Positions 1 through 64,000 of a stretch of DNA of 64,000 nucleotides are shown piece after piece. The position numbers and the translations under genes are program-made. The stretch lies in assembly GCA_030835135.1 (NCBI GenBank), contig JAUQWO010000064.1:62001-126000 (forward strand), written 5' to 3'. This DNA comes from Bacteroidota bacterium. Its GTDB lineage: Bacteria; Bacteroidota; Ignavibacteria; UBA10030; UBA6906. Position 1 is the first letter of the stretch; each line of letters opens with the position of its first letter. Under the pieces are notes generated by a model that had not been told where the DNA came from, searched no databases, and saw only the letters and a program-made list of their open reading frames with translations.

Positions 1-1
1 C

Positions 2-640
2 GCACTCTGGTTCGCCATCGCACTCGGGTTCAAGGAGAGCGCGGCCCCCATCGTGGTCGTCCTTGCATTCTGGATCATGGTACACGGACAGGGCAGGAAA
101 GCGATCCTGCAGATGTGGCCGCACGCTCTGGTCCTGATCGCCTGGATCATCATGAAAAGCATGGGCACCCATCCGCTCGCGATCACAGACGACCACCCCT
201 ATGCCTGGGGCCTGCTCGGTGGGCACATTCTGAAGAACATCGGGCTCTATGTCACCTGGCTGATCCCGGTACCGTTCGGCTTCCTGGCGATCATCGCCCT
301 GATGGGATGGACGTGCATTCGCAGACCGGCGATCGGGGTGTTCCTGTTGATCTGGACACTCCTGATGCTCCTGCCCCCGGTCATCCTCGTTCAGCATGCA
401 TTCCGCTACTACGCGATCATGGCACTTCCCCCTGTCGCCATTGGCATGGCGATCGCCATCCGCTCACTCCCCTTCCCCCGACAATGGCAAACGGCTTCCA
501 TCGTCGCGATCGCGACGATCCAGATCGTCGCGAATCTCTTCTTCATCCAGGGACATGTGGGCAGGGGGATCCACGACGATGAGCCGGCACGGGATGATGG
601 CTACAACCATCTGATCCGCCGGTCGCTCCAGGGAGAATAG
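2..640 (+). CDS. Polytopic membrane protein, C-terminal part (5' end outside window)
   Basis: The frame is open from base 2, so this is the last ~212 residues of a gene that begins before the window. It shows four or five hydrophobic segments (for example around IVVVLAFWIM and the stretch ending in LLMLLPPVILV). Near the start is GFKESAAP, which resembles the loop with a K-E pair found in some GT-C (GT39/PMT-like) glycosyltransferases. It ends in a short hydrophilic tail. A role as a membrane sugar transferase is only a guess; what is visible is an integral membrane protein. It converges on the TerC-family gene, with a terminator-like hairpin between the two stop codons. Confidence 0.6.
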   Translation, partial: ALWFAIALGFKESAAPIVVVLAFWIMVHGQGRKAILQMWPHALVLIAWIIMKSMGTHPLAITDDHPYAWGLLGGHILKNIGLYVTWLIPVPFGFLAIIALMGWTCIRRPAIGVFLLIWTLLMLLPPVILVQHAFRYYAIMALPPVAIGMAIAIRSLPFPRQWQTASIVAIATIQIVANLFFIQGHVGRGIHDDEPARDDGYNHLIRRSLQGE

Positions 641-675
641 GACCCGGGGCGGGACCGCGATCGCCCGCCCCGGTC
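641..675. terminator. Terminator-like hairpin between convergent genes
   Basis: GACCCGGGGCGGG (641-653) pairs with CCCGCCCCGGTC (664-675) with one bulged C and a 10-nt loop. It starts right after the TAG of the upstream gene and lies 5 bp from the stop of the convergent TerC gene, so it could serve both. There is no T-tract, so intrinsic termination may be weak. Confidence 0.5.
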
Positions 676-680
676 ACATA

Positions 681-1778
681 CTACACAGCGGCTTCTTTCG
701 ACTTTGCTATCATCAGTGATGCGACCACCCCTGCCCCGAGGATGGCAAGCACCATCCCGAGGACGTACAGATTGAAGTGAGCACCGAGCAGTTCCTTCAG
801 CCAGCCATGCGTCAGCATCTTCACTCCGACAAGGACCAGCACGAGCGCGAGTGACACCTTCAGGTACCTGAACTTCTCGATCATACCCGCGAGGGCAAAG
901 TACAGGCTCCGCAATCCGAGGATCGCGAACACATTGGAGGTGAAGACCAGGAATGGGTCCGCCGTGATCGCAAAGATCGCCGGGATCGAGTCCACGGCGA
1001 AGATCAGGTCGGTGAACTCGACCATCACCAGCGCAAGGAACAACGGTGTCGCCAGGAACTTGCCGGCCGGTGCGGTTGCCACTACCTCATCCCGCTGCGG
1101 TTCCTCGCCGGGTTGCGACGGTTCCAGCGACCACGCGGAACCAGCGCGGACGAAGAAATGCTGGCCATGATAGCGTTGTGTGATCGGGAACAGGCGCCGC
1201 GTGATGCGCACGATGATGCTGGAATGCGGATCCTCGTTCCCTCCCTTCAAGACGAGCATCTTGAGACCGGTGATGACGAGGAAGACGCCGAACACATAGA
1301 TGACCCACGTGAACTCCGCGATCATGGCGGCACCCACCGCGATCATCACCCCGCGCATCACCAGCGCCCCGATGATCCCCCAGAACAGCACCCGGTGCTG
1401 ATAGATCGGCGGCACCGCCAGGAACGAAAAGATCATGCTGATGACGAAGATGTTGTCCACGGAGAGGGATTTTTCGACGATATAGCCGGTCAGATACTTC
1501 ATCGTCGCCGACGGACCATCGTTGTATACCTCCCCCACCCCCGCCACACTGCGCGACGCCCCACCCATCAGGTCAGGGGAGAGACCGAGCCCCATCCAGT
1601 GGTTCTCGTAGCCAACGTAGATGAAGACGGCGAACGAGAGACCGAGGGCGATCCAGAACGCGGACCAGCCGAGGGCCTCCCTCACCGAGACAACATGCGC
1701 CTTCCTGTTGAAGACACCAAGGTCAAGCGCCAGCAGGATGAGGATCAACCCGGTGAAGCCGGCATACATCCAGAACAT
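681..1778 (-). CDS. TerC family integral membrane protein
   Basis: 365 residues with about nine hydrophobic segments. The TerC/Alx pattern is clear: an N-terminal segment with LDLGVFN, a conserved EKSLSVDNIFVISMIF acidic/asparagine motif, and a C-terminal VEFTDLIFAVDSIPAIFAIT motif. In this family the acidic residues within membrane segments are thought to handle metal ions; Alx and TerC members have been linked to Mn2+ export and metal loading of secreted proteins. The ATG at 1778 (MFWMYAGF) is preferred because the 41 extra residues available upstream look non-native and family members begin at this hydrophobic segment. I see no yybP-ykoY-type motif upstream. The substrate cannot be read from the sequence. 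Confidence 0.9.
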   Translation of the reverse strand: MFWMYAGFTGLILILLALDLGVFNRKAHVVSVREALGWSAFWIALGLSFAVFIYVGYENHWMGLGLSPDLMGGASRSVAGVGEVYNDGPSATMKYLTGYIVEKSLSVDNIFVISMIFSFLAVPPIYQHRVLFWGIIGALVMRGVMIAVGAAMIAEFTWVIYVFGVFLVITGLKMLVLKGGNEDPHSSIIVRITRRLFPITQRYHGQHFFVRAGSAWSLEPSQPGEEPQRDEVVATAPAGKFLATPLFLALVMVEFTDLIFAVDSIPAIFAITADPFLVFTSNVFAILGLRSLYFALAGMIEKFRYLKVSLALVLVLVGVKMLTHGWLKELLGAHFNLYVLGMVLAILGAGVVASLMIAKSKEAAV

Positions 1779-1954
1779 TACGGTCCTTTGGTTGGGTGGA
1801 CGGAAGACTGATGTCCTCTTGTAACCATGGGGCAGGGTGGGGAGTTCCGTTCTCCGGAGCCGCATCAATACCCCGGGGAATGCCCATTCCACCCGTTCCA
1901 ACAGAGTTCATCCGGGGGCCCTGTGGAGCCTGGGAGAGGCGACCGGCCTGCAGT

Positions 1955-2623
1955 TCACCGTTCGGGGGCCAGGGCGGGGTCAGGCCCGGGCACCGGCTCC
2001 CTCAGTATCCAGTAGACAATGACACTGATGATCGCAGCGAAGAAACACCAGACCGACGTCAGGTACTGGAAGAACGCGACAGCGGTGACCAGACAGGACA
2101 GGAACATGAGGACGCCCATGACGCGGAGGCGTGAATTCTTCGCAATGAACAGCGGCGTGATCACAGTGATGAAGTAGACAATGAAGACGGGAATAGCCAG
2201 CGCTTCGGGGAAGTCGCTGAGGTACCGGACGTGATGCCCCTGAATATCCGGAACGACATGCAGGAACAGCAGGCACCACGTGTAATACAGGGAGACCGAG
2301 AGACCCATGCCGAGCAGCGCGGTGTGCAACCGCCTGTTCCCGCCCCCTTCCTCCATCAGCAGCACGGCGAGCGGGAGCATCGTTGGCCAGACGACACGGG
2401 CCATGAGGAGGAACCCGAAGGTACCGGCCCGTTCGAGGTGCGCATACCCGGGATCCGTCAACGCCAGCCAGAGAAATCCCTCGGTGATCTGCTGGAGTCC
2501 GAACAGCAGTGGAATGCTTGCAAAGGCGATCTGCGAGGGCCGCCGGACCTCCCTCACCGTCACGGCCCCTATCGCCGAGATCGCTGCACCGCCGATGAAA
2601 CTTGCTTCTGCCGAATAGCACAT
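1955..2623 (-). CDS. DUF6629-like small membrane protein
   Basis: 222 residues with six or seven hydrophobic segments. It begins MCYSAEASF, followed by a transmembrane segment and IPLLFGLQQITEGFLW. This N-terminal signature is one I associate with a family of unknown multi-pass membrane proteins (DUF6629, recalled rather than searched). No catalytic motif is apparent and the function is unknown. It lies between TerC (176 bp downstream on the same strand) and TonB receptor 1 upstream, and is probably transcribed on its own. Confidence 0.7.
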   Translation of the reverse strand: MCYSAEASFIGGAAISAIGAVTVREVRRPSQIAFASIPLLFGLQQITEGFLWLALTDPGYAHLERAGTFGFLLMARVVWPTMLPLAVLLMEEGGGNRRLHTALLGMGLSVSLYYTWCLLFLHVVPDIQGHHVRYLSDFPEALAIPVFIVYFITVITPLFIAKNSRLRVMGVLMFLSCLVTAVAFFQYLTSVWCFFAAIISVIVYWILREPVPGPDPALAPER

Positions 2624-2705
2624 GCCGTTTCGCTTGCTCCTGATTCATCGCCATCACACCGGTGACCGGGAACATCCACCCACGGGTACCGGTGCCGATC
2701 GTCCA

Positions 2706-2721
2706 TGCCCCGTCCGGGGCA
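2706..2721 (-). terminator. Hairpin just after TonB receptor 1
   Basis: TGCCCC-GTCC-GGGGCA, a 6-bp GC-only stem with a 4-nt loop, starts 6 bp past the stop codon at 2728. It has no T-tract. It is a plausible 3' end for the receptor transcript. Confidence 0.35.
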
Positions 2722-2727
2722 CGGCTA

Positions 2728-5661
2728 CTACAGCCGCAGACGGACACCGGCCATGGCGGAGAGCCCATACTGATCGATCGCCACGGGGAACGACCGGCTC
2801 GTATTGTTCGTCACGTCATGCTCGGCATTGAGGTTGTTCACATTCGCATAGACCTGCAGCCCTGCCCACGGCAGTTCCTGCTTGACCGAAATGTCCCAGC
2901 GTCCATACCGGGCCGACATGGTCCGGAGCTGCGGCCAGAAATCCGGGTTGCGGAAGATGTTGTCCTGGAACAGGAATGACACACGGGCGGAGAATCCCTC
3001 GTGGTCGTATCCGATCATGAGGTTCAGGACATCGTTCGGTTGATTGAGGAGACGTGCCGTATAGAACGTATCCGCGATCATGCGCGTCGCATTGCCGTCT
3101 TCATCGTACTGCCACTGCATGATGGCCTTGGGGTACTTCGCCTCGGAAAAGATGTGCGTGTAGTTCACATTCAGCGACAGGCCCGACAACAGTCCCGGCA
3201 GATACCAGAAGTTGGTCTGCCATTCGGTCTCGACGCCGTACAGGTCCACCGGGATCGTGCTGTTGATGTACGTGTTCATCTGATACAGGGGCCCGGTATA
3301 CTGCGGCAGGTCGGGGAACTCGCGCAGGTTGCTGAGGAACCGCGAGGAGAAGAACACCAGTCCGCTGATCTTCTTGCGGAATCCGTTCACCGAAAGCAGC
3401 CCGATCTCATTGCTGTGCAGCGCCACCACAACATCGAGATTCTCGGACGTCATCGGCTTGATGGCGAAATTGTTGTAGGTGATGACGCCGGCCAGGGTGA
3501 TCATGTACCGCGGGGAGAGCGTGCTGTAGTCGGAATACACGAGCGTGTTGGTATAGGCCACGCGCATCTGCAGCCAGTCGGTGGGCTGGTAGCGCACGTG
3601 GACCATCGGGAGCCAGCGGCCGTGCGGGACGGACACCGTGGTGTCCTTTCCCTGCACCCCGCGGAAGACCTCCATCCCGCGGTATCCCGTGTAATGCGTT
3701 GTCAGGTTCTGATACCGGATGCCGGGGACGATCGAGATCTCGTCGCCGAGTGCGAGTGTCGCCATGGCATACCCGGCACTCTTCGTCTCGAAGCCGTCAT
3801 AGTTGTTGAGCGTCGACGAGAGCGCATCACGCGTGATCCCGCTCCCGTCGGCCGGCGCCAGTGCGGTGAGCAGGTCAACGTTCACGGCGTACGGCGCCGG
3901 GAACTCGCCATCCAGAAATCGCCCTACCGTGTACGCGGGATCATACATCACCTTGGCGGAAAGATTCCGCGGAAACGTGCCATTCGTCGCCAGCACGCGG
4001 AGAAGGGCCTGCACATCGCCCGCTCCCGTACCACTCACATACTCATAGCCGTGCTCACGACGTTGGAGCATCCCGCCGATCTTCACTGATCCACTGATCC
4101 CCCCGGTGAGCGTGAACTCACGCTGGAGATCAAGATAGCCGGCGAGCAACCGCTCCCGCGTCGTGGTCCCGCGCATGGTGAGTCCGGAATATCCCGCGCG
4201 TGAGGGATCCACCTTGAGCGCGCGCATCGTGACCTGGGGATCGAGGTACAGATAGTCCGCCGGCCGGGCAAGCGCCTGTCCCTGCCGGAACTGGAAACTC
4301 AGTGCGCGCGGGTCCAGGTTCTCCGAGCGGCCATAGGAGAGCTTGAGATCGGCGTGGAACCACGGAAGCTCCTGCTTCACCGTGAGCACGTTGCTCAGGA
4401 CATTGATGGTGTTCTCGCTGTACCCGGCACCGAGGTAGACCGTGCTGCTGGAACCGGGAAGGGTGATGTTCCGGTTCGATGTACGGGTCAGCCCGGAATT
4501 GTAGAAACTGATCAGACCGATGGCTCCGTCCTCATGCTGATAGTCCAGGACGGCGGTCACCCCTTGACGTTCGCGCGTGCGGAAATTGTCGTTGACCACG
4601 ATCCCCCCGACCACCGGCAACCCGCTGTAGTCCGCGGCTTTGTTGTACAGCGCGAGCGATGCCGTCATCGTATTGTCGCTCAGGTTGCGCCGTTCGATCG
4701 ACCCCAGCAGGAATATTCCGAGCGCCTCATCCAGGAACCTGTTCTCGAGCGACGCGGAGAGCCGGTAGTCATTCCGGGTGTTCTTCAGGCCGTTGTAGCC
4801 GCCTTCGGTGCGGAGTTCGAGCGAAGGGATCCAGGACGTGTTCCGGGGTGCGGCCTCCGTGGATCGCGCGGCCCGCCGGAGCGTGAAGTTGATCGTCCCC
4901 CCGATCAGCGCCGCATCCATGTCGGGCGTGATCGCTTTGACCACCTCGATCCCGCCGATCATGGTGGAGGAGATCATGCTCAGGTCCTCGGCCCTGTCGC
5001 CCAGGCGCGTGAGGGTACCCGATGCGGCATCCACACTGGTGATGTTGTTGCTCGACGGGATATCGCTCGGCAACTCGACCCCCTCGATGGTGACCTGGTT
5101 GTACTGTGGCGCCATCCCGCGGATGATGACCTGACTCCCCTCGCCGCCCACCCGTATCAGGGCCACACCCGGAAGCCGTCCGACGACATCGGCCACGGTC
5201 ATGTCCGGCAGCTCCAGGATCTTCGCCGCGGACACCACATTCATGACAGGTAATGCCACCAACTGCTGGGCGATCGCCGCATTCTGTCCGACCGCCTGCC
5301 CGGTGACAACGATCGTCTCCCCTTCGATGGTGATCGGCACGAGCCGGAAGTCCCGGGTGATCGTACCGGTCGCGGCGGCGCCGATCGTGACCGTCGATGC
5401 AAGCGTTTGGTACCCGACGAAACTGATCTTCACCGGATGTTCCCCGGGGGCGATCCCCCGGATGGTGAACCGTCCATTCACATCGGTGGATGCGCCCGAT
5501 CCCGTTCCGGTGAGGAGGACATTCGCCCCGGGAAGGGGATCACCGGTATGTGCATCCTTGATCGTACCGCTCAACGTGACAGTGGGTTCAGCAGGGATGG
5601 CAAGGGATGAGCAACACACGAGAACGACGAGACACAGCAGCGGACACCGGAACACATTCAT
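2728..5661 (-). CDS. TonB-dependent receptor 1 (carboxypeptidase-regulatory-like N-terminus)
   Basis: 977 residues. Signal peptide at about 1-24. A CarboxypepD_reg-like beta-sandwich follows at about 30-110 (GTIKDAHTGDPLPGANV, then VNGRFTIRGIAPGEH), then the plug (about 125-260, with VGRLPGVALIRVGGEG and IIRGMAPQYNQVTIEGVEL), then a long beta-barrel ending in the aromatic/basic-rich GVRLRL. The plug segment with AITPDMDAALIGGTINF matches the Xanthomonas/Caulobacter-type receptors (TIGR01782-like) rather than SusC. ATG 5661 is chosen for its signal peptide and an AAGGA site 9-10 nt upstream; a GTG 36 nt further out also stays in frame. No SusD-like partner is adjacent. It is a clear paralogue of the receptor at 17382-20357. 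The ligand is unknown; nearby GH2 and GH29 enzymes suggest a carbohydrate. Confidence 0.88.
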   Translation of the reverse strand: MNVFRCPLLCLVVLVCCSSLAIPAEPTVTLSGTIKDAHTGDPLPGANVLLTGTGSGASTDVNGRFTIRGIAPGEHPVKISFVGYQTLASTVTIGAAATGTITRDFRLVPITIEGETIVVTGQAVGQNAAIAQQLVALPVMNVVSAAKILELPDMTVADVVGRLPGVALIRVGGEGSQVIIRGMAPQYNQVTIEGVELPSDIPSSNNITSVDAASGTLTRLGDRAEDLSMISSTMIGGIEVVKAITPDMDAALIGGTINFTLRRAARSTEAAPRNTSWIPSLELRTEGGYNGLKNTRNDYRLSASLENRFLDEALGIFLLGSIERRNLSDNTMTASLALYNKAADYSGLPVVGGIVVNDNFRTRERQGVTAVLDYQHEDGAIGLISFYNSGLTRTSNRNITLPGSSSTVYLGAGYSENTINVLSNVLTVKQELPWFHADLKLSYGRSENLDPRALSFQFRQGQALARPADYLYLDPQVTMRALKVDPSRAGYSGLTMRGTTTRERLLAGYLDLQREFTLTGGISGSVKIGGMLQRREHGYEYVSGTGAGDVQALLRVLATNGTFPRNLSAKVMYDPAYTVGRFLDGEFPAPYAVNVDLLTALAPADGSGITRDALSSTLNNYDGFETKSAGYAMATLALGDEISIVPGIRYQNLTTHYTGYRGMEVFRGVQGKDTTVSVPHGRWLPMVHVRYQPTDWLQMRVAYTNTLVYSDYSTLSPRYMITLAGVITYNNFAIKPMTSENLDVVVALHSNEIGLLSVNGFRKKISGLVFFSSRFLSNLREFPDLPQYTGPLYQMNTYINSTIPVDLYGVETEWQTNFWYLPGLLSGLSLNVNYTHIFSEAKYPKAIMQWQYDEDGNATRMIADTFYTARLLNQPNDVLNLMIGYDHEGFSARVSFLFQDNIFRNPDFWPQLRTMSARYGRWDISVKQELPWAGLQVYANVNNLNAEHDVTNNTSRSFPVAIDQYGLSAMAGVRLRL

Positions 5662-5841
5662 TGCAGACGATCCTTGTAACGTGATACTCCTCCTCACTTG
5701 TCACGCGCCGCCACGGAGTCAGGAGGAACAACCGGGGACCCCACCATGCATGCCGGGAGAGAGGGGAATTCTCTGGGGGCAGCATGATAATGTCCGGCAT
5801 ATCATGCAGAAAAGCAACCCGCCGGGCCCCGGAAATCACGA

Positions 5842-7239
5842 TCAGGCAAGCAATCCGGCAACGACGAACAGCACGGCCGCGATACTCGCGGAAACCAGCG
5901 CATACGGGAGCTGGGCTTCGACATGCTCGATCACGCTGGTCTTCGCGGAGATCGCGGTGACCACGGAGGTATCAGAGAACGGAGAGGTATTGTCGCCGAA
6001 CACGCCGCCGGAGATGCATGCAGCGAACATCAGGGGAAGGGGCACCCCCATCGCCTGGGAGACCGGAACGGCCAGCGGGACCATGATACTGAATGTCCCG
6101 TACGAGGTCCCGGTCGCGAACGAGATCAGACAGCTGACGAAGAAGAAGATCAGGGGCATGAGGAACGGAGGAACATTGCCGGACGCAAGGCCGGCGATGT
6201 AGTGGCCCGTTCCCATTTCCTTGCACAGGGAACCAAGCGCCAGCGCGAGCGCCAGCAGGATCCCGACTTCCATGAAATCGCCGAATCCGGTGTAGACCGA
6301 TTTCTCGATCGGTGGCCGCTCCGCGGCCGGGCGGAACTGGATCATGAGCGCGAGCGCTGCAATGGAAGCAAGGACCGCGTAGAAGACCGACGCCGTGCCA
6401 TCCCCTTTGAGCATCGACCCCCCGCCGGTCACGAACAGCGCGATCAGCATTGTGGCCACGAGCACCAGCACCGGCACGATCACCAGAAGGCTCATCGCCG
6501 GTGTCCCTCCGGCCAGCGCCGGGTCACCCGTCCCATGGTCCGCCGCCACATCGTCCATGACGTCTTTCTCCTTCACCGCGGCGACGTACTTCTTCATCGC
6601 ACCGATGTTCCAGCCGAAGGTCATCGTGAAGATGATGACGATGAGACTGACGATACAATAGAAGTTCATGGTCATCGCACTGACGACCACACCGAACGGG
6701 TCGCTGATGCCCTGGGCGACAAGGAGCGTCATGTAGAACGCTCCCCAGCTGTTGAACACGATGGTGGCGACCCAGTTGATGCTGATGCTGTGAAGGAAGT
6801 ACGCGAGCTTCGCGCGCGGGATCCCGAGCCGGTCGTACAGACTCCCGACCGTCGTCCCATTGACCATGATATTCGAGTAGTTCTCCAGGATCATGAGCAA
6901 CCCGATCGCCCATGTCAGGAGAAAGACCGGCCGCCTGCTGCGGATGTTCAGGGATTCCAGAAGACGGATCATCCCCTTGAAGCCACCCGACGTCTCCATC
7001 AGCTTGATGAGTCCGCCGACGAAGATCCCGAACAGGATCAGCTGCAGATTGGCACGGTCACCGGTGACCGTGATCACCCGTTCCAGATACTCCACCACGA
7101 ACGCACCCTTCGCAACGGACAGGAGGAACGTCGCCGCCAGACCGCCGACCAGAAGGGCGGGAATGATCTTCTTTTTCCAGAGGGCCAGAACAAGCGCAAG
7201 GACGGGGGGAAGGATGCTCAGGATGCCAAGGTGCGTCAT
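5842..7239 (-). CDS. nhaC: NhaC-family Na+/H+ antiporter
   Basis: 465 residues, about eleven hydrophobic segments, standard length for the Na_H_antiporter (PF03553) family. Diagnostic pieces are the early tandem PALLVGGL / FLLSVAKG helices, the central NYSNIMVNGTTVGSLYDR, the SFATGTSYGTFSIMVPLAVP helix break, and GDNTSPFSDTSVV near the end, where the polar residues probably bind the ion. It would exchange cytoplasmic Na+ for protons, or in some relatives carry amino-acid-like substrates (malate/lactate, arginine/ornithine). ATG 7239 is chosen because AAAGGTCC lies 6-7 nt upstream and the further in-frame extension is not membrane-like. It is divergent from the GH2 gene. Confidence 0.87.
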   Translation of the reverse strand: MTHLGILSILPPVLALVLALWKKKIIPALLVGGLAATFLLSVAKGAFVVEYLERVITVTGDRANLQLILFGIFVGGLIKLMETSGGFKGMIRLLESLNIRSRRPVFLLTWAIGLLMILENYSNIMVNGTTVGSLYDRLGIPRAKLAYFLHSISINWVATIVFNSWGAFYMTLLVAQGISDPFGVVVSAMTMNFYCIVSLIVIIFTMTFGWNIGAMKKYVAAVKEKDVMDDVAADHGTGDPALAGGTPAMSLLVIVPVLVLVATMLIALFVTGGGSMLKGDGTASVFYAVLASIAALALMIQFRPAAERPPIEKSVYTGFGDFMEVGILLALALALGSLCKEMGTGHYIAGLASGNVPPFLMPLIFFFVSCLISFATGTSYGTFSIMVPLAVPVSQAMGVPLPLMFAACISGGVFGDNTSPFSDTSVVTAISAKTSVIEHVEAQLPYALVSASIAAVLFVVAGLLA

Positions 7240-7482
7240 CGTCGGACCTTTGTCGTGACTGGCGTGTATTCGCTTGGGAGCCGCGGCCGGCGAGCGCCGG
7301 ACCGTACAGGAGTAACGGAGCGTGCTCAGAGTATACGGAGTTGCATCCGAGAAATCAACATGCACGGACGGGACCGTCGGCCCCCTCCACACCCCCCCCC
7401 GCGGGGTTTGTCCTTTCCAGAAGAATGTGATACATTGCTTTCATTCGTGGTACGTCTTCTCCTGCACCCGGAAGGAACCTGC

Positions 7483-10476
7483 ATGTCACGATTCGCACTC
7501 GCCCTGATATCAACACTCCTGCTCCAGACCGCGCTCCTCCACGCGTCAGCCGCCGGAACACCGGACGGCACCATCCGGGAGCAGCCCGGCCCTGCGGACC
7601 CGCCGGTCCGGGAGAGACTCCTCTTCGACCGCGGATGGAAATTCGCCCTGGGCAGTGCCGCCTCGAAGGACGACGATTTCGGGTATGGCTCCGGTGCCCC
7701 GTTCGCAAAAGCAGGTGATTCCTTTGGTCCCGCGGACCCCGGATTCGATGATACCGCATGGCGCGTCCTGGACCTCCCGCACGACTGGGCCGTGGAACTC
7801 GCACCGGTCTTTGCAAAGGATGACAATCTGATGAGCCATGGCTACAAACCGATCGGCCGTCAGTATCCCCGCACCTCGATCGGATGGTATCGCCGCGCCT
7901 TTGCGGTGCCGGCCTCCGATGAAGGGCGGCGGATCGTGCTCACATTCGACGGAGTGTTTCGCGATTCCCGCGTGTGGGTGAACGGGCACTACATCGGGTC
8001 GAACCTCAGCGGCTATGAAGAGTTCAGTTTTGATGTCACGGACTACCTCCGCTACGGTGAGAGGAATGTGGTCACCGTCCGGGTCGATGCCACCGAAGGA
8101 GAGGGATGGTTCTACGAGGGGGCCGGCATCTACCGTCACGTCTGGATGCTGAAGTACGGACCCGTCCACATACCGCACTACGGCGTGTTCGTGACCACGA
8201 CCGTCGGCACGGGCTCTGCCGACGTCGGAGTGACCACCGCGCTCTCCAACACCACGGATGCTCCGGCCCTGTGCGATGTGATGACCGCGGTCGTTGATGA
8301 CCACGGCACCACCGTTGCCACGACGGTGACAAAGAACGTTGCGGTACCGCAGATGCGGGATCACTCGCTCTCCCAGTCCCTCCGGGTCGCGAACCCGCGT
8401 CTCTGGTCGCTGGAGTCCCCCACCCTGTACAGCGTGCGCTCGATCCTGCGCGCCTGCGGCACAACCCTGGACAGCGTCGTGACGACATTCGGGATCCGCA
8501 CGGTCACCTTCGACAAGGACAAGGGCTTCTTCTTGAATGGCATCCATGTCAAGCTGAAGGGGGTGTGCTGCCATCAGGACCATGCCGGTGTTGGATCTGC
8601 GCTCCCCGACCGCCTGCAGTACTACCGCATCGAACGCCTGAAGGAGATGGGCTGCAACGCCTATCGCACCAGCCACAATCCACCGACGCGGGAACTGCTC
8701 GATGCGTGTGACCGTCTCGGGATGCTGGTCATGGATGAGAACCGGCTCATGGGCAGCTCTCCCGAACTGATGGCGCAGTTCGAGAAGCTCATCCTCCGCG
8801 ACCGGAACCATCCGTCCGTCATCATCTGGTCGATCGGAAACGAGGAGTATCGCATCCACAACACCGATGTCGGCCGGCGCATCGCACAGTCGCTGGCTGC
8901 ACGTCTGCAGCAACTCGACCCGACGCGACTCTGGACATACGCCGCGAACAATGGGAACAAGTTCGAGGGGATCAACAGCGTCGCCCCGGTACGTGGCTTC
9001 AACTACATGAACATCAGCGACATCGACCGGTACCGCAGGGACCATCCGGACCAGATCCTGCTCGGGAGCGAAGAGGCCAGCACGCTGTGTACCCGGGGGA
9101 TCTATGCCAACGACACCATCCGCGGATACGTCTGTGATTATGACCGGAACAAACCTTCCTGGGGTGCCCTGGCCGAACCATGGTGGAAGTTTTTCGATGA
9201 ACGGGAGTGGCTCGCCGGTGCGTTCGTCTGGACCGGGTTCGACTACCGGGGCGAACCGACACCGTATACCTGGCCGAACATCAACTCCCACTTCGGGATC
9301 ATGGACGTGTGCGGGTTCCCGAAGAACAATTTCTACTACTATCAGGCCTGGTGGTCGGGAAAGGATGTCCTGCACATCTCTCCGCACTGGAACTGGCGCG
9401 GACAGGAAGGGAAGGTGATCGATGTGTGGTGTCAGAGCAATTGCGAAAAGGTGGAGTTGTTCCTGAACGGTACCAGCCTCGGCGCAAAGACGATGGAGAA
9501 GAACTCGCACCTTGAATGGCAGGTTCCGTACGCTCCCGGCACGCTCGAGGCACGTGGTATCCGGCATGGGCGGACGATCACAACGACGATCGCCACGACC
9601 GGTGACGCAGCCCGCATCGTTCTCACCCCCGACCGCGCCTCGATCCTTGCCGACGGTGAGGATCTGTGCGTTGTGAACGTATCGGCGGTGGACGCGCAGG
9701 GCCGTCCGGTGGCGGATGCAGGAAACCTCATACGCTTCGAGCTCTCCGGGCCAGCACGGATCATCGGGGTCGGTAACGGCGACCCGAGCTGTCACGAACC
9801 CGACAGGGTTCTGACAGGACACTACCAGCGCAGCCTGTTCAATGGCGCGTGCCAGGTGATCGTGCAGTCATCCGGAAAGGACGGGGAGGTCACGCTCCAT
9901 GCAACCGGTGACGGGCTCCAGGCAGCCGATGCCAGGGTCCGGATGGCGCCAACGCTTCTCCGCCCATCGGTCCCATCCTATACCCCGGAGTTCGTCCACC
10001 ACCATGGTATCGGCAAGAAGATCACCTACGGCACGCCGATCGACCGCCGCTACCCCGGACAGGGGCCCGAAGGAGTGATCGATGGCAGGCTGGGCAGCAC
10101 GGAGTACAAGGATGGGATGTGGCAGGGACGCGAAGGCGAGGATCTCGTTGTGACCATCGACCTCGGCGACCGGACGACACTCACACGCCTCGGTTCGCGG
10201 TATCTTCAGGACATCGATCCCTGGATCTTCTTCCCGACGAAGGTGACGTATGAGCTCTCCATGGACGGGACAACGTTCACGACAACGGGGATCGTCGTGA
10301 ACGACGCCCCGGTTGACAAAGAAGGGGTAACGACCAGGACCTTCTCCGCGACGATCACTCCGAAGAATGCCCGATACGTGCGAGTGACCGCGACGAACAT
10401 CGGTACCTGTCCGCCCGGACACAAAGCGGCAGGAGGTAAGGCGTGGCTGTTCATCGATGAGATCATGATCGAGTGA
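7483..10476 (+). CDS. Secreted glycoside hydrolase family 2 enzyme with C-terminal discoidin-like domain
   Basis: 997 residues. A cleavable signal peptide ends near 27 (LLHASAAG). Then come the GH2 sugar-binding domain (about 40-225; DLPHDWAVEL, GVFRDSRVWVNGHYIG), an Ig-like domain (about 230-340), and a TIM barrel. The acid/base glutamate is E454 in IWSIGNEE and the likely nucleophile is E530 in LLGSEEAS; FVWTGFDYRGEPTPY follows. After two more beta domains, a discoidin (F5/8 type C)-like domain closes the protein (about 865-997). This order matches beta-galactosidase-type GH2 enzymes of glycan-degrading bacteria. ATG 7483 has GGAAGGAA 6-12 nt upstream. The same frame stays open 1.5 kb further upstream, but that stretch is antisense to nhaC and has no protein-like content. 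Exact substrate unknown. Confidence 0.9.
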   Translation: MSRFALALISTLLLQTALLHASAAGTPDGTIREQPGPADPPVRERLLFDRGWKFALGSAASKDDDFGYGSGAPFAKAGDSFGPADPGFDDTAWRVLDLPHDWAVELAPVFAKDDNLMSHGYKPIGRQYPRTSIGWYRRAFAVPASDEGRRIVLTFDGVFRDSRVWVNGHYIGSNLSGYEEFSFDVTDYLRYGERNVVTVRVDATEGEGWFYEGAGIYRHVWMLKYGPVHIPHYGVFVTTTVGTGSADVGVTTALSNTTDAPALCDVMTAVVDDHGTTVATTVTKNVAVPQMRDHSLSQSLRVANPRLWSLESPTLYSVRSILRACGTTLDSVVTTFGIRTVTFDKDKGFFLNGIHVKLKGVCCHQDHAGVGSALPDRLQYYRIERLKEMGCNAYRTSHNPPTRELLDACDRLGMLVMDENRLMGSSPELMAQFEKLILRDRNHPSVIIWSIGNEEYRIHNTDVGRRIAQSLAARLQQLDPTRLWTYAANNGNKFEGINSVAPVRGFNYMNISDIDRYRRDHPDQILLGSEEASTLCTRGIYANDTIRGYVCDYDRNKPSWGALAEPWWKFFDEREWLAGAFVWTGFDYRGEPTPYTWPNINSHFGIMDVCGFPKNNFYYYQAWWSGKDVLHISPHWNWRGQEGKVIDVWCQSNCEKVELFLNGTSLGAKTMEKNSHLEWQVPYAPGTLEARGIRHGRTITTTIATTGDAARIVLTPDRASILADGEDLCVVNVSAVDAQGRPVADAGNLIRFELSGPARIIGVGNGDPSCHEPDRVLTGHYQRSLFNGACQVIVQSSGKDGEVTLHATGDGLQAADARVRMAPTLLRPSVPSYTPEFVHHHGIGKKITYGTPIDRRYPGQGPEGVIDGRLGSTEYKDGMWQGREGEDLVVTIDLGDRTTLTRLGSRYLQDIDPWIFFPTKVTYELSMDGTTFTTTGIVVNDAPVDKEGVTTRTFSATITPKNARYVRVTATNIGTCPPGHKAAGGKAWLFIDEIMIE

Positions 10477-10554
10477 CAGGACTCCCGAACGGCATGCCGG
10501 GAGACACGGGGGACCTGGACCGTGCGTCCGGCACGATCAACGAAGGAAGTTCCC

Positions 10555-10995
10555 ATGTACCGAGCGAGCGTACTTTTCGTCTGCGTCCATAACAGCGCAC
10601 GCAGTCAGATGGCAGAGGCATACATGAACCACTTGGGCGAGGAGAAATTCCGCGCCGAAAGTGCGGGCCTCGAACCGGGCATCCTGAATCCCCTGGTCGT
10701 GGAGGTCATGCGGGAGGATGGCATCGACATCTCCCGCAATACCCCCAAGAGCGTCACGCGCTTCCAGCGGGGGGGCAGGCAATTCACCTACGTCATCACG
10801 GTCTGCGATGAAGCAGCGGCGGAAAAGTGCCCCATCTTTCCGGGCAAAGGCGACCGCCTCCACTGGGAATTTCCCGATCCTTCCGCGTTCACCGGCACCC
10901 GTGAAGAGCGGCTCACCCGTACACGCGAGGTGCGTGACCTCATCAGAGCAACGGTCACCCGCTTCATCGCCACGACCGTCGTGGAAACGGAATAG
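10555..10995 (+). CDS. arsC: Arsenate reductase, low-molecular-weight phosphatase type
   Basis: 146 residues, the usual size for thioredoxin-coupled arsenate reductases of the low-molecular-weight protein tyrosine phosphatase fold. The CX5R P-loop is VCVHNSARSQM near the N-terminus (nucleophile in CVHNSARS). VITVCDEAAAEKCP carries the second and third redox cysteines, and HWEFPDPS holds the DP acid motif. It reduces arsenate to arsenite in the cytoplasm. No arsR, arsB or acr3 lies next to it, so arsenite export must be encoded elsewhere or the enzyme has another role. ATG 10555 has GAAGGAAG 5 nt upstream. Confidence 0.9.
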   Translation: MYRASVLFVCVHNSARSQMAEAYMNHLGEEKFRAESAGLEPGILNPLVVEVMREDGIDISRNTPKSVTRFQRGGRQFTYVITVCDEAAAEKCPIFPGKGDRLHWEFPDPSAFTGTREERLTRTREVRDLIRATVTRFIATTVVETE

Positions 10996-11133
10996 CCGGC
11001 GCCGCCCGTGCCCTGAGACAGCGCACCCGCCCGGCCGACACCCCGGGCATCTTGCACTTCACCCCTTCCCATGCTTTATTGGTGCAGGGCACTACCGTGT
11101 GAACCCACGCACTCACCTTCGAACGCGCAGACC

Positions 11134-12768
11134 ATGAAACGCAGAGACCTTCTCAAGACCTTCGCTGCCGGACTCCCCGGCATCCTCCTCGCCGACCGCC
11201 TGTCCGGCCATCCTCTTCCAGGCATGCGCGCACCGGACGTGGCGGCGGACCAGCACTTCGATCCAACATGGGAATCACTGAAGCAATTCCGGACGCCGGC
11301 CTGGTACGCCGATGCAAAGTTCGGCATCTGGGCACATTGGGGGTCACAGTGTCAGCCCGGCGCAGGCGATTGGTACGCGCGCGGCATGTATGAGGAGGGC
11401 AGCAGGCAGTACCTCTACCACACCACGCACTACGGTCATCCGTCGAAGACAGGATTCAAGGACGTCATCCATCAATGGAGGGCAGAGCACTGGGATCCGG
11501 ACCACCTCGTGGGCATGTATAAGGCAGCGGGCGCGCGCTTCTTCGTTGCCATGGCGAACCATCACGACAACTTCGACAACTACAACAGCAGGCACCAACC
11601 CTGGAATTCCGTCAACCTCGGCCCCCGCAAAGATATCGTCGGCGGATGGGCCGCCGCCGCCCGGGCTCACGGGCTCCGGTTCGGTGTCAGTGTCCATGCT
11701 GCGCATGCCCATCTGTTCTATGAGACCGCCCAGCGCGCCGACAAGGAGGGCCCGTTCAAGGGGATCCCGTATGACGGCGCCCTCCGCAAGAAGGATGGAA
11801 CAGGAACATGGTGGGAGGGGTACGACCCCCAGGACCTCTATGCACAGGATCACCCTCTGAGCATCGGCGATGACACGGGCAAGCACTGGGATTGGGGGAA
11901 CGGTGCTGCGGTGCCGAACGCTGCGTACTGCGAGAAATTCTACAACCGGACGATCGATCTCATCGACCAGTATCAACCGGACCTGGTCTACTTTGACGAC
12001 ACCGCCCTCCCCCTCTGGCCGATCAGTGATGTGGGGTTGCGCATCGCCGCCCATCATTACAACCGGAGCATCGCGCGCCACGGGCGGCTCGAGGCGGTGC
12101 TGAACGGAAAGGTCCTCACGCCCGAGCAACGGCAATGCATGGTCTGGGACATCGAGCGGGGCCGCAGCAATGCGATCGAACCGTTCGTGTGGCAGACCGA
12201 TACGTGCATCGGGAGCTGGCATTACGATCAGCGGCGCGTGGACGAGAATACCTATAAATCACCCGCGGAGGTCATACACGGACTGGCAGACATCGTCAGC
12301 AAGAATGGGGTATTGCTTCTCAACATCCCGGTGCGGGGTGATGGCACGATCGACAGCAAAGAATCAGCGATCGTCGAGGCGGTGGGCGCATGGATGTCGG
12401 TGAACGGCGAAGCGATCTACGGCACCCGGCCGTGGAAGGTATTCGGGGAAGGACCAGCAATGGAGAAGGCGAAGCCCATCAAGGAGCAGGGGTTCAACGA
12501 GGGTGGCGAGCAGTTCGGCGCGCGTGATATCCGGTTCACGACGAAGGGCGATGCGCTCTATGCCATCTGTCTCGGGAGGCCGGAGCAACGCACGGTGACC
12601 ATCAGATCTCTTGGCTCCGGCAGCACCCTGCGGCCGGAGAAGATCCGTCAGGTGTCGCTGCTCGGTGGCGGCACGCTGACATTCGATCGGACCACAGACG
12701 GCCTGACGATCTCACTTCCGGAACAGGATGAGTCACGTCCGGAGGCACTGACGTTCAAGATCGTGTAG
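11134..12768 (+). CDS. GH29 alpha-L-fucosidase with Tat-like signal
   Basis: 544 residues. The N-terminus MKRRDLLKTFAAGLPG is a twin-arginine-type signal, so export in folded form is likely. The catalytic domain begins with WYADAKFGIWAHWG, continues with FFVAMANHHDNFDNY, and has the nucleophile D288 in DLVYFDDTALP, matching the GH29 pattern (P-D-L-hydrophobic-aromatic-x-D). A C-terminal beta-sandwich follows (from about 430). It removes terminal alpha-L-fucose from glycans. ATG 11134 is chosen over an upstream in-frame ATG because it gives the twin-arginine signal. The gene stands alone between arsC and a convergent peptidase gene. Confidence 0.88.
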   Translation: MKRRDLLKTFAAGLPGILLADRLSGHPLPGMRAPDVAADQHFDPTWESLKQFRTPAWYADAKFGIWAHWGSQCQPGAGDWYARGMYEEGSRQYLYHTTHYGHPSKTGFKDVIHQWRAEHWDPDHLVGMYKAAGARFFVAMANHHDNFDNYNSRHQPWNSVNLGPRKDIVGGWAAAARAHGLRFGVSVHAAHAHLFYETAQRADKEGPFKGIPYDGALRKKDGTGTWWEGYDPQDLYAQDHPLSIGDDTGKHWDWGNGAAVPNAAYCEKFYNRTIDLIDQYQPDLVYFDDTALPLWPISDVGLRIAAHHYNRSIARHGRLEAVLNGKVLTPEQRQCMVWDIERGRSNAIEPFVWQTDTCIGSWHYDQRRVDENTYKSPAEVIHGLADIVSKNGVLLLNIPVRGDGTIDSKESAIVEAVGAWMSVNGEAIYGTRPWKVFGEGPAMEKAKPIKEQGFNEGGEQFGARDIRFTTKGDALYAICLGRPEQRTVTIRSLGSGSTLRPEKIRQVSLLGGGTLTFDRTTDGLTISLPEQDESRPEALTFKIV

Positions 12769-12789
12769 ACGGGGGATGTGGCGCCGGCA

Positions 12790-13656
12790 TCAGGCACCCG
12801 AGTCATCGTACACGGCCGAACTCCCGAACCGGCCCGCGGCCCAGAGCGTCAGGAGCGACGTGATCCCCGCGATCGCACGCTTTTCATCTTCTTCATGGAT
12901 CACGAGTCCATAGGTATCCGCCACAAAATGCAGGTCCTGCAGCACACGCGCTGCCATCGCGCGATCGATGTCGCCGTGCCAGTAATCCACCTGATCCAGG
13001 ATCATCTTGTCGTGCCGCCGGAAGAATTCGCCGAGCGAGATCACGTGCACACTGAGTGACGTGCGGGGTTTGGCGATGGCCATGAGGTCGACGAGATACT
13101 GATCCCACAGGTACGTGAGCGACCGGTGTTCCGGCCGCCGCAGATACCGTGCACGTGCCACGGAGAACCGCGCTTTGGTCGGCACACGTTTCCGGGGGAT
13201 GACCGGGTGCAGATCGAAGACCGGTTCGCGATGGTCGCGGTCGTATTCATCCTTCAGATGGTACACCCACCTGTTCTTGAGTTCGCCCCACGACAGGATC
13301 GCGAGGACCGCTTTGACCTCACTGTCGAGCACGATGAACTGTCCCCGTTCCGCCTTCACGATCGCCACCCAATGGCTCCACTTGTACAGGCACAGCAAGG
13401 CCGGGATCCCGCGACGAAGGTACGAGAGGAGATCACTGCGCGCCTTCTCGGGACGGTGTCGCCGGATCATGGGCAGGTCGCAATGATAGTAGCGCGCCGC
13501 AAGGGCGAGCTGCTTTTCATCCGTGCCGTTGTCGACACTCGTCCCGGCGATCCGGGTGATCGTTGCCTCGTCGGCGAAGATGCCGAGGGTGATGAGCGCG
13601 TGCTTCAGCGCGAACGGTCCGCATTGCCAGACGTTCGGTTGGGGAGTGAGACCCAT
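12790..13656 (-). CDS. C39-like cysteine peptidase domain protein
   Basis: 288 residues. The first ~125 form a papain-like peptidase C39 domain with a complete set of candidate catalytic residues: Q11-C12 in VWQCGPFALKHAL, H95 in KWSHWVAIV and D111 in FIVLDSE. The remaining ~160 residues are basic, with no recognisable domain and no membrane segment, so this is not a bacteriocin ABC exporter. No signal peptide is seen, so it probably acts in the cytoplasm. ATG 13656 starts just ahead of the domain; no good Shine-Dalgarno is visible. It is divergent, 128 bp apart, from an ATP-grasp ligase gene, which suggests a peptide-bond forming/cleaving pair (inference). Confidence 0.65.
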   Translation of the reverse strand: MGLTPQPNVWQCGPFALKHALITLGIFADEATITRIAGTSVDNGTDEKQLALAARYYHCDLPMIRRHRPEKARSDLLSYLRRGIPALLCLYKWSHWVAIVKAERGQFIVLDSEVKAVLAILSWGELKNRWVYHLKDEYDRDHREPVFDLHPVIPRKRVPTKARFSVARARYLRRPEHRSLTYLWDQYLVDLMAIAKPRTSLSVHVISLGEFFRRHDKMILDQVDYWHGDIDRAMAARVLQDLHFVADTYGLVIHEEDEKRAIAGITSLLTLWAAGRFGSSAVYDDSGA

Positions 13657-13784
13657 GGAACAAGTGCACCGTATGTGATCGATCGTGAGCCCGTGCAAGC
13701 TAGGCAAACTTCGCACAAGACGCAACGGAAGGGGTTGTCTTTGCCCCCCGAACTCGCTTTATTATTCAAGAAGGAGACCGAGGC

Positions 13785-14879
13785 ATGCCCTCCCGACAGC
13801 CACGACCCGACGTCCTGGTACTGTACAACCAGGTAGGAAGCGACGAATATGAAGCCCTGAAGGACGTCGATCCTGCCAGCCTGGGGTTCACGCCCTCCTA
13901 TCCCATCCATGTGGCCACCGTGCAGGACGAGATCGGCGCCATCGCCCACGCGCTGGAGAATGAGGGGTTTCAGGTGCGGGTCGTGAACGTCAAGGACGAC
14001 CTCCGCATCCTCCAGAACGCCCTCCGGCGGCGGCCGGACGTTGTCTTCAACCTGGTGGAATCCTTTCACGACAGGCAAGGGCTGGAGGGGTCCGTGGCCG
14101 GACTGTACGACCTCTTTCAGATCCCGTATACCGGCGCCGGCCCGTTCGCCCTTGCGCTGTGCAACCGGAAGGCCCTGGCCAAACAGGTCCTCCTCGCTCA
14201 TGGCATCCCGACGCCCCGGTTCAGGCTTCTGCACAAGCCCACGATCCCGCGCCGCCACGGCCTCCATTATCCTCTCATGGTGAAGCCGGCACGGGAGGAC
14301 GCCAGCGCAGGCGTCACAAAAGACTCCGTGGTCCATGATTACGTGTCCCTGACGGGCCAGCTGGAACGGATCTTCGCGGAGTTCACTCCGCCCATCCTGG
14401 TCGAAGAGTACATCGAAGGGAAGGAACTGCACGTCTCCGTCATCGGGAACACTCCCCCCCGGGTGCTTCCGATCATCGAGTTCGATTTTTCCGAACTGCC
14501 GCCGGACAGCCCGCGCATCATCAGCTACGATGCAAAGTGGAATCCGCTGCATGAAGAATACCACCGCATCCACACGGTCTGTCCGGCACGCCTGAGCCAG
14601 CGAGTCGTCCGGAGGGTGGAGGACATCGCGATCCGCGCGTTCCAGGTGACCGGATGCCGCGACTATGCCCGGTTGGACATCCGTCTGGACAAGAAGAACC
14701 ACGTCTCGGTTCTGGAGATCAACCCCAATCCGGATCTGACGGAAGGGGTGTCGTTCATGGAATCGGCCGAGAAGGCGGGGATGAGTTTCGGCGCGACGCT
14801 CCGTACGATCGTCGAGTTCGCCCTCGCCCGCAGGATCCCGGCGGTCACACCGCCATCACCGCGTGCGGGCGACAGCTGA
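13785..14879 (+). CDS. ATP-grasp ligase, D-Ala-D-Ala ligase-like
   Basis: 364 residues. The ATP-grasp fold is clear: IPYTGAGPFALALCNRKALAKQ, the lysine in PLMVKPAREDASAG, the hinge ILVEEYIEGKELHVSV, and the Mg2+ ligands in YARLDIRLD and VLEINPNPDL. The N-terminal ~90 residues differ from classical Ddl, so cell-wall D-Ala-D-Ala synthesis is not assured. This looks like the side branch of Ddl-like carboxylate-amine ligases that often occur with peptidases. AAGGAG lies 10 nt before ATG 13785. The stop is 2 bp from the stop of the convergent kinase gene. Confidence 0.75.
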   Translation: MPSRQPRPDVLVLYNQVGSDEYEALKDVDPASLGFTPSYPIHVATVQDEIGAIAHALENEGFQVRVVNVKDDLRILQNALRRRPDVVFNLVESFHDRQGLEGSVAGLYDLFQIPYTGAGPFALALCNRKALAKQVLLAHGIPTPRFRLLHKPTIPRRHGLHYPLMVKPAREDASAGVTKDSVVHDYVSLTGQLERIFAEFTPPILVEEYIEGKELHVSVIGNTPPRVLPIIEFDFSELPPDSPRIISYDAKWNPLHEEYHRIHTVCPARLSQRVVRRVEDIAIRAFQVTGCRDYARLDIRLDKKNHVSVLEINPNPDLTEGVSFMESAEKAGMSFGATLRTIVEFALARRIPAVTPPSPRAGDS

Positions 14880-14881
14880 GA

Positions 14882-17230
14882 TCATCCGGCATTGCACTCG
14901 AGGATGAATGCGGTCCCGGCACCACGCTCGATCATGAGGGTGCCCTCGATCTGCTGGGTGAGCATGTCCACCAGCCTCAGGCCGAACCCGGGCGACGATT
15001 GCAGGTCGAAGTCGACCGGTATCCCCACCCCGTCATCGCGCACCACGAAACGTGTCCGTGTCCCCTGCACTGCCGCGGAGATGTGGATCACACCCCTCCC
15101 CCGCCCGGCAAAGGCATACTTCATCGCGTTCGAGAGCAACTCATTGACGATGAGTCCCACCGCCGACAGCTGCTTCGTTTCCATGGCAAATTCCTGGATG
15201 TCCGTCTCCAGCGTCACACGATCCTTGTTCGGGAACCCGGCAAAGATCTCCTTGATGAGCGCCTGGAGATAGGCGGAGACCGGGAGGTCGCGGAAGCCAT
15301 CGGACCGATAGAGCTTCTCGTACAGGAGCATCATGCTCTGGATGCGGCGGCGGGCATCACCGAGAGCTCCGGCGAGCGCGGGATCGTCCATGCTCTGTGC
15401 CTGGAGCGACAGCAGGCTCATCACCGTGCTCATGTTGTTCTTGATGCGATGATGCACTTCTTTGAGCAGCAGTTCCTTTTCACGGAGAAGGTGCGTGATC
15501 CGGTCCTGCGCCTTTTCCTGTTCCGTGAGCGATCTGGCCTGCTGGATGTTCTGGTAGGCGGCACGCGATAACTGTCCCGCGAGCGAGAACAGCATCGTGG
15601 CGATCCGTTCGAACTGCGCACGCGACATCGCCGGAACCTGATGGAAGGCCTCGATGAACCGTTCCTCATCAGCACCGATCTCGCGCGCATAGGACCGCAT
15701 ATTCTCATCCGACTGCGTCTCATCGCGCACCTGACCGATCAGCCAGTTCGCAATGTGCCGGTGGCCCACCGTGATACTGGCACCGGCATCCCACAAGCCG
15801 CCACTGAGACATTGTTGGACCACAGGGCCGGCCGGATGGTACCGGCCGATCGCGGCATCCGAGCGGAAGCAATTCAGGCATCCGCGTTCGGTCTTCCGGA
15901 TGATATCGCTGCAGAGGGCGGTGAAATTGCTCGGCGCGGTGAGAGGGGTGCCATCGACATGGGTGATAATGGAGGCGACGCCTGTCGCATCGGAGAACTC
16001 ATCCTGGATGCGCTGGATCTCGTCGGGATCGAACAGATCCGCGAACGTGACGTCGCCATCCTCTCCGGGACGGGTCAGCGTGAGGATCCGCCGCTCGATC
16101 ACGGCTTTGCTCCTCTTGTTCTCGGTGATATCGCGGCCGTAGATGCTCACCCACGAACACTCTCTGACCGGGATCACCAGGAGGGAGTACTGCCGCTCCT
16201 GGCACCGTAGTTCCCTCCTGGTGGATGCCCGGCGTTGGAACGCTGCGGTGATCACCTCCTGCCATTCGAACGGGATCCGTTCACCACGCCCGCACCCCCA
16301 TGTCGCCAGAACAGGTTGGCTCGCCCGGTTGGCATAGAGCACCATGCCATCGTTGCCGATCCGCATCACCGGGTCCGGATGGTCATCGGTCAGATGCGAG
16401 AGGATGTCCACTTCTTCCTCGGTCCTCTTCCGGGCCGTGATGTCAAGATAGATGCCCAGGATCCCTATCACCTCGCCATCCGCTCGCCGCAGCGGGATCT
16501 TGCTCGTGAGCAGTGTGATGGTCCCGCCGTCCGGCGTCGTCTGGGGCTCTTCGATCAGGAGTTTTGGCTGCCGGCTTTCGATCACATGCCGGTCATCGGC
16601 GCGATATTGCTCCGCCTGATCACGCCACCCCATCGCATGATCATCCTTCCCGATGATCTCGGCGGGCGACGTGAATCCGGCGTCGCGCGCAAACAACGTA
16701 TTGCAGCCCAGATAGATCAGGTCCCGGCTCTTCCAGAACACACGCGCCGGGATCGCATTGATGATGTCGTCGGTGATCCGCTGCGTTGCGGAGAGTTCGG
16801 TCTGGACACGGTTCCGTTCTCCGAGCTCCGCGGTCAACCTCTCATGGGCGGAGAACAATTCGAACGCCATCTCGATCGAGGAACGGAGGACGAAATCTCC
16901 GGAGTCCTTGATCACATAGCCGTAGCGGGTGATCCCGCGGACCTTCGCCACGGTCTCCTCTTCCTGGTGGGAGGTCAGGAAGACGATGGGCACACTCTTC
17001 GTCTCCAGGATGCGCACCGCAGCCTCTGGTCCGCTGATCCCTTTTCCCAGATCGATGTCCATGAGAACCAGATCGACCCGTTCGCTCCCCAACGCCGCAC
17101 GGATCGCATCATTCCCCGAGTGGACGACACGGACGGCATACCCGAACCTGCGGAGTGCCGTGGCTTCCGTGAGTGCTATGATTGCCTCATCCTCCACCAG
17201 GAGAATGGAGCGTTGCTCGGACCCGGTCAT
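14882..17230 (-). CDS. Hybrid sensor: receiver - PAS - PAS - PocR - HisKA_2 - HATPase
   Basis: 782 residues, no membrane segment. A receiver domain fills about 1-125 (acidic E13/D14, phospho-acceptor D58 in LVLMDID, T86, K108). Two PAS-type domains follow (about 150-275 and 290-385). A PocR-like sensory domain spans about 395-520 (PLTAPSNFTALCSDI, with cysteines in GCLNCFRSD). An HWE/HisKA_2 kinase follows, with EVHHRIKNN at 591-599 and the ATPase N box VNELLSNAMKYAF plus DDGVGIP. PocR domains bind small hydrocarbon-derived molecules such as 1,3-propanediol in the founding protein. The receiver is at the front and no separate response regulator lies nearby, so the output partner is unknown. 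Confidence 0.85.
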   Translation of the reverse strand: MTGSEQRSILLVEDEAIIALTEATALRRFGYAVRVVHSGNDAIRAALGSERVDLVLMDIDLGKGISGPEAAVRILETKSVPIVFLTSHQEEETVAKVRGITRYGYVIKDSGDFVLRSSIEMAFELFSAHERLTAELGERNRVQTELSATQRITDDIINAIPARVFWKSRDLIYLGCNTLFARDAGFTSPAEIIGKDDHAMGWRDQAEQYRADDRHVIESRQPKLLIEEPQTTPDGGTITLLTSKIPLRRADGEVIGILGIYLDITARKRTEEEVDILSHLTDDHPDPVMRIGNDGMVLYANRASQPVLATWGCGRGERIPFEWQEVITAAFQRRASTRRELRCQERQYSLLVIPVRECSWVSIYGRDITENKRSKAVIERRILTLTRPGEDGDVTFADLFDPDEIQRIQDEFSDATGVASIITHVDGTPLTAPSNFTALCSDIIRKTERGCLNCFRSDAAIGRYHPAGPVVQQCLSGGLWDAGASITVGHRHIANWLIGQVRDETQSDENMRSYAREIGADEERFIEAFHQVPAMSRAQFERIATMLFSLAGQLSRAAYQNIQQARSLTEQEKAQDRITHLLREKELLLKEVHHRIKNNMSTVMSLLSLQAQSMDDPALAGALGDARRRIQSMMLLYEKLYRSDGFRDLPVSAYLQALIKEIFAGFPNKDRVTLETDIQEFAMETKQLSAVGLIVNELLSNAMKYAFAGRGRGVIHISAAVQGTRTRFVVRDDGVGIPVDFDLQSSPGFGLRLVDMLTQQIEGTLMIERGAGTAFILECNAG

Positions 17231-17341
17231 GATACCTCATCCCTGAAGATCACCGCGCGCTCCGCTCGTTTCTCCGAAAGTACGGAGGGGAATCGACAGA
17301 TTCAATGCACACGGGTGATCGGCAGACCCACCGGCCGACAG

Positions 17342-17359
17342 CACCGGGCTTCGCCCGTG
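17342..17359 (-). terminator. Hairpin after TonB receptor 2
   Basis: CACCGGGC-TTC-GCCCGTG forms a stem with a 3-nt loop and one bulged C about 22 bp beyond the receptor stop codon. No T-tract follows on the minus strand. Weak terminator candidate. Confidence 0.35.
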
Positions 17360-17381
17360 GATGACCGCGGAAGACACATCG

Positions 17382-20357
17382 TCACAGCCGGATCCTGATC
17401 CCGAGGTCCCCCATCATGCCATAATACTGCACATTGCTGGGAAGTGCGGTCCTCTGGTTGATGTCGGTGTCCATGATGCCGGTAAGATTGCTCAGCGACA
17501 GGAAGAGCTGGATCCCATACCAGGGGAGTTCCTGCTTCACCGCAAGATCCCACCGGGTAGCGCTCGCGGAATTCACCCGGTTCTGCACCCAAAAATCGGG
17601 CCGCTTGAAGATATTGTCCTGATAGAGCATCGACAGTCGCGCCGAAAATCCCATGTAGTCGTACCCGAGGGAAAGGTTCAGAATGTCGTTGGGCTGGTTC
17701 AGCAACCGCGTGGTGTACGACGTGTCGCGCACCGTGACCGTGGAATTCCCGTCATCGTCGTAGCTCACATTCACTTCGCTCCTCGGGTAGCTTGCGTCCG
17801 AGAAGATGTGGGTATAATTGATAACAAACACCAGACCGGAGAACGGCGATGGGAGATACCAGAAGTTCGTCTGCCACTCGGTCTCGATCCCCTGCACGTC
17901 GATCGGCATCGGATTGTTGATGTACGTGTTGAACTCGAAGAGCTGCTTCTTCCCCTGCGGCAGATCGGGATACGGACTGAGGTCGCTGATGTACGTCCGG
18001 GAAAAGAAGATGAGCCCGGTGATCCGCTTCAGGAATCCGTTCACCGTGAGCAGGCCCAGTTCATTGGAGTGGAACGACAGCACGAGGTCCAGGTTCTCCG
18101 ACCGCGCGGGTTCGATCCGGTAGTTGTTGTAGGAGATCGCTGCATCCCCGACGTAGTACCGCGGCGTGATGCTGCTGTAGTCGGGGTAGTTCAACGTGTT
18201 GGTGTACGCCGCGTGGACCGTGAACCACTCGAGGGGCGAGTAGCGCAGATGCACCATGGGCAGGAAATAGCCGTGAGATTGCGTCACGCTCGTGTCGCCA
18301 CCCTGGATCCCGCCCGGCACCGCGGTGCCCCGCATGGCGTGATACGTGGTGGAAAGATTCTGATACCGGACACCCGGGAGGATCTTGATGTCCTCGCCGA
18401 TCATCAGCGTGAACATGGCGTACGCAGCGCTCTTGGTCTCATTCCCGCCATAATCATTGAAGACCGACTCAAGTTTGTTCCCCTGATAGACATCAGGATT
18501 CATGTCCTCCTTGAAGAAGGGCATGATGGTCCACATGGGTCCGGTCTTGAGTGCATAGGGCAGCGGATATTCACCCTTGAGGAACCTGCCGCCCGTGTAG
18601 GTCTCGTCGAGGAACGGCAGCATGCTGATGCGGCCATTCGTGCCATACGACGGATACCGCATGAGGGCGTGGTCAATGGCCGCTCCTCCCAACCAGTAGT
18701 TGCCGCCGTCAATGGCATTCAGGTCGAATTCCCGGGTCCGGTACAGCACCGCCCCTCCGAACTTCACGGTCCCCGACAACATGTCCGAGATCCCCACACT
18801 GGTCTCCAGGTCAAGGGAACCGTTCAACGTGCGCTCGCTGGAAAGAACATCGGAGAGTCGGAACCGGGCAAGGATCGTGGCCGATGGATCCGGCGTCGCC
18901 ATCATGGCGAGCGCACGGGGGTCGAGCTTCGACAGGTCCCCCTTGTTGGCGAACCCGGCGTTGGCCATCTGCCAGAAGCTGAACAGCAGGTCCTCGGGAT
19001 TCCTGCTCTCGGAATACGTGTGGGATACCTTGAGCTTGACCCGGAACAGCGGGACCTCCTGCTTGATGCTGAGGATGTTCGTCACGCTGGTGAGTTCGTT
19101 CCGGGTCTCCTCCGCGGAATAGTAGATCATGTTCCGCTGCCAGGGAAGTTCCTCCCCGGTCCGCATCCCGTAGGTCCTGCTCCGACTCACAGAATTCAGG
19201 AACCCGATCTCACCCGTCCCGTGCTGATAGTCCACAACGAAGGTGCCACCGATACGCTCCCTCCGGCGCTGGATGTCATCGAGATTCATCTGCGTAAGGT
19301 CCGGGATCCCCGCATCGCCATGGGTCTTGTCGGTGAGGTTGAAATTCGCCGACAGCGAATGGGCACTCAGATTGCGGCGCTCCGCTGTCGCCTGCAGGAA
19401 GAACCCGAGACTCTCATCGAGGAACCGCCTCTCGAGCGATCCGGTCAGTTTGTAATCATTGGCGGTCCGACGCAGGTCGTTGTACCCGCCCTGCACACTG
19501 ATCTCCGTCCGCGGCAGCCACCACGGCCGGTCATCGCTGGCGACGCCCTTGACCGCTTTGCGCATGTCAAAGTTCACGACTCCGCCGAGCACCGTGGCAT
19601 CCATATCAGGAGTGATCGCTTTGATGACCTCGATCCCGCCGAGCATACTGGACGAGATCATGCTGAGGTCCATCCCGCGGTCGCCCAGGAGACCGATCGC
19701 CGCCTCCCCCTGATTGGCATCCGCGGACACGATGTTGTTGCGCGACGTGACATTGCTGGAGAGTTCGACGCCATCGATCGTGATCTGATTGTATTGCGGC
19801 GAGAGGCCGCGGATGACCACCTGTGCCCCCTCGCCACCCGTCCTGATCAACGACACACCGGGAAGCCTGCCGACCGATTCTGCGGCATTCACGTCGGGAA
19901 GCTCCTGGATCCGCGCGGCCGACACGACGTTCATGATCGGCATGGCCGAGAGCTGCTGGTTGATCGCTTCCTTCTGGCCTGCCGCCTGGGCTGTGACGAC
20001 CACTTCCTGACCCTCGACACCAACGGCAGACAGCTTGAAGTCCTGCCGGATGGTCGCATCCTCTTTCACCTGGATCGTCACCACCTTCTGGAGATATCCC
20101 ACATAGGCAGCCCGGAGACTATGCGCACCGACCGGCACATTCCGGATGGTGAACCTCCCATCCATGTCGGTCGACGCACCGAGACTGGTCTTCAGGATCA
20201 TGACGTTCGCGCCAGGCAATGGGTCACCCGTCTGCGCATCGCGCACGGTGCCTTCCACCGTGCCACTGGAGGCCGCATGTGCCGCCGGGACATTTCCCGG
20301 TACGAGAAGCACGATGCAGACGAACGTGAGGATCAGACGTGCGGATTGTGGAGACAT
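17382..20357 (-). CDS. TonB-dependent receptor 2, paralogue of receptor 1
   Basis: 991 residues. Signal peptide to about 33 (VPAAHAAS), carboxypeptidase-regulatory-like domain (about 35-120: GTVRDAQTGDPLPGANVMIL, MDGRFTIRNVPVG), plug with VGRLPGVSLIRTGGEGAQVVIRG and AITPDMDATVLGGVVNFDM, then barrel ending GIRIRL. It follows receptor 1 motif for motif over its whole length, so the two arose by duplication. The set NYPDYSSITPRY and PARSENLDLVL in the barrel is shared with receptor 1. ATG 20357 gives the signal peptide and has AAGGA 9-10 nt upstream. No SusD neighbour; ligand unknown. It is divergent from the giant secreted protein at 20720. Confidence 0.87.
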   Translation of the reverse strand: MSPQSARLILTFVCIVLLVPGNVPAAHAASSGTVEGTVRDAQTGDPLPGANVMILKTSLGASTDMDGRFTIRNVPVGAHSLRAAYVGYLQKVVTIQVKEDATIRQDFKLSAVGVEGQEVVVTAQAAGQKEAINQQLSAMPIMNVVSAARIQELPDVNAAESVGRLPGVSLIRTGGEGAQVVIRGLSPQYNQITIDGVELSSNVTSRNNIVSADANQGEAAIGLLGDRGMDLSMISSSMLGGIEVIKAITPDMDATVLGGVVNFDMRKAVKGVASDDRPWWLPRTEISVQGGYNDLRRTANDYKLTGSLERRFLDESLGFFLQATAERRNLSAHSLSANFNLTDKTHGDAGIPDLTQMNLDDIQRRRERIGGTFVVDYQHGTGEIGFLNSVSRSRTYGMRTGEELPWQRNMIYYSAEETRNELTSVTNILSIKQEVPLFRVKLKVSHTYSESRNPEDLLFSFWQMANAGFANKGDLSKLDPRALAMMATPDPSATILARFRLSDVLSSERTLNGSLDLETSVGISDMLSGTVKFGGAVLYRTREFDLNAIDGGNYWLGGAAIDHALMRYPSYGTNGRISMLPFLDETYTGGRFLKGEYPLPYALKTGPMWTIMPFFKEDMNPDVYQGNKLESVFNDYGGNETKSAAYAMFTLMIGEDIKILPGVRYQNLSTTYHAMRGTAVPGGIQGGDTSVTQSHGYFLPMVHLRYSPLEWFTVHAAYTNTLNYPDYSSITPRYYVGDAAISYNNYRIEPARSENLDLVLSFHSNELGLLTVNGFLKRITGLIFFSRTYISDLSPYPDLPQGKKQLFEFNTYINNPMPIDVQGIETEWQTNFWYLPSPFSGLVFVINYTHIFSDASYPRSEVNVSYDDDGNSTVTVRDTSYTTRLLNQPNDILNLSLGYDYMGFSARLSMLYQDNIFKRPDFWVQNRVNSASATRWDLAVKQELPWYGIQLFLSLSNLTGIMDTDINQRTALPSNVQYYGMMGDLGIRIRL

Positions 20358-20719
20358 AGCATCGGTCCTTCTGTGAGAACGTTGAAGGTAACAGCACGTG
20401 AAGAACATTGGTGCACTGTACAGCACAAGCGATGATCCCGGATACATGGCCCGTGCACAGCGAGTTTCGCTCTGTCGCAACCGCAACCAGGACCGCACCG
20501 CGGGCTCCGGGCGGCCTGCCGTCCGCTCCGGTAAGGTAACATTCTCCGGCTTGATTCTCTCGTTTTTTTTGTTTCTTTTCATCCGTTCCGTCACTCGCAT
20601 ATACGGCGGATTCTCCCACGTAGCCTATCCGTACCCACCGTGACCTGCACACGGTGCTGTTCCTTTCGATCCGTCGTTCGTTCGCCTGTTCTGCCCACCT
20701 CCAGGGGAGGCCTTGATAA
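20358..20719. other. 362-bp divergent intergenic region
   Basis: This region separates TonB receptor 2 (left) from the three-gene unit (right) and must hold both promoters. It contains a T-rich run at 20563-20580. No recognisable operator, RNA gene or small ORF with a good ribosome-binding site was seen. The 11-bp TTAACAC-type arrays found near 48-52 kb are absent. Confidence 0.5.
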
Positions 20720-23700
20720 ATGCATCTCCAATTGCGCAGCCGGTCTATCGCCGTGGTGCTCGCGGCATTGGTGCTCGCGTGGGTTCCCGCGCACCCGCAG
20801 ATCTCCGTCCTCTCCGCCGTCCTCCAGATGAAACCCGAATGCCCTGCCTATCCCGGCGACTGGCAGGCGGACCCATCGATCGGCACGCTGACGATCATGA
20901 ATTCGGTGATGGGCTACGCGCCCACGGTCGTGGTCGAGGTCCATATCTATCGCTACCCCTCCCGCACTCAGATCGTCGCCGGTAAAAGTGACCCCCTTGT
21001 CCTCAATCCCGGCCCGGCCCCGACGATGCTCAACAACACTCAGTTCCTGAGTCTGCGCAGCGTCACGTATGACCGGACACTGAAGGATGTCGCCACGAAG
21101 ACCGGACGACTTCCCGAAGGACAGTTCGTCGCTTCGGTCATCATCACGGAGTACCCCGGCACGACGGTGGCAGTGAAAGAGACATTTTCGAACCCCTTCA
21201 CCGTGTCCTATCCATCGCCGCCGGTGCTCTGGAGCCCTGCCGATAAAGATACGGTGACCATGCCGGTACCGATCCTGCAATGGGAGCCTTCCTTTCCGCC
21301 ACCGCTTTCGCCCGTGCATTACTCCCTCCGGATCGTCGAGGTCCTCAAAGGACAAATACCCTCGACCGCGATGGCGTCGAATGCCGTCGCACAATATGAG
21401 AACGATAACCTGTATACGACCACCCTGCAGTATCCGATCGATGGATACCCTCTGCACAAGGGCTCGGTCTATGCATGGCAGGTCCAGGCCCTGGATCTGA
21501 ACAATTACCCGGTCTCATCAAACAACGGGTATTCTCAGATCTTCAGCTTCACCTACGCCGACAAGTCCGGACCGGAACCCAGGCCCCAGCCTACTGCCGA
21601 GTGCCTCGCGCTGCGGCCGGTGTCCCCCGAACAGGGTGGCAAATGGAAGACCCTGACCATCCCCACGTTCAGCGTGAAGACCACACCGCCGATCAATACG
21701 TCAGGCCTGAAGACACTCCACCTGCAGATATGGGACGCCAGCCGCTCGGGCAGCAGGGATTCCTCCGGCGATGCGACCGAACCCCTGGTGTCGGCAGTAC
21801 TCGATACGAACGCCGCCGGTCTGAGCATCACCCCACAGGCGAACAGCACGCTACTGAGCGTGAACCTCGACACCAGCCTCGCCGGCATGCACTTCGCGCC
21901 GGTCCTCCGCAAGAAGTACCGCTGGCAGGTGATCCTCTCCTATGACGGGCGGCGGATACGGGAGGATGGTCTTGCATGCCTCCACGATACTGTCGCGAGC
22001 GAGACATACGCGTTCCTGTACGACACGACCAACACCGACCCGACCGCCGGTTCATGCAAAGACGACTGTTCGGCGCCGGAGCCCACGGACAAGAAGCCGC
22101 TTGGCACTCCGTTCGCTACCGGCGACTCGATCCGCGCCGGCAAATTCACCATGCTCATCACCGAAGCCCACGGGTCCGGTGGTGCACTCACCGGGAAGGG
22201 CTCCGTGTATATCCCGATGATCCGTGCCATGCTTGCGGTGGAGTTCAGCAACATCCAGGTGAATGCCGCGAAGCAGCTGATCGATGGCGAGATCACGGGG
22301 ATCCAGGATCCCGCATCGCGACTCACGCGCGACAAGGCGAACGGATCTGGAAGCGATCTCGGTCTTTCCACGACTGAGATCGAAGCAGTGCATGCGATCG
22401 CCTCCGGCGTGTCCCGTGCATTGAATGGCGTGCGCGGATCGGAGCCCTTGATGCTGCCGGTGGGCATCGACAACGAGATCGGGGGTGAACGGTATGTCAT
22501 CGGGGTGATCGGCGCCGTCTTCACACCCACCGGCGCATACCTCAATGCCGCGATGTCGTATCCCATGCCTGACCTCGGCCCGGGGTTCGGGCTTGGTCTC
22601 GGCGCACGCAATATCTGCTTCTCCCCCGAGGGATTCGGGGGGGACGGGAACGTGACACTCTACCTCGCCTCGGATATCGGGTACCAGCACGACGATACAT
22701 GGAGCTTCGCATTCCTCTCTCCCAGGGATGGGGACAAGGGATGTGCGGTCACGTTCGACTGCAAAGGTTTCAAGCAGCTCGAGGTCAGTGCCGAAGTGCA
22801 GTTCCCGCGCGCGTGGCTGCGCCCCTTCCCGCATGATGATGGCCGGTCACGAGTGAAGGCAAGTTTCCGCACGCTCGTCGGCCGCGGCGGCAATTTCCTG
22901 GCAGCCACCAGTCTGGACCGCTGCGAGATCGCCAGTGCACCCGGATTCGTCCTGGAAGCTCAGAACATCACGTTAGATAAATCCTCCGAGGAGAACCCCA
23001 AAGAAATCACGTTCCCCGTCGGATACAGGGGCGACACCGAGAGATCATGGACCGGTTTCTACATCGGGCGGGCGAGTGTTTCGCTTCCTCCCCAGCTCCG
23101 CACCTTCGACAGCACGGCCCCACCCCAGATCTCGGTCAACAACCTCATCATCAACCGGAGCGGCCTCACCGGAAGTTTCCGCGCGGAGAACGTGTTCATG
23201 TATCCGCAGGGGAACTTCGGCGATTGGGGTGGCAGCCTCGACACGCTCGGGATCGAGATCCTCAACAGCTCATTGCAGCGCGGCTGGATGACGGGCAGGA
23301 TCAAAATGCCGATCTCCGAGACCCCGCTGCGGTACCTTGCCACCCTCGCACGGCCGTCCACCGGCGACACGGCGCACACGCTTGCCTATCAGTTCGTTCT
23401 GACGCCGGATTCGACCCTCTCGGCGGACATCTGGAAGGCGCGTCTCACCCTCAGTCCGGCGTCATCCATCAGCATCAGCAACGACAATCCCTACCGCAAA
23501 CTCGTCGCGTCCGCCTCACTCAGCGGGAGCATCACCGTCGCCGGCGATATTGCGGGGATCCCGAAGGTGGACCTTCCCGGGGTGCAATTCCAGAACCTCA
23601 AGCTGCAGTCGGTCAAGCCGTATTTCCAGAACGGCACCTGGAGTTTCGCGAGCCCCGAGAAGGGCCTCGCAGGATTCCCGCTGTCGATCTCGGGCATCAC

Positions 23701-25195
23701 ACTGGCGAACACTGAGCGCGATGGCAGGGATCTCACGGGCCTGAGCTTCAAGGCCAGCGTGAATCTGTCGCCCGGTTCAAGCGCCATCAGCGGCAGCACA
23801 GCCATCACACTCTGGGGCGAACTGGGCCGCGGCGGCGGTGCTCAGAAGTTCAGCTTCTATGGCGCGGAACTGGATTCCATCACGGTGAACGCGGACCTCG
23901 GACCCGTGACCATTGCCGGCAGCGTGGGGATGTATCGTGAAGATGAGGTCTATGGATCGGGATTCCGTGGCGTCGTCCGCGCGGAGGTCCTGAAGAAGAT
24001 CACGGTCACGTCGACCGTCCAGTTCGGCAAGGTGCGCGACTTCCGCTACTTCTATGTCGATGCCAAAGGGCTCTTTACTCCGGGCATTGCGTTCGGCACA
24101 ACAGGCGTCGGATTCTACGGACTTGGCGGCGGCTTCTGGTGGAACATGAAGCGCGATGGGGGCGCGAATCCTGCCGTCCCAACGGCATCGGCGGTGGCTG
24201 CCCCCTCTCCGGGGGCAACGGCCTCAGGGTTCCGGTTCGTGCCAAGCGAAGGTTCATTCGGCTTCAAGGCCATGGTGGTACTGGGCACACATCCATCACC
24301 GGTGGCATTCAACGCGGATGTCGCTCTCGAGATCGAACTGCAGCGTACGACAACGGGCGTATCGATCGGCCGGATCACCCTGAACGGGAACGGCTACATG
24401 ATGGCCGAGATCATGGCCCGGGAGAAGGCGAAGGTCACCTGCGCCGCAGACATCACATACGATTTCCCGACCTCGACGCTCCACGGCGTCTTTGATGCGG
24501 TCATTGTCGCAACGCCGGTCACCGGGTCCGGCCGGATGGTCCTGCATGTGACGCCGGCAACGTGGTACATGAAGATCGGCGAGCCGTCGAACCGGATCAG
24601 GATGCAGCTCGCCAGCTGGCTCACGACGGACGGCTACCTGATGATCGGGAAGGACCTGCCCGCGCCACCACCGCCTCCGCAGCGCGTCCTGAACATCCTC
24701 GGAATGCCGTCGGCAAAACGCGATGCGCGTATCGCCGCCGGCAACGGGCTGGCGTTGGGTGCGTCGATGTCCTTCACGACCGGACGCCAGTACTACTTCA
24801 TTTTCTACGGAGATGTCAGTGCCGGCGGAGGGTTTGACATCGCGTTGCTGAAACAGTCGCGGTGCGAGGGCATCAACGGATGGCAGGCGCAGGGACAGCT
24901 CTATGCCTACATCGATGCCTCCGTCGGTCTTCATGTGGATATCGGGTTCTACGTGTACTACCCATGCGGACCCTGGTGGTGCGCCCGGCTCTGCCGGTGG
25001 TGCCGGAATGGGTACGTAGGGTACAAGGGCGACTTCGAGATCCTCGGCATTCACGCCGCGGCACTCCTGGAGGTGGGCGGTCCACAACCCCTCTGGGTCA
25101 CGGGTACCGTCAGAGGACGGTATTCGATCCTGGGGGGTCTGGTGAAGGGTGATTGCTCATTCAAGTTCAGCAAGGGCACGGAGTGCAGACTATGA
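20720..25195 (+). CDS. Giant exported protein of unknown function
   Basis: 1491 residues with an N-terminal signal peptide (SIAVVLAALVLAWVPAHPQ). Residues about 30-300 look like Ig/fibronectin-type beta domains (WSPADKDTVTMPVPILQWEP; HKGSVYAWQVQALD). The middle is long, beta-rich and low in lysine, and I recognise no family there. The C-terminus has a cysteine- and tryptophan-rich patch (YPCGPWWCARLCRWC) followed by a repetitive hydrophobic/glycine stretch that looks like outer-membrane strands. No T9SS tail is present. GGGGAGG lies ~10 nt before ATG 20720. The stop overlaps the next start (ATGA), so the two are translationally coupled. Cell-surface or outer-membrane location is inferred; no function can be assigned. 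Confidence 0.7.
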   Translation: MHLQLRSRSIAVVLAALVLAWVPAHPQISVLSAVLQMKPECPAYPGDWQADPSIGTLTIMNSVMGYAPTVVVEVHIYRYPSRTQIVAGKSDPLVLNPGPAPTMLNNTQFLSLRSVTYDRTLKDVATKTGRLPEGQFVASVIITEYPGTTVAVKETFSNPFTVSYPSPPVLWSPADKDTVTMPVPILQWEPSFPPPLSPVHYSLRIVEVLKGQIPSTAMASNAVAQYENDNLYTTTLQYPIDGYPLHKGSVYAWQVQALDLNNYPVSSNNGYSQIFSFTYADKSGPEPRPQPTAECLALRPVSPEQGGKWKTLTIPTFSVKTTPPINTSGLKTLHLQIWDASRSGSRDSSGDATEPLVSAVLDTNAAGLSITPQANSTLLSVNLDTSLAGMHFAPVLRKKYRWQVILSYDGRRIREDGLACLHDTVASETYAFLYDTTNTDPTAGSCKDDCSAPEPTDKKPLGTPFATGDSIRAGKFTMLITEAHGSGGALTGKGSVYIPMIRAMLAVEFSNIQVNAAKQLIDGEITGIQDPASRLTRDKANGSGSDLGLSTTEIEAVHAIASGVSRALNGVRGSEPLMLPVGIDNEIGGERYVIGVIGAVFTPTGAYLNAAMSYPMPDLGPGFGLGLGARNICFSPEGFGGDGNVTLYLASDIGYQHDDTWSFAFLSPRDGDKGCAVTFDCKGFKQLEVSAEVQFPRAWLRPFPHDDGRSRVKASFRTLVGRGGNFLAATSLDRCEIASAPGFVLEAQNITLDKSSEENPKEITFPVGYRGDTERSWTGFYIGRASVSLPPQLRTFDSTAPPQISVNNLIINRSGLTGSFRAENVFMYPQGNFGDWGGSLDTLGIEILNSSLQRGWMTGRIKMPISETPLRYLATLARPSTGDTAHTLAYQFVLTPDSTLSADIWKARLTLSPASSISISNDNPYRKLVASASLSGSITVAGDIAGIPKVDLPGVQFQNLKLQSVKPYFQNGTWSFASPEKGLAGFPLSISGITLANTERDGRDLTGLSFKASVNLSPGSSAISGSTAITLWGELGRGGGAQKFSFYGAELDSITVNADLGPVTIAGSVGMYREDEVYGSGFRGVVRAEVLKKITVTSTVQFGKVRDFRYFYVDAKGLFTPGIAFGTTGVGFYGLGGGFWWNMKRDGGANPAVPTASAVAAPSPGATASGFRFVPSEGSFGFKAMVVLGTHPSPVAFNADVALEIELQRTTTGVSIGRITLNGNGYMMAEIMAREKAKVTCAADITYDFPTSTLHGVFDAVIVATPVTGSGRMVLHVTPATWYMKIGEPSNRIRMQLASWLTTDGYLMIGKDLPAPPPPPQRVLNILGMPSAKRDARIAAGNGLALGASMSFTTGRQYYFIFYGDVSAGGGFDIALLKQSRCEGINGWQAQGQLYAYIDASVGLHVDIGFYVYYPCGPWWCARLCRWCRNGYVGYKGDFEILGIHAAALLEVGGPQPLWVTGTVRGRYSILGGLVKGDCSFKFSKGTECRL

Positions 25196-27366
25196 CAACG
25201 ATCATGCGACGTGTGCACCCCTGCCCCTCCCCCGCGCAGATCCGATCTGCAGTGGTGCTGATCCTGATCCTCGTCTTCTGCGCCATGCCACGGACGACCG
25301 CGCAAACGACGGAACCACAACCAGGAGCACAGGCAGCACCGGACACCCTCACGCCGCATGATCCGGGATTCACCAGGATCATGGTAGCGGCACGGGCGGA
25401 CAGGGACTCCGTCGTCCTTCGCTGGGCGCCGGGGACGCCCCACGGGTGGCGTGTCGCGAACCGTACGGGGTACGTCGTCGAGCGGCGGTCCGCAAGTGGA
25501 GACTTCATCCGGCTCACACCGGATACGCTGCATCCATGGCTGGCGTTCCAGTTCATCGATTCGATGCGCGCGCACCCCGACCACAAGTACCTCGGCCTGG
25601 TGTTGAATGCCCTCTGGGCCGATTCTCTCCTCCTCGAGCCCGATGGCGCGGATACGGTGGGCGACAATGCGGTGCGGAACACCAATCTCTTCGGGTATGC
25701 ACTCTTCGCAGCGGATAACGACCCCTCCATCGCCGATGCGATGGGATTGCGGTACGTGGACCGCACGATGAAGAATGGCGAACGGTACACCTATCGGATC
25801 CGGTTGAACGAACCGCGCGACTACCGCATCGATCCCGGCGAAGTGGAGGTCGAGGTCCGCCCTGCGGCCGTAGCTCCGCCGCCCGTGAACCTGACGGCGC
25901 GCGGACTCGAACGCCGCATCGAACTCCGTTGGGAACCGCAGCCCGTTGTGGAATACACCGGCTACATCATCTCCCGGTCCGCCGACGGGGGGAAAAAGTT
26001 CGTTCAGGTGAATGCAACACCGATCGTCATTGTCGATGCAGCCGACGGTGCCGTCCGGTCGCAGGGCGGTTTCACCGATACCACGGTCATCAATTATACA
26101 GTGTATGTGTATCGGGTGCACGGGATCACGGCGTTCGGCGAGCGCGGTGCACCGGCAGAGGTGCGTGCGTTCGCGCGCGACCTCACCCCTCCACCGGCCC
26201 CGATACTGAAGAATCCCCGTCAGGCAGGACGCGCGGCCGTTCAACTCACATGGGACATGCCGTCGGGCAGCGCCGACCTTGCCGGATTCATCGTCCTCCG
26301 GAGCGCGTTCTCCGATAGCAACTATCATGCACTGATGGCGAAGCCGCTCCCGAAGACCGCCCGTCAGTACACGGACAAAGGCGCGGATGAAGGCGAGCCC
26401 TACTACGTCGTCGCATCACTCGACACAGCCGGAAATCGTGCCTCATCGTTCCCTGTTCTTGGAGCACTCATCGACACCCTCCCTCCGTCGGTGCCGACCG
26501 GTCTGCACGGCACGATCGACACCGCGGGCGTCGTGCACCTCACCTGGAACAGGAATCGCGAACGGTCGATCCTCGGATACCGCGTCCTCCGGGCGAACGC
26601 GCCTGATCATGAGTTCACGCAGCTCACCGGACAGGTATGGCCCGACACAGCCTTCACCGATACAGTGGCGGTCCGAACCCTCACACGCCACGTGTACTAC
26701 AAGATCGCCGCGGTGAATGCGCGCTACAATCACTCCCGGCCCACGACACCCCTGGCACTCACACGATCTGATCTGACGCCCCCCGAAGCGCCGGTGTTGT
26801 ACGATGTGCAGGCAAGTGACTCCGCCGTGGCCCTGCGTTGGGCACCCAGTGGAAGCGCTGATGTCCGTTCGCACCTGCTTTCCCGGCGGGCACTGCCGGA
26901 GGGACCCTGGAGCACGGTGGCTACATTGGCGAAGGACGCAACGCAGTATCTGGATCGTGCAGTGCACCAGGGCACGATGTACGAGTACCGCATAGGGGCA
27001 GTGGATAGTGCGGGATTGCACTCGCCCCCGGGGCTCACCGTGCAGGCCCGTCCTTTCGACAGCGGCGTGCGCCCGGCACCCACGGACCTGAAGGCATCCT
27101 TCGATCAGAGCGCCAATACCATTACCCTCGCCTGGACATATACCCCCGCGTCACGGGAGAGCGCATACGTCGTCGTGTTCCGGTCCCGAAGCGGGAACCC
27201 CCTGCTGCGTTACCGGTCCGTGGAAGCGGACCAGCATGTGTTCATCGACCGGGAGATCACCGGTCCGGGCGACTACGCGTATGCCGTGAAGATCATCACC
27301 AGGACAGGCGCAGAATCAGTACTGAGCGCGACGGCCCATGTGCACATCGAGCCACCCGGCAAGTAG
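25192..27366 (+). CDS. Exported protein of repeated fibronectin type III-like domains
   Basis: 724 residues. Signal peptide with a hydrophobic core (SAVVLILILVFCAMPRTTAQ). About six fibronectin type III-like units follow, each with the W-x-P / G-Y-x-hydrophobic-x-R signature (LRWAPGTPHG; LRWEPQPVVEYTGYIISR; LTWDMPSGSADLAGFIVLR; LTWNRNRERSILGYRVLR; LRWAPSGSADVRSHLLSR; LAWTYTPAS). There is no catalytic domain and no sorting tail. ATG 25192 overlaps the previous stop by 4 nt and has GGAG ~9 nt upstream. As the middle gene of a three-gene unit, it probably forms an extended surface or periplasmic partner of the giant protein before it. Confidence 0.78.
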   Translation: MTTIMRRVHPCPSPAQIRSAVVLILILVFCAMPRTTAQTTEPQPGAQAAPDTLTPHDPGFTRIMVAARADRDSVVLRWAPGTPHGWRVANRTGYVVERRSASGDFIRLTPDTLHPWLAFQFIDSMRAHPDHKYLGLVLNALWADSLLLEPDGADTVGDNAVRNTNLFGYALFAADNDPSIADAMGLRYVDRTMKNGERYTYRIRLNEPRDYRIDPGEVEVEVRPAAVAPPPVNLTARGLERRIELRWEPQPVVEYTGYIISRSADGGKKFVQVNATPIVIVDAADGAVRSQGGFTDTTVINYTVYVYRVHGITAFGERGAPAEVRAFARDLTPPPAPILKNPRQAGRAAVQLTWDMPSGSADLAGFIVLRSAFSDSNYHALMAKPLPKTARQYTDKGADEGEPYYVVASLDTAGNRASSFPVLGALIDTLPPSVPTGLHGTIDTAGVVHLTWNRNRERSILGYRVLRANAPDHEFTQLTGQVWPDTAFTDTVAVRTLTRHVYYKIAAVNARYNHSRPTTPLALTRSDLTPPEAPVLYDVQASDSAVALRWAPSGSADVRSHLLSRRALPEGPWSTVATLAKDATQYLDRAVHQGTMYEYRIGAVDSAGLHSPPGLTVQARPFDSGVRPAPTDLKASFDQSANTITLAWTYTPASRESAYVVVFRSRSGNPLLRYRSVEADQHVFIDREITGPGDYAYAVKIITRTGAESVLSATAHVHIEPPGK

Positions 27367-27439
27367 GTCCGGTCCGGCATTCACAATGGGCACATCGTCC
27401 ATCTCATAAGGTGAGCACTATCGGTCACAGCGGGGCTTC

Positions 27440-29137
27440 ATGAAAGCGAAACCGTTTCATGCGATGATCGTGCTGGCTGCAATGATCCTTTGCACCGTCA
27501 CGCTGCGCGCACAGTACCGGGACACTCTTGCGTCCGGCACGGGTGGGTCACGATTCACGCCGATCACGATCTCCGGCGAGATAGGGACCTACGGAGAATT
27601 GTACAGCATGTCCGGAAGGGATGGCCGGAGGCCATCATCGATCGCACGCCTGTTCTTCCGGCCCACCCTGACGCTGTTCGAGACGGTCTCCCTGGATTTC
27701 GATGTCCTGCTCTCCACGGAAGGAAGTCAGGCTCGTCAGGATATCAACCAGTTCGGTGTGAATCCGTCCTGGAGCTGGGGACAGGCGCATGTGGGCGATT
27801 TCACCGACACCTATGCGCACTATACACTGAACGGTGTCCGTATTCGCGGGGGCGGCTTCTTCATCAATCCCGGTCTCTTCCGTCTGGGGGCGGTCGGGGG
27901 CGTGACACGCCGTGCAGTCGTGGGTACAGCGGAGAACGGCGCGTACGACCGCTCCATCTATGGCGGACGCATCGGCCTCGGTGCGGCGGGAGGCAGTTAT
28001 GTGGACCTGGTGTTCCTCCGGGTGCGCGACAGGATATCATCGTTGACCGACATGCCGCCAGCCGCCACGTTCGATTCGACCACCGGCATGTATGCCACCC
28101 CGCCGTTCGAGGTCACGCCACAGGAGAACGCCCTGATCGGCATGATGTCGCACATCACGTTCTTCGATAGCCATCTGACCTGGGACCTGGAGGCGACCGG
28201 GAGCATCTTCACGCGTGACATGCGCATGGACCAGAACACACAGATCAACGTGCCGGACTGGGTGAACGATCTCTACCATGTGAATCTTACATCGAGCGCC
28301 GGGATCGCGGTCAGGACCGAGGTCGGGGTCACGATGGGAAGTGTCAACGTCAGCTCCGGCTACCGGTACGTGACGCCCGGGTATGCTTCGCTGGGCGTCG
28401 CGTCGCTCATCAACGACTGGCAGGAGTTCTCACTGTCACCCTCGATCCGGCTGGGCCGCTGGATGGTCTCCGTGAACGCCACTCGCCAGAACGACAACCT
28501 GTTCGGCCAGAAGCTCAACACGCTCGTCCGGTGGCAGCAGGGTGGCACCGTGAACTACCAGCCCACCGACCATTGGTCGGCTTCCGTTCATGGCAACTAC
28601 CTCACCATGACGAACGATGCCGTGAACGACACGTTCAAGGTCTCGTACTCGAGTCTGACACTGGGGACCAATCAGTTCCTGGTCTTCGGCGATGGCGCGG
28701 CGGTCCAATCCATCACCCTCGGCTACCTGTATCAGGAATCGGGCAACGAATCGCGGCTGCGTGCGGACACGAGGTTCTCTTCCCATTCCGCCAGTTGCGG
28801 AATGACGATCCCGCTGGCGGAGACCATCACCCTCATTCCCGGAGCCGGGATCGTGGTCTCCCAGGTCGCCGGCTTCGGGGCGCAGACCACGCAAACATAT
28901 TCCGTCTCGGCGCAGCACCGGGCTTTCGGGAATCTCCTTGTCAATGTGCTGACAGGTGTGCTCTCGCTCGGGCAGGGGTCATCGTCGTTCCGGTCGATGG
29001 TCACCTCCACCTACCGGCTCACCCGGTCGGCATCGATCGGCCTCACGCTCTCGATGATGAACTTCAGGACCAACGCCACCTACGGAGGGAGGTTCAACGA
29101 GTACTCGGCCTCGTTGTATGTGGCGCAGCGGTTCTGA
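27440..29137 (+). CDS. Probable outer-membrane beta-barrel protein
   Basis: 565 residues. Signal peptide ends near 26 (TVTLRAQ). The rest is a run of alternating polar/hydrophobic stretches typical of barrel strands, for example ISGEIGTYGELYSM near the start and YGGRFNEYSASLYVAQRF at the end; the terminal aromatic F fits outer-membrane barrel insertion signals. Glycine-rich turns (RIRGGGFFINPGLFRLGAVGG) support this. No named family is recognised. It lies 73 bp after the fibronectin-type gene on the same strand and probably completes the three-gene unit. The ribosome-binding site is weak. Confidence 0.7.
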   Translation: MKAKPFHAMIVLAAMILCTVTLRAQYRDTLASGTGGSRFTPITISGEIGTYGELYSMSGRDGRRPSSIARLFFRPTLTLFETVSLDFDVLLSTEGSQARQDINQFGVNPSWSWGQAHVGDFTDTYAHYTLNGVRIRGGGFFINPGLFRLGAVGGVTRRAVVGTAENGAYDRSIYGGRIGLGAAGGSYVDLVFLRVRDRISSLTDMPPAATFDSTTGMYATPPFEVTPQENALIGMMSHITFFDSHLTWDLEATGSIFTRDMRMDQNTQINVPDWVNDLYHVNLTSSAGIAVRTEVGVTMGSVNVSSGYRYVTPGYASLGVASLINDWQEFSLSPSIRLGRWMVSVNATRQNDNLFGQKLNTLVRWQQGGTVNYQPTDHWSASVHGNYLTMTNDAVNDTFKVSYSSLTLGTNQFLVFGDGAAVQSITLGYLYQESGNESRLRADTRFSSHSASCGMTIPLAETITLIPGAGIVVSQVAGFGAQTTQTYSVSAQHRAFGNLLVNVLTGVLSLGQGSSSFRSMVTSTYRLTRSASIGLTLSMMNFRTNATYGGRFNEYSASLYVAQRF

Positions 29138-29153
29138 TCACCGGGGTGATCAG
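29134..29153. terminator. Palindrome containing both convergent stop codons
   Basis: CTGATCACC-GG-GGTGATCAG is a 9-bp inverted repeat with a 2-bp centre. Its left arm holds the TGA of the gene ending at 29137 and its right arm the TGA of the minus-strand gene ending at 29150. A bidirectional end signal is plausible, although no T-tract is present. Confidence 0.45.
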
Positions 29154-30604
29154 CGAACGAGCACGAATTTCTTCGTCTGGACGATGCCGCCTGCATGCAA
29201 CCGGTAGAGGTACATGCCGCTGGCCAGGTCCGACGCTTCGAAAGAGATGCGGTGCGTGCCCGGAGCCCGGTTGTCGTCGACCAGGGTCGCGACCTCACGA
29301 CCGAGCATGTCGCATACGGTAAAGCGCACATGGCCTGGCGATACCCCGCCCACAGTGAATCCGAACACCGTACCGGCATTGAATGGATTCGGGAAATTCT
29401 GCAGCAAAGCGAAGGCCGCGGGGTTCTCCTCGTCACGACCCTCAACAGCGGTACCACTCCCCGTCGTGAATCTCCAGACCTTCCCGATCGTTGTCCCGAT
29501 CGCATTCTTCTCATCGATCCGCCAGTAGTACAGGGTGTTGGGAAGGAGCGTACCAGGATCAAAGGTCGTATCGGCCAGTTCCGCCACCTTCTCGAGCACA
29601 CCGCCGGCACCAAGAAAGACCGCGTGCGCTGTCGCCGTCGGGTCACCCTTCCACCGGAGCTGGGCCGTGATACTCACCCCCGTCGCGTTGTCCGCGGGGA
29701 AGGGTGATGCCGCCTGGGTCGGACCGACGACGAGGGCCTTGAAGACCGCATCGGTGTAGGCCTTGCTGTTGTTCGCGGCGTAGACCATGATCCCCGCCTT
29801 CGGGGGGACCGCCGGCTGCCACGCCGCCGCACTTGTGGCATGCGCAAGGTCGAAGTAGTCGTTCAACATCCCCACCATGGTCTTCGATGCTCCGATGGAG
29901 TCTGCCCACTGCCGGAAGCGGAAGCCGAAATCGGAGGTGAAATATGCCATGTCCATGATGAAGTTCATATACGACGTGATATCCTTCGACTTGCCTACGG
30001 CCGGTCCGGGCGCGCCGCCGGAGTAGATCGCCGCAATGTACATCTGGCTCGTGCTGTCCGGTGAGCGGGGTCCGAAATACTTCCCGATCTCTTTCAGAAG
30101 GCCCACGTAGTCGGCATTCGCCGTCGCCTTATGCTCGATGTCCAGGGAGATCCCGTCGAGGCCCACGGAGTCGATCGCGCAGGCTTTGATGAACGCCGCG
30201 AACTCGGCTGCGTTCAGCTTCTTCCCGTCGTACGTCGTGAACGGCGTCGTCGTGCTCCACGATGCCGCATCATCCACATTCATCAGGACCTTGACGCCCC
30301 GCGACTGCAGCGCGCGGATGTCGCGCAACACCTCTGCATGCGAATGATAATTCACGTTCCGCATCCATCCGGTCGCGTAGTGCGCCGAATCCGCCAGCTC
30401 CCAGAGCGTCCCCTCGAACACGATCACGATATTGGCTTCATCCGTGAAGGATGTCATCGGGTAGTGATCGGGGCCGCCGGAATCGAAGACATAGTAGGCC
30501 ACTTTGTTGTACCCGGGCGTAGGGAGGCCGGCCCCGCCGGCGTGGACGTCGTGACACATCGTGACGAGAAGGAGCGGGAAAGCGAGAAATGGAGAGATGC
30601 GCAT
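29150..30604 (-). CDS. GH18-like hydrolase with T9SS sorting domain
   Basis: 484 residues. Signal peptide to about 22 (CHDVHA). The barrel carries DGISLDIEH at 150-158, the GH18 strand-4 motif (DGxDxDxE) with D155 and the catalytic E157 but Ser in place of the usual first inner Asp/Asn. A fibronectin-type domain follows (about 310-395: TLYYWRIDEKNAIGTTIGKVWRF). A type A T9SS sorting domain ends the protein (about 405-484: NFPNPFNAGTVFGF, LGREVATLVDDNRAPG, basic end KKFVLVR). GH18 enzymes cut chitin or the chitobiose core of N-glycans (EndoF/H type); the short barrel fits the latter better. ATG 30604 is chosen for its signal peptide. Confidence 0.75.
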   Translation of the reverse strand: MRISPFLAFPLLLVTMCHDVHAGGAGLPTPGYNKVAYYVFDSGGPDHYPMTSFTDEANIVIVFEGTLWELADSAHYATGWMRNVNYHSHAEVLRDIRALQSRGVKVLMNVDDAASWSTTTPFTTYDGKKLNAAEFAAFIKACAIDSVGLDGISLDIEHKATANADYVGLLKEIGKYFGPRSPDSTSQMYIAAIYSGGAPGPAVGKSKDITSYMNFIMDMAYFTSDFGFRFRQWADSIGASKTMVGMLNDYFDLAHATSAAAWQPAVPPKAGIMVYAANNSKAYTDAVFKALVVGPTQAASPFPADNATGVSITAQLRWKGDPTATAHAVFLGAGGVLEKVAELADTTFDPGTLLPNTLYYWRIDEKNAIGTTIGKVWRFTTGSGTAVEGRDEENPAAFALLQNFPNPFNAGTVFGFTVGGVSPGHVRFTVCDMLGREVATLVDDNRAPGTHRISFEASDLASGMYLYRLHAGGIVQTKKFVLVR

Positions 30605-30751
30605 GGTCGTGAAATGTCCTCTTATACGATCACTTGTTCTTGAGTACTGGATAGCGTACAACACGACGGGTTCGGCCGACGGCAGGTCAAACCGCGTCCG
30701 ATCGATCATCTGGTGTTCATCCCTTCCAGGCGAATCGCGCCGGGGCGATGA

Positions 30752-32515
30752 TCAGTACATGATCGGCCGTATCGCAATGGCGCCCGTGGCGCCGGCACGC
30801 GCCCCACGGAGCTTCACACGGAACACGGTCGGATACTGGTCGAGTGTTTGCTGCGACCGCGTGATGCGGAACGCCGGGCCCGGGGACAGCACCTCCACAC
30901 CATCCGCGATGATCCCACCGTACATCTCGATCGTGGGGTCCTTGAACTCCAATCCGGTCATGTTCGTCCCCGGAGCAGGAACGAACGTGATCACATACTG
31001 CCCGATGCGGGACACGTGTCTCGAGAGGTCCACACTGATCGTCTGCCACTCCCCACCGGGCGATGCCGTCCACACCCCAACAGGATCAGCCGCCACATCC
31101 GCCACGGCAGCACCCTGACGTGACGCGACGCCATCGTAGAACATGGTCCGGTCATTCCGCACGTCGGGAGTGGGCTTCGCGCCCCGGATATCATACAGCG
31201 CGAAGTTCGCGATCTGTGGTTTAGCCCTGACGTTCGTGAATGTCACCCGCACCTTGCTGACCGACACGCCGGGGAACCAGCAGATGCGTTTCGACCCGAT
31301 GGACGTTCCGGTGTACAGCTCCTGCCACCGTCCCTGCGGGTCCAGTCCGTGAATGACGAATGCCAGCACCCGCTGGCCACGGGCAACATCCTCCTGCAGC
31401 ACCACATGGTTCACATCCGTGAGTGATGGAAACGGGATCTCGAGCAGGCGCCCCGTCCCCCGCGTGGCAGCCAGCGGGGTGTCGAACCGCCGCCGGATCT
31501 CTTCACCGAATGCCCGATACGCCGCCACATGCGATGCCGGGATCAGACCGGTGGTGTCGGGAGTGGAATTCAGCAGCAGGACCGACCCCCGTCCCACGGA
31601 CTTGTAGTACATATCCATGAGTTGATCGGTGGTCAGGATCAAATGGTCGGTGTTCGGGGCCCAGAACCACTTGTGCCCCTTGTTCTTCAACAGCGGAACG
31701 TCGATCTCCACCGGTGCATATGCATCGCCAAACGGATCCGATTGGGCAGCGGTCGCAACACCCGTCCGCAGGTCCTTGGTGCTCAGCGTGTACCAGTTCG
31801 AGAACGGTGCAAACCCATCCTCGTTCCCCACCCACCGCAAACTCGCCTGCGGCCCCTGAAAGACCACTGCATGGGGTGCATAGTGCCGCAGGATGTCGGC
31901 AACGTCGATGCGGCAGCTGCCGTCGAACCACACTTCCCGTATCGTCCCGTACCGGCTCAGCACCTCGGTCATCTGTTGGCGGAAGACCTTCGTGTACCCC
32001 TCCTGCTTTGCCGGGTCCGATGTGATGCCGCCGCTCCCGGGACCGGCACCCCACGCAGGATCGCCGGGATAAATATAGATGCCGAGGTCGAGGCCATGGT
32101 TCCTGCACGAGCGCGAGAGCTCGTCAAGGACATCCCCCTTCCCGCCCTTCCATGGCGTATTCCGGATGCCATAGTCCGTCGTGGTCGTCTGCCAGAAGCA
32201 GAACCCACCCACATGCTTGGCAACAAAGATGATCATCTTCGCGCCCCAACTGGACGCGACCTCGCACCACTGATCGGTGTTCAACTGCCGGGGATCGATG
32301 CGGTCCAGGGAGATCGAATGATCGTCCCATTCATTCTCCGGACCGCGGTGGACCTGCCAGGTATTCGCCGAGAAATGGACGAACATGATCCGCTCACTGG
32401 CGTGCCAGCGCACCTGAGCGGGCGAGGGCAGAGGCAGTGATCCGGCGGACGGCGTCTCCTGCGCACACGCGATGGCCTGAACAACGAGTATCGGAATAAG
32501 GAGGTGGTACTTCAT
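30752..32515 (-). CDS. Second GH29-type alpha-L-fucosidase, divergent
   Basis: 587 residues, signal peptide MKYHLLIPILVVQAIACAQ. The catalytic domain has ERIMFVHFSANTW, MIIFVAKHVGGFCFWQTTTTDYG, the nucleophile D198 in REVWFDGSC, and RGSVLLLNSTPDTTGLIP, the closing motif of GH29 barrels. After about 360 come a beta-sandwich (IPFPSLTDVNHVVLQEDVARG) and a further carbohydrate-binding-like region. It is only distantly similar to the GH29 enzyme at 11134, more like the branch-specific (GH29-B) type; that is a judgement from motif spacing. It has no sorting tail, so it is probably periplasmic. AAGGAGG lies upstream of ATG 32515. Confidence 0.82.
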   Translation of the reverse strand: MKYHLLIPILVVQAIACAQETPSAGSLPLPSPAQVRWHASERIMFVHFSANTWQVHRGPENEWDDHSISLDRIDPRQLNTDQWCEVASSWGAKMIIFVAKHVGGFCFWQTTTTDYGIRNTPWKGGKGDVLDELSRSCRNHGLDLGIYIYPGDPAWGAGPGSGGITSDPAKQEGYTKVFRQQMTEVLSRYGTIREVWFDGSCRIDVADILRHYAPHAVVFQGPQASLRWVGNEDGFAPFSNWYTLSTKDLRTGVATAAQSDPFGDAYAPVEIDVPLLKNKGHKWFWAPNTDHLILTTDQLMDMYYKSVGRGSVLLLNSTPDTTGLIPASHVAAYRAFGEEIRRRFDTPLAATRGTGRLLEIPFPSLTDVNHVVLQEDVARGQRVLAFVIHGLDPQGRWQELYTGTSIGSKRICWFPGVSVSKVRVTFTNVRAKPQIANFALYDIRGAKPTPDVRNDRTMFYDGVASRQGAAVADVAADPVGVWTASPGGEWQTISVDLSRHVSRIGQYVITFVPAPGTNMTGLEFKDPTIEMYGGIIADGVEVLSPGPAFRITRSQQTLDQYPTVFRVKLRGARAGATGAIAIRPIMY

Positions 32516-32700
32516 CGGGCTGCCCGGGGGACCGTTGCTCTCGCGATGGATTTCCGCACGCACCCGGTGCCGACCTGCTCAATGCCAGCTTCAACGGGAG
32601 GTGCCGGACGTAAGATACGACAGAAGATCCACAAATACCCGGGGGGGCGATGGGATGTTCCGGGACCCGCAAGTTCGCGTGCGGGTGATCATCGGGTGGA

Positions 32701-34641
32701 TCACCGCGCGCTGCCGCGCAGCTGCTCCTGCAGCGCGAGAGCCGGCTGATATCCCGGCACAAGGCGCAGTGCCTCGCCAAGATACTCCATCGACTGTGTC
32801 ACGCTGTCGCCGCTGGCGGTGATCGCGGCAAGTTCGTAATACGCCTTTGCCCGTGTTTCCGTGGGCACACGCTTGTTCGCCGGATCGGCAAAAAAGGTGT
32901 GAAGCTGGATGCGCGCCTCCTGGACGCGTCCGGCTCGCAGGAGCACCCCGGCCATGTCCACGCAGGCCTGCACGAACTCGGGCCGCAGATGACGCGCCAT
33001 TTCATACTGCTCGATCGCATCATCGATCCGCCCGGTCGCCTCCAGAGCGCCCGCCAGACCGTACCGGAAGGGATACGTCCAGGGATACTCTTCCACCAGC
33101 GCCGCGAGCGCCGTCACCATCGCGTCGTCCTTCTTGTGCTGATGCGCATCGTACGCATACTGCAGCAACGCATCGGTCCACCCTTTCGTCCCGCCGTAGA
33201 CCTCGTTCACGATCTTCATCTCCCACGCCTCCCGGCCCCGCAGAATGTGGTCCCGCGGAGGCATCCCCGTGAAAGGCCAGCTGCTGGTCAGGTTTCGCAT
33301 CCCGATCGCACCGTACGCAAGATCGAGCCAGGGCACGCTCAGGCTGTCGGCATCGAACGGCAGAAGCGCCGGAGCAGGCTGCACCGCGGAGGGCACCAGC
33401 CGGCTCCCGACGATCGCCCGAACGAACGCACGCGCGATGAGGTCGTACCCGGCGAAGGTCGGATGCAGATGCTCACTGAAGTAGAGGCTATCCGTGATGC
33501 CGTGCGGTGAGTGGGCCCGCAACAATGAATCGATCGCAAGCACGGGGACCGACGCCGTGCGTCCGGTTTCATGGATGATCTCATTGATGCGGCCAGGCGC
33601 ACGGAATTTCAAAAGGTCATTGTCCCTCGCACGTTCCAACGAGCGAACGGACGCAACGGTGTCGCCATATGCAAGCTCAAACCGGCCGCGCCAGTACAGA
33701 CCGTATGCGCTGGAGGGATCGCCCGCAAATATCTTGCCGAGGAGGACTTCGGCTTCATCGAACTGCCGTGAGACGATGGCGGTGGCCAGCGGATCGGCCG
33801 GACCGGGCGCGGCAGGCGCGAACGGCGGGAACATCAAGTTCGAGCTGATGTCCGCGACCACCACCGGGACATGATGCTCGGCGAAGCCATCCAGGATCCG
33901 CTTCAGGTTCTCTCTGAACTGGGCGAAGATCCGTTCAGACTCAGGACCTTCGAGCGGTACGGTGGCACCACCGGACACCTGCTTCATCAGGTTCCGCTCG
34001 CCCGGTGCCGGTGCGCTCCCCACCCGGCCGACCAGTTTCTGAAATCCCATCACGAGCGGCTGACGGCGCAGGGTGTACTTCGCCTGGATGTACCCCGGGA
34101 TGGAGCGGTCCAGCCACGACGCACCGATCCCTTCCGGCCCGTAGTATTCATTGTGCCCGGTATAAATGAGCACCAGGTCGGGCTCGAGCGAGAGATACTC
34201 CGGCAGCAACGCGCGAATGACGTTCGTATTGATGGCCGAAGCGCCCAGATTGATCACTTCGATATCGCAGTCCGGATACAGATGCCGGAGCTGCTTGCGG
34301 ACCAGCGCCGGGATACTGGCGCTGAACTGGAAGGGCACGCCGAACATCGAGGATTCGCCGAGACAGAGCACCCGGAATGAATGCTGGTACTTCTTCTCCA
34401 GGACGAACGTCGACCTGAGTTCGGGGACCAGCGGTGATCCGGCAGGAAAGAACGGCGCGAGATAGCTCCGGTTGATCTGCCGGTACTGAATGCCGTCCTC
34501 CACGATGGGCTTCGTGAAGGGCACATCCAGGGAGGGATCGAGCGACGGGAGCACAGCATTCAGGATGATGACCACCGCGATGATCACCGCGTAGGGGACG
34601 AGGACGAGGTACCGGTTGCGCCTGGACGGACGTTTCGTCAT
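32701..34641 (-). CDS. Membrane-anchored SGNH hydrolase with C-terminal TPR-like region
   Basis: 646 residues. An N-terminal basic stretch and one transmembrane segment (about 12-32) anchor it, with the rest outside. The SGNH blocks are visible: block I LCLGESSMFG (S97), block II VINLGASAIN (G133), block III YTGHNEYYG (N164), and block V SEHLHPTFAG. From about 520 on, alanine- and tyrosine-rich helices (EQYEMARHLRPEFVQACVDMAGVLLRAGRVQEA; AKAYYELAA) look like tetratricopeptide repeats. SGNH enzymes are esterases, often acting on acetylated glycans or surface polymers. ATG 34641 has GGGAG ~7 nt upstream. A 19-bp tandem repeat lies directly upstream. Confidence 0.75.
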   Translation of the reverse strand: MTKRPSRRNRYLVLVPYAVIIAVVIILNAVLPSLDPSLDVPFTKPIVEDGIQYRQINRSYLAPFFPAGSPLVPELRSTFVLEKKYQHSFRVLCLGESSMFGVPFQFSASIPALVRKQLRHLYPDCDIEVINLGASAINTNVIRALLPEYLSLEPDLVLIYTGHNEYYGPEGIGASWLDRSIPGYIQAKYTLRRQPLVMGFQKLVGRVGSAPAPGERNLMKQVSGGATVPLEGPESERIFAQFRENLKRILDGFAEHHVPVVVADISSNLMFPPFAPAAPGPADPLATAIVSRQFDEAEVLLGKIFAGDPSSAYGLYWRGRFELAYGDTVASVRSLERARDNDLLKFRAPGRINEIIHETGRTASVPVLAIDSLLRAHSPHGITDSLYFSEHLHPTFAGYDLIARAFVRAIVGSRLVPSAVQPAPALLPFDADSLSVPWLDLAYGAIGMRNLTSSWPFTGMPPRDHILRGREAWEMKIVNEVYGGTKGWTDALLQYAYDAHQHKKDDAMVTALAALVEEYPWTYPFRYGLAGALEATGRIDDAIEQYEMARHLRPEFVQACVDMAGVLLRAGRVQEARIQLHTFFADPANKRVPTETRAKAYYELAAITASGDSVTQSMEYLGEALRLVPGYQPALALQEQLRGSAR

Positions 34642-34721
34642 GCAACAACTCCCATGGATAGGACAACGATTACGCGTAGATAACGAACTCAAGCACGAGT
34701 TGCAAGGAGAACGCCCGGCCA

Positions 34722-34797
34722 CCCCGGCCGGACGGCAACACCCTTGCCGGACGGCAACACTCCTGCCGGACGGCAGCACCCCGGCCGGACGGCAACA
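34722..34797. repeat. Four tandem copies of a 19-bp unit
   Basis: The units start at 34722, 34741, 34760 and 34779, with consensus CcCcgGCCGGACGGCAaCA (first CCCCGGCCGGACGGCAACA). A partial fifth copy (CTCCGGCA) follows and runs to the end of the cyanophycinase-like gene. The array fills the gap between that gene's stop (34807) and the SGNH gene start (34641). The period is not a multiple of three and it is not in a coding frame. It is GC-rich and of unknown role. Confidence 0.9.
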
Positions 34798-34806
34798 CTC
34801 CGGCAC

Positions 34807-36819
34807 TCACCGCATGTACATGATGGGGCGCGTCAGCATGATAGTACCCGTACGCACGGTGCACCAGTAGACCCCGCTTGCGATGCCGTGTGGAGTGAAC
34901 CGCCGTTCATGAGTGCCGCCCTCCTCCTCACCATCCCACACGCTGGCAACGAACCTCCCGAGAACATCATGGACCGTCACGGAGACATGAGCCCGGGCAG
35001 GGAGTGTGTACCGGATCGTGGTGGATGGGTTGAACGGATTCGGGTAATTCGGAGAGAGCCGCACACCTCCGGGTACCGTCGGGGCAGTCGTGTGCTCACC
35101 AGCACTTGCCGCCGGACCGAACTCCAGCACTTCGCCATTCCGCACAACGCTGAACCTCGCTCCGACCATCCCACCCAGTTGCCGCGGCGTCGCTTTGCCG
35201 GGATCCCGGAATGTTGGTACGCTGCGGTGTGTCGCCGCACGTGCATCGGCGACCATGACGGGTGTCGCACCGAAGGCGGCGAGCCCCTGACCGCTGACCG
35301 TGACGAACGAGGCATTGTCCAGGAGAAGGCCTATCGAGGCTCGCCCCTGCACCATGGACCAGAAGAGTGCACTGGCGCGATTGTCGATCCAGTCCGGGGC
35401 TTCGTACAGCCGTGGTATGCAACGAAACCCCGGGAGTACACTGAGGCCTGCCACCGTCGTAAGATACCCGTAGTAGGCTCCATAGATGCTCTTGTACAGC
35501 TGCCCCACAGCCTGGTCCCCTGCGAGCATCGCATCATCCGCAAGGAACAACAGCGGAGAAGCGAAGCCAGCTTCGTCATGGAATGCCCGGCCTGCAAGCG
35601 TGGTCGGACCCAGGAAGCCCGCAAGACTATCGACGGCATTCGCGCAGAAGACGACCCCGCGGCACGCTCCGAGTGCGTCCGCAAAGGCGGGATCATCCTT
35701 CATCGCATCGCTGATGATGAGGACCTTCGCATGAACGGACCGGCCGGCAAGCACCGCGGCGACGTTCGCTGCCACGGCGGCACCTGGTGACGATGTGACG
35801 ATGGCGACGGTGTCATCCGGCGATGTGAGGAGCGATTGGAACCGGGCGAGGCTCCCTGCAGGCAACGACCACTCACTGATCGCGTTCCCTCCATCCAGGA
35901 TCACGGGTCTCGACGGACCCGGACACGGCATGGGGTCGTACGGGACGGCATCAGGCGGGGCGGTGACCGTACCATCCATGAGCGAGTAGCGCCCTCCCGC
36001 AGTGAGTTGATCCAGTCGGAGATCGCGCATCGACAACGGCGAGCCGGAAGAGAGCTGGGTCTGCGTCTCTGCCGTCGTGCGGAGGATGGACACGGTACCG
36101 GATCCCATCGCTTCGCCGACACCATCCGGGCCGATCGCGAATGCGGTTCCGTACTCCACGCCGATCCCGGCGATATCGCGTCCGCTCGACCGCTTGTAGA
36201 GCGCCAGGAATGCCGGCAATCGCCCCAGCCGCCCACGCTCGAAGAAATGGCTATCGGCGACGATCCCCGGAACGATACCCAGAAAGTCGTCGGTGAGCGT
36301 GATGCCGGCAGCGAATGGATCGCGCAGCGCCGTGCGGGGGGCAACGGAGGTCTGGCGCGCATCGAACACGATCTCGCTCAGAACAGCCTCGCCTGCGCTC
36401 GTACCACCGATCACGCCACCGCGTTCATAGATCTCCGCGATCGCGCGGGCCACCAGTGTTCCCCGCCAGAAGTTCACGTAGTGCCATTGGTCGCCACCGC
36501 GGAGGAATATTCCGTCGAACCCGAGGATGTACTGATACAGCGAAGAATCGTTCGCCGCCGCGCGCGATGCGATGGCCCTGTTCGCCACGGTGCACGGACT
36601 CAACCAGGGCAAGTATGCGGAAAAGAACGCGCTGGTGTCCGCGTAGTGCAGAACGAGGATCCTGCGGTTGGGCGCATGGGTGACGAGCCAGCGGTACGGC
36701 TCGTCGGACCAGTCATTGTAGTCCTCGCTCCCACCGCCGACGAGAAGGAGGGAACCCTGTCCGGCGCCGGCGTGCGAGGACCAGAGCACAGCGGCCAGGA
36801 GGAGAGTGGTCAGTCGCAT
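34807..36819 (-). CDS. Exported cyanophycinase-family (S51) peptidase with T9SS sorting domain
   Basis: 670 residues. Signal peptide to about 19. An S51 domain follows (about 20-300): GSLLLVGGGSEDY, the nucleophile elbow GGVIGGTSAGEAVLSE (Ser in GTSAG), and HFFERGRLGRLPAFL, which matches the conserved histidine/arginine segment of cyanophycinases. A second region (about 310-560) copies the fold (ILDGGNAISEW; FRCIPRLYEAPDWIDNRASAL) but has FLADDAMLAG where GTSAG should be, so it is probably inactive. The C-terminus is a T9SS sorting domain (NYPNPFNPSTTIRY, LGRFVASVWDGEEEG). Cyanophycinase cuts cyanophycin into beta-Asp-Arg dipeptides; here it would act outside the cell. It starts 6 bp after the ATPase gene, the last of a seven-gene operon. 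Confidence 0.82.
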   Translation of the reverse strand: MRLTTLLLAAVLWSSHAGAGQGSLLLVGGGSEDYNDWSDEPYRWLVTHAPNRRILVLHYADTSAFFSAYLPWLSPCTVANRAIASRAAANDSSLYQYILGFDGIFLRGGDQWHYVNFWRGTLVARAIAEIYERGGVIGGTSAGEAVLSEIVFDARQTSVAPRTALRDPFAAGITLTDDFLGIVPGIVADSHFFERGRLGRLPAFLALYKRSSGRDIAGIGVEYGTAFAIGPDGVGEAMGSGTVSILRTTAETQTQLSSGSPLSMRDLRLDQLTAGGRYSLMDGTVTAPPDAVPYDPMPCPGPSRPVILDGGNAISEWSLPAGSLARFQSLLTSPDDTVAIVTSSPGAAVAANVAAVLAGRSVHAKVLIISDAMKDDPAFADALGACRGVVFCANAVDSLAGFLGPTTLAGRAFHDEAGFASPLLFLADDAMLAGDQAVGQLYKSIYGAYYGYLTTVAGLSVLPGFRCIPRLYEAPDWIDNRASALFWSMVQGRASIGLLLDNASFVTVSGQGLAAFGATPVMVADARAATHRSVPTFRDPGKATPRQLGGMVGARFSVVRNGEVLEFGPAASAGEHTTAPTVPGGVRLSPNYPNPFNPSTTIRYTLPARAHVSVTVHDVLGRFVASVWDGEEEGGTHERRFTPHGIASGVYWCTVRTGTIMLTRPIMYMR

Positions 36820-36825
36820 GCTGGC

Positions 36826-38328
36826 TCAGTGCGCATGGAGATAACAGATCCGATGCCCCGCCAGGGCGTCGAAGATCTCTTCATTGTGGGAGATCACGAG
36901 AATGGCCATGCCCGCCGCCATCTTGTGTTGCAGGATACGAACCACCCGGGTGCAGCTCTCGAAGTCCAGGCCGTTCAGCGGTTCGTCCAGGATCAGGATG
37001 TCCGTGTCGAGTACCAGTCCGCGCAACAGGTTGAGCCTCTGTTTCTGCCCCCCGCTGAGGAAGCGAACCTTCTTCGGCAGGAGCTCGCGGATCTCGCTTT
37101 CATCGAACAACTCCCCCGCCAGGGCAACGATGGCGTCAGGGGTCAGCGCACGCCGCGTGGGCAGGCCGAGGAAGGAGTCGCGCATGGTCGATTGCTGGTT
37201 CAAGGCCTCATCCGCATGCTGGAACACCATGGTCATCGTTCTGCCCCAGATCTTCCGCTGCCAGAAGGAGCGCGGGGTCTTCCCGTCGATCCGGAGATCC
37301 TTGATTGAGGCGTGAATGTCACCCTCATTGATGAGCCCCATCACGCGCTTGACAAGCGTCGTCTTCCCCGTGCCGCTCGGTGCCTTAAGATATGTCAACG
37401 TCCCTGGGTGCAGGGAAAGGTGCGTGCGCCGGACACCTTCCCGGTCGGGTGCAATGACCAACCGCCGTCCGAAGACCGTCAGGGTGTGGTCCACGGTGAG
37501 TACGGGCGCACGGTCGGGTGTGTGCCCTGCCGTCGTTGTGGCGTGCTCCAAGGCTCTGACCCATCCGGTATACCGCGCCGGATCGAAGTCGCGCATCACG
37601 ATCCCTCCGTCATGCCGCGCCAATTCCCGGAAGACGATCTGTTCCCTGAGCGCCGCATCCTCGGTGGCGATCCGGCTGATCATGGAATAGTCGTGCGTGA
37701 TCACGAGCCCGGTGAATGGGCGGCGCCGGTAACTCCCGAAGAGCCCGCTGAGAAATATATCGCGGAACCTGTTGTCCAGGCTCCCGCTCGGTTCGTCGAA
37801 CACGAACAGGGTCTCCGGGCCCCGTGCGTCGCCGGGTGGCAGCATGGCGATCTTCTCGAGGGCCATCGCCAGAAGGATGCGCTGCTTTTCGCCTCCGCTC
37901 GGACGGTAGGGCTTCGGATAGACCTGAAGGATCTCCTTCAGATCGCCGCCCGCCCTCCCTTCCCAAAGGCGTCGCAGCGCCTCCTGACCGGGGGACGACC
38001 GCGCCAGGCTGCCTTCACGCATCTGGTCGTGCAGGGTCATGAGCGGATTCAGATGCGACGACGGTTCCTGGAACACGAAGAAGCCATGCTCCCGGATCTC
38101 CCGGACCTCCGTGCAGCGGAGGTAATCGGCGTAGGTCATGCCGTTGATCACCGCGGTCAGTTCGGCCGGGTCCAACAACCCGTACACCGCCCGGGAGATC
38201 AGCGACTTCCCGATGCCCGATTCGCCAAAGAGGAATGTCACCCGGCTACGCGGGATCGTGAAGTCGGCACAGTCCACCAGAAGCTTGCCGTCGGCCGCGA
38301 TCTGTATGTCGAATTGGAGTTCGTCCAT
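36826..38328 (-). CDS. ABC transporter ATPase, two nucleotide-binding domains fused (DppD/DppF-like)
   Basis: 500 residues holding two complete ABC cassettes. NBD1: Walker A GESGIGKS (35-42), signature PSGGEKQR (143-150), Walker B LFVFDEP. NBD2: Walker A APSGTGKTT (316-324), signature LSGGQKQR (424-431), Walker B ILILDEP. The spacing and the EP-SGSLD / EP-LNGLD ends resemble peptide/nickel importers (Dpp/Opp), where the two ATPases are usually separate genes. It energises import by the two permeases encoded just upstream. ATG 38328 lies 5 bp after the permease stop; the frame stays open further upstream but overlaps the permease gene. Confidence 0.88.
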   Translation of the reverse strand: MDELQFDIQIAADGKLLVDCADFTIPRSRVTFLFGESGIGKSLISRAVYGLLDPAELTAVINGMTYADYLRCTEVREIREHGFFVFQEPSSHLNPLMTLHDQMREGSLARSSPGQEALRRLWEGRAGGDLKEILQVYPKPYRPSGGEKQRILLAMALEKIAMLPPGDARGPETLFVFDEPSGSLDNRFRDIFLSGLFGSYRRRPFTGLVITHDYSMISRIATEDAALREQIVFRELARHDGGIVMRDFDPARYTGWVRALEHATTTAGHTPDRAPVLTVDHTLTVFGRRLVIAPDREGVRRTHLSLHPGTLTYLKAPSGTGKTTLVKRVMGLINEGDIHASIKDLRIDGKTPRSFWQRKIWGRTMTMVFQHADEALNQQSTMRDSFLGLPTRRALTPDAIVALAGELFDESEIRELLPKKVRFLSGGQKQRLNLLRGLVLDTDILILDEPLNGLDFESCTRVVRILQHKMAAGMAILVISHNEEIFDALAGHRICYLHAH

Positions 38329-38333
38329 GCGTC

Positions 38334-39218
38334 TTACAGTCTGTATCGCCGCACCATGCCATTGGCGACATGGTGCGTGCAGATGAGCGTGTAGATGATC
38401 GTCGCTGCGACCGTGAGTCCCTGCAGATGGCGCGTCAGGAGCGCGCCGAAATACGACGGGTCGGCCAGCGTGAGCCCGATGGCAAGGATGTCTTGTTTGC
38501 TGTCCATGCGGGCGAGCAGGCTCCCGAGGGTCACCGGGAAATTCGCCGAGCTCACGTCGGTGGACAGACCAACGGAGATGATGAAATCGATGCTGCACTG
38601 CAGGAAGACCGCCATGCCGAACACCGCCACGGCCTTGTGCAGGAGATGCGCGGCGCTGTTCTTCCGCAGGATCTCCACATTGATGATCCGCCGCATCGGG
38701 ATGCCGCACACCAGCATGGCATCCACGAAATCCAGCTTCCGGTAGTGCGCGATCCGCTCACGGATGAGGTCCATGACCTCCAGGAACACGAACAGACTGA
38801 CGACCACAGACATCAGGACCAGCTGGAGCAGTGGTGAGCGCAACGAGCCTTCGATGATGAATGCGGTCAGCACGACGTCGCCCAGGAGGATCCCGACGAT
38901 CTGGGGGACGGAGCGGATCAGATCGAAGAGGAAGGTCATGACAAGATACACGCTGCGGATCCCGCGCTGTTCCAGGGTATCCATAAGCAATGCTGCACCC
39001 CACCCGAGGAGCATCGAGAAGACGACGACCAGTGCGCCGCCAAGGAAGGAGTTGAGCAGGGCAAGCCGGACCTGCGCGAAGGCCGGAACGTTCAGGAACA
39101 GGAGGTCCCAGAGCCACATCGCGCCGATCCCTGCAACCCAGACAAGGATCCACCGGATATCGGTGCGGGATGGCGGGGCAAGACGCAGCGGAGCATGGCG
39201 GTCAGTGCCGGTTGTCAT
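38334..39218 (-). CDS. ABC importer permease, DppC-like
   Basis: 294 residues, about six hydrophobic segments. The coupling-helix region reads HYRKLDFVDAMLVCGIPMRRIINVEILRKN, a form of the EAA loop (D-A-x3-G-x9-h-x-P) in which helices dock to the ATPase; here some of the consensus is altered. The start MTTGTD at 39218 overlaps the end of the preceding permease gene by 17 bp. The tail HHVANGMVRRYRL resembles the basic end of DppC/OppC proteins. It forms the membrane channel with the next permease. Confidence 0.78.
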   Translation of the reverse strand: MTTGTDRHAPLRLAPPSRTDIRWILVWVAGIGAMWLWDLLFLNVPAFAQVRLALLNSFLGGALVVVFSMLLGWGAALLMDTLEQRGIRSVYLVMTFLFDLIRSVPQIVGILLGDVVLTAFIIEGSLRSPLLQLVLMSVVVSLFVFLEVMDLIRERIAHYRKLDFVDAMLVCGIPMRRIINVEILRKNSAAHLLHKAVAVFGMAVFLQCSIDFIISVGLSTDVSSANFPVTLGSLLARMDSKQDILAIGLTLADPSYFGALLTRHLQGLTVAATIIYTLICTHHVANGMVRRYRL

Positions 39219-40314
39219 ACCTCAGTCCCTCCCGGTACCGGTACACATCCACCGCGATCTCGGTCAGTTTCACCAGCAGGAAGATCCCGAACACGATCGC
39301 CGCCGATTGTGCATGATGCTTGTAGAGCAAGGTCTGCAGGAGCTCATAGCACAGATGCCCCTGAATGTTCAATGCCATCTCGATGATGATAAGCCCCGTG
39401 ATGAGGAAGGACGCCTGCATCTTCAGGGCAGGCAGATACTGATGCTGCGCATTGCGATAGATGTGATCGAGAACGTGGCCGGGGAAACGGCGTGGGAGCA
39501 CGAGCAACGAGCGAAGCGTGAGGCCGCCGGGGACGTTCCACGCGTAGATCCCGCTGAGGTTCTTGACGAGCGCAGTGTCAACATAGCCCTTTCTGCTCTC
39601 GGCCATCAGCAGCGTCGTGAAGGCATTGGCGTTGGTGATCACCAGACCGTTCGAGACGATGCCGAGCACCACCATGAAGAGGAAGGAATCCATATCGACG
39701 TTCGTCTTCACGGCGTAGCCGATCACATACGCAGGCGCAAACAACAGGGTGTACGCGCCACCCTTCAGAAGAGCCACACCGAGCAGGCGGGCGCTGCGTC
39801 CCGCGCGCCTCGCCGCCCCGCCACTTGCCTGCAACGACTGCCATGCTTCCTTCAGGTACGATCCCCGGCCCTGCTTGAAGTGGACGAAGCGGAACAGGGC
39901 CAGGGTTTGTGAGGCATAGAACGAGAGTCCGAGCACAATGACATAGACGACGATGAACTGCAGATACATGCCACCGAGGCGCCGGAGTACGGGCCCCGTG
40001 AGGCCGCGGTCATCCGCACCGGTCTTTTGTGTCGGATCCGTGAAGCGGGATTGCAGCTCCTGCTGGATCGCTGTCAGGAGTGCTTCATGCGCACGCACGG
40101 AATCGGGCCGCGCAACATTCATCGCCTCCCGCAGCAGTGCGCGGTCCGACGCCTGCGTCAGGTCGATACCGGGAATGCGCAGGTACGGCGCCAGTGCCGC
40201 CTCGCGCGCCAGATGGTCCTCATCGGGGCGGCCACCAACGAACGACACGGCCGCGACGAACAGGATCGTGACGACAAGAATGCTGCTGATATGTTCAATG
40301 ATGAGCCGGCGCAT
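39202..40314 (-). CDS. ABC importer permease, DppB-like, divergent
   Basis: 370 residues. An N-terminal membrane segment (ISSILVVTILFVAAVSF) is followed by about 80 periplasmic residues, then five more segments. The EAA-type loop is ESRKGYVDTALVKNLSGIYAWN, and KMQASFLITGLIIIEMALNIQG is the last helix pair, where DppB-type proteins usually carry an LIGG-x-V-x-E segment. The conserved residues are weakened, so this is a distant member of the family. ATG 40314 is 1 bp from the stop of the upstream gene, indicating tight coupling. Confidence 0.75.
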   Translation of the reverse strand: MRRLIIEHISSILVVTILFVAAVSFVGGRPDEDHLAREAALAPYLRIPGIDLTQASDRALLREAMNVARPDSVRAHEALLTAIQQELQSRFTDPTQKTGADDRGLTGPVLRRLGGMYLQFIVVYVIVLGLSFYASQTLALFRFVHFKQGRGSYLKEAWQSLQASGGAARRAGRSARLLGVALLKGGAYTLLFAPAYVIGYAVKTNVDMDSFLFMVVLGIVSNGLVITNANAFTTLLMAESRKGYVDTALVKNLSGIYAWNVPGGLTLRSLLVLPRRFPGHVLDHIYRNAQHQYLPALKMQASFLITGLIIIEMALNIQGHLCYELLQTLLYKHHAQSAAIVFGIFLLVKLTEIAVDVYRYREGLRYDNRH

Positions 40315-40315
40315 G

Positions 40316-41206
40316 TCAGTCGGGGCGCACCTCGAATCCATCCGTTGCGGCAACAGTCCGGAATCCTGACCCCGCGATCCGGTCCTCGACGTCCCTCATG
40401 AGATACCGCGTGCTCTCCGGGAAATCGCGGACCGCCGAACCACCCACCAGTGTGCAGCGCAGGACATTCCCCTCCGGTCGGGCCTCCCAGCGTGGCGCTG
40501 ACAGGCGTCCGTTCCCACGTGCGGCAAGGAACGAGAAGACATTGGTGAGTTTGCTGTTGACGCGGGAGAGGACGGAACGGACCCCGTCGACGATCGACGG
40601 GGGAACACCGGACGGCAGCGTGACAGCCAGGCGTGCGGATCCCCAGACCCGGCCTTCGGCCGCCGGAGCAAGATCGACCCATCCGTACGTGTCGCGCCCC
40701 GAAGAACCGCGGACATAGGTCTGCGCGCCGCGGGAGAAGATCCGGATCAATCGCTCGCCGGCACCGAGCACGGCAGTGCGCTGGCCGCCCGGCGTCCGGA
40801 ATGTCAACGCACCCGCGCGGAGGACGAGCACCGTGTCCCCCGGATGGAACATACCGTCATGCGTGGCGACCACTCCAGCCTGGGCTTCTCCGGCGAGACG
40901 GCCGGAAGCATCACGGACAAGAAAGAACTCTGTCCCGCTGATCCGCACACGCATGCAGGGTGTGAAGCCATCGCCCAGCATGTCGCGCCGTAGTACCACC
41001 GCCATGGGGACGAAGGGTTGGAGCACGGCGTGCTCGGCCCCGGTGAGGGTCTGCTGATAACGGTTCAGCACCGTCAACCGTGTGGGGCGCTCGACGATCA
41101 GGAGTTCGCCTCTCTCCTGCGCCGCACAGGGTCGGAACGCACCGGTCAGACCAAGCAGGATGATCAGCCACCACACGGGACCGGCCTGCGGCCGGCGGAG
41201 GATCAT
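40316..41206 (-). CDS. Exported protein of unknown function in the ABC importer operon
   Basis: 296 residues. A cleavable signal peptide (WWLIILLGLTGAFRPCAAQ) leads to a beta-rich periplasmic protein. Two segments look like small SH3-type barrels (GDTVLVLRAGALTFRTPGG; AQTYVRGSSGRDTYGWVDL). The C-terminal ~90 residues begin with PSIVDGVRSVLSRVNSKL and end GFEVRPD, and I recognise no family for them. ATG 41206 overlaps the stop of the binding-protein gene (ATGA), so the two are translated together. It may be an accessory periplasmic subunit of the importer; that rests on position alone. Confidence 0.65.
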   Translation of the reverse strand: MILRRPQAGPVWWLIILLGLTGAFRPCAAQERGELLIVERPTRLTVLNRYQQTLTGAEHAVLQPFVPMAVVLRRDMLGDGFTPCMRVRISGTEFFLVRDASGRLAGEAQAGVVATHDGMFHPGDTVLVLRAGALTFRTPGGQRTAVLGAGERLIRIFSRGAQTYVRGSSGRDTYGWVDLAPAAEGRVWGSARLAVTLPSGVPPSIVDGVRSVLSRVNSKLTNVFSFLAARGNGRLSAPRWEARPEGNVLRCTLVGGSAVRDFPESTRYLMRDVEDRIAGSGFRTVAATDGFEVRPD

Positions 41207-42939
41207 TTCTTCTCCCGCTCCTTCCATTTCTTGATCGTCGACAGCTGGGAGGCAACGCCGTACAGATCGATGCTGGAACTGTCGAACTGCGTGCTGAAGT
41301 ACGCCAGCGACGGGAGGGAGAAGAGCCACTTCCCGAGACAGAGCTGCTGTTCCATGGCATCCACCCGGCGGGCGTATTCCTGCTTGTCGCCCACCTGACG
41401 GCTGGACATGAACCCGTACATGTCGGACATGAACTGGAGCACATCCTGCTGATCGACCGTCTCACGGCGTGCATCCAGCCGGAAGAAGTTGTGGTCCGCC
41501 TGCAGCGAGGCCGGACTGATCGCCGCGGTGCCTTCCGCCGTCAGCTCGGTCTGCAGGTTGATCTTGTAGGTCTCCAGGTCCGGTTCCCGCAGAACGATGT
41601 CATACAGGTCGAACAGGAAATTGCTCCGGTAGCCGGTGAAGGCCACCAGCACGGCATCGTAGTTGCCCTTCCGGATCACGTCGTTCGTCACCGCCGTGAC
41701 GTGCAGCTTCGCTCCGAAGAGTCCGGGCGTATTGAAGATCGAGATCAGCTCGCTGTACTCCTCGCGCGCCCCGTAGTTGAGGCACACCTGGATCTGGACG
41801 GTGTCCGGAAGGATTCCCGGGAATCCCGCCGAGGAGTCGGGTACGGACTCGATGACCTTCTCCTCCAAATAGTACGAACTGGACGGAAAGATGCTCGTGT
41901 TGAGGTAGTCCCCGAAATTATTGCTGTTCCCCTTGTAGTCCACGATGTTCCGCTGTTGCGGGGTGTTCACCTTGAAGAACCGGTCGAGCACCAGACGCGC
42001 GTCGACCAGCCGGCGGAGTTCCTTCCGCTGTTCCCTGTTGAGGCGTTCGGTGTTGAACAGGAGCGCGAAGAACGTGGTGCTGATGTTGGACTTCGCGAAG
42101 AACTCCTCGTGGTTCGCCAGCACAGGGGAAACGCTGCCGAACGGGGTATCGAGGAGGACGTTGATCGACTTCCCCTTCATCTCCGTCGGATACGTGCTGT
42201 TGTCGATGAACGGCATCAGGTCCACGAACGGGATGAGCGCCGGACTGCCGGGCATCCGGTAGTAGTTCGCCACACCTTCCTTCGGCGGCAAACTCAGGTA
42301 CGTCCCCGTGCCGTTGCGGTAATTCAGGTCGTTCATCGCACTGCCTTCGGGGAGGATCTTGAAGGACAGGATCTCCTTGATGTCGGCCTCCTTCCAGATA
42401 CGGTCGCCGCGGAACTGGAACCGAATGATATTCTCGGCATCCGGCCCCGCGAACGAGAAGTCGTCAACGGCCTGTGAGACCAAGATGTAGTCCGGCGAGA
42501 GGGTCCCCAGGCTCTGGATGCGCTTGAGCGTGAATTCCAGATCGCGCGCCGAAAACAGATGGTCCGGTCCCTTCCCCACCGTGATATCGTCCCCGTCCAT
42601 GGTCACCGGGAAACTGTCATGCCAGCGTTTCCCCTGCTTCAGGCGGACCGACACCACATTGTTCTCGTCCACCCCCAGGAGTTCGCCGAGCCCGTCCTCA
42701 TAGACGACGCCGCTCGGATTCGCGGAGAGATTGAAGAGCCCGTCGAACTGGATCTCATCCAGCTTGTCGGACAGCGCATTGGCGTTCGGCAGGTGCGGGT
42801 CGATCGCTGGTTTCTGATGCGCGATGAACGGGATCGCGATCCGCCCCTCCAGCCCGGCCCGGGAAAGGAAGTAGAATAGCACCGCCGCGGCGATGAGGAC
42901 CACGATGGCAGCGATGATGATGATCGTGCGTTTCTGCAT
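41203..42939 (-). CDS. Membrane-anchored family-5-like solute-binding protein
   Basis: 578 residues. MQKRTIIIIAAIVVLIAAAVLFYFLSR is a single N-terminal membrane anchor (shown in part as IIIIAAIVVLIAAAVL) with no lipobox. The periplasmic part follows the plan of peptide-binding (SBP_bac_5) proteins: FDGLFNLSANPSGVVY near the start, VRLKQGKRWHDSFPVT (the V-L-x-x-G-x-x-W-x-D-G-x-x-hT block of the family), LFSARDLEFTLKRI, and RRLVDARLVLDRFFKV. Later parts are diverged. It would capture a peptide and hand it to the two permeases. ATG 42939 has GAGG ~9 nt upstream and lies 11 bp after the lipoprotein stop. Confidence 0.78.
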   Translation of the reverse strand: MQKRTIIIIAAIVVLIAAAVLFYFLSRAGLEGRIAIPFIAHQKPAIDPHLPNANALSDKLDEIQFDGLFNLSANPSGVVYEDGLGELLGVDENNVVSVRLKQGKRWHDSFPVTMDGDDITVGKGPDHLFSARDLEFTLKRIQSLGTLSPDYILVSQAVDDFSFAGPDAENIIRFQFRGDRIWKEADIKEILSFKILPEGSAMNDLNYRNGTGTYLSLPPKEGVANYYRMPGSPALIPFVDLMPFIDNSTYPTEMKGKSINVLLDTPFGSVSPVLANHEEFFAKSNISTTFFALLFNTERLNREQRKELRRLVDARLVLDRFFKVNTPQQRNIVDYKGNSNNFGDYLNTSIFPSSSYYLEEKVIESVPDSSAGFPGILPDTVQIQVCLNYGAREEYSELISIFNTPGLFGAKLHVTAVTNDVIRKGNYDAVLVAFTGYRSNFLFDLYDIVLREPDLETYKINLQTELTAEGTAAISPASLQADHNFFRLDARRETVDQQDVLQFMSDMYGFMSSRQVGDKQEYARRVDAMEQQLCLGKWLFSLPSLAYFSTQFDSSSIDLYGVASQLSTIKKWKEREKK

Positions 42940-42950
42940 GACTGGCGACC

Positions 42951-45182
42951 TCAATTCTTTCGGATGATGGGGACCTGGGCCATGGCACTCACTTCGAAGA
43001 CCCGGTACCCCGGATACATGAACCGCACCTCGAGGATATTGTTCCCATCCTTGTCCATCTGGACCGGAGAGATCAGCGACTCGTAGTTGTTGTCCGCTTT
43101 CGGCGCCGTGATGCGGAAGCGCCCTTCATTCTTGATCGGCTTCCTGTTGATCGTGATCTCCTTGTACCACTGCTCGCTCCCTGCTTTTGCCGCCACCTCC
43201 GGCGGGAGTTTGACCGTGATATCAAACACCGGGAACGCCGCATCCGACGGGATGTTCAGCCGGAGCCGGAGGACGTATTCGTTGGTGCCGCGGAGATTCT
43301 GCGTGACCGGCAGGGCATACACGCGCCGGTACTCCTTCGCCTTCACGATCCACTTCGCCACCTGGGGATCGCATTCGTTGATGTACGCCTTGATCTGTTT
43401 GTCGTCCCCGCGGTACTGCTTCCCGTGCTCGACGATCGCGCGCGCCCTCTCGGCCCCTTTCACCGCGATGTTCTTCGTGAACTCCGCATACAGGGCTTTG
43501 ATCGCTGCTTCGGGGAACCGGATGTTCTTCGCCGCCGTGAGATACGACTCGATCTGCTGGTTCCGCTGTGCGACAACACCGGACCCGCCGGCGCTGAACG
43601 TCACACGGAGGGCCGGAATGAACACGGAATCCTGATACATGGCGGGCACATCGTCCGTGACCAGGATGTTGCGCGCGATGAACGCCTCCACCTTCTGCTC
43701 TGTCGCCGCCTTCATCCGTCCGAACAGGTCGGACTCAAGATGGTTCACGAACATGTCTTTGTGGGTACGCAGCGATGCGCTCGTATTCGCTTCGATGGCG
43801 TTGTGCAGATCGCGGAGCTGTTCCTCGGCCATGCGCCACGATTCCATCACGATCCGGCCGGCAACCGTCCGGGCACGGGTATGAATGCTCTGATACCCGA
43901 CGATCTGTGCGGTCGTCGCAGCGACCTCCTGGTCGAGGGCGGCAACGCACGGATACCCGGCCTGCCGTTCGAACCGGCTGAGTTCCGAGCCCACGAACGC
44001 GGCATTCGCGGCAGCGTCACGCTCGAGCAGTGCGGCGTACAGGGTATCCGACAGCCAGGTGGGGTTGCGCTGGAGGAGTTTGGGGATCTCTGCCAGACGC
44101 TCCTTCGCCACTGCCAGCGCACCGGCCTCCACGTTGTACCGGGCAAGGAAGTCCTCGAGGGACTGGAGTTCTTCAGGGTACTGTTCGCCTACCGCAGCAT
44201 ACAATTTCCGGACCGGCGCCGTGGCCGGCTTCAATGTGACCGGCCGGGGGTCGGTACGCGTCTTGACCTGGTTCTCGTAGTAGGCCGGGACATGGGCCAG
44301 CCGGGCCATGATGAGCGACCTCGCACGGTCGACGACCGGCTTCCGGAGCGAGCCCGATTGCCTGAAGAAGTCGGCGAACGTCGGCGCCGCGGCCAGGAAT
44401 GCCTCCATGGACCCGCGTGTGTCCTTTTCGCGATCGAAGAAGGCAAGCGCCGTCGCGTATTCGGTCTGGAACTTCAGTTCGTCGTCCACTGCCGCACGCA
44501 GCTTCGAGTAACTCACGTATGCGGTGTCCCGGCTGCCGGCGATCTCCGGGGGGAACAAGGTCCCGAGCTTCACGAGTTCATCACGCAACGCCGAGATGGT
44601 GCCGGTGGTCCGGTCCAGCCCCGCCCGCTCCTTCTTCAGGTCGACCTGTTCGCTCATGAAGTCCGGGCCGATCGACTCATACGTCTGCCGCCCGACGACG
44701 TTCGAACTCAGCGTGCCGCTGTATTCCACGTATTTGTTTTCGAACGTGAACCGCCACCGGGGGGCATACCGGTAGTGCATGTTCAGACGCGTGTCGGCCT
44801 TGACCGGATCGATGACCCAGTAGAACGTCAGCACCCGGGTATCCACGGCATAGACGCTCATGGTATCCGAGCCTGCCGTCTCATCGGGTATCCGGTCGGC
44901 GGGTTTCACCCCGTCATCGAATACCGCGGTCAGCGTCGACCCGATGATCGACTTGTTGCTGAGGGTCAGCACGAGGACCGTATTGTCGCGCGGCGGCGCG
45001 GGGAACGTGACGAAGTACTTGCCATCCTTGTCCAGGGTGAACTGCTCATCGCCATTCTTCAGTTCGATGTATCCCCGTTCCGCCGGCAGCACCTCCGGGT
45101 CCGGGGACAGTTCCTTATAGGCCGCGCATCCGGCGAGGAGCGAGGCAAGAAAGAGGACGGGCCAGATTCGTCTCACGGTCAT
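42951..45182 (-). CDS. Large lipoprotein of unknown function, first gene of the importer operon
   Basis: 743 residues. The lipobox LLAGC lies near residue 18 (LASLLAGCAAYKE), giving a lipid-anchored protein. After a beta-rich N-terminal part, there is a long, mainly helical centre (about 170-560) rich in charged residues, with possible coiled-coil stretches such as RNQQIESYLTAAKNIR. The end (about 610-743: LRLRLNIPSDAAFPVFDITVKLPPE) is again beta-rich. No family is recognised. It leads a minus-strand operon of seven closely spaced genes, so it is probably an envelope component linked to peptide capture. ATG 45182 gives the lipoprotein signal; the upstream in-frame start does not. Confidence 0.68.
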   Translation of the reverse strand: MTVRRIWPVLFLASLLAGCAAYKELSPDPEVLPAERGYIELKNGDEQFTLDKDGKYFVTFPAPPRDNTVLVLTLSNKSIIGSTLTAVFDDGVKPADRIPDETAGSDTMSVYAVDTRVLTFYWVIDPVKADTRLNMHYRYAPRWRFTFENKYVEYSGTLSSNVVGRQTYESIGPDFMSEQVDLKKERAGLDRTTGTISALRDELVKLGTLFPPEIAGSRDTAYVSYSKLRAAVDDELKFQTEYATALAFFDREKDTRGSMEAFLAAAPTFADFFRQSGSLRKPVVDRARSLIMARLAHVPAYYENQVKTRTDPRPVTLKPATAPVRKLYAAVGEQYPEELQSLEDFLARYNVEAGALAVAKERLAEIPKLLQRNPTWLSDTLYAALLERDAAANAAFVGSELSRFERQAGYPCVAALDQEVAATTAQIVGYQSIHTRARTVAGRIVMESWRMAEEQLRDLHNAIEANTSASLRTHKDMFVNHLESDLFGRMKAATEQKVEAFIARNILVTDDVPAMYQDSVFIPALRVTFSAGGSGVVAQRNQQIESYLTAAKNIRFPEAAIKALYAEFTKNIAVKGAERARAIVEHGKQYRGDDKQIKAYINECDPQVAKWIVKAKEYRRVYALPVTQNLRGTNEYVLRLRLNIPSDAAFPVFDITVKLPPEVAAKAGSEQWYKEITINRKPIKNEGRFRITAPKADNNYESLISPVQMDKDGNNILEVRFMYPGYRVFEVSAMAQVPIIRKN

Positions 45183-45376
45183 TCTCCAGTCAAAGTGTAC
45201 GATACACTCAAGATCGAAAACTTGACAGTGTGTTTCAAGGGGTTTATGAAGGAATGCGGTAAACCCACGCAAGGATCAGCGATTCGCACCGTGGAGCACG
45301 ACTTCGTATTGTGATGATTTTCCGCTACATTGGGGTATTGTGAACAGACGATCACCGGCAACACAGGAGAGCAGCA

Positions 45377-45730
45377 ATGAGTGACCACGCATGGATCACG
45401 GAATTCCCCGCCGCCATCACCGTCTGCGATGCGGAGGGGATCATCATCGCGATGAACAACCGCGCCATCGAATCATTCGCGGGGGACGGCGGAGCAGCAC
45501 TGATCGGCAGGAACGTCCTCGATTGCCATCCGGAGCCATCACGGACCCAGCTCACCGCCATGCTCGCGTCCGGAGAGAAGAACGTGTACACGATCCAGAA
45601 GAACGGCGTGAGAAAGCTGATCTATCAATCGCCATGGTATCAGCACGGCACCTACGCAGGCTTCGTGGAGATGAGCCTGCCGCTCCCCGACGCGATGCCG
45701 CATTTCAACAGGGACGCACCGCGGACCTGA
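45377..45730 (+). CDS. Single-domain PAS protein
   Basis: 117 residues consisting of one PAS fold: TEFPAAITVCDAEGIIIAMNN (shown as AAITVCDAEGIIIAMNN), ALIGRNVLDCHPEPS, and the beta-sheet NVYTIQKNGVRKLIYQSPWY. There is no output domain. It is soluble and cytoplasmic. Short PAS proteins with the DCHPEPS segment are known as free-standing predicted sensors whose ligand is not settled. AGGAG lies 8 nt before ATG 45377. The gene is divergent from the importer operon and convergent with the large glycosidase-like gene, so it seems to be a one-gene unit. Confidence 0.82.
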   Translation: MSDHAWITEFPAAITVCDAEGIIIAMNNRAIESFAGDGGAALIGRNVLDCHPEPSRTQLTAMLASGEKNVYTIQKNGVRKLIYQSPWYQHGTYAGFVEMSLPLPDAMPHFNRDAPRT

Positions 45731-45812
45731 GGATCTGCCGGTGGGAGCACCACGCCCGGAACAGCGCAACGTGACACAGCATTTTCCGGGATCCGGTTCC
45801 ACGCGACAACGC

Positions 45813-48245
45813 TCAGACCGATCGGGGGCCGGCGTTTCGCCGGACAACGATCTGTGCCGAACGTCCGGGGATCGGCGCTTCCCACCTCTCCCCTCGCGTC
45901 GCCTGTCCCTCGATCTCCCGGTCATCACACATGATCGATGACCAGCACGCGGGCAGTGAGAGCATCCACCGCCCCGCGGGAACCACACCGCCGGGATGGA
46001 ACACAATATCCACCACCGCCGTATCTCCGCGAGGCCGGACACGAATATCGACCCGGCCTTCCGGGACCGGCGCTCCCTCCAGGGCAAATGGCTCCGACTG
46101 ATCGAACCACGCAGCAGGTATCCCGCTGAGAAGGCGGAGTGTGTGTTCCCCCGGGAGAGAGTCCCACACCTCCATGACAAAGGCATTCCTGATCGCAAGG
46201 ACGACCTCAGCGGCGGCCCATCCATGATGTCCGTCTCCCATGCATCCCCCACCCGTGAGGGGGTGGATCGCTTCGGGATAGGTGAAGGTTGGCGATGACC
46301 GTCCCGCAACATCGGCAACGATCGCCCAGAACGACCCGCTGTCTCCCGCATACAACATCGCTTCGGCAACCTGCACTGTGAGATAGACATTCAACCCGGA
46401 GTGAATGAACGGCTGGTAGAACATGCCTTGCATGAACATGCGCTCACGGATCGTCTCCAGCGTTGCACGCATCCCCGGGTCGTCCGGTGGGAACACCTGA
46501 AGCGGATACCATGCTGCGACCGAACCGATGATGCCCGCATCGATGGACCGGAGGGGACCGGCCGGGATCGCGGCCGTACCGATGTTCGCGCGCACAGTAT
46601 CGATGGAACGTCCGATATCGCGGCGCAAGGAGAGGGCAAGCCTGTGTGCCCGGTCCCGCTCCTCCCCCCTCCCGAGCATCGCGCAGATCCGTTCAAAGGC
46701 CTCGACACCGGCAAGCGACCAGAAGGAATCCCAGTAATACACATCCGCAAGGCCGAGATGCTCGGCACTCAACCCGCGTGGCATCAATCCGTCCACCAAA
46801 GGATCCCCCGGCGTACGCATGCGCTTCGTGTCGATCCACCCGATGCCCTTCACGAGTGATGGGAACAGCCGGCCGGCAAGCGATGTATCGTGCGCGAACA
46901 CCGCATGGTTCCAGACGCTCCAGATCGCCTGTCCGGTGGAATCCCATTCTCCCTGCTGGGATCGGAACATGCCGGACCGTTCCTGTTCTTCCGGGAATCG
47001 CTCGATCACGCCGCGGGTCATGGCACCGTACCCGAGCCGGTCGAGCGCCAGAAGCATGTATGCCGCATCGCGGAACCAGAAATAGTGGTAGGTTGCCGGT
47101 CCGGGACAGATGGATGTAGCATCCAGTGAAGCGAGCAAGGCACTCTTCGAAGCTTCGAACAGGTCCCCTATCCTCTTGTCCGGCACCTGGCATCCCGCAC
47201 CACGCCCCAGCAGGTCCTTCCACCGTGCAACAACTCCGGCAAGGGGTTCCGCCTCCACGGTCCGGGAGTCATCCAGCGGACAACTGAGGTTCACATCCTT
47301 CCCCTCCTCCGGTCCGAGCGACAGATCGAAGATCATCACGGCGGTCGCCAGCCCGGACGCACACGTGACGTGCCGGTCATCCCCGCCCTGTGTCCACTCT
47401 GCGAACCGCCATGCCACATCCCCCGTGGCACGGTCGGACATCAGCAATCGTGACGGCGGTGTGTCAACGGTGATCGCGTGCGCGCCATTGACCGCCACCC
47501 TTCTGCCGGAGGCATCGGCGCGGATCTCCTCGATGAGTGCAACACCCTCGGGATTGAATGGCCTGATCGCGACCCCAAGCCGGACACTGCGCCGGGCGCG
47601 CCCGCGGTTCGTCACCCGGATCCGGATCGCGGCGGTTCCGTTAACGGTGTACACAGTAGAGGTCATCGCGAGGTCCTCCAACGTGGCCACCGTGCTCACG
47701 ATCGGCAGGTTCTCCTGCAGTGACTGCTGCACATCCGTGGAGCGTGACGGAAAGAGCACGGCCGTTTCCGAGCCGAGCCAGAGGTCAAGCGACCAGGCAT
47801 CCGGCCGTAACGTCACCGCTCCGCGGGGGTCCACGATCGGTTCGATGGCGCACTCCGGACTACCAGCGGCTGTCCAATTGCGATGGGTCACGTTCATCGA
47901 TAGCCCGAGATGTGAACGGGGAATGAACTCCGGGGAGGTCGGGTCATATTGCCGCTCCGCCCAATACGGCAAAACCCAGCGATCCAGCGTCTGCAGGACG
48001 GTGAAATTCAGCAGACCTCGCGACATCTGGATGGTGTTCAACGGAAGGAGTTCGACCGGAAGCGTCGATCGGTCCAGACCGCTCGATCGCGATGCAGCGC
48101 GGAACATGCGCACGGCTGCGGACGGGATCCGGAATCGCCGGGCGAGAAATGAGATCAGAGCATCGGAAAGGGACACGTGGCACCTGTGTTGGTCGTGCGA
48201 TACGCCAATATCCGCTGTCGGGCGGGCAACTGCAAGGGCAGACAT
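45813..48245 (-). CDS. GH15-like (alpha/alpha)6-barrel glycosidase-like protein
   Basis: 810 residues, no signal peptide, so cytoplasmic. Residues about 60-340 form a beta-rich N-terminal domain. A six-hairpin barrel follows, with TYHYFWFRDAAYMLLALDRLGYG, EWDSTGQAIWSVWNH, VYYWDSFWSLAGV and GMFYQPFIHSGLNVYLTVQ, the sort of aromatic/acidic blocks seen in glucoamylase-like and glycogen-debranching-like proteins. Candidate acids are in FWFRD and YWDSFW. Substrate unknown. The start is uncertain: ATG 48245 lies 4 bp from the 11-bp repeat array, which covers its ribosome-binding site (AAGGTG); a later ATG is possible. It is divergent from the 35-residue peptide and glycosyltransferase genes. Confidence 0.68.
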   Translation of the reverse strand: MSALAVARPTADIGVSHDQHRCHVSLSDALISFLARRFRIPSAAVRMFRAASRSSGLDRSTLPVELLPLNTIQMSRGLLNFTVLQTLDRWVLPYWAERQYDPTSPEFIPRSHLGLSMNVTHRNWTAAGSPECAIEPIVDPRGAVTLRPDAWSLDLWLGSETAVLFPSRSTDVQQSLQENLPIVSTVATLEDLAMTSTVYTVNGTAAIRIRVTNRGRARRSVRLGVAIRPFNPEGVALIEEIRADASGRRVAVNGAHAITVDTPPSRLLMSDRATGDVAWRFAEWTQGGDDRHVTCASGLATAVMIFDLSLGPEEGKDVNLSCPLDDSRTVEAEPLAGVVARWKDLLGRGAGCQVPDKRIGDLFEASKSALLASLDATSICPGPATYHYFWFRDAAYMLLALDRLGYGAMTRGVIERFPEEQERSGMFRSQQGEWDSTGQAIWSVWNHAVFAHDTSLAGRLFPSLVKGIGWIDTKRMRTPGDPLVDGLMPRGLSAEHLGLADVYYWDSFWSLAGVEAFERICAMLGRGEERDRAHRLALSLRRDIGRSIDTVRANIGTAAIPAGPLRSIDAGIIGSVAAWYPLQVFPPDDPGMRATLETIRERMFMQGMFYQPFIHSGLNVYLTVQVAEAMLYAGDSGSFWAIVADVAGRSSPTFTYPEAIHPLTGGGCMGDGHHGWAAAEVVLAIRNAFVMEVWDSLPGEHTLRLLSGIPAAWFDQSEPFALEGAPVPEGRVDIRVRPRGDTAVVDIVFHPGGVVPAGRWMLSLPACWSSIMCDDREIEGQATRGERWEAPIPGRSAQIVVRRNAGPRSV

Positions 48246-48249
48246 CGAC

Positions 48250-48303
48250 TTAACACCTTGATAATACTCGCATAACACTCTGTTCACACATGAAGTGTAT
48301 CAT
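48250..48303 (+). promoter_or_regulatory. Pho-box-like array A: four 11-bp direct repeats plus -10
   Basis: 7-bp units TTAACAC (48250), ATAATAC (48261), ATAACAC (48272) and TTCACAC (48283) are spaced exactly 11 bp apart. An 8-bp gap then leads to the -10-like TATCAT at 48298. The four-fold 11-bp direct repeat with a TTAACA core just upstream of -10 matches the layout of PhoB/PhoP operators. It drives the peptide/glycosyltransferase/phosphoesterase unit to the right. The same geometry recurs at 51428 and 52003. Confidence 0.78.
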
Positions 48304-48328
48304 GGAACACCATAATCGGGGAGGGTCC

Positions 48329-48436
48329 ATGACATATCCATGGTTTGCGGTCGCCGGACTTCTCGTCCTGTGCGCCGGTTTCCTGAGCGGCTCGCACCGC
48401 CGCGGAACGAATGCCCACAGCCATATGCCACAGTAA
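48329..48436 (+). CDS. 35-residue single-pass membrane peptide
   Basis: ATG at 48329 has a strong GGGGAGGG site a few nt upstream and lies about 19 nt after the predicted transcription start of array A. The product is 35 residues: a short N-terminus, the hydrophobic run WFAVAGLLVLCAGFL, then a basic histidine-rich tail (SGSHRRGTNAHSHMPQ). The TAA is 13 bp before the glycosyltransferase start, and that gene's GGAAGGG site begins right after it. Strong signals and position argue for real translation. It may be a regulator or partner of the membrane-associated glycosyltransferase; the role is unknown. Confidence 0.6.
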   Translation: MTYPWFAVAGLLVLCAGFLSGSHRRGTNAHSHMPQ

Positions 48437-48449
48437 GGAAGGGCAGCCC

Positions 48450-49607
48450 ATGCGTGTAGCACACTTTGCCGGAACAATGCGGCCCGGACACGACGGCGTC
48501 ACACGCGTCCTGTACCGGATGACCACCGCGCTCGCGGGCGCCGGGGTGGATCATGTCTTCGTCGCACCGATCGTGCCCCCCGAGACGGAACGGACTGCGA
48601 CCATGATCGAGGTCCCTTCCGTGGCATTCCCGCTCTACACGGACTATCGCCTCGCAACCCCCGGTTCACGGTTCTTCGGCAAGCAGGTGCTCGACTTCCG
48701 GCCCGACATCCTCCACATTCATAGTCCCTGCTCATTGGGCTACGCAGCCGTCCGGTTCGGGAAGAAACACAATATCCCCGTGGTCGCAACCTACCATACG
48801 CACTTCGCAAGCTATGCGAAGTATTATAACATCCCCATGTTGGAACCGTTCGGCTGGTCGTACCTGCGTCACCTGTATGACGGGTGTGACAGGATCTTCG
48901 TGCCGTCGATGCCGATCCTGGACGAGCTCTGGACGCAGGGCTTCCGCCGTCTGCACCACCTTCCGCATGGTGTCGACGCGACCATGTTCAATCCCGGGCA
49001 CCGCTCCTTCTCCTGGCGCACCGCGCACGGCATACCCGGCAACAAGAAGATGCTGCTGTTCGCGGGGAGGCTGGTATGGGAAAAGGACCTGCGCACGCTG
49101 GCAGCTGCGTATGAACTCGTGAGCACGCAACGCCAGGACATCGTCTTCGCCCTCGCAGGTGATGGACCGATCCGCCAGGAATTGCAGGGCTTGATGCCCA
49201 ATGCCGTGTTCCTCGGGCAACTGGATGGAACCGACCTCTCGCGTGCCTACGCCTCCGCAGACCTGTTCGTCTTTCCTTCGACAACGGAAACGTTCGGGAA
49301 TGTGATCATTGAATCGATGGCATCGGGAACCGTGCCGGTGTGCGCGCGTGAGGGTGGAGCGGCCGGCGTCGTCCTGCATGGCGTCACGGGACTCCTCACC
49401 ACGCCGCGTGATCCGGCCGACCTCGGGAGGGCGATCACGGAACTCCTGGATGCTCCTGCACGACGCGAAAGCATGGCACTCCAGGGGCTGGAATTCGCGC
49501 GGCGTCAGTCCTGGCAGAACATCTTCCAGACGATGATCGATGCGTACCGGGAGGTGATCCATGAGCGCACAATCCGCAGAACCCAACGACCAAGGAAGGC
49601 CGCATGA
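48450..49607 (+). CDS. GT4-family glycosyltransferase, candidate lipid glycosyltransferase
   Basis: 385 residues, GT-B fold. The N-terminal domain begins MRVAHFAGTMRPGHDGVTRVLYRM with the glycine-rich acceptor loop; VATYHTHFASYAKYY and GVDATMFNPG are typical of the SqdX/MgtA/PimB-like branch. The donor site shows FAGRLVWEKDLRTLAAAY and the E-x7-E motif (PSTTETFGNVIIESMASG). Members of this branch glycosylate diacylglycerol or phosphatidylinositol; Agt enzymes make glucosyl- and glucuronosyl-diacylglycerol when phosphate is scarce. ATG 48450 has GGAAGGG ~7 nt upstream. Its TGA overlaps the phosphoesterase start (ATGA), a strong sign of a joint role in lipid remodelling. Confidence 0.82.
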   Translation: MRVAHFAGTMRPGHDGVTRVLYRMTTALAGAGVDHVFVAPIVPPETERTATMIEVPSVAFPLYTDYRLATPGSRFFGKQVLDFRPDILHIHSPCSLGYAAVRFGKKHNIPVVATYHTHFASYAKYYNIPMLEPFGWSYLRHLYDGCDRIFVPSMPILDELWTQGFRRLHHLPHGVDATMFNPGHRSFSWRTAHGIPGNKKMLLFAGRLVWEKDLRTLAAAYELVSTQRQDIVFALAGDGPIRQELQGLMPNAVFLGQLDGTDLSRAYASADLFVFPSTTETFGNVIIESMASGTVPVCAREGGAAGVVLHGVTGLLTTPRDPADLGRAITELLDAPARRESMALQGLEFARRQSWQNIFQTMIDAYREVIHERTIRRTQRPRKAA

Positions 49608-50560
49608 CGTCATCCATCACGATCGCACATCTTTCCGACCTGCATCTCAGCGCATTGCACAAACGGAGCCATATCCGCCGCACCCGTCGCGCTCTGGACC
49701 ATCTCAACGCGCTGGGGGTGGATCATGTGGTCATCACTGGCGATATCACGGCGGACGGCACCCCGGAGGACTACCGCGTGGCGCGGTCGGTGCTCGCATC
49801 GGCAGGATTGCTGGCTTCCCCGCGGCTGACCGTTGCGATCGGGAACCATGATGTGTTCGGAGGGGTGCACACGGCGGAGGACGTCCTCTCATTCCCCGGG
49901 CGATGTGCGCGGACCGATGACAAGGCGAAGCTCAAGGAATTCGGCGCGGCCTTCCAGGAGACCTTCCAGGGAACCCTGATGCCCGCGGAAAAGCGCATCT
50001 TCCCGTTCGCGAAGATCATCGGGGGGGTCGCGCTCATTGCCGTGAATACGGTCGCCCCGTATTCCCGCGTCAAGAACCCCCTCGGATCCAACGGCAGCGT
50101 GGACGACCGGTCCTTCGAAATGCTGCGCGATATCCTCGCTGACCCGGTCATCCGGACCAGAAGGAAGATCATCGCATTGCATCATCATTTTCACAAGATG
50201 CGCGAGACCCGGGAAGGTACGGTCCACTCCGTCTGGGGGGCGATCGAGCGCCAGACCATGAAGCTCCGCGGCAAGTCCCGGCTCCTCAAACTCTTCGCGC
50301 AGCACCAGGTGGACCTCGTCCTGCATGGCCATATCCACCGGTCCGCGGAATATCTCCGTGATGGCGTGCGCTTCCTCAATGCAGGAGGATCGGTCCTGCA
50401 TGAGGCGGATCCGGACCTGCACATCAACCTCATCCGGTGCACGGCGTCGGGATGCACTACGGAGATCCACCGGATCCCCTTCGAAAACCTGCCGGCCCGG
50501 ATCAGCACCTCCCTCGTCCACTCCGAAGCATCGCTCACGGCTGGCCATGCCGCGGCGTGA
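49604..50560 (+). CDS. Calcineurin-like metallophosphoesterase, candidate PlcP-type phospholipase C
   Basis: 318 residues, cytoplasmic. The five metallophosphoesterase motifs are intact: DLHLS (with D-x-H), VVITGDITADG (GD), AIGNHDVFGG (GNHD), IIALHHHFHKM (H), and LVLHGHIHRS (GHxH). Family members bind two metal ions and split phosphoesters. In Sinorhizobium and many marine bacteria, PlcP of this superfamily degrades phosphatidylcholine/phosphatidylethanolamine to diacylglycerol, and its gene lies beside agt. Here it overlaps the glycosyltransferase gene by 4 nt under a Pho-box-like promoter, so a PlcP role is the best guess. Other calcineurin-like substrates cannot be ruled out. Confidence 0.8.
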   Translation: MTSSITIAHLSDLHLSALHKRSHIRRTRRALDHLNALGVDHVVITGDITADGTPEDYRVARSVLASAGLLASPRLTVAIGNHDVFGGVHTAEDVLSFPGRCARTDDKAKLKEFGAAFQETFQGTLMPAEKRIFPFAKIIGGVALIAVNTVAPYSRVKNPLGSNGSVDDRSFEMLRDILADPVIRTRRKIIALHHHFHKMRETREGTVHSVWGAIERQTMKLRGKSRLLKLFAQHQVDLVLHGHIHRSAEYLRDGVRFLNAGGSVLHEADPDLHINLIRCTASGCTTEIHRIPFENLPARISTSLVHSEASLTAGHAAA

Positions 50561-50607
50561 ACACCGCGGTCCCTTGCTAATCTGGGGCACGGAGGATATA
50601 TTCCTCA

Positions 50608-51366
50608 GTGCCCGATCCCAGGACATACCACCTCTCAGCCGCACGGACGGCGCTCATGATCCTGGCCGTGCTCATGACGGCCTCTTCGTGTCGTCACGAG
50701 GCATCCCGGCATGAGGCCGCTGGATGGACCGGCGAGGTCACCCTCCAGCAGATCGAGGAACTCCGGAACGTCGATGCCCTCCTGCCGCTGGACCCCGACA
50801 GCATCGCGACCCTGTATCGGCGGTACGACCCTGTCACGTTCTCTGTGGCCTATGGCGATGAGATCAGGTCCCTCACGCTGCTCATCGACTCACTGAACGC
50901 CCCCCTGCCGGATTCCCTGCGCATCGATACGCTCTCCATCGACCATACCTTCACGAATCTTGGCGAGGCGGCGGTCCGGGGACGGACGCTGTACATCTCC
51001 AGCAGCTATTTCTATATGTACCGATCGCCCGAAGTCTGCCGCTCGGTCGCAACACACGAGTTCGGCCACCGGTACTATCATACGCTCACCGCCGGAGCCC
51101 GCGATTCCATCATCAGTGTCTGGCGGTCGCTCCAACGGACCGCCTTGTTCTACATCTTCCGCGACGGCGAGTATGCAGGCAACGCCCGCTTCGGAGGACA
51201 TCCCGAAGAGAGCCCGCCCGAGCTGTTCGCCTCAGCATTCAACGTGATCCGCAACCGTCCGGGAGAACTCGCTTCCCGGCTCTTGTTTGTCAGCAACCAG
51301 GATCGCCTTTCCCCCGACCGTGTCATCGCGATCGTGGAGAGCGCCGTGGCCCGCACCCGGCGCTGA
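50608..51366 (+). CDS. Exported HExxH zinc metallopeptidase-like protein
   Basis: 252 residues. The N-terminus has a signal-peptide-like core (ALMILAVLMTASSC); cysteine at the end could be a lipobox cysteine, but the residues before it (ASSC) are not ideal. The zincin motif HEFGHRYYH is clear (VATHEFGHRYYHTL), and a candidate third ligand glutamate occurs downstream in GHPEESPPELFASAF. The fold is otherwise unrecognised. GTG 50608 has GGAGG 12-13 nt upstream; a later ATG would shorten the signal. It follows the phosphoesterase gene by 47 bp and may be part of the same transcript. Confidence 0.68.
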   Translation: MPDPRTYHLSAARTALMILAVLMTASSCRHEASRHEAAGWTGEVTLQQIEELRNVDALLPLDPDSIATLYRRYDPVTFSVAYGDEIRSLTLLIDSLNAPLPDSLRIDTLSIDHTFTNLGEAAVRGRTLYISSSYFYMYRSPEVCRSVATHEFGHRYYHTLTAGARDSIISVWRSLQRTALFYIFRDGEYAGNARFGGHPEESPPELFASAFNVIRNRPGELASRLLFVSNQDRLSPDRVIAIVESAVARTRR

Positions 51367-51427
51367 CGCCCCCATCATCAACAGCGTCTTCCATCCCTCC
51401 CTCGCTCCCGTACGTCCACACATCATC

Positions 51428-51481
51428 ATTACGATTCGGTAACACTCCAGTAACACTGGCATAATACTCCCCTGTTACATT
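51428..51481 (+). promoter_or_regulatory. Pho-box-like array B in front of the winged-helix regulator
   Basis: Units ATTACGA (51428, weak), GTAACAC (51439), GTAACAC (51450) and ATAATAC (51461) are 11 bp apart, followed by an 8-bp gap and the -10-like TACATT at 51476, which is preceded by an extending TG. It shares ACGATTCGGTAACACT, 16 identical bp, with array C. It probably makes the downstream regulator gene self-controlled. Confidence 0.75.
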
Positions 51482-51528
51482 GCGGTGGTTGCACACTACT
51501 GCATTGCGAACATGTATGTGGGGGTGGA

Positions 51529-51915
51529 ATGCACTACCTGGAGACTGACACGACGGCGGTGGCCACACGGCCCGACCACCCGATCGCCAGCATCGGTGAA
51601 CGAGGACCGGAAACGACCATTTGCATCGGAGACTTCCGGATCGACATCGAGCATGAGGTGGTCTACATCGGAGCGGAGCGCATCCTTCTCACCGGGACCG
51701 AGTTCCGGATCCTGCGCACGCTCCTCATGCGCTCCTCGGCTGTGATCCGCCGCGATCTCCTCCTGGCCACAGTCCGCGTGCATACGCAGAACATCTCCTC
51801 CCGGAGCCTCGATGGACACATCTCGCGCCTGAGGACCAAACTCGGCCGGCATGGCACCTGGATACGGACGTTCAAGGGCGTGGGCTATCGGTTCTTTCCC
51901 ACCGTCCTGCCGTGA
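51529..51915 (+). CDS. Stand-alone OmpR/PhoB-type winged-helix regulator (no receiver domain)
   Basis: 128 residues. The C-terminal ~95 are a complete Trans_reg_C domain: GDFRIDIEHEVVYIGAERI, LTGTEFRILRTLLM, RDLLLATVRVHTQNISSRSLDGHISRLRTKL with the recognition helix (SLDGHISRLRTKLG), and the beta-hairpin wing FKGVGYRF. The first ~30 residues replace the receiver domain and show no fold. So it cannot be switched by phosphorylation in the usual way. It is flanked on both sides by promoters with 11-bp repeats, which are typical targets of this family; it is the best candidate for binding them. GGGGGTGG lies directly before ATG 51529. The shortness appears genuine: the region upstream is the array, not a broken receiver. 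Confidence 0.8.
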   Translation: MHYLETDTTAVATRPDHPIASIGERGPETTICIGDFRIDIEHEVVYIGAERILLTGTEFRILRTLLMRSSAVIRRDLLLATVRVHTQNISSRSLDGHISRLRTKLGRHGTWIRTFKGVGYRFFPTVLP

Positions 51916-51961
51916 ACGTACCGGCACGCAGTGCAACCCCTGGCATCATCCTCACAATTTC

Positions 51962-51990
51962 TTAACACAACCGTAACACGGCGTTCATGC
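51962..51990 (+). promoter_or_regulatory. Accessory upstream 11-bp repeats ahead of array C
   Basis: TTAACAC (51962), GTAACAC (51973) and a weaker TTCATGC (51984) sit at an 11-bp period, about 40 bp upstream of array C; GTGACAC follows at 51996, one base out of phase. This may be a second operator for the TonB receptor promoter or a relic. Confidence 0.55.
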
Positions 51991-52002
51991 GTGCGGTGAC
52001 AC

Positions 52003-52056
52003 TTAAGGATGTGATAACGATTCGGTAACACTGGCGTAACATGCACTTCGTACCTT
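52003..52056 (+). promoter_or_regulatory. Pho-box-like array C in front of TonB receptor 3
   Basis: Units TTAAGGA (52003), ATAACGA (52014), GTAACAC (52025) and GTAACAT (52036) are 11 bp apart, then an 8-bp gap leads to the -10-like TACCTT at 52051. The geometry is identical to arrays A and B, with the best units nearest the -10. The predicted transcript leader is about 70 nt. Confidence 0.72.
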
Positions 52057-52130
52057 GGGATACCGCGCGGGTGAACTGCCCGGGCCGGGCAACGCAGGCG
52101 CGGTCCATCAACCATAGTGCACGAGTGACC

Positions 52131-54857
52131 ATGACAACAATTCCACGACGCTCTCTCGCCATCCACCTTGCGCTCTTGATCGTGTTCCCGTCGATCATTG
52201 CCTTCGGAAAGACCACCGGGACGATCACCGGCAGGGTGTGGGATGAATCCACCGGTGAAGAACTTGTCGGCGCAAACATCCTGATCGTCGGGACGACCCG
52301 TGGCGGAACGACGGACATCAACGGGGGCTTCTCCCTGCGCACCGTGCCGTTCGGAACCTACGATCTCCGGGTCACGTTCGTCGGCTACGCCACGAAGATC
52401 GTGCAGGGCATTCAGGTGGCCACACCCGCTCCCGTGGCACTCCAGATCACGCTCAAGGCCGAGCAGTATGAGGCCGAGGAGGTGGTCGTGACCGCCGAAC
52501 GTGTGCTCTCGAGTGATGCGGCCATCCTCGCGACCCGGAAGAAGGCCATGGCGATCGGCGACGGTCTCAGCGCCGAACAGATCAAACGGACTCCCGATGC
52601 CACTTCCGGTGATGCGCTCAGACGGGTGACGGGTCTGACGATCGTGGACAACAAGTTCGTGTATGTACGCGGCGTCACCGACCGGTACAACGGCACCATG
52701 CTGAACGGTGTGCCGGTCACCAGCACCGATACGGACGTCGACCGGAAGAGCTTCGCCTTCGACATGATCCCCGCGAACCTCCTCGAGAACACCGTCGTGG
52801 TCAAGACCGCAACCCCCGACCTGCCCGGCGATTTTTCCGGCGGGATGGTACAGGTGAACACGCTTGATTTCCCCTCGAAGCAGGTGATCCGGATCGGCGT
52901 CTCGAGCACCTACAACTCCGTGACGAGCGGCCAGGAATTCCGGACGTCGCAGGGGGGCGCCCGTGACTGGGCGGGGATGGACGATGGCAGCCGGGGGCTC
53001 CCCGCGGGCTCCGGCGCTCAGCTTGCGCAGAGCCTGCCGAACACCTGGAACCCCCGGCAGCAGAGCGCGCCGGTCAATGCCGCTTTCAACCTCTCCTACG
53101 GCGACAGATTCCAGTTCGATGACGATGAGGCAGGCGTCGTGGCCGCGCTCTCGTATGCGAATGCCTACGCAGCCCAGGAATTCCGCGAAGCTCCGACGTA
53201 CGTGTATGGCGGTCTTCCGGTGTTCCAGTTCACGGGCAACTCCTACTCCCGGAACGTGCTCTGGACGGGGCTTCTTGACCTGAACTACAAGCTCGCCGCG
53301 CACCACAAATTCAGCATGCGGAACAGCTACAATCAGTCGGCACAGGACAACGTCGCGATCTCATCGGGGACGAACATCGCGGGCAGCCTCTCCCGTCGCC
53401 AGTCCATCTCCTGGGACCAGCGCTCTCTGTATCTCCTGCAACTCAGTGGTGACCATGCAATCCCCGCACTCGGCGGATTGGAAGCCACCTGGAAGGTGTT
53501 CTCTTCATCGTCCCGCGCAGAAGAACCGGACCGGAAGCAACTTGAATACACCGAGGGGTCCGGTGACGCATTCTCCCTGGGCGAGAACTACCGCACATGG
53601 TCGAAGCTGAACGAGCGCACACGCGGCGCCACGATCGACCTCTCCATGGGTCTCGCCGCACTGAAGGTGAAGGCCGGCGCCACCGTGGACATGAAGGAGC
53701 GTGCCTTCGGGATCCGCGCATTCTCCGCGCTGCCAGGCCGCGACCCGTTGTACTTCTCGCTCGTCCTCCTGCCCGCCGACCGGATCTTTGCCGCAGAGAA
53801 CTTCGGCGGGAGTAAGTTCCAATTCCTCGAAGCGTCCACGTTCACCGGCGCGTATGAGGGCGATCAGCGGCTGAACGGGTACTATGCCATGGCAGACGTG
53901 GACCTCGCGGTGGCCGGCATCAGCGTGCGTGTCAACGGCGGTGCCCGCCTGGAGAATTTCGAAGAGCACGTCACATCGCCGCTCGCGATCGATGACCCGA
54001 CATTGACCACGACGACCCTGCAGGCCACCGACGTGTTGCCGTCGGTGAACATCAAGGTCTCTCCGTTCGAGGCCTTCAACATCCGGCTTGCCCATTACCA
54101 GTCCGTGAACCGGCCGGAGTTCCGTGAACTCGCCAACGTCCTGTACCTGGATTTCAAGACCGATCAGAACACGATCGGGAACCCCTCCCTGCAGCGCGCA
54201 TACGTCCACAATAACGATATTCGCGCCGAGTACTTCCCCGGTGCGGGCGAGGTGATCGCGGTGTCCTACTTCCACAAGACGATCTCCAACGCGATCGAAG
54301 AACGCCTGCTCGCAGCGCCCGACCGGTATGTGAAGACATGGTTCAACTCCCCCTCCGCCAGGAACACCGGCTGGGAGTTCGAAGCCCGGCTCTCGCTTGG
54401 TCACCTTGCGGGGATGTTGGACAATGTGACCGTGATGGCGAATTACACCACCGTCCGGTCGGAGGTGGAGTACACCGACGCCCGCACGGATGCAGCAGGG
54501 AATGTGGTACGGACAGCAGCGACCCGCATGATGCAGGGGCAGGCCCCCTGGACGATGAACCTGGGGGTCTACTACACCCATCCCTCGCTCGGCACCAATG
54601 CCAGCATCATGCTGAACAAGCAGGGCCGCCGCCTCAGTGCGGTGGGCGATGTGCGCGACTATGATGTGTATGAGGAACCGCGCGACATGGTGGATATCAG
54701 CGTCAGTCAGCCGCTGTTCGGATTCCTCGAGGCAAAACTGAGCGCAAAGAACGTCTTCAACAAGGAACGGATCCTGACCAGCGGCGACCAGCGTGTCCCC
54801 TTCGCGTTCTGGAGCCAGGGCAGTTCCTACACACTGGCATTGTCGGTCAACCTCTGA
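52131..54857 (+). CDS. TonB-dependent receptor 3
   Basis: 908 residues. Signal peptide (LAIHLALLIVFPSIIAFG), carboxypeptidase-regulatory-like domain (about 25-115: GRVWDESTGEELVGANILI, INGGFSLRTVPFG), plug with GDALRRVTGLTIVDNKFVYVRGVTDRYN and TATPDLPGDFSGGMVQVNTLDFP, then barrel ending ALSVNL. It belongs to a different subgroup from receptors 1 and 2 (the LPGDFSGG type). ATG 52131 gives the signal peptide; an in-frame ATG at 52041 lies inside array C and before the likely transcript start, so it is rejected. It is followed 59 bp later by the T9SS repeat protein, forming a receptor/surface-protein pair. The operator suggests a phosphorus-containing ligand (inference). Confidence 0.86.
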   Translation: MTTIPRRSLAIHLALLIVFPSIIAFGKTTGTITGRVWDESTGEELVGANILIVGTTRGGTTDINGGFSLRTVPFGTYDLRVTFVGYATKIVQGIQVATPAPVALQITLKAEQYEAEEVVVTAERVLSSDAAILATRKKAMAIGDGLSAEQIKRTPDATSGDALRRVTGLTIVDNKFVYVRGVTDRYNGTMLNGVPVTSTDTDVDRKSFAFDMIPANLLENTVVVKTATPDLPGDFSGGMVQVNTLDFPSKQVIRIGVSSTYNSVTSGQEFRTSQGGARDWAGMDDGSRGLPAGSGAQLAQSLPNTWNPRQQSAPVNAAFNLSYGDRFQFDDDEAGVVAALSYANAYAAQEFREAPTYVYGGLPVFQFTGNSYSRNVLWTGLLDLNYKLAAHHKFSMRNSYNQSAQDNVAISSGTNIAGSLSRRQSISWDQRSLYLLQLSGDHAIPALGGLEATWKVFSSSSRAEEPDRKQLEYTEGSGDAFSLGENYRTWSKLNERTRGATIDLSMGLAALKVKAGATVDMKERAFGIRAFSALPGRDPLYFSLVLLPADRIFAAENFGGSKFQFLEASTFTGAYEGDQRLNGYYAMADVDLAVAGISVRVNGGARLENFEEHVTSPLAIDDPTLTTTTLQATDVLPSVNIKVSPFEAFNIRLAHYQSVNRPEFRELANVLYLDFKTDQNTIGNPSLQRAYVHNNDIRAEYFPGAGEVIAVSYFHKTISNAIEERLLAAPDRYVKTWFNSPSARNTGWEFEARLSLGHLAGMLDNVTVMANYTTVRSEVEYTDARTDAAGNVVRTAATRMMQGQAPWTMNLGVYYTHPSLGTNASIMLNKQGRRLSAVGDVRDYDVYEEPRDMVDISVSQPLFGFLEAKLSAKNVFNKERILTSGDQRVPFAFWSQGSSYTLALSVNL

Positions 54858-54916
54858 TGCCCGTGATCGGACCTTCACAACTGCAACGACACACCCAACG
54901 ACCAAGGAGAAGCGGT

Positions 54917-57900
54917 ATGAGACGACTGTCATCACTGGTGCTGGCCCTGCTGGTCCTGCCCGCAGCCACACTCTTCGCGCAGCTGCCGGAGCGCATTCTG
55001 GGGCCGGGCCTCAATGCCGGGCGCACGGCGTTCCATCAGCATGCCAACATCACACTATCGGCGGACACTGCCTATGTTCTGACAGGGCTGTTCTATGTCG
55101 ATTCCACGTTCACGATGACCATCCAGCCCGGCACCGTGGTGTTCGGCGATACCGGCGCGGCTCTCATCATCACCCGCGGTGCGAAGATCTTCGCGATGGG
55201 CAGCGCCAACAGTCCGATCGTCTTCACAAGCAATAAGCCGGTGGGCCTGCGGCGCTCCGGCGACTGGGGCGGGATCCTGATCCTGGGGAGCGCCCCGACC
55301 AATAAGGTCAACCCCCTGATCGAAGGCGGGATCATCGGCGGGAGCTATGGCGGCAGCGATCCGAATGACAACAGCGGCATCTTCCGCTATGTCCGCGTCG
55401 AGTTCGGCGGCTACCGGTTCCAGTTGAACAACGAGGTGAACGGGCTCACCATGGGCGGTGTCGGCGCGGGTACCGAGATCCACCATGTGCAGGTGAGCTA
55501 TGCCGACGACGATTCCTTCGAGTGGTTCGGGGGGACGGTCAATGCGAAGAACCTCGTCGCGTTCGGCGGCACCGACGACGAGTTCGATTCGGATTTCGGC
55601 TACGCCGGCAAGGTGCAGTTCGCCTTCGGCATGCGCGACCCGAATCAGTGGGACCCGACCGGCGAAAGCAACGGGTTCGAATCCGACAATGATGGGTCCG
55701 CCACCTCCACCGACCAGCCGTTGACCAAACCGGTCTTCAGCAACGTGACGCTGATCGGCCCGGAACGCATCGACTCGCTTGTCGGCAAGCTGCCCGCGGG
55801 CAACAAGTTCCAGTACACCGCCCTGCTGCGCCGCTCCACACGCCTGAGCATCTACAATTCCGCCTTCGCCGGCTACCCCTGGGGATTCCGGGTGCGCGAC
55901 GTCAATACGATCGCTGCAGCGAACAATGACTCCCTGCAGGTGCGGAACGTGAGCCTTGCTGCCAGCGCCCGTCCGAACAATTCCTCCTCCGTGCATGATT
56001 CATCCCAGTGGGCAGGGATCACGGCGTGGTTCAACACACCCGCCTATGCGAACACCGGTGCCGCACCGCGGAACCCCAGTGCCCTTGGATTCACGAACCT
56101 CGCACTCCTGAACGATCCTGATCCGGCTCCGCAGACCGGCTCGGAACTCGCCGGAAGCGCAAGCTTCAGTGCTGCGGCACTCGGCGGGCTCGACGTCGTG
56201 ACATACCGCGGGGCCTTCGAGCCCGGCAAACCCATGAGCGCACAGTGGACGGCAGGATGGACGAACTTCGATCCGCAGAACACGAACTATCGTGCGATCA
56301 AGGCAAAAGGACAGGCGATCATCGGTCCCGGCCTGAACAGCGGACGCACGGCCTATCATCTGACGGCGAATCGGACCCTCTCGGCCGACTCGCAGTACGT
56401 GCTCACGGGTCTGGTCTATGTCGATTCGACCTATGCGATCACCATCCCCGCCGGGACCGTGATCAAGGGCGACACCGGCGCAGCGCTGGTCATCACGCGC
56501 GGGGCGAGGATCTTCGCCACCGGCACCGCTGACCGGCCGGTCGTCTTCACGAGCAACAAGGCCCCCGGACAGCGTCGCTCCGGCGATTGGGGCGGCATCC
56601 TCATCCTCGGCAGCGCTCCGGCCAACAAGGTCAACCCGCTCATCGAGGGCGGCATCATCGGGGGGAGCTATGGCGGCACGAACGTGAATGACAACAGCGG
56701 TGTGTTCCGCTACGTCCGCATCGAGTTCGGCGGGTACCGCTTCCAGTTGAACAACGAAGTGAACGGCCTCACTATGGGTGGCGTGGGCGCAGGGACGGAG
56801 ATCCATCACATCCAGGTCAGCTACGCCGACGATGATTCCTACGAATGGTTCGGCGGCACCGTGAACGCGAAGTATCTGGTGGCGTTCGGCGGGACCGACG
56901 ATGAGTTCGATTCGGATTTCGGGTATGCGGGTAATGTGCAGTTCGCCTTCGGTCTGCGCGACCAGAACCAGTGGGATCCCACGGGCGAGAGCAACGGCTT
57001 CGAATCCGACAACGACGGTTCCGCCACCTCGACGGAACAGCCGTGGACACGGGCACAATTCTCCAACGTCACGCTCGTCGGCCCCGAACGGACGGATGCA
57101 CTCGTGGGCAACCTGCCCATCGGCAATAAATTCCAGTACAGCGCGTTGCTCCGCCGCTCCACACGGCTCAGCATTTACAACTCGGCGATCGGTGGTTACC
57201 CCTGGGGCTTCCGGGTTCGCGATATCAATACGATCGCGGCCGCAAATGCCGACTCCCTCCAGCTCCGGAATGTCACCCTCGCAGCGAGCGCCCGGCCGAA
57301 CAATTCCTCATCCGTCCACGACTCATCGCAGTGGGCGGGGATCACATCGTGGTTCGATACCCCTGCGTACGCCAACAACGGGTCAGCGCCGCGCGGGATC
57401 AGCGCACTCGGTCTCACGACCATGAGCAACCTGAATGCCCCGAACCCGGTTCCCGCAACGGGATCCGCATTGATCGGCTCTGCGTCGTTCGCGAACCTCC
57501 GCCTTGCGTCCTTCGATGTTACGACGTACCGTGGAGCGTTCGATCCTGCAAAGCCCATGAGTCAGCAGTGGACCGCCGGCTGGACGAACTTCGATCCGCA
57601 GTACACCAACTATGCATCCTCGTCACCGGTGACGTCGGTCGAACCGGTGGCGGACGGTGATCTCCTCCCGCAGGGTTTCTCGCTGGAGCAGAATTATCCG
57701 AACCCGTTCAATCCTGCCACGCGCATCCGGTTCTCCGTGCCCCAGAGCCAGTTCGTCCGCCTCGAGGTCTACTCGATCCTCGGTCAGAAGGTGGCAACGC
57801 TCGTGGAGAATGTGGTACCGGCAGGCTCGTTCGAGGTCACGTTCGACGGACGCGGTCTTGCGAGTGGTCTGTACATCTATCGCGTGGAAACACCCGGCTT

Positions 57901-57934
57901 CACCCGGGCAGCGAAGATGATGCTCGTCAAATAG
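54917..57934 (+). CDS. T9SS-secreted protein made of two 441-residue copies
   Basis: 1005 residues. Signal peptide to about 22 (TLFAQ). Two large tandem copies follow (roughly 26-457 and 467-899). Each has GPGLN-GRTA, SADxxYVLTGL, DTGAALIITRG (or LVITRG), RRSGDWGGILILGSAP, GGYRFQLNNEVNGLTMGG, DDEFDSDFGYAG and a closing GWTNFDPQ. The repeated G-rich, beta-strand-forming core suggests a right-handed beta-helix. A T9SS type A sorting domain ends it (NYPNPFNPATRIRF, ILGQKVATLVENV, basic end AAKMMLVK). ATG 54917 has AAGGAG ~8 nt upstream. It is probably the surface partner of TonB receptor 3. No catalytic residues are recognised. Confidence 0.8.
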   Translation: MRRLSSLVLALLVLPAATLFAQLPERILGPGLNAGRTAFHQHANITLSADTAYVLTGLFYVDSTFTMTIQPGTVVFGDTGAALIITRGAKIFAMGSANSPIVFTSNKPVGLRRSGDWGGILILGSAPTNKVNPLIEGGIIGGSYGGSDPNDNSGIFRYVRVEFGGYRFQLNNEVNGLTMGGVGAGTEIHHVQVSYADDDSFEWFGGTVNAKNLVAFGGTDDEFDSDFGYAGKVQFAFGMRDPNQWDPTGESNGFESDNDGSATSTDQPLTKPVFSNVTLIGPERIDSLVGKLPAGNKFQYTALLRRSTRLSIYNSAFAGYPWGFRVRDVNTIAAANNDSLQVRNVSLAASARPNNSSSVHDSSQWAGITAWFNTPAYANTGAAPRNPSALGFTNLALLNDPDPAPQTGSELAGSASFSAAALGGLDVVTYRGAFEPGKPMSAQWTAGWTNFDPQNTNYRAIKAKGQAIIGPGLNSGRTAYHLTANRTLSADSQYVLTGLVYVDSTYAITIPAGTVIKGDTGAALVITRGARIFATGTADRPVVFTSNKAPGQRRSGDWGGILILGSAPANKVNPLIEGGIIGGSYGGTNVNDNSGVFRYVRIEFGGYRFQLNNEVNGLTMGGVGAGTEIHHIQVSYADDDSYEWFGGTVNAKYLVAFGGTDDEFDSDFGYAGNVQFAFGLRDQNQWDPTGESNGFESDNDGSATSTEQPWTRAQFSNVTLVGPERTDALVGNLPIGNKFQYSALLRRSTRLSIYNSAIGGYPWGFRVRDINTIAAANADSLQLRNVTLAASARPNNSSSVHDSSQWAGITSWFDTPAYANNGSAPRGISALGLTTMSNLNAPNPVPATGSALIGSASFANLRLASFDVTTYRGAFDPAKPMSQQWTAGWTNFDPQYTNYASSSPVTSVEPVADGDLLPQGFSLEQNYPNPFNPATRIRFSVPQSQFVRLEVYSILGQKVATLVENVVPAGSFEVTFDGRGLASGLYIYRVETPGFTRAAKMMLVK
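54995..57613 (+). repeat. Internal tandem duplication, period 1323 bp
   Basis: The codons for ILGPGLN at 54995 and IIGPGLN at 56318 are 1323 bp (441 codons) apart. The two copies stay in register with no visible indel up to the GWTNFDPQ-x-TNY ends near 56290 and 57613. Core stretches are nearly identical in protein sequence while differing at many third codon positions. Confidence 0.88.
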
Positions 57935-57958
57935 CTGTTGCTGTCACACCCCCACACA

Positions 57959-57996
57959 ACGAACGCAGGGCGCCAGGGGAGGCGCTCTGCGTTCGT
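57959..57996. terminator. Strong 16-bp hairpin between convergent genes
   Basis: Left arm 57959-57974 (ACGAACGCAGGGCGCC) pairs along its whole length with the right arm 57981-57996 (GGCGCTCTGCGTTCGT), with one G-T wobble and a 6-nt loop. It lies between the T9SS repeat protein and the convergent T9SS gene, so it may stop both transcripts. Only a short T-run (GTTTC) follows on the plus strand. Confidence 0.7.
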
Positions 57997-58042
57997 GCGT
58001 TTCTGGGGACCGGGCGATCCTGGTAGCGGTGCCGCCGGAGGA

Positions 58043-59512
58043 TCAGCGCACCAGCAGCAGTTGCTTCGTCGCCCTGAACGGCTGTTCCTCGCTTCTCCCC
58101 TGCGGAAGAACCTGCAGGACATACCAGTACATGCCGCTCGGCAGCGTCCGGGCATCGAACACCACCGCGTGCACGCCTGCATCCATCACGCCCTCGTGCA
58201 CCAGCGCAACCTCCTGCCCGAGTGCATTGAAGATCCTGAGCGTCACCTGCGACGGTCCTGCGATCCCAAACGTGATGGTCGTGGTTGGGTTGAAGGGGTT
58301 CGGGTAGTTCTGAGCAAGATAGGAAGAGACCGGCACCGTGGAACCTACGGTCGTCACGCCTTCAACACGGACCGGGTCGGAGTACCGCACCGACCCATCG
58401 AGATCCACCTGCTTCAACCGGTACCAGACATCGGGCGCACCGGCCGAAGCATCGGTGAATGTGTAGCTGTGCGGCTGGATCGTCGTTCCGTGTCCGGCAA
58501 CGAATGCCCCGGGCACGTCCGCAAAGGCTTCGTCGTCCCCCCGTTTCCGCTGCAGATAGAACCCGAAATTATTCGTCTCCGATGCGGTCGCCCAGGCGAT
58601 GAGCACCGCGCCATCGCCGTCGGCACGGGCAGTGAATTGCGCCAGGACGATGGGTACCGGGAAATCGGCCTCCCCTTCGGACCAGATCACATTGGCGATG
58701 CCCACGGTTCCTTGCACGCTCAAGGTATCATCCACCGAGAATTGCACGGAGGATCCATCCCGCGCACGAATGATGTACCCGACGCGTGTCCCCGGCAACG
58801 TGCCGTTCACAAAGTGGTCGGTCTTCTTAATGCGCAGGGCATCCCGCGACAGACCATCAGGCAACGTCAGCGATCCATATGCATCAACCACATAGGAGAT
58901 CGCGTGCGTGTTGTAGACAGGACCGAACGGGACGTTCGTCCCGAGCGCGAACACCGAACCGGCGATGGACTCCGTGTAGTTCGAGGTCCACGTGCTCCCC
59001 ATCTGCAACGGGAAGACCAGCTCGGTCGCCGGCGGTGCATTCAACCATGCACCGCTTGCCGGGTACGGATTGCCGAAGATGTAGGCCTGTCCGGCCCCTT
59101 TGAATCCTGCGTTGTCCAGCTTCCCACCAGCAAGGGTGTAGTAGAGCACTCCCGTCCCCTTCAGCAGGATGGTACCGAAGGTCGCGGAAGCGAACGAGTA
59201 CGTGAATGCCGTATCCTCCAATGCATGCGTGGCCGCCGGAAAATCCGCTGCATATGCCGTGGACGAAGGCACCTTCCCGATGAAATGGGTCACCGACGTG
59301 GTGTGGAGCTTCGTGAAATCCCAGTTCGTGGCCCCGGGAGCCCCGATGTCCGCACTCCGGGTCAACGTGTCGGTCCTCTGGGGAAGACTCGCACCCGGCG
59401 CAAAAAGGATCCTGACATCACCCGTATCGATCGTGATCCCCTGGGCCCGTACGTGCTGCATCAGACCGAGACACACAACCAACCCCGCTACCACCACAAG
59501 ATTCCGCCCCAT
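58043..59512 (-). CDS. T9SS-secreted protein of unknown function
   Basis: 489 residues. Signal peptide to about 23 (LGLMQHVRAQ). A beta-rich ~280-residue domain of no recognised family follows (TIDTGDVRILFAPGASL; YIFGNPYPASGAW). Then comes a C-terminal pair: the ARADGDGAVLIAWATASETNNFGFYLQRK module, common just ahead of T9SS tails (fibronectin-like), and a type A sorting domain (NYPNPFNPTTTITF, ALGQEVALVHEGV, end TKQLLLVR). AGGAGG lies directly before ATG 59512. It is isolated from neighbours by a hairpin on one side and a 111-bp gap on the other. Confidence 0.78.
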   Translation of the reverse strand: MGRNLVVVAGLVVCLGLMQHVRAQGITIDTGDVRILFAPGASLPQRTDTLTRSADIGAPGATNWDFTKLHTTSVTHFIGKVPSSTAYAADFPAATHALEDTAFTYSFASATFGTILLKGTGVLYYTLAGGKLDNAGFKGAGQAYIFGNPYPASGAWLNAPPATELVFPLQMGSTWTSNYTESIAGSVFALGTNVPFGPVYNTHAISYVVDAYGSLTLPDGLSRDALRIKKTDHFVNGTLPGTRVGYIIRARDGSSVQFSVDDTLSVQGTVGIANVIWSEGEADFPVPIVLAQFTARADGDGAVLIAWATASETNNFGFYLQRKRGDDEAFADVPGAFVAGHGTTIQPHSYTFTDASAGAPDVWYRLKQVDLDGSVRYSDPVRVEGVTTVGSTVPVSSYLAQNYPNPFNPTTTITFGIAGPSQVTLRIFNALGQEVALVHEGVMDAGVHAVVFDARTLPSGMYWYVLQVLPQGRSEEQPFRATKQLLLVR

Positions 59513-59623
59513 AGCTCCTCCTTCGATGTAGTGTTCGGCCGACCATACCGGCCGGTGGTGTGCTCCATGCAGCCCGCGCACACCTGCGGGTGATATCCGA
59601 TCAGCAGCATCTCCGCGGAGGCG

Positions 59624-60847
59624 TTAGCGCTGGGCTCCGGTACCCATCCACGCTTTGTACCGTATGAGCGCCTCGACAAAGTAGTAGTCCGCATACGTGA
59701 GCGGCACATCGACCTCGGAATTCCCGGGCTTGTGACCCACCCCATGCCGGAGAATGAAATTGCCATTCGTCCCCTCCCCTGCGAGATACGCAGGCGATGC
59801 GAGGGTGCGGAGCTGTGTTTCCGCGACGCCGCGGTATGCCGCACCCCGCTGCGGGTCCGTGAAACGGCTCAACTCGAGGAGCGCCGAACACATGATCGCT
59901 CCCGCGGACGCATCGCGCAATTCATCCGGGATCCCCGGCGCATCGAAATCCCAGTAGGGAATGCCATCGGCCGGGAAGTGCGGATGATGGATGATCAGGT
60001 CCGCCATCCCTTCGGCCCTGTGCAGGTACGCCGTATCTCCCGTCTCCCGGAACATCATCGTGTAGCCATACAGCCCCCACGCCTGCCCGCGCGCCCACAT
60101 CGACCCGTCACTGTATCCCTGATGGGTCTGCTTCTGCTCCGGCAACCCTGTGAGCGTATCGTACGAGACGACATGATAGGTGCTCAGGTCCGCGCGGAAA
60201 TGGTGCCGCATCGTGGTGTTGGCGTGCGTCCGCGCGAGGCGGTCCAGCGCAGGAAGACCGAACTCCTTCGCTGTCCACTCCAGGAGCTCCAGGTTCATCA
60301 TGTTGTCGATGATCACCGGGTACTGCCACTTGTTCGTGGATGGCGACGGGCCCCATGAACGGATCGCACCCACCCGTGGATCGAAGCGCGTGCTCAACGA
60401 CGTGGCCGCCGTCCTGATCACCTCCCGGTATGCCGGGTCGTGGGTGAGGCGGTACCCGTTCCCGAAACTGCAGAAGATCATGAACCCGACGTCGTGGTGT
60501 CCCGTCACGTATTTCTGAGATTCTACACGCGCACTGAATGCCCGGGCCAGCGAAGCGATCGCGGTGTCCTTCGTGTCCTCATACAGATACCAGAGCACGC
60601 CGGGGACGAAGCCGCTCGTCCACCAGTCCGGCGCACACGTGACCAGCACGCCATCCTTGCCCAGGGTCCGTGGGAGAAGACCCGGACGGCTGTTCAGCGT
60701 GGCGGCCATCGCCAGACTCTGCATCCGCGCGACATCCAGGGCGTGGTTCACGATGCCACGCAACGGTGCTTCGCCGGGTCCGTCGGCCCGGCCATCGCCG
60801 GTCCACAGGAGCATTGCGCAGCCGGTCATGATCATCAACGATCGCAT
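59624..60847 (-). CDS. GH88-type unsaturated uronyl hydrolase
   Basis: 407 residues. A signal-like N-terminus (MIMTGCAMLLWTGDG) has LWTGDGRA near the cleavage site. The (alpha/alpha)6-barrel motifs of GH88 are present: WWTSGFVPGVLWYLYE, GHHDVGFMIFCSFGNGY (first catalytic Asp in HHDVGF), PVIIDNMMNLELLEW (second Asp in IIDNMM), GYSDGSMWARGQAWGLYGY, and PYWDFDAPGIPDELRDASAGAI. These enzymes hydrate and cut unsaturated uronic acids released by polysaccharide lyases. It starts 15 bp after the stop of a heparinase-like lyase gene, so the two act in sequence on a uronate-containing polysaccharide. Confidence 0.9.
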   Translation of the reverse strand: MRSLMIMTGCAMLLWTGDGRADGPGEAPLRGIVNHALDVARMQSLAMAATLNSRPGLLPRTLGKDGVLVTCAPDWWTSGFVPGVLWYLYEDTKDTAIASLARAFSARVESQKYVTGHHDVGFMIFCSFGNGYRLTHDPAYREVIRTAATSLSTRFDPRVGAIRSWGPSPSTNKWQYPVIIDNMMNLELLEWTAKEFGLPALDRLARTHANTTMRHHFRADLSTYHVVSYDTLTGLPEQKQTHQGYSDGSMWARGQAWGLYGYTMMFRETGDTAYLHRAEGMADLIIHHPHFPADGIPYWDFDAPGIPDELRDASAGAIMCSALLELSRFTDPQRGAAYRGVAETQLRTLASPAYLAGEGTNGNFILRHGVGHKPGNSEVDVPLTYADYYFVEALIRYKAWMGTGAQR

Positions 60848-60862
60848 GGGTTCAATTCCGTT

Positions 60863-62863
60863 TCAGTGCAATGGAGTGATCGTCAGTGTGTGCTCGCCGG
60901 TCAGCGAAGTCTGCGTCGACGTGAGCGTGATCCGCCAGATCCGGCTCCCCCACGACGTCTGCAACTGCGGATCGGTGATGGCGATCTCTTCGGCCCGCGC
61001 CGTGAACCGGTCCGACGGATAACGGATCTCCGCACCCCGTCCTTCCTTCCCCCGGAACGAACCCCCGAGCACGATCCGTCCACCTGCAGCCGCATCAGGC
61101 TCCCGGCAGGTCATCAGGGAAAGCCGCATCGGCTCCTTCACCGCTGCCAATGCATATGCGTCATGGACCTCGACGCCATGCTTCCTGTCGAGGGAGATGA
61201 CCCGCTGCCAGGACTTCAACGCTGCATCGGGTGGATACGCGCCGGCGATGTCCATGCTGAGCGATGCCCGGACATCAGTGGCGGTCGAGGACACGCCGCG
61301 CGCAGCATACTGCCGGCCGTCTTTCTGCATGATGCCGTTCACGGTCGGCACATTGTGAAACTCGGACTGCATCGTCCAGATCGAGTAGCGCTGGCCGCTG
61401 AAGGTCTTCGCCGTGTAGGTCTCCACGCCGATATCGATGATCAGCGGCGCGCCGTCGAGCGCAACGATGAAGTTGCCCACATCGTTGTGGTTATGGCTCT
61501 CGTCATTGTGCCCGCCCTGCGCCGCGAGAAAGAACCCGTCAGCAGTCCCCTCCACGGACCGGGCCATCATGACCTGGATGCCCGGGAACCATGAGTCGCG
61601 AAGGCACGCATCGGACGGCGTGGTCTTCAGGAGGTCCTGCAGGACGAAGAGACCCGGCAGGACGCGCCCCAGAACGCCGAATTGTCCGGGCAGGATCCCC
61701 TCACCGAGATGCTGTTCACGCGCGAGGTGTGCCCCGAACCCCATCATGGTGGCGTCACCGATGGCCCGCCCATACCGGAAGATGGTCGGCGCATCCGGCT
61801 GCAACCGCGCCGCCGCATCGGCGAAATTGACATACCATGGTCCCGCGATGTGCGCACGCACGATGAACCTTCCGATCTCACGCACGCGCGGATGGGTATA
61901 CACGTCGATCCGGCCATGCGTGGCCGCATCCAGAAGCTCGAGGCAGTCGAAGAGCGACGCACCAGCCCGCCCCCAGTACCCCGGCCCCTCGTCACACCCA
62001 CCATCATCCTCATACGTGTCCAGGAACCGGTCAAGGCACTGCATGATCTTGCTGACGGACCGTGCCCGTATGTCGGTGTCCTTTTCCAGGAGCAGCACGG
62101 CTGCAAGCCAGTTCGAACATATCCATGGGGTCCAGTTGTTCACCCGCTTGGGTGTCAGCCCCATCCACCAGAAATCGTCGCGGGCAAGGTTCGGACCGAT
62201 CACCCGCCGGTCCACCTCATGGGCGATCCGGGCGGTGATGAGCGGCGTGACCGCCTCGAGGGAATCATGCAGAAGGTAGGACGTCCACGCAAGGAGCGAC
62301 GCGGTCTCCGCGGCGAACAGGTCCACGGTGGGTTCTTCGACATCGGGGAGACCCGATCCGGCACGCTGCATGCCGACGTGCGCCGGAACGCCCCAATAAC
62401 TTTCCTCACAGATCGTCCAGATCCCGTTGATGATGTCATCGCGGAACCTCCCTCGCCCCTCGATGCACTCGGCGATGACCAGAGTGGCGAGTTGCTGCCT
62501 GCGCGCGAACATCGTCGTCTGGAATCTGCCCCGGTCGCCGGTGCGGACATACTCCAGGAACCCGGTCGCCTTCAACTCAGGCCAGCTGCAACCGAGCGAT
62601 CCTTCCGCCGCGCGTACATACGCTTCTCGCACGGGAGACGGAAGCGACCGCCATTGCTCACGCGCGGAGAAGGGCGGGATCAGGGTCCACGAACGTGGAA
62701 CGGCCAGCGTTGTGCGAAGATCCTCCAGGGAGATCGATCCCGCGAGGATCCCGGTCGGGTGCCCCGCCGCATCGGTGACCGCTGCCGATACGGGCACGGA
62801 AAGACACAGGGCGGTCAGGATGCCCAGGGCACTGCACCTCAACGAGCGGCATTGGGTGATCAC
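60863..62863 (-). CDS. Heparinase II/III-like polysaccharide lyase
   Basis: 666 residues. Signal peptide to about 28 (LCLSVPVSAAV). A helical toroid follows (about 60-380; NNWTPWICSNWLAAVLLLEKD, DEGPGYWGRAGASLFDCLELL), then a beta-sandwich (about 385-666) containing GGHNDESHNHNDVGNFIVALDG, the metal/active-site segment of the heparinase II/III family (shown as SHNHNDVGNF), and SEFHNVPTVNG. It cleaves uronic-acid-containing polysaccharides by beta-elimination, feeding the GH88-type enzyme downstream. The start is GTG 62863 with GAGAGG ~13 nt upstream. Substrate class (heparin, chondroitin, or a plant/algal polyuronide) cannot be fixed from motifs. Confidence 0.87.
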   Translation of the reverse strand: MITQCRSLRCSALGILTALCLSVPVSAAVTDAAGHPTGILAGSISLEDLRTTLAVPRSWTLIPPFSAREQWRSLPSPVREAYVRAAEGSLGCSWPELKATGFLEYVRTGDRGRFQTTMFARRQQLATLVIAECIEGRGRFRDDIINGIWTICEESYWGVPAHVGMQRAGSGLPDVEEPTVDLFAAETASLLAWTSYLLHDSLEAVTPLITARIAHEVDRRVIGPNLARDDFWWMGLTPKRVNNWTPWICSNWLAAVLLLEKDTDIRARSVSKIMQCLDRFLDTYEDDGGCDEGPGYWGRAGASLFDCLELLDAATHGRIDVYTHPRVREIGRFIVRAHIAGPWYVNFADAAARLQPDAPTIFRYGRAIGDATMMGFGAHLAREQHLGEGILPGQFGVLGRVLPGLFVLQDLLKTTPSDACLRDSWFPGIQVMMARSVEGTADGFFLAAQGGHNDESHNHNDVGNFIVALDGAPLIIDIGVETYTAKTFSGQRYSIWTMQSEFHNVPTVNGIMQKDGRQYAARGVSSTATDVRASLSMDIAGAYPPDAALKSWQRVISLDRKHGVEVHDAYALAAVKEPMRLSLMTCREPDAAAGGRIVLGGSFRGKEGRGAEIRYPSDRFTARAEEIAITDPQLQTSWGSRIWRITLTSTQTSLTGEHTLTITPLH

Positions 62864-62975
62864 CGGTCAGAGATCCTCTCTCTATAATAAGGGTACGCGT
62901 GATGCGAGTTCGGGGGAGTGACCCGGCAGATGGTGTTCGCGCACCTGCCGGTACCTTGGAATCTACGCGGTTCGA

Positions 62976-63019
62976 GGCCGAAAGGCAAGCTCGCGGAACT
63001 GGCGGACCGTCTTTCGGCC
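62976..63019 (+). other. Inverted repeat in the leader of the desaturase gene
   Basis: GGCCGAAAG (62976-62984) and CTTTCGGCC (63011-63019) form a perfect 9-bp stem, extended by two more pairs (one G-T), with a loop of about 22 nt. It is not followed by a T-tract, so it is not an obvious terminator. It lies 116 bp upstream of the desaturase start and may be a structured leader or an operator. Confidence 0.5.
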
Positions 63020-63079
63020 GTGCAGGGACTAACGGGACGCTTCTGAAAGGGGTTATTTTTCTTAGAAGGATGAACGCGT

Positions 63080-63130
63080 TGCCGCTCCCCAGTGTTCCAT
63101 TGTTGAGGGACCACCAACCAGGGAGCGGTA
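63080..63130 (+). promoter_or_regulatory. Hairpin masking the ribosome-binding site of the desaturase gene
   Basis: CCGCTCCC (63082-63089) pairs fully with GGGAGCGG (63121-63128), extended to 10 bp by one G-T and one T-A pair, with a 31-nt loop. The right arm contains GGGAG, which is the best Shine-Dalgarno, ~10 nt before ATG 63135. Folding would block initiation. A role in temperature or ligand control is possible because the gene makes unsaturated fatty acids. Confidence 0.55.
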
Positions 63131-63134
63131 CAGG

Positions 63135-64000
63135 ATGAACAAGCTTGAAGTGATCCGCAGTATCGAGGGATTCGTGGGCGACAACATTGGATCGCTGCTC
63201 AAGCCAGTAGGCGACAGCTGGCAGCCTTCCGATTTCCTGCCGGCCATGTCCGACCCCGACTGGAAAGAACGGGTGGACGCGCTCCAGGCCGGGGCCCGCA
63301 ACCTCCCCGATGATCTCCTCGTGGTGCTTGTCGGGGACATGGTGACGGAAGAGGCTCTTCCCACGTACCAGACGTGGATCAACCGACTCGATGGCCTGAC
63401 AGATGAGACCGGCGTGAGCACATCGCCGTGGAGCCAGTGGAGCCGCGGGTGGACCGCCGAGGAGAACCGTCACGGGGATCTCCTGAACAGATATCTGTTC
63501 CTTTCGGGGCGCGTGGACATGCGGGCCGTCGAGGTCACGATCCACCACCTGATCAACGCCGGCTTCGATCCGCAGACGGAGAACGATCCGTACCTCGGGT
63601 TCATCTACACATCCTTTCAGGAACGTGCCACGAAGATATCGCACCGCAACGTTGCCACGCTCGCGCTCCGTGCCGGGGACGAGACGCTGCACCGGATCTG
63701 CGGGATGATCGCGGGGGATGAGGCCCGGCATGAGAAGGCGTACAAGTTGTTCATGACGCGGATCTTCGAGATCGATCCTGTGGGTGCCATCATCGCCTTT
63801 GCGGCGATGATGAAACGGAAGATCGTGATGCCTGCCGTGATGATGCGCGACGGGATCAGCGACTCCCTCTTCCATCGCTTCTCACGGGTAGCCCAGCATA
63901 CCGGGGTGTACACGGCGATGGATTACGCCGACATCGTGGAGAGCCTGGTGAAGCACTGGAACATTGAGAACCTCCCCGGCCTCTCTGATATCGCCGCGCG
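63135..64000 (+). CDS. Acyl-ACP desaturase (3' end outside window)
   Basis: 288 residues visible, open at the window end. It matches the soluble di-iron acyl-ACP desaturase family (FA_desaturase_2): [15 protein letters not shown] (first Glu ligand), [12 protein letters not shown] (EExxH), [12 protein letters not shown], and [11 protein letters not shown] (second ExxH), in the usual order and spacing. The enzyme inserts a cis double bond into an acyl chain bound to acyl carrier protein, using O2 and ferredoxin-type electrons. Plant-type family members are ~330 residues, so roughly 40 residues are missing. Start ATG 63135; the leader carries two inverted repeats, one overlapping the ribosome-binding site. 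Confidence 0.9.

Follow-up and report, generated by a model that had tools for sequence, protein, structure and literature searches.

The 64,000-nucleotide stretch of Ignavibacteria DNA analysed here (the window) contains an operon with a Pho-type promoter, which may well work, by analogy, like the phosphate-starvation pair PlcP-Agt, using a phosphoesterase of another subfamily and a glycosyltransferase of a separate GT4 clade. We assign a probability of roughly 0.6 to the reading that its metallophosphoesterase (MPE) and glycosyltransferase (GT) jointly remodel phospholipid into glycolipid as PlcP and Agt do. The initial annotation had proposed a lipid-remodelling operon of exactly the PlcP-Agt type; Pho control was borne out, the family name PlcP had to be given up, and the kinship with Agt holds at branch level only. 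The window lies on contig C31 of an assembly of 4.9 Mb that is 100% complete. Its nearest named relatives are metagenome-derived Ignavibacteria, and the MPE is 66% identical to its counterpart in Ignavibacteriae fen_1290. The features are listed in Table 1.

Table 1. Features of the predicted Pho-controlled operon and its surroundings, in window coordinates
Feature	Position	Strand	Remarks
C1, divergent ~790-aa predicted (alpha/alpha)6 glycosidase	45813..48176	-	conserved partner
Pho-type operator, four boxes, 11-bp period	48250..48288	+	TTAACA-N5-ATAATA-N5-ATAACA-N5-TTCACA
-10-like element TATCAT	48298..48303	+	9 nt past the last box
35-codon single-TM micropeptide	48329..48436	+	basic tail; first gene of the operon
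GT4 glycosyltransferase (GT)	48450..49607	+	lipid-acting branch, E-x7-E type
Calcineurin-like metallophosphoesterase (MPE)	49604..50560	+	GpdQ/Rv0805-like fold, not PlcP
Pho-type array (GTAACA, GTAACA, ATAATA) + 9 nt + TACATT	51439..51481	+	composite pattern, 1 mismatch
Receiver-less PhoB-like winged-helix protein	51529..51915	+	Trans_reg_C only
Two more Pho-type arrays	51951..52056	+	51951-51978; 52014-52041 + 9 nt + TACCTT
TonB-dependent receptor	52131..54857	+	likely start 52131; Pho-island neighbour
Type IX-secretion-tailed exoprotein	54857..57934	+	internal duplication

The GT and MPE ORFs share 4 nt (ATGA), and Pfam assigned Glyco_transf_4/Glycos_transf_1 (about 1e-31) to the former and Metallophos (7e-16) to the latter. 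The overlap and the full set of MPE metal motifs, both recorded in the initial annotation, were seen again in the ORFs, in the Pfam results, and in the alignment. The pair does lie downstream of the operator, but the GT is not the first gene, as had been supposed, since the micropeptide precedes it. The micropeptide, the TATCAT element, and the divergent conserved C1 gene, which has its intergenic region in common with the operon, had all been overlooked. A lipoprotein-like protein with an HEFGH motif is encoded 47 nt past the MPE gene (50608 to 51366); it showed no family match and had no homologue among the fetched relatives.

Pho control was assessed by searching both strands of the 4.9-Mb genome with a four-box pattern (TAACA-N6 four times, at most 3 mismatches), which gave seven matches at six distinct places and none with the reversed control. 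Only the operon array and the pst array matched with 2 mismatches, making them the joint best; the latter precedes a porin-pstS-pstC-pstA operon on contig C49, whose PstS and PstA exceed the curated cut-offs. Further matches in the window precede the PhoB-like winged-helix protein (one) and the TonB receptor (two). Two array-like matches were judged unrelated, namely, TGTTACA repeats in a mobile-like stretch (C31:35992, one of the seven matches) and a palindrome after a gene (C88:125665). The composite pattern of three boxes, 9 nt, and TAnnTT had eight matches in the genome and none in the control: the pst operon, the operon described here, three more arrays in the window, a PhnW operon, and one unassigned site just past the window end. 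PhnW (2-aminoethylphosphonate transaminase; 475.8 bits against a cut-off of 296) is encoded on contig C67, where the Pho-type promoter is followed by a transporter-like gene and phnW (L242:4772-7334, G000:C67), suggesting phosphonate use in the same regulon. These own-genome counts partly reflect the choice of a box consensus that was derived from the genome's own arrays; the arrays of relatives and the spacing to the -10 element are free of that choice. Among 31 distinct arrays taken from the genome and related ones, 26 show a TA-N3-T element exactly 9 nt downstream of their last box, and none has one at an offset of 8 or 10 nt. The spacing played no part in finding the arrays and thus provides independent support for a working promoter.

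The array before the operon therefore combines boxes at an 11-bp period, box sharing with pst, and a fixed distance to the -10 element. The four 11-bp repeats that had been described are exact in their period, but the TTAACA core is exact in box 1 only. The claim of a Pho-box-like promoter ahead of the pair stands, in view of the boxes shared with pst, the empty control, and the arrays in relatives, and we are highly confident that the operon is under Pho control. While strongly supported in silico, this control entails two predictions, namely, PhoB binding and induction at low phosphate. The outcome is an in silico definition of the Pho promoter of Ignavibacteria (4 x NTAACA-N5, 9 nt, TAnnTT), which makes the phosphate regulon of this mostly uncultured class readable from sequence.

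The arrangement recurs in relatives, most of which are represented by metagenome assemblies. The MPE was found at full or near-full length in 43 of the 121 genomes searched. In all nine same-family genomes holding both genes at this locus, GT and MPE are adjacent and an array scoring at least 16/20 lies upstream of the GT, in agreement with the earlier expectation that related genomes would have the repeats in front of the pair. In Ignavibacteria without an adjacent GT, an array is located 38 to 81 nt before the MPE gene (L004, L005, L007, L008, L048, and L138). In the 400 nt upstream, arrays scoring at least 16/20 were present at 24 of 45 MPE/GT operon loci, compared with 12 of 299 other ORFs (P = 4e-16 by Fisher's test, a value that overstates independence because the 45 loci share descent). 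The MPE gene is close to pst/phoU genes at eight loci (L048, L128, L130, L142, L144, L153, L160, and L161) and, in other relatives, near genes that we take, from reading their sequences, to be polyphosphate genes. Nearly half of the relatives have the MPE without a neighbouring GT, and its role may accordingly be independent of glycolipid synthesis.

Some variants of the locus were also seen. Genome G016 (L208:2771-4225, G016:C227) has kept the array and the MPE, while its GT is reduced to the first 24 codons and its C1 to a fragment. A GT paralogue (63% identical) lies on contig C49 of the genome studied here (L201:8039-9337, G000:C49, at 62 kb), with neither array nor MPE beside it. An apparent GT-MPE fusion at L130 was dismissed, as the joined frame crosses an N/frameshift in the assembly. 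As would suit a lipid function, five relatives encode an LPG_synthase_TM flippase-like protein a short way downstream of their MPE. In eight relatives, including L147:8757-9605, a HAD-IB phosphatase gene directly follows that of the MPE; the enzyme could dephosphorylate a released head group.

The GT carries the E-x7-E motif (TETFGNVIIE) and a YHTHF motif. In the maximum-likelihood tree, it falls within a branch (99/94) that contains PA0842/Agt2, Agt, actinobacterial GTs, and SqdX, the Agt enzymes being those adjoining PlcP in Pseudolabrys and Paraburkholderia, PA0842 a real record recognized by its plcH-plcR neighbours, and SqdX a stand-in sequence rather than a database record. The GTs of Ignavibacteria form a single clade (100/100), whose sister is a group of Sphingomonadaceae GTs (94/84), and the Agt clade (100/100) excludes the window GT. 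The window GT and its relatives also keep the Glu of TETFG...E, in contrast to the Agt (GTcp) clade, in which Asp takes the place of the signature Glu (PMC8231724). The proposed SqdX/Agt-like nature of the GT is thus correct for the branch but not for the Agt clade. The other GT4 proteins of the genome (L188, L193, L196, and L199), taken as capsule/LPS-type enzymes, lie outside the lipid-acting branch, so the expected separation from them was confirmed in the tree.

PA0842 was the best characterized relative found for the GT (31.5% identity over 371 residues, 169 bits), and its deletion in P. aeruginosa abolishes glucuronosyl-DAG under low phosphate (PMC8528852). The closest NCBIfam model was GlcNAc-phosphatidylglycerol synthase (167 bits against a cut-off of 480), the product of which retains its phosphate, a point that counts against a phosphorus-free glycolipid; PA0842 also matches this model best, and the model thus does not fix the substrate of the GT. 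We consider it probable that the GT makes a membrane glycolipid.

The metal motifs of the MPE (D-x-H, GD, GNHD, HHH, and GHxH) are invariant among 28 aligned relatives and form a two-metal calcineurin-like site, which is superfamily-wide and hence not specific to PlcP. The PlcP references used for comparison are real sequences that were located with a PlcP consensus and confirmed through their neighbouring Agt-, PhoB-, or PhoU-like genes. In the tree, PlcP and the LpxH of the genome form one group and the MPE family another (100/98), and blastp of the MPE against four PlcPs aligned only 29 to 88 residues (E values, 0.003 to 0.23). The MPE is not PlcP, contrary to the original assignment, as it falls outside PlcP in the tree and gives no full-length alignment. 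Pseudolabrys encodes a PlcP alongside a protein distantly resembling the MPE, indicating that the families are distinct. No canonical PlcP was found elsewhere in the genome, where an LpxH-like protein is the only member of the PlcP/LpxH group, and in the relatives the searches recovered nothing beyond LpxH-like and further COG2908-like proteins, none of which reached 100 bits. A COG2908-like phosphoesterase subfamily is present in relatives without a strong MPE match (L243, L245, L246, L250, and L251) and possibly replaces the MPE there.

The AlphaFold model of the MPE (pLDDT 88) was closest to GpdQ and Rv0805 (VIA Z scores, 26 to 27; rmsd, 2.3 to 2.8 over 219 to 238 residues), with Lmo2642 as the top VIA row (Z score, 28). 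LpxH ranked low in the structure searches (Foldseek rank 43), a position that we do not treat as proof of absence. Among the nearest folds are those of a glycerophosphodiesterase and of a cyclic-nucleotide phosphodiesterase, and the MPE therefore need not act on lipids. No signal peptide was apparent in the MPE sequence.

The membrane peptide that opens the operon is conserved at 27 to 37 residues and has a counterpart at the same place in all seven same-family loci read. In close pairs, the differences are biased to third codon positions (16 of 21 for L126 versus L127; P = 7e-5). The open frame of C1 reaches position 48287, and the starts of homologues favour the GTG at 48176. C1 itself had no significant match in Pfam or NCBIfam, and a search of solved structures with a profile built from 20 C1 proteins gave no convincing relative; the AlphaFold model of C1 (pLDDT 37) was discarded. 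Members of the C1 family match GH116 (two members; best, 8.6e-7), GH63-type MGH1, GH95, and GH15 weakly, which makes a six-hairpin glycosidase the likely identity of C1. C1 occurs in 26 of the 121 genomes, all 26 of which have the MPE and 25 the GT; the remaining C1 genome is 55% complete. Both the predicted glycosidase family of C1 and the micropeptide are newly recognized components.

Put together, these elements suggest how the operon would work. At low phosphate, a phosphorylated PhoB-type regulator would bind the four boxes and recruit the polymerase to TATCAT, turning on the small membrane peptide, the membrane-lipid GT, and the cytosolic MPE. The MPE would cleave a phosphodiester, most likely that of a phospholipid head group or of its breakdown product, releasing a phosphate-containing product together with a lipid that can serve as acceptor, for instance diacylglycerol, to which the GT would add a sugar to yield a phosphorus-free glycolipid. 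C1 may take the sugar off again once phosphate returns. A more far-reaching proposal, which we put forward tentatively, is a PlcP-independent remodelling system of Ignavibacteria in which a GpdQ-like MPE, a GT4 clade, a starvation-induced micropeptide, and a new glycoside-hydrolase family would form one reversible module, its regulon tuned by the receiver-less PhoB-like protein, whose own gene lies behind such boxes.

The locus could also be Pho controlled and yet serve two jobs, the MPE being a GpdQ-like cytosolic enzyme for the salvage of glycerophosphodiesters or nucleotides and the GT and C1 a separate glycolipid or glycoside module behind the shared promoter. Such a division is consistent with the fold of the MPE, with the six lone MPE genes behind their own arrays, with the MPE genes beside polyphosphate or pst genes, and with G016, where array and MPE outlasted intact GT and C1 genes. 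The 4-nt overlap and a GT-MPE adjacency kept in many genomes argue for a joint task, and known plcP genes, too, are often found with no agt beside them (PMC4796936), which is why a lone MPE is no argument against lipid work. On balance, we regard two separate jobs as rather unlikely.

Improbable in our judgement is a GT that uses ceramide instead of diacylglycerol, with a low-phosphate glycosphingolipid as its product, as in Caulobacter, and C1 as the matching glucosylceramidase-like enzyme. The sister position of the Sphingomonadaceae GTs fits this reading, as do the two GH116 matches of the C1 family, GH116 being a family that includes glucosylceramidases. Phosphate-starved Caulobacter makes a glycosphingolipid (PMC6445935) and Ignavibacteria have been tentatively linked to glycosyl-ceramides (PMC10667739), which also count for it; however, the family match of C1 is weak and shared with other (alpha/alpha)6 families, and the phosphoesterase would be left unexplained. 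An operon for extracellular or storage polysaccharide in place of membrane lipids would suit the great breadth of the GT4 family and the glycosidase-like C1, but it is very improbable, as the GT groups with lipid-acting enzymes apart from the other GT4s of the genome and no capsule, LPS, or glycogen genes recur among the conserved neighbour clusters.

If the MPE and the GT do remodel phospholipid jointly, their closest functional parallel would be PlcP-Agt of Sinorhizobium, Phaeobacter, SAR11, and Pseudomonas aeruginosa (PA3219/PA3218), which likewise has a Pho box, a metallophosphoesterase gene adjoining that of a GT4 lipid glycosyltransferase, and two products predicted to be cytosolic. It differs in the subfamily of the phosphoesterase, in the clade of the GT and its Asp in place of the E-x7-E Glu, and in gene order, since in the window the GT comes first and a micropeptide and a glycosidase are added. 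Agt2 (PA0842) of P. aeruginosa resembles the window GT in its motif (SETFGNV versus TETFGNV) and in being phosphate controlled, but it belongs to a separate clade and has no paired MPE of the window type. GpdQ and Rv0805, among the closest solved folds, share only about 23% identity with the MPE, whose family has a conserved HHHF motif and is centred on Ignavibacteria. The swap of phospholipid for glycolipid may have arisen repeatedly, each time out of other enzymes, in which case surveys that rely on plcP as their marker would overlook these lineages. We found no paper on phosphate-starvation lipids in Ignavibacteria in a literature search whose coverage mostly excluded subscription journals.

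Lipid remodelling is already known in Bacteroidota, e.g., in Flavobacterium (PMC8115612; PMC4796936). The low-phosphate-induced Pho regulon of Flavobacterium johnsoniae includes a lipid-remodelling GT, PlcP, TonB receptors, and pectate-lyase-like exoproteins, but its GT belongs to PF04101 and its phosphoesterase is called PlcP (PF12850) (PMC8115612), whereas the window uses other families, arranged as an operon. Pho-type arrays also precede genes further downstream in the window. The array at 51439 is among the two closest composite Pho promoter matches in the genome. Among NCBIfam models, PhoB of Bacteroidetes fitted the winged-helix protein that follows it best (62 bits; cut-off, 270), and this protein may exert feedback on the regulon. 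The TonB receptor and the type IX-secretion-tailed exoprotein are preceded by two arrays (51951 to 57934 with both genes), a homologous pair adjoins MPE and pst genes at L144, and the pair in the window is reminiscent of the Pho exoproteins of Flavobacterium.
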